Below are positions 1 to 11,211 of a DNA stretch of 11,211 bases, in pieces. Each line of letters begins with the position of its first letter. Position 1 is the first letter of the stretch. This DNA is from an uncultured Mollicutes bacterium. GTDB lineage: Bacteria > Bacillota_I > Bacilli_A > RFN20 > CAG-826. The notes beneath the pieces were generated by a model. That model was not told where the DNA came from and ran no database searches. It was given only the letters and a program-made list of their open reading frames with translations. The position numbers were made by a program, and so were the translations under genes. Where the stretch lies: positions 1 to 11,211 of the forward strand of contig CALBGF010000178.1 in NCBI GenBank assembly GCA_937893635.1, in the 5' to 3' direction.

Positions 1-9
1 TTTTACAAA

Positions 10-39
10 TTGTTGAATTATAAAATCCAATCTTATAAA
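10..39 (+). promoter_or_regulatory. possible sigma-A promoter of the TerB-like gene
   Basis: A TTGTTG hexamer at 10-15 lies 18 bases before TATAAA at 34-39, and the ribosome site follows at 52-58. The spacing is acceptable, but in sequence this AT-rich such matches arise by chance, and the window starts too close to exclude an upstream gene in the same transcript. Confidence 0.35.
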
Positions 40-68
40 ATAATATTACTTAAGGGAGTTTGTTAATT

Positions 69-539
69 ATGTACGCATATGAAATTTTTGAAATAGTTAA
101 AAATAATACTAAAAAAACAATCGAGCAAGAAGGTAGTTCTTGTATTGTTGGCTTTGCAAATGAGTTATATAATCGATTAATACGTAACGAAGGATTAGAT
201 AAGCAGGCTGCTTATGAAGTAATAATGGGGGCTTTTGCGTGTGTTGCTTGTAATGATGGCAAAATATCTATGGAAGAATATTATGCTATGAAAAAAATGC
301 TTAAGGCAGGAGATTATTTTACATATGATGAATTTTTTAATAGAATGGTAAAATATAATAAGCAAGAATGGCGTAATAAGACTATCCAAGTATTTCAATC
401 ATTAACAGATAGACAAGATGCTGTTCAATTTTTATACTTTACAACCGCAGTGGCTTTAATAGATAATAATTTAGCTCAAAATGAGGAATTATTTATTACT
501 TCACTTTGTGGTGTTGTTCGTGATCGTTTTGATCGTTAA
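69..539 (+). CDS. TerB-fold (tellurite-resistance TerB-like) protein
   Basis: Predicted soluble, all-helical protein of 156 residues. The central stretch (about residues 46-75, around ACNDGKISMEEYYAMKKML) has the pattern typical of TerB-like domains: a hydrophobic helix, an acidic Asp-Gly turn, Ser/Met-Glu-Glu, then another helix. TerB-fold proteins are widespread; some bind divalent metal through acidic turns, but most have no assigned role, and tellurite resistance should not be inferred here because no other ter gene is visible. The ATG at 69 is chosen because AAGGGAG at 52-58 sits 10 bases upstream; an in-frame TTG at 60 would lie one base from that site and is unlikely. There is no signal peptide or membrane segment. 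It is followed by its own terminator and appears monocistronic. Confidence 0.6.
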   Translation: MYAYEIFEIVKNNTKKTIEQEGSSCIVGFANELYNRLIRNEGLDKQAAYEVIMGAFACVACNDGKISMEEYYAMKKMLKAGDYFTYDEFFNRMVKYNKQEWRNKTIQVFQSLTDRQDAVQFLYFTTAVALIDNNLAQNEELFITSLCGVVRDRFDR

Positions 540-569
540 TAAGTTAATTTAGAGTAATAATCAATGTAT

Positions 570-600
570 AGAACGTACTTAATCGTACGTTTTTTTATTT
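570..600 (+). terminator. intrinsic terminator after the TerB-like gene
   Basis: AACGTAC (572-578) and GTACGTT (585-591) form a perfect 7-bp stem with a 6-base loop, followed by a T-rich run to about 603. It separates the TerB-like gene from the polyphosphate operon. Confidence 0.85.
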
Positions 601-658
601 TTCCAATAAAAATATAAGGCTTGTTACTTTATAAAATAAAACAAGGAGGTGTATCATC

Positions 659-1375
659 ATGGATAGAAATGATATTTTTAAGCGATATGAATTAAAATAT
701 CTATTAACTATAGAGCAATATAATAATATTTTAAATTCTCTTAAAGATAAAATAATTTTAGATAAATATGGTGAAACCTTAATTAGTAATATTTATTATG
801 ATACACCTAATTATTTATTAATTCGTCATTCGTTAGAAAAACCAGTTTATAAAGAAAAACTCCGGATTAGAGGATATGGAATTATAAAAGACGATTCAAC
901 AGTTTTTATCGAATTAAAGAAGAAATATGATGGTATTGTTTATAAAAGAAGAGTAAAAAGTAATTATCAAGAATCTGTTAATTTATCAAGCAATATGATA
1001 CCTAATTCTCAAATTGAAAAAGAGATTAAATACTTTTTTTCATTTTATAAAAATCTTATGCCTAAAATGTATTTATCATATGAAAGAACTGCTTATATCG
1101 GTAAAGAAGATAGTTCGTTACGTATTACATTTGATAAAAATATCTTGTGGCGGAATTATGATTTAGATTTAAGAAAAGGTAGTTATGGCACTAATGTTAT
1201 TAATCCTAATCAAGTATTAATGGAAATTAAAATTAATAATGCCATTCCGATGTGGTTAAGCAATATTTTAACTAATACAAAAGCTAACAAAACATCATTT
1301 TCTAAATATGGTGTTGCTTATTTACAATTATTAAAAGAAAAAGAAAGAAGTGATATTTATGCAAGAGTTATTTAA
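659..1375 (+). CDS. VTC-domain polyphosphate polymerase-like protein
   Basis: Predicted cytoplasmic-face enzyme of the VTC/CYTH-like tunnel fold, which in yeast Vtc4 makes polyphosphate from ATP. The 238 residues match a free-standing bacterial VTC domain. The charged tunnel signatures are all visible in order: R9/E11/K13 (RYELKY), the YYDT turn at 46-49, K67/R69/R71 (KLRIRGYG), E85/K87 (FIELKKK), K97/R98, R143 (YERTAY), R155 (LRITFD), E189/K191 (MEIKI) and K216 near the C terminus. This suggests an active polymerase, although the residue mapping to Vtc4 is by eye. The start has an excellent AAGGAGGT (643-650) eight bases before the ATG. The end overlaps the following DUF4956 gene by 17 bases, so the two are co-translated. 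VTC and DUF4956 genes are a recurrent pair in Bacillota, often with a CotH-like gene, which is absent here. Confidence 0.88.
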   Translation: MDRNDIFKRYELKYLLTIEQYNNILNSLKDKIILDKYGETLISNIYYDTPNYLLIRHSLEKPVYKEKLRIRGYGIIKDDSTVFIELKKKYDGIVYKRRVKSNYQESVNLSSNMIPNSQIEKEIKYFFSFYKNLMPKMYLSYERTAYIGKEDSSLRITFDKNILWRNYDLDLRKGSYGTNVINPNQVLMEIKINNAIPMWLSNILTNTKANKTSFSKYGVAYLQLLKEKERSDIYARVI

Positions 1376-2042
1376 TAGTATATTTGAAACAAATGAACAA
1401 ACAATCGGAGTTGGTAGTTTCTTATTATGCATTTTATTTGGTTTAATCGTCGGAGCGATGTATTATTTTGCTTATACATTTAAAAATAAAGTAACAACAA
1501 GTTTTAAAACAAGTGTTGCATTACTTCCTGTTGTAGTTTGTGTCGTTATTATGATGGTTAATGGTAATATTGGTATTGGTGTTGCTATTGCGGGAGCATT
1601 TTCTTTAGTAAGATTTCGTTCTGCTCAAGGAAATGCTAAAGAAATCGTTGTAATATTTATGACAATGTGCTCAGGATTAATATTAGGAGTGGGATATTTA
1701 GCCTATGCAACATTATTTACACTTATTATGTGTTTATTAATACTTGGATCAAATATTATTAGTAAAAAAGTTAATAATAGAAATCAAAATCGTGTTTTAA
1801 AAGTAACAATACCAGAAGATTTAGATTATGAAGATGTTTTTGCTGATATTTTTAATAATTATTTCGAAGAAGTAGAACTAAAAAAAGTAAAAACCACTAA
1901 TATGGGAAGTTTGTTTCGTCTTACATATGATATTAAACTAAAAAAGGATAAGTCGGAAAAAGAATTAATCGATGAATTGCGTATAAAAAATGGCAATTTA
2001 GAAATAATGATTTTAAAAGATGAATTAGAAAATACCTTATAA
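1359..2042 (+). CDS. DUF4956 family membrane protein
   Basis: Integral membrane protein of 227 residues with membrane segments at about 17-38, 52-67, 95-112 and 114-133, followed by a soluble C-terminal domain (about 145-227). The conserved DUF4956 stretch is present at about 76-95 (AIAGAFSLVRFRSAQGNAKE), a glycine/arginine-rich turn after the second hydrophobic region. The function of the family is not established. Its constant pairing with VTC-domain polyphosphate polymerases suggests a membrane partner that anchors the polymerase or handles the polymer, as the VTC complex membrane parts do in yeast; this is inference. The ATG at 1359 is preferred over an in-frame GTG at 1350 because a GAAAGAAG stretch (1343-1350), the only ribosome-site candidate, lies eight bases before the ATG. 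No clear terminator follows. Confidence 0.87.
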   Translation: MQELFNSIFETNEQTIGVGSFLLCILFGLIVGAMYYFAYTFKNKVTTSFKTSVALLPVVVCVVIMMVNGNIGIGVAIAGAFSLVRFRSAQGNAKEIVVIFMTMCSGLILGVGYLAYATLFTLIMCLLILGSNIISKKVNNRNQNRVLKVTIPEDLDYEDVFADIFNNYFEEVELKKVKTTNMGSLFRLTYDIKLKKDKSEKELIDELRIKNGNLEIMILKDELENTL

Positions 2043-2057
2043 GTGATTTATTGTTAC

Positions 2058-2267
2058 CTAGTCACTATTAACTTCAGTTATAACTGGTTTACCATCTTTA
2101 TCTAATAATGGTGTAATACCTGTCCCATAAGTATTACATATTATTAAATAGGTAACACCAGTTTTTTTATCGACTATTAATGACTTATCGGCGCCAAAAA
2201 CAGTTGTGTCTTCCTTATATACTTCAACAAATCTTGTTTCTTTATTAGATTTCTTAATAATTTTCAT
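2058..2267 (-). CDS. DUF6440 family small protein
   Basis: Small 69-residue soluble protein. It carries the pattern I associate with DUF6440: RFVEVYKED near residues 12-20, then the VDKKTGVTYL strand (32-41) and the GTGITPLLDKDGKPV ending (48-62). Proteins of this kind are common in Bacillota, often beside phage or membrane-protein genes, and have no known function. The ATG at 2267 is chosen because AAGGAG lies just upstream; an in-frame TTG at 2282 would overlap the ribosome site itself. The gene starts eight bases after the stop of the DUF4177-like gene, so the two form an operon, and it converges with the DUF4956 gene on the other strand with only 15 bases between the stops. Confidence 0.75.
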   Translation of the reverse strand: MKIIKKSNKETRFVEVYKEDTTVFGADKSLIVDKKTGVTYLIICNTYGTGITPLLDKDGKPVITEVNSD

Positions 2268-2275
2268 AATGCTCC

Positions 2276-2446
2276 TTAACAAATTTCTTTTTCTTTAACA
2301 ACAATTATAGCTTTAGCACTATTTGTGATAGAAAACGAAATAAATTCATAATTTTCTTTTTCTAATTCATTTAATTTTTCTTCAAGTTTTTTAGACATTA
2401 TATCAGCTATTGGTTGATAATCGATTACAAATGTTTTATATGGCAT
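2276..2446 (-). CDS. DUF4177-like small protein
   Basis: A 56-residue protein that looks like a shortened DUF4177 domain: an N-terminal beta strand (YKTFVIDY), a helix rich in Leu, Lys and Glu (KKLEEKLNELEKENYEFISF, 19-38) and a final strand ending in IIVVKEKE. Function is unknown. The ATG at 2446 has GGAGG eight bases upstream; a longer reading from 2467 would put that ribosome site inside the coding region, so the short form is preferred. It is the first gene of a two-gene operon with the DUF6440 gene, behind a recognisable promoter. Confidence 0.65.
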   Translation of the reverse strand: MPYKTFVIDYQPIADIMSKKLEEKLNELEKENYEFISFSITNSAKAIIVVKEKEIC

Positions 2447-2479
2447 ATTTATTTCCTCCAAAGACATATTAAAAAAATC

Positions 2480-2508
2480 AATGTAAAGAATCTACATAAG
2501 ATTGTAAA
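2480..2508 (-). promoter_or_regulatory. sigma-A-type promoter for the DUF4177-like/DUF6440 operon
   Basis: Reading the minus strand, TTTACA (2508-2503) and TACATT (2485-2480) are separated by exactly 17 bases. Transcription would begin near 2473, giving a leader of about 27 bases before the ATG at 2446. Confidence 0.55.
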
Positions 2509-2532
2509 TAGAATGTAAATATTAGAGGAAAA

Positions 2533-3051
2533 CTATTTTGTTTTTTCTTGATTATCCATTTCAATTTGATTGAGGCGCTTTAATATTTTTTCTTGGTTAG
2601 TAATTAATGAGTCGACTCGTTTATATAATTCATCTAAAACTATTTCACTTTTCAAATTTACATTATAATCATTTTCGGCGCGTTTACGATCTTTTTCTTC
2701 TTGACGATTTTGACTCATCATAATTAATGGGGCTTGAATAGCGGCAATACAAGATAAAACCAAATTTAAGAGAATGAATGGATATGCATCAAATGCGTTA
2801 GTGGCTAAAATAATATTAACAACCATCCAAATTACCATAACGGCTATAAAACTAAAAATAAAAGCCCAACTACCTGCAAATTTTGCAACTGCGTCCGCGG
2901 CTTTTTGCCCAAATGAAACTTTTTCTTTTTCGTTAGTATTTAAAGTGACATTTGTATTAAGTAATTGATTAATTATTTCTTCATCTGTTAATTCTTTATC
3001 GGTGCTATGTAATAATTCTTTAATTACTCTTTTTCTATTTTTTTCATTCAT
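2533..3051 (-). CDS. DUF1003 family membrane protein
   Basis: Membrane protein of 172 residues with two membrane segments (about 61-83 and 90-111) joined by a short acidic/aromatic turn. The family hallmarks are clear: FGQKAADAVAKFAGSWAFI before the first segment and the IQAPLIMMSQNRQEEKDRKR stretch after the second, followed by a charged, coiled-coil-prone tail (about 130-168). DUF1003 proteins are widespread in bacteria; their function is not established. The N-terminal 45 residues are hydrophilic and acidic. AAGGAG lies eight bases before the ATG. The gene is monocistronic, with its own promoter upstream; no hairpin terminator is visible after its stop. Confidence 0.88.
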   Translation of the reverse strand: MNEKNRKRVIKELLHSTDKELTDEEIINQLLNTNVTLNTNEKEKVSFGQKAADAVAKFAGSWAFIFSFIAVMVIWMVVNIILATNAFDAYPFILLNLVLSCIAAIQAPLIMMSQNRQEEKDRKRAENDYNVNLKSEIVLDELYKRVDSLITNQEKILKRLNQIEMDNQEKTK

Positions 3052-3087
3052 ATGTATATCTCCTTGAAATTAAATTTTCTTTAGTTC

Positions 3088-3116
3088 ATTATAAGATATA
3101 TTATTTGATTTCTCAA
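3088..3116 (-). promoter_or_regulatory. sigma-A-type promoter of the DUF1003 gene
   Basis: On the minus strand TTGAGA (3116-3111) and a perfect TATAAT (3093-3088) are spaced by 17 bases. The predicted start is near 3081, about 30 bases before the ATG. Confidence 0.7.
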
Positions 3117-3137
3117 ATGCTTATTAATATTAAAAAG

Positions 3138-3166
3138 ACAAAAGAAAAAGGATGAAGTCATCCTTA
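3138..3166 (-). terminator. intrinsic terminator overlapping the HMA-protein stop codon
   Basis: On the minus strand AAGGATG-ACTT-CATCCTT (3165-3148) forms a perfect 7-bp stem with a 4-base loop, followed by TTTCTTTTGTC. The first bases of the stem are part of the TAA stop codon of the metal-binding protein. Confidence 0.8.
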
Positions 3167-3391
3167 TTTCATATCGTATCCAAATTCTTTTAATTTTTCT
3201 CTCATTAAATCTAAATCTAAATCATTTTCATATTTAATGACAACGTTGTTTTTTCTTGCGGAAGCTTTAACACTTTTAATATTAAAATTTTTACGAATGA
3301 TATCATTAACATGGGCTTCACACATTCCGCATTTCATACCTTCAACAGGTATTGTTATTTCTTTATAATCTTTTTTCTTGAAAAATAGCAT
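3164..3391 (-). CDS. heavy-metal-associated (HMA) domain protein, CopZ-like
   Basis: Small 75-residue protein consisting of one HMA ferredoxin-like domain. The metal site is GMKCGMCEAHV, with C21 and C24 in the MxCxxC arrangement used by copper chaperones and by the N-terminal domains of metal-transporting P-type ATPases. The last part, EKLKEFGYDMK, is the usual closing helix and strand. It probably carries soft monovalent metal such as copper(I) to an ATPase encoded elsewhere, since no transporter or repressor gene is adjacent. The extra N-terminal residues MLFFKKKDYK are basic and hydrophobic. The ATG at 3391 is preferred over an in-frame GTG at 3400, because AAGGAG lies eight bases before the ATG but touches the GTG. 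Its promoter is near-consensus and overlaps an inverted repeat, which suggests metal-responsive control. Confidence 0.85.
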   Translation of the reverse strand: MLFFKKKDYKEITIPVEGMKCGMCEAHVNDIIRKNFNIKSVKASARKNNVVIKYENDLDLDLMREKLKEFGYDMK

Positions 3392-3403
3392 ATTAGTCAC
3401 TCC

Positions 3404-3425
3404 TTGGTTAGTATTATCTAACTAA
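3404..3425. promoter_or_regulatory. inverted repeat, possible operator of the HMA gene
   Basis: TTGGTTAG (3404-3411), TATTAT, CTAACTAA (3418-3425) form 8-base arms that match except for one G-T pair, around a 6-base centre. It lies just downstream of the -10 box, where a repressor would block initiation. The GTTAG/CTAAC arms recall DtxR-family operators, but the regulator cannot be identified from this. Confidence 0.5.
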
Positions 3426-3429
3426 TAAA

Positions 3430-3457
3430 ATTATAATTCTTTTTTTAATAATGTCAA
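3430..3457 (-). promoter_or_regulatory. near-consensus sigma-A promoter of the HMA gene
   Basis: On the minus strand a perfect TTGACA (3457-3452) and a perfect TATAAT (3435-3430) are separated by 16 bases. Such a strong core promoter on a small metal-chaperone gene usually needs repression, consistent with the inverted repeat next to it. Confidence 0.75.
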
Positions 3458-3515
3458 TTAATTAACTTTATATCATAAATTTTAATCTAAAAAATAAAAT
3501 ATATTAGGTGATAAA

Positions 3516-4349
3516 ATGAATAGTTATATATTTGATAAAAGAATTCAATTAAAAGAAGCTCCGCAAAAAGTTAATTCTGTGGTTTTAGAAAATGCTTTTA
3601 ATTATGTAAAAGTAAAAGAAGGAATTCATGTAATGGGAAAAATTGGTATTACTGGTGAATGTTCTTGTGATGAACATTGTTTTCCTTTTGTGGATACTTT
3701 AGATATTGATTTAATTGTTCCGGGTGACGTGATTGGAAGCTTAAAATCATTAAAACTTGTAATTGATAATTATGATTATCATATTGTCGATGATTGCTTG
3801 AATTTTAAAATTAAATGTAATCTAGAAGGTTATGATAATTCTGAAGAAGATTTAGAAATTGATAAAGCATTTGAAGAGGCAACGAGTAATTTATCAATTG
3901 ATAATAAAAATGAGTTATTAGAACAATTTCGTGATACTTTATCAAATGAAGATGAAAAAACAATTGAAGATTTAATAAATGGTAAAGTAGATGTTATAAC
4001 TACAACGGAAGAAGGAAATAGTGAACATCCTTATATTGATGATAAATCATTTGATGAACAAGTACCAGTTGATGAATTAACTGATAAAATTGAACCTGTA
4101 AACGCCATTAACAATGAAGTTATTGAAGGTAAAATTAATGAAATCAAATCGAATTTAAATAAAAATAATACTAGTAATGCATTATTTAAAGAAGAAAGAT
4201 TTGTGGTATTTTCAAGTTTTTATCGTGTTAAAAAAGATGATACTTACGCTTCAATAGCTAAAAATTATCAAATAGATGAAGCACATTTAAGAAAAAGTAA
4301 TAATGAAAAAGAATTAAGTGAAGGAACCTTACTTCGCATCCCACGATGA
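3516..4349 (+). CDS. spoVID: SpoVID-like spore coat morphogenetic protein with LysM domain
   Basis: Probable short relative of SpoVID, the protein that drives encasement of the forespore by coat proteins in Bacillus. Residues about 12-105 form a beta-rich N-terminal domain with the wording expected for SpoVID (NYVKVKEGIHVMGKIGITGE, then a LDIDLIVPGDVI strand and an acidic NYDYHIVDD stretch). Residues 107-225 are an acidic, low-complexity linker, and 235-276 form a LysM domain (YRVKKDDTYASIAKNYQID ... GTLLRIPR). At 277 residues it is about half the length of the B. subtilis protein, mostly through a shorter linker. Identification rests on domain order plus the neighbour: the following gene is YsxE-like, and spoVID-ysxE is the Bacillus arrangement. 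AGGTGA at 3506-3511 precedes the ATG. The TGA stop overlaps the next ATG, so translation is coupled. A generic LysM protein is the alternative. Confidence 0.72.
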   Translation: MNSYIFDKRIQLKEAPQKVNSVVLENAFNYVKVKEGIHVMGKIGITGECSCDEHCFPFVDTLDIDLIVPGDVIGSLKSLKLVIDNYDYHIVDDCLNFKIKCNLEGYDNSEEDLEIDKAFEEATSNLSIDNKNELLEQFRDTLSNEDEKTIEDLINGKVDVITTTEEGNSEHPYIDDKSFDEQVPVDELTDKIEPVNAINNEVIEGKINEIKSNLNKNNTSNALFKEERFVVFSSFYRVKKDDTYASIAKNYQIDEAHLRKSNNEKELSEGTLLRIPR

Positions 4350-5278
4350 AAGATATAATTGAATCGCGCTACAACATTAAAATTAATGCGATTATCAAAA
4401 TAACGAATAAGTCTTATAAATTAATGTGCGAAGAAGGAAACTTTGTTTTAAAGTATCATAATGATCAAACATTAGAAACAATATTTTCCCGTTTATCAAT
4501 GATTAATAATGATGTGTTCTTGTTACCAATTAAATCATATAATGGCAATTATATTGAAACATTTCAAAATTTGTATTTTGCTATTTATCCTTTTGTTAAT
4601 GATGAAGTTTTGTTAAATAAGGACATTAGATTACACTTTTATGTAAAAGCAATTGCTAATTTGCATTTATGGTCGCATTATTCAATTAAAGTTAGTGATG
4701 GTTTTTTTAATGAATCATTAGATTATTTAGAAAATCAATGTGATAAAGTAGATGCTACGATTACAAGTAGAATTGAAAGAATTGAACGAGAAGAATATCA
4801 TTCTCCATCAGATTGGTATTTCTTAATGAATTACGATCATATTAAAAAAGCACTTGATGAAGCTCGAAGAAGAATAGATAACTTAGAAGATGCTTGGAAA
4901 GAAGAAAAAAATCTTAATTTGTCATTAACCTATCAAAACTTTGATTATTCGCATATCTTAGTAAAACAAAATAAGATTATATCGCTTGATAAAATGGCTT
5001 TAGCGCCTTCTATTTATGATTTAAGACAATTATTTAACGAAGCTTATATTTCAAAAATTGATATTGCTTCTTTAATTAAAGAGTATATGGATATTAATCC
5101 ATTACAAAAATATGAAAAAGAATGGCTATTAGCGTTCTTATTCATACCTAGTATTACGCATGTTAACGATGAAATAAAAGATATTGAACTATTATTTAAG
5201 TGTCTTAATCGCTTAACTTCTGTTGAATCTTTTGCTAACTTATTAACAGAAGAAGAAACTAGTGAAGAAAGTAATTAA
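4346..5278 (+). CDS. ysxE: YsxE/CotS-family kinase-like spore coat protein
   Basis: A 310-residue protein with the outline of the aminoglycoside-phosphotransferase/CotS fold. The N-lobe has NFVLKYH with K36 as the likely ATP-site lysine, then a hinge-like LYFAIYPFV (76-84). The middle carries the AIANLHLWS helix (102-110). The C-lobe has LTYQNFDYSHILV (194-206), where active enzymes read roughly LxHGDxxxxNhLV, and an APSIYDLRQLF ending (220-230). The catalytic Asp appears replaced by N198 and the metal-binding Asn by H203, so it is probably a pseudokinase, as seems common in coat proteins of this family. It starts at ATGA shared with the SpoVID-like stop, the same partnership as in B. subtilis. 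A strong terminator follows 20 bases after the stop. The assignment to YsxE rather than CotS or YutH relies on position. Confidence 0.7.
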   Translation: MKDIIESRYNIKINAIIKITNKSYKLMCEEGNFVLKYHNDQTLETIFSRLSMINNDVFLLPIKSYNGNYIETFQNLYFAIYPFVNDEVLLNKDIRLHFYVKAIANLHLWSHYSIKVSDGFFNESLDYLENQCDKVDATITSRIERIEREEYHSPSDWYFLMNYDHIKKALDEARRRIDNLEDAWKEEKNLNLSLTYQNFDYSHILVKQNKIISLDKMALAPSIYDLRQLFNEAYISKIDIASLIKEYMDINPLQKYEKEWLLAFLFIPSITHVNDEIKDIELLFKCLNRLTSVESFANLLTEEETSEESN

Positions 5279-5298
5279 TATTTATCAAAAATTACACT

Positions 5299-5330
5299 GA
5301 CTACTACGAACAAACTCGTAGTAGTTTTTA
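5299..5330 (+). terminator. intrinsic terminator of the spoVID-ysxE operon
   Basis: ACTACTACGA (5300-5309) and TCGTAGTAGT (5316-5325) form a perfect 10-bp stem with a 6-base loop, followed by TTTTA. It isolates the spore-coat pair from the downstream Spo0A-box promoter. Confidence 0.9.
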
Positions 5331-5344
5331 TGTTACATTGCTAA

Positions 5345-5361
5345 TGTCGAACTATGTCGAA
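5345..5361 (+). promoter_or_regulatory. two tandem perfect Spo0A boxes
   Basis: TGTCGAA occurs at 5345-5351 and again at 5355-5361, within a tandem ATGTCGAAC-T-ATGTCGAAC repeat. TGTCGAA is the established Spo0A-binding consensus (0A box), and head-to-tail boxes one helical turn apart are how two Spo0A DNA-binding domains sit on DNA. Relative to the predicted start near 5405 the boxes cover about -60 to -44, ending nine bases before the -35 hexamer, a position suited to activation. No other perfect 0A box was noticed in the window. Confidence 0.8.
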
Positions 5362-5370
5362 CAAAAAAAG

Positions 5371-5398
5371 TTGCTATAAAGGTTACATATTGTATAAT
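5371..5398 (+). promoter_or_regulatory. promoter of the secreted-protein gene
   Basis: TTGCTA (5371-5376) and a perfect TATAAT (5393-5398) are 16 bases apart. The weak -35 and slightly short spacer fit a promoter that depends on an activator; the two 0A boxes just upstream supply the obvious candidate, Spo0A. Confidence 0.75.
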
Positions 5399-5404
5399 CA
5401 AAGT

Positions 5405-5422
5405 GTAAGCATGCATGATTAC
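5405..5422. promoter_or_regulatory. 18-bp palindrome on the predicted transcription start
   Basis: GTAAGCATGCATGATTAC is symmetric at eight of nine base pairs (only 5409/5418 mismatch). It begins seven bases after the -10 box, so it covers about +1 to +18. Position and symmetry suggest an operator for a dimeric repressor, or a 5' mRNA hairpin. Confidence 0.45.
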
Positions 5423-5448
5423 TAAAAACATTGAAAGGGGTAATAAAA

Positions 5449-6360
5449 TTGAAAGGCAAAAGAATGTTTTTAAGTCTAGTCGGAGTTGTGCCGTTATTAA
5501 TGAGTGCTGCTAATGGATTAACTGTTTTTTCTAATATTATGCAGCGTCAATTGCCAGAAGATGTAGTTGAAAGAGTACTTTGTGATTCGTCTAGTAGTTT
5601 TAGCGGAAAAACAAATGGATCAAACAATAATAATATTGCTTTTAATGCAACAGTTGACTATGAAGTTTTTAAGATGGGACACAACAAACTTTACACATCT
5701 TGGGATAATAATTACTCAATTATTTTTAGAGTTCGAGTTGATTTGATGAAAACAGTAGAATACAAAGATGGTTGGTGGATTTTTGCATCTACTAAAAAAA
5801 ATGATGCAACATTATCATATATTACTGCCGATTTGCGAGTTGATACATTGCCAACTGATTATAATATTATCCAAATTATGCCATCTAGCAATCGTGTGAT
5901 GTCCTGTTTTGAAGAATCACAAAATAACGATAATGCCTGTGCAGGCGACTATTATACATCTAATGGCGGATTTTATATTGATATGCTTTACTATTATGAT
6001 GTAAAAAACGGTAAATACCCTAGCGGTGGCGCTATGCCAATTTATTCTTACGAAACACAATTAGGTGTAAAAGGACAATATGAACATATCAAATATGAAG
6101 CACACTATGATTATATTGAAAATAGCTATTACACTGCTCAATCAGTTTTCTATTACGGAGCATTAAGTTTTAAGGGAAATTCCGATCCTAAAAATATAAA
6201 ATTAAATGTTGAAGTTGGTTATGGATTAGATTACACACCAAATGTAGATTCTGACACAACTAAATTGTCTTATGTAACCATTGATGATTCAGGACTAACG
6301 CCAAGAAAAACAACTTATAAATATTCTAACAAAAGTAGTACAACAATTAACATTTTATAA
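5449..6360 (+). CDS. secreted protein of unknown family under Spo0A boxes
   Basis: I do not recognise this 303-residue protein. It opens with a clear Sec signal peptide: basic KGKR, a hydrophobic core FLSLVGVVPLLMSA, and a plausible signal-peptidase site after A21 (SAA-NG). The mature part is polar and rich in Tyr, Asn and Ser (for example YYDVKNGKYPSGG around 182-194), with beta-type alternation, no second membrane segment and no LPxTG anchor. It has three cysteines, C45, C153 and C164; the last two, 11 apart, could form a disulfide. The start is taken as TTG at 5449 because AAAGGGG (5434-5440) lies eight bases before it; an earlier TTG at 5431 would overlap that site. Local G+C looks somewhat higher than in the downstream transporter genes. 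It may be a secreted toxin, signal or spore-surface/matrix protein; neighbours favour an effector served by the ABC system. Confidence 0.8.
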   Translation: MKGKRMFLSLVGVVPLLMSAANGLTVFSNIMQRQLPEDVVERVLCDSSSSFSGKTNGSNNNNIAFNATVDYEVFKMGHNKLYTSWDNNYSIIFRVRVDLMKTVEYKDGWWIFASTKKNDATLSYITADLRVDTLPTDYNIIQIMPSSNRVMSCFEESQNNDNACAGDYYTSNGGFYIDMLYYYDVKNGKYPSGGAMPIYSYETQLGVKGQYEHIKYEAHYDYIENSYYTAQSVFYYGALSFKGNSDPKNIKLNVEVGYGLDYTPNVDSDTTKLSYVTIDDSGLTPRKTTYKYSNKSSTTINIL

Positions 6361-6372
6361 TTTGTTTTATTT

Positions 6373-6400
6373 AACTTGCGGATATCTTTATCCGCAAGTT
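6373..6400 (+). terminator. 12-bp perfect hairpin after the secreted-protein gene
   Basis: AACTTGCGGATA (6373-6384), TCTT, TATCCGCAAGTT (6389-6400) is a perfect 12-bp stem with a 4-base loop, 12 bases after the stop. No T-run follows (TACAATATAT), so it may act as a weak terminator or as a 3' stabiliser of the first transcript. Its 3' end runs into the -35 box of the next promoter. Confidence 0.6.
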
Positions 6401-6427
6401 TACAATATATATGGATAATGTTATACT
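6399..6427 (+). promoter_or_regulatory. promoter of the ABC-transporter operon
   Basis: TTTACA (6399-6404) and TATACT (6422-6427) are separated by exactly 17 bases. The predicted start near 6434 leaves a short leader with AAAGGGTGA as ribosome site. It would allow transporter expression independent of Spo0A. Confidence 0.65.
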
Positions 6428-6452
6428 ATTAGTCCAAAGGGTGATTTAATAT

Positions 6453-7487
6453 ATGTTGATTAAAAAATTTATTAAAACTAATATAAAATATTTGATGCTA
6501 TTTATTTTGATTTTAACATCATCTTTTTCTCTTAGTAACATTTTTATATCCAATAGTAGTGAAAATACTTATATGGATGTTAAAAGAAATATAGAAATTG
6601 GGGAAATTTATTTTTTTAATGCTAACTCTAAACCAATTGAAGAATTTGAAAACTATTTCCATAGCGAAGTCATTCCTGCTTGTGCATCCAATCTTTTTAA
6701 TAATATATATATTGATTTACCTTCTGATGTTGGCCCGTCATCAAGTTCTTTAACAAATTTACCAATACTTTTTATGGATGGATATGATTATGATTTAGCA
6801 ATTATTGATTATCCTAATTTTTTATATAATAAAAGTCCTAAAATATGTAGATTCAATCGCAATTTTAATGGCAAATTTAAATTTAACATATGTCAAACTA
6901 ATTTTTCTTCAATAAGAGGAATATTTTTAAGTTATGACTTTTATTTAGATAATGAATTAAAAGCAGAGTATTATGCCATAAAAGCGACAAACGAAAACAA
7001 AGAACTAATTGCTAGGTATTGTTCAAATTCTTATTATGGTTTTTATGACTATGGGGAATCAATTAGCCCTGTTATAAGCAATAGTAATGAATCTATATCG
7101 ATTGTATATAATCAAAAAATAGCTACTTACTTATCTTTTGCTTTAGCATTTATTTATTTAGTTATTTTTATATCGTTTTTAAATAAGAATCGTAACGATT
7201 TATATTTGTTATATTTAAATGGATATTCTAAAACAAAAACAATGCTATTTATTTTTGTTTTGCCTATTGTAAGTTTAATTATATCATTGCTATTAACATT
7301 AGCTGTTTCGAATATATATGTTCTTTTATATAATTCTTTAATTAGTAAGTATACTCCGGCGATTGCATTTGGTAGGCTTAACTATATAATGATGTTTTTA
7401 GCAATTTTTATAATATTTATTTTTTCTTTGATATATTGCCTATATTTTAAATATTTTAAACTTAAGCGGGGTGAAGCAAATGATTAA
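6453..7487 (+). CDS. MacB/FtsX-like ABC permease subunit (4 TM)
   Basis: Membrane protein of 344 residues with the 1+3 topology of type VII (MacB/LolCE/FtsX-like) ABC permeases: one segment at 12-31, a large external domain (about 32-222), then segments at 226-245, 264-287 and 311-332. The cytoplasmic turn between segments 2 and 3 (NRNDLYLLYLNGYSKTKTM) matches the place where FtsX-type permeases contact the ATPase with an aligned Arg/Gly-rich coupling helix (cf. RKEIGILRALG...). The external domain has four cysteines (C77, C132, C147, C190), which could form two disulfides. AAAGGGTGA (6436-6444) lies eight bases before the ATG. It overlaps the next gene (an ATPase) by eight bases and is the first gene of a four-gene operon. 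Type VII systems usually move signals or membrane-embedded molecules outward rather than transport through a channel. Sequence similarity to any named subfamily was not recognised. Confidence 0.75.
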   Translation: MLIKKFIKTNIKYLMLFILILTSSFSLSNIFISNSSENTYMDVKRNIEIGEIYFFNANSKPIEEFENYFHSEVIPACASNLFNNIYIDLPSDVGPSSSSLTNLPILFMDGYDYDLAIIDYPNFLYNKSPKICRFNRNFNGKFKFNICQTNFSSIRGIFLSYDFYLDNELKAEYYAIKATNENKELIARYCSNSYYGFYDYGESISPVISNSNESISIVYNQKIATYLSFALAFIYLVIFISFLNKNRNDLYLLYLNGYSKTKTMLFIFVLPIVSLIISLLLTLAVSNIYVLLYNSLISKYTPAIAFGRLNYIMMFLAIFIIFIFSLIYCLYFKYFKLKRGEAND

Positions 7488-8085
7488 AATCACCAATTTA
7501 ACAAAAAAATATAAAAATAAAGTTATATTAAACGATTTAAGTTATGATTTTGATACGCATGGATTTTATATCATAAAAGGATATAATGGTGCTGGTAAAA
7601 CAACACTAGCTAATATATTAGCATTACTTGACTTTAATTTTGATGGAAAAGTTGAATTAGATGGTGTTAATATTAAAAAAATTAGAAATATTAATAAAAT
7701 TAGAAATGAAAGAATTAGTTATATAATGCCTAAAAACAATTTATTTTCTTTTTTTAATGTTTTGGAAAATATCACCTGTTTTAATAAAGAATATGATGAT
7801 ACTTTAATAAAAAATATTGATACCTCTAAATCAATTAATGAACTAAGTGGTGGCGAAAAACTATTAGTAGCCATTACTAGAGCATTAAATTCTTCAAAAG
7901 ATATCATCATTTTAGATGAGATTACTTCGCAACTTGATAAAGAACATACTTTGTTAGTTTTAAATTATTTAAAAGAGCTTCAAAAAGATAAATTAATAAT
8001 TTTGATTACTCATGATATACGCGCATTAAATAAAGATGTAACTATTTTAGAATTAAAAGAAGGAAAATTATATGATTGTAATTAA
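7480..8085 (+). CDS. ABC transporter ATP-binding protein
   Basis: ATPase of 201 residues, a single nucleotide-binding domain. Visible motifs: Walker A GYNGAGKTT (34-42), signature LSGGE (122-126), Walker B IIILDE with catalytic E147, D-loop SQLD (150-153) and H-loop H178 (ITHD). The Q-loop is unusual: at ISYIMPKNNLFSFFNVLENI (79-98) the expected glutamine aligns with P84. The ATG at 7480 is preferred over an upstream GTG at 7471, since GGGGTGA (7468-7474) serves as its ribosome site. It overlaps both neighbours, by 8 and 14 bases, so it is made in step with the permease and with the fused ATPase-permease. The most likely assembly is permease plus this ATPase as one half, and the fusion protein as the other half, of a heterodimeric MacB-like exporter or extractor. 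Confidence 0.93.
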   Translation: MIKITNLTKKYKNKVILNDLSYDFDTHGFYIIKGYNGAGKTTLANILALLDFNFDGKVELDGVNIKKIRNINKIRNERISYIMPKNNLFSFFNVLENITCFNKEYDDTLIKNIDTSKSINELSGGEKLLVAITRALNSSKDIIILDEITSQLDKEHTLLVLNYLKELQKDKLIILITHDIRALNKDVTILELKEGKLYDCN

Positions 8086-10186
8086 TGATTTAACTTTTGG
8101 ATACAAAAACAAGTTGATTTTTAATCAAGCATCTTTAATATTACCAGATAAAGGTGTAATTATATTAAAAGGTGATAATGGTAGTGGCAAATCAACTTTA
8201 TTAAAAATAATATCTGGTGAGTTAATTAATGATGATATTAAATTAGAATATAACCATATTACTATAGATGAAAAGAATAAAGATTATTTAACAAGTCGTA
8301 TAACTTATATTTCTCAAACTAATAATTTTGTTGGTTTTCTTAACGCTTCAGAAAATGCTTCTTTAAATGATTTGATTAATAAAAAGGGAATAAAACCATT
8401 AACACTTTTAGATGATAATAAATTTAAAAATAAAAAGGAAACACAATTATCAAACGGTGAAAAAGTATTAATAACATTAGAACGTGCAATTAACGAAAAT
8501 AAAGATATTATTTTATTAGATGAATGTAGTGACTTTTTAGATGACTATAATACTAATTTACTCATTAATAACATTAATGCTTTATCAGATAAAAGTTTAA
8601 TTGTTATTGTAAGTCACGATGAAAGAATAATTAATGCTTTTAAAAATCACATTAACATTGAAAATAAAAAATTGATTGCAAATTTTAAGTGCGTTGATAA
8701 CGCTAATAAAATAAATGAAAATCATGAAAGTAGTAAGCACAAATCTTCATCTTATATAACTAAAAAACTAGTTAGAAAACAAATGCCATTTATAAGCCTA
8801 TTTTTTATGTTACTGTTTCTTTTCAATAGTGTCTTTTTAGCAGGATTTTCTTTCTTGAGTTATTCAAAAATTAATAGTTACATGTCTTGCATAGGAGAGA
8901 ACTATTATCAATTATCTAGTACATCTTTTCGACGAGTAACAATCAATAAAACTAGTTTTAAAGTTACAAGTGATACAAACTCATATATAAAAGAAGAAAT
9001 AATTGATAGGTTATCAAACGATTTTGATATTCCCTATTTTTGTTCTTTAGGCACTAGTCTTTTTATAAGTAATGGAGAAAAAATTGGTAAAGTAAAAATA
9101 TCTTCAAAAGAATATGATGAACAATTTAAATATTCGAATATTAAGGATGATATGTTACAAATTTATCTTAATAGTTATAAAACTTATATATCTATTCCTT
9201 ATGAAGTTATTGATGATGAAGATACATCTTTATTTTCCATAGTAATTAGTAAAAATGATTTAGACGCTGTTATCTACAATGAACCAATCAGCGTTAGTGG
9301 CGCTATATGGGAAAATGATAATTTCTTATTTTCGAATAATGAATCTATCAAGAAACTATTATCAATTGAAGGAAGACTTAATTTTTTTACTAAACAAATG
9401 TATGAAGATAAATATGATGTTAGTTTAAACGATGATATTAGCGATAATAAGCTTTATATATCAAAAACACTAGATCAAATGTACCATACAAATAATGAAC
9501 TAAACTTTTTTAACTTTGAAAACGTAGATATGGCTGAGTATACAAAATCATTTTTCAATCTTAATGAAATATTTCATAATACTTATTTAGTAAGTGATTT
9601 TGAAAATAATTCCTTAATAAGTAATGAAGTTATAATAAGCGACAATAACTACAAAAAATTAGTTTCATTAATTGATTTAATTGATAATCCATTCATTTAT
9701 TTAAAAAAATCTGACTTGCAACTAGTTAAAAAATATTATCAAGATAATATTAAATTATCAGAATATTATCTATTTAAATATAAAAATTATACTGGGTACA
9801 AACTTAATGATTTTTATAAATTTTTAGATTTTTATAATGAAAATGCTATTTTTTATAGTGCTTTATTAGTGTTATTATTAATTCCCGAATTATCTATAAT
9901 TTATATTGTAATAAAAGGATATAAAACAAGTAATAGTAGTAATTATTTAATTGTTTCACGTTATTTCAACAAAAAAGAAACATCATTTATATTTAGCATT
10001 CCTTATCTTATTTCGTTAGTTATATCATTTATAGCTAGTCTATTAGGTTCTACCTTATTATTAAAAATGATATTTAAAAATCTTGAATTTAACATTATGC
10101 CTTTTAAGATTAATTTTATTTCTATTTCTTTATTACTTGTTTTAAATAGTTTATTATATCTAGTGATGAGAAAAATTAAAAAGTAG
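8072..10186 (+). CDS. ABC ATPase-permease fusion, MacB-like architecture
   Basis: A 704-residue fusion. Residues 1-205 form an ATPase domain: Walker A GDNGSGKST (34-42), Q-loop Q82, signature LSNGE (126-130, a G-to-N change from LSGGE), Walker B IILLDE (catalytic E151) and H-loop H182. A polar linker (about 205-235) leads to a permease with one membrane segment at about 240-264, a large external domain (about 265-592) and three segments at about 593-615, 638-666 and 681-699. ATPase first, then four segments with a periplasm-type domain after the first, is the MacB order. The external domain has two early cysteines, C273 and C324. It overlaps the preceding ATPase gene by 14 bases, with AAGGA (8060-8064) seven bases before the ATG. 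It likely pairs with the separate permease and ATPase. Substrate is unknown: the adjacent Sec-secreted protein does not need it for export, so immunity or membrane extraction is plausible. Confidence 0.82.
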   Translation: MIVINDLTFGYKNKLIFNQASLILPDKGVIILKGDNGSGKSTLLKIISGELINDDIKLEYNHITIDEKNKDYLTSRITYISQTNNFVGFLNASENASLNDLINKKGIKPLTLLDDNKFKNKKETQLSNGEKVLITLERAINENKDIILLDECSDFLDDYNTNLLINNINALSDKSLIVIVSHDERIINAFKNHINIENKKLIANFKCVDNANKINENHESSKHKSSSYITKKLVRKQMPFISLFFMLLFLFNSVFLAGFSFLSYSKINSYMSCIGENYYQLSSTSFRRVTINKTSFKVTSDTNSYIKEEIIDRLSNDFDIPYFCSLGTSLFISNGEKIGKVKISSKEYDEQFKYSNIKDDMLQIYLNSYKTYISIPYEVIDDEDTSLFSIVISKNDLDAVIYNEPISVSGAIWENDNFLFSNNESIKKLLSIEGRLNFFTKQMYEDKYDVSLNDDISDNKLYISKTLDQMYHTNNELNFFNFENVDMAEYTKSFFNLNEIFHNTYLVSDFENNSLISNEVIISDNNYKKLVSLIDLIDNPFIYLKKSDLQLVKKYYQDNIKLSEYYLFKYKNYTGYKLNDFYKFLDFYNENAIFYSALLVLLLIPELSIIYIVIKGYKTSNSSNYLIVSRYFNKKETSFIFSIPYLISLVISFIASLLGSTLLLKMIFKNLEFNIMPFKINFISISLLLVLNSLLYLVMRKIKK

Positions 10187-10195
10187 GAAATGAAT

Positions 10196-11134
10196 ATGCA
10201 ATTATTTATATTAAAGGATAGTTATCCTAAAAATGTCATTATTAAAAATAGTGATAATAATGAAGAAAGAACTTATAAAAATTTTAATGAATTTAAAAGT
10301 GACTTACCATTTTTATTAGCGGTATCAAAAACTAATCACGTATTACTAGAATTAGATTTTGGTAGGTCACGTCCAATCGCAACATCAAATATATATTTGA
10401 TATTATTTAATCAAAGATATACAGATTTAAGTAACTATTCTAGCGTTAATTTTTATGAGTATAATGAAAACGATGATTTAGCTAAATTTGATGATTTGTT
10501 TTTAGAATTTTTATTAAAGAAAACATATATCAACGCTTTTGATAATACTAAAAAAATTGCTTTAGATTGGCTTTCGAATATGGAAAGTGAAAGAAAAAAT
10601 ATTGCATTTATAGGTGAACAATTAATTCAACTTACATTATCTAACCTCTTTTATGATGATAGTACTTCGATAATTGATATTCAAGAAATTACAAAAGAAT
10701 TTATGACTAATGAACATTATCAATTAATATTTGATCATTATAATCTCTATAGATTTATAAAAAACAGAAATCAAGTGATTGATATTAATTATATGAAAGA
10801 AACCATTAATGCTCTTATATATGCATATTTTAAAGAAAATAATAGTTTTGATAGTTTGGAAAATATTTTACGATTCTTTATAAATTTAATTAATCCAAAT
10901 CTATTAGATTTTACTCTTGAAAAAGAAGCATATGCTGATTTATCTGGATACTTATTAAAAGCTTTTAACGAAGGTAAGGAAGAAGTAACTTTTAAAGAAA
11001 TAGAACAATATTCTAATCATAAATTAGATGCTAAATTACTGATGGGAATATATTTACTTGAAGATTATGGCTTTAGATTTATTAAATTTGATTTTACTCA
11101 AAAACTTGCAAAATTTAAACTATTTTGTAATTAA
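10196..11134 (+). CDS. unrecognised soluble protein, last gene of the ABC operon
   Basis: I do not recognise this 312-residue protein. It has no signal peptide or membrane segment and is predicted cytoplasmic. The N-terminal third is mixed alpha/beta (VLLELDFGRSRPIATSNIYL at about 53-72), while the remainder (about 100-312) looks mostly helical, with leucine, asparagine and aromatic residues and charged stretches. No nucleotide-binding, DNA-binding helix-turn-helix or catalytic motif stands out. The ATG at 10196 is favoured over one at 10190, because AGGA in TAGGAAA (10184-10190, overlapping the upstream stop) lies seven bases before it. Close spacing (nine bases after the upstream stop) places it in the transporter operon. 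A role as immunity factor, regulator or partner of the ATPases is possible but unsupported. No terminator follows before the T-box-like leader. Confidence 0.75.
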   Translation: MQLFILKDSYPKNVIIKNSDNNEERTYKNFNEFKSDLPFLLAVSKTNHVLLELDFGRSRPIATSNIYLILFNQRYTDLSNYSSVNFYEYNENDDLAKFDDLFLEFLLKKTYINAFDNTKKIALDWLSNMESERKNIAFIGEQLIQLTLSNLFYDDSTSIIDIQEITKEFMTNEHYQLIFDHYNLYRFIKNRNQVIDINYMKETINALIYAYFKENNSFDSLENILRFFINLINPNLLDFTLEKEAYADLSGYLLKAFNEGKEEVTFKEIEQYSNHKLDAKLLMGIYLLEDYGFRFIKFDFTQKLAKFKLFCN

Positions 11135-11138
11135 ACTA

Positions 11139-11167
11139 TTGTAATTTATCATTTTCTAGCATAAACT
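11139..11167 (+). promoter_or_regulatory. possible promoter of the T-box-like leader
   Basis: TTGTAA (11139-11144) and TAAACT (11162-11167) have a 17-base spacer, predicting a start near 11174. Other weak pairs in the same AT-rich stretch cannot be excluded, and a full stem I may need a start slightly further upstream. Confidence 0.4.
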
Positions 11168-11211
11168 AATAGTGTCGGTAGCGAAAAAGGCCAGTGGGTG
11201 TGAGTCACTGG
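11166..11211 (+). promoter_or_regulatory. 5' part of a probable T-box riboswitch, cut by the window end
   Basis: AGCGA (11180-11184) followed by GCCAGTG (11190-11196), GGTGTGAG and TCACTGG (11205-11211) matches the apical part of T-box stem I, which typically reads AGAGAGCC..GG-GGTGnGAG-CC..GGT. The paired arms CCAGTG/CACTGG are perfectly complementary. The specifier codon, antiterminator and T-box sequence would lie beyond the window, so the amino acid cannot be read. By comparison with B. subtilis, where ysxE is followed by valS with a T-box leader, valine and valS are the prediction. Confidence 0.62.

What the first reader, a model, noticed from the sequence alone, without database searches (positions are those of the whole stretch)
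5345..5361. Two tandem perfect Spo0A boxes upstream of an unknown secreted-protein gene
TGTCGAA appears twice, exactly 10 bases apart, on the same strand and immediately upstream of a weak -35/perfect -10 promoter. A 7-mer consensus repeated with one-turn spacing at about -60 to -44 is very unlikely by chance in a sequence this AT-rich. It implies that the organism has Spo0A and that the secreted protein is switched on at, or before, sporulation entry.
Basis: partly seen in the sequence, partly recalled or inferred. Interest (0 to 1): 0.85.

Follow-up and report, generated by a model that had tools for sequence, protein, structure and literature searches.

The report
Tandem Spo0A boxes before secreted-protein gene
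Two perfect copies of the binding sequence of the sporulation master switch Spo0A sit just ahead of a gene for an unknown secreted protein in an uncultured bacterium, and comparison with relatives suggests that they are real switches, so the protein is probably made as cells begin to form spores.

Summary
The Spo0A reading is well supported but indirect, because no genome is held for the window. The two genes upstream are spoVID-like and ysxE-like. All 11 relatives searched that carry ysxE have Spo0A. In those 11 genomes perfect box pairs (spacers 0-20) concentrate at the 3-bp spacer (7 of 10, all 7 outside ORFs of 100 aa or more), against 1 of 95 in 192 genomes without detected Spo0A from the nearest genus's family. 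In that genus (4 genomes) perfect inverted boxes are conserved upstream of spo0A, and near-perfect tandem boxes upstream of yfhO. Not shown: conservation at this gene (no DNA of close homologues), binding, or direction; activation is the better bet from position. The secreted protein is a very rare family; in 5 of 5 distant homologues with DNA it lies beside an ABC-ATPase gene. Two related AlphaFold models resemble hemolysin/leukocidin-type proteins at moderate confidence, without sequence support. Most likely an ordinary kind of Spo0A promoter driving an unusual secreted protein with an ABC partner.

The parts
5345..5351 (+). Spo0A (0A) box 1, TGTCGAA
   Evidence: exact match
5355..5361 (+). 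Spo0A (0A) box 2, TGTCGAA, 10 bp from box 1
   Evidence: exact match
5371..5376 (+). -35-like hexamer TTGCTA (4 of 6)
   Evidence: consensus match only
5393..5398 (+). -10-like hexamer TATAAT, 16-bp spacer
   Evidence: consensus match only
5299..5326 (+). hairpin with T tail, probable intrinsic terminator of the ysxE-like gene, separating it from the boxed promoter
   Evidence: z -3.9
5449..6360 (+). gene of the secreted protein (303 aa, TTG start, signal-peptide-like N-terminus judged by eye, beta-rich model)
6373..6400 (+). 12-bp hairpin after the secreted-protein gene; may end or attenuate the transcript
   Evidence: z -4.3; not flagged as a terminator
6453..7487 (+). membrane protein with a weak FtsX-like permease match (below cut-off); may have its own promoter at 6399-6427
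7471..8085 (+). ABC-transporter ATPase (LolD and lactococcin-972-group models score best, both below curated cut-offs)
8072..10186 (+). 704-aa protein with N-terminal ABC ATPase and a long C-terminal part, apparently membrane-spanning by eye
10190..11134 (+). protein of unknown function, starting 4 bases after the ABC gene's stop
3516..4349 (+). SpoVID-like protein with LysM domain (context: sporulation gene)
   Evidence: LysM over cut-off; SPOCS_spoVID-N E 5e-4, below cut-off
4346..5278 (+). YsxE/CotS-like spore-coat protein (context: sporulation gene)
   Evidence: TIGR02904 E 3.6e-22, below the equivalog cut-off

Best explanation
5345-5361 is a tandem Spo0A operator. Phosphorylated Spo0A binds the two boxes on one face of the DNA (one helical turn apart), just upstream of a sigma-A-type promoter, and recruits RNA polymerase to transcribe the secreted-protein gene at 5449 as cells approach sporulation. 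Shown: the boxes, their spacing, their place before a promoter-like sequence, the sporulation-type genes next door, Spo0A in relatives, and an excess of exactly this box and spacing in Spo0A-bearing relatives. Inferred: Spo0A in this organism, binding and its stoichiometry, activation rather than repression, and whether the ABC genes downstream follow the same control.
For: Spo0A_C is in 11 of 11 ysxE-bearing genomes searched (of 13 ysxE loci found; L008 and L012 not searched) and in 4 of 196 genomes of the nearest genome's family, namely the 4 of its genus. The DNA-binding domain of the Spo0A of G002 is 65 of 113 identical to 1lq1, with the stretch SRVERAIRHAIE unchanged. Perfect pairs with spacers 0-20: 7 of 10 have spacer 3 in the 11 Spo0A-bearing genomes (reversed-pattern control for spacer 3: 0), 1 of 95 in the 192 family members without detected Spo0A; Fisher p 4e-8, or 4e-6 with orthologous copies counted once. 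All 7 lie outside ORFs of 100 aa or more, while 16 of the 19 pairs at other spacers lie inside, as does the one hit without Spo0A. With up to 2 mismatches there are 52 sites against 25 for the reversed pattern in the 4 genus genomes. Conserved sites: inverted perfect boxes 23 nt apart upstream of spo0A in 4 of 4; tandem boxes with 1 or 2 mismatches upstream of yfhO in 4 of 4, and perfect tandem boxes upstream of a YfhO-like gene in 3 more distant genomes. Pfam YfhO was run on one gene of each set; the others were judged by eye.
Against: No genome is held for the window, so its own Spo0A is not seen. Three of the 4 genus genomes (G002, G003, G016) have no perfect tandem pair, so perfect pairs are not a standing feature of the genus. 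The classical target spoIIGA shows no tandem boxes with 3 or fewer mismatches in the 7 genomes where it was found. The pair may have arisen by slippage of one box. The distant homologues of the secreted gene lack tandem boxes (0 of 5), and two of them (G108, G042) belong to family members without detected Spo0A, so the gene family is not tied to Spo0A. The promoter (10 of 12 consensus matches) might work without an activator, and promoter-like sites are no commoner than in shuffles. The 192 genomes may differ in base composition and completeness from the Spo0A-bearing ones; this was not measured.
Confidence: 0.72

Rival explanations
1. A Spo0A site, but repressing or modulating: Spo0A holds the gene down once it is phosphorylated, or the boxes act with other unseen boxes.
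For: Spo0A represses as well as activates (established knowledge). In the yfhO promoters of the genus the boxes lie 52-54 nt from TATAAT (3 of 4 genomes), not 31 nt as here, so one fixed activating geometry is not shown.
Against: The boxes lie wholly upstream of -35; repression sites usually overlap or follow the promoter (recalled).
Confidence: 0.15
2. Chance or neutral: a short tandem duplication that happens to contain TGTCGAA, without function.
For: A single TGTCGAA is expected 0.7-0.9 times per window, and the repeat is longer than the box, as slippage would leave it.
Against: Only 827 of 11211 window bases lie outside the 14 genes I listed, yet the pair is there and just upstream of a promoter-like site. 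Perfect pairs at this spacing occur once in 192 family genomes without detected Spo0A, inside an ORF, and 7 times in 11 Spo0A-bearing genomes, all outside ORFs of 100 aa or more.
Confidence: 0.08
3. The boxes serve a different regulator that recognises the same heptamer.
For: Nothing here measures binding.
Against: The excess at the 3-bp spacer is seen in Spo0A-bearing genomes and not in 192 family members without detected Spo0A, and the same heptamer is conserved upstream of spo0A itself in the genus.
Confidence: 0.05

Closest known systems
0A boxes of Bacillus subtilis and Clostridioides difficile Spo0A targets
   Same: Core TGTCGAA (PMC3485338, passages read); boxes within about 100 bp of the start codon, as that paper reports for spo0A and sigH of C. 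difficile. The tandem one-turn arrangement is recalled for abrB and for the 1lq1 co-crystal.
   Different: The target is an unknown secreted protein; no binding data; the organism is an uncultured member of Bacilli.
Spo0A-controlled killing operons of B. subtilis (skf, sdp), recalled; search listing only
   Same: Spo0A-type promoter, secreted product, ABC-transporter genes nearby.
   Different: No sequence relation was tested; the product is a 303-aa protein, mostly strands in the model, not a small peptide; no killing is shown.
Alpha-hemolysin/leukocidin-type beta proteins
Lactococcin-972-type loci (secreted beta protein plus ABC genes), recalled
   Same: Secreted protein followed by membrane protein and ATPase; TIGR03608 is the second-best model of the ATPase.
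   Different: 97.5 bits against a cut-off of 254.85; the protein is much longer (recalled); no Pfam family matches it at E 0.1.

Membership tests
Spo0A-regulated promoter (0A-box operator) | match to the 0A-box core TGTCGAA | tested here: met
   two perfect copies
Spo0A-regulated promoter (0A-box operator) | tandem arrangement, 10 bp start to start | tested here: met
Spo0A-regulated promoter (0A-box operator) | Spo0A encoded in the organism | tested here: inconclusive
   own genome not held; present in 11 of 11 searched ysxE-bearing relatives and 4 of 4 of the nearest genus
Spo0A-regulated promoter (0A-box operator) | boxes conserved at this gene in close relatives | not testable with these tools
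   close homologues are protein records without DNA; none found in genome contigs, viral contigs or the 4 genus genomes
Spo0A-regulated promoter (0A-box operator) | physical binding and spo0A-dependent expression | not testable with these tools
   needs experiment
Leukocidin/hemolysin family | sequence-profile match (Pfam or PDB sequences) | tested here: not met
   the only Pfam match in 11 members is Rib in 1 member at E 0.06; profile search of PDB sequences gives 2 unrelated hits, best E 0.3
Leukocidin/hemolysin family | beta-sandwich fold of the family | tested here: inconclusive
Leukocidin/hemolysin family | pore formation | not testable with these tools
   needs experiment
Lactococcin-972-group ABC transporter | ATPase over the curated cut-off of TIGR03608 | tested here: not met
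   97.5 bits against 254.85

The most novel reading that the evidence does not exclude
An uncultured spore-forming lineage of Bacilli times a secreted, hemolysin-fold, membrane-active protein, with a dedicated ABC partner for immunity or export, by Spo0A through a textbook tandem operator: an independently assembled counterpart of the Spo0A-driven killing systems of Bacillus subtilis. A related secreted-protein/ABC module exists without these boxes in relatives, two of which have no detected Spo0A.
Probability: 0.2. Interest if true: 0.7.

Novelty: new member of a known kind. Interest (0 to 1): 0.45.

Why it matters
Spo0A regulons are known mainly from Bacillus and clostridia (established knowledge). 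Here the same box and spacing appear, by comparison alone, to be in use in an uncultured lineage of Bacilli whose nearest genus keeps Spo0A inside a family where 192 of 196 genomes searched have none detected. The target links sporulation entry to a secreted protein family without known function and with very few relatives (3 in a word-based search of 5.8 billion proteins, 3 more by profile), a concrete and testable hypothesis about what these cells release as they stop growing.

Tried and rejected
Tried without result: own genome; relatives of the secreted protein in genome contigs, in viral contigs, in the 4 genomes of the nearest genus; plasmids by DNA. Wider searches gave only distant homologues: 1 of 196 genomes, 3 of 279 with that one again, 2 of 395. 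SpoIIE_N was found in 0 of 12 genomes. SpoIIGA was found in 7 of 12, but 350 bases upstream of those 7 hold no tandem 0A boxes with 3 or fewer mismatches (L094 has one perfect single box at -55, L090 one just inside its frame), so the classical spoIIG control does not support the reading. Of the 8 spo0A genes outside the nearest genus, 3 (L015-L017) share one perfect box 159 nt upstream, L023 has one, and 4 have none.

The first promoter script misread the strand of several loci and crashed; one search replaced it and nothing is used. Considered and rejected: that the secreted operon is a simple insertion between ysxE and valS. In the 11 loci L002-L007 and L009-L013 a valS-like gene (by eye) follows ysxE at once or after one or two genes (L001 ends too early, L008 not read), but the window also differs on the other side (no lon/engB-like genes before spoVID), and no T-box was found in its last 312 bases although L002 and L003 have one after ysxE, so the rearrangement cannot be placed. 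Not used as evidence: TGTCGAATAGTGTCA(T/A)A near a MinC-like gene. The string occurs in 4 of 4 genus genomes, but context was read in only 2, the MinC match is below cut-off, and the site overlaps the end of a radC-like frame, so coding sequence may explain its conservation. Not followed: whether a hemolysin-type stem is present; the middle of both models (about 141-230) is of low confidence.

Full report
Observation. The window holds TGTCGAACTATGTCGAA at 5345-5361 on the plus strand, the only such pair, and no other perfect TGTCGAA on either strand. The pair ends 9 bp before TTGCTA-16-TATAAT, follows a terminator-like hairpin at 5299-5326 after the ysxE-like gene, and lies about 87 bp upstream of the likely TTG start at 5449. 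Chance is hard to price, because the repeat (ATGTCGAAC twice) is longer than the box and could come from slippage; the fair yardstick is how often such pairs occur in real genomes, given below.

Context. The two genes before the boxes encode a LysM protein with a weak SpoVID N-terminal match and a YsxE/CotS-like protein, both partly below curated cut-offs. With an alignment of the window's YsxE and 33 of its 84 homologues, 13 loci were found in public genomes; L001-L003 are 78-80% identical and titled uncultured Bacilli or Erysipelotrichales. I searched the genomes behind 11 of the 13 (L008 and L012 left out): Spo0A_C is in 11 of 11. In the family of the nearest genomes it is in 4 of 196, the 4 of their genus. 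A paper on sporulation loss in related orders of Bacilli (PMC10868615; [quoted passage not shown] I did not establish which of its orders the window belongs to.

Are boxes of this form Spo0A sites in this lineage? Four lines say yes. (1) Perfect TGTCGAA pairs with spacers 0-20: the 11 Spo0A-bearing genomes have 7 of 10 at spacer 3 (the reversed pattern gives 0), the 192 family genomes without detected Spo0A 1 of 95. Fisher p is 4e-8, or 4e-6 when the three orthologous copies in G004, G005 and G011 count once. The two sets may differ in composition; within the 11 genomes alone, with the looser second box TGNCGAA, 9 of 28 are at spacer 3 (binomial p 4e-6, or 9e-5 with orthologues counted once). 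(2) The 7 perfect spacer-3 pairs all lie outside ORFs of 100 aa or more, against 3 of 19 at other spacers; the two looser spacer-3 pairs and the hit without Spo0A lie inside ORFs. (3) In the 4 genus genomes, with up to 2 mismatches, there are 52 sites against 25 for the reversed pattern. Of the 30 of 52 sites whose context I read, 14 lie outside frames of 70 aa or more; of the 11 with 0 or 1 mismatch, 8 do. (4) Conserved sites: upstream of spo0A all 4 genus genomes keep TTCGACA and TGTCGAA 23 nt apart while bases around them drift. Upstream of yfhO all 4 keep a tandem pair with 1 or 2 mismatches, and three more distant genomes have a perfect pair upstream of a YfhO-like gene; Pfam YfhO was confirmed for one gene of each set, the others by eye. 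For C. difficile Spo0A, G2, C4 and G5 of the core are important for binding at abrB, though changes there did not abolish it (PMC3485338, passages); those bases are intact in both window boxes.

Results against. The classical target spoIIGA, found in 7 of 12 genomes, has no convincing tandem boxes. Three of the 4 genus genomes have no perfect pair. The 8 spo0A promoters outside the genus show no common arrangement.

Direction and mechanism. Boxes at about -60 to -44, wholly upstream of -35, favour activation by contact with polymerase, as at Spo0A-activated promoters (established knowledge). The yfhO boxes of the genus lie 21-23 nt further from TATAAT (52-54 against 31 nt; 3 of 4 genomes), about two helical turns, so the same face of the DNA may be used; this is a remark, not a test. 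How many Spo0A molecules act is not settled even in B. subtilis (dimer in earlier work, four per box in a recent model; PMC12090719, passages). Whether the ABC genes follow is open: a 12-bp hairpin (6373-6400) and a promoter-like site (6399-6427) separate them from the secreted gene.

The secreted protein. Direct search found 3 relatives, a profile search 3 more, and whole-genome searches 5 places with DNA. In 5 of 5 the gene is next to an ABC-ATPase gene: downstream in L033, L034, L122 and L123, upstream in L065. Pfam confirms the ATPase in L033, L034 and L065; in L122 and L123 I judged it by eye. So the secreted-protein/ABC pair looks older than its Spo0A control, which seems a local addition. 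Models of mean pLDDT 61.6 and 71.2 (their alignments share 6 rows, so they are not independent) have hemolysin/leukocidin-type proteins as best solved matches. I take this as a lead: a secreted beta-sandwich protein, perhaps membrane-active, with an ABC partner that could give immunity or act on it.

Verdict. The regulatory element is of a known kind. The target is the interesting part and is unexplained. Papers were searched for Spo0A with 0A box, tandem or TGTCGAA, Erysipelotrichia sporulation, killing operons, pore-forming toxins with Spo0A and tandem-box structures. Apart from PMC3485338, PMC12090719 and PMC10868615, of which I read passages or one section, I saw only the listed rows, and none of those named this locus or protein family.

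Noticed in passing
L019, L020, L021, L087 (upstream of spo0A): Inverted perfect 0A boxes TTCGACA-N16-TGTCGAA conserved upstream of spo0A in all four genomes of the genus, suggesting autoregulation.
   Followed up: partly
L095, L102, L096, L119 and L025-L027: Tandem 0A-like boxes upstream of a YfhO-family membrane protein, in the four genus genomes and perfect in three more distant Spo0A-bearing genomes: a candidate Spo0A target that I do not know from the classical regulon.
   Followed up: partly
L108, L111; same string at G002 C48, identical string at G003 C52: Near-perfect tandem box just upstream of a MinC-like gene (weak Pfam match) and overlapping the end of a radC-like frame.
   Followed up: partly
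family of G002 (196 genomes): Spo0A detected only in the 4 genomes of one genus: sporulation seems to survive in one genus of a family that otherwise shows no Spo0A; genome completeness was not given.
   Followed up: partly
window 659-2042: VTC-domain protein next to a DUF4956 membrane protein, a pair with no evident link to the boxes.
   Followed up: no
window 1-3400 and 11135-11211: Gene order around spoVID-ysxE differs from relatives (lon/engB-like genes before, valS with T-box after in L002 and L003); no T-box found at the window's end.
   Followed up: partly
L033 67-1198: Beside this distant homologue of the secreted gene lie a gene that looks, by eye, like an ECF sigma factor and a partner gene, both on the strand opposite to the secreted gene.
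   Followed up: no
L034 1275-2325: The homologue here lies in two reading frames, whereas protein record P0089 of nearly the same sequence is intact; frame break or assembly error.
   Followed up: no
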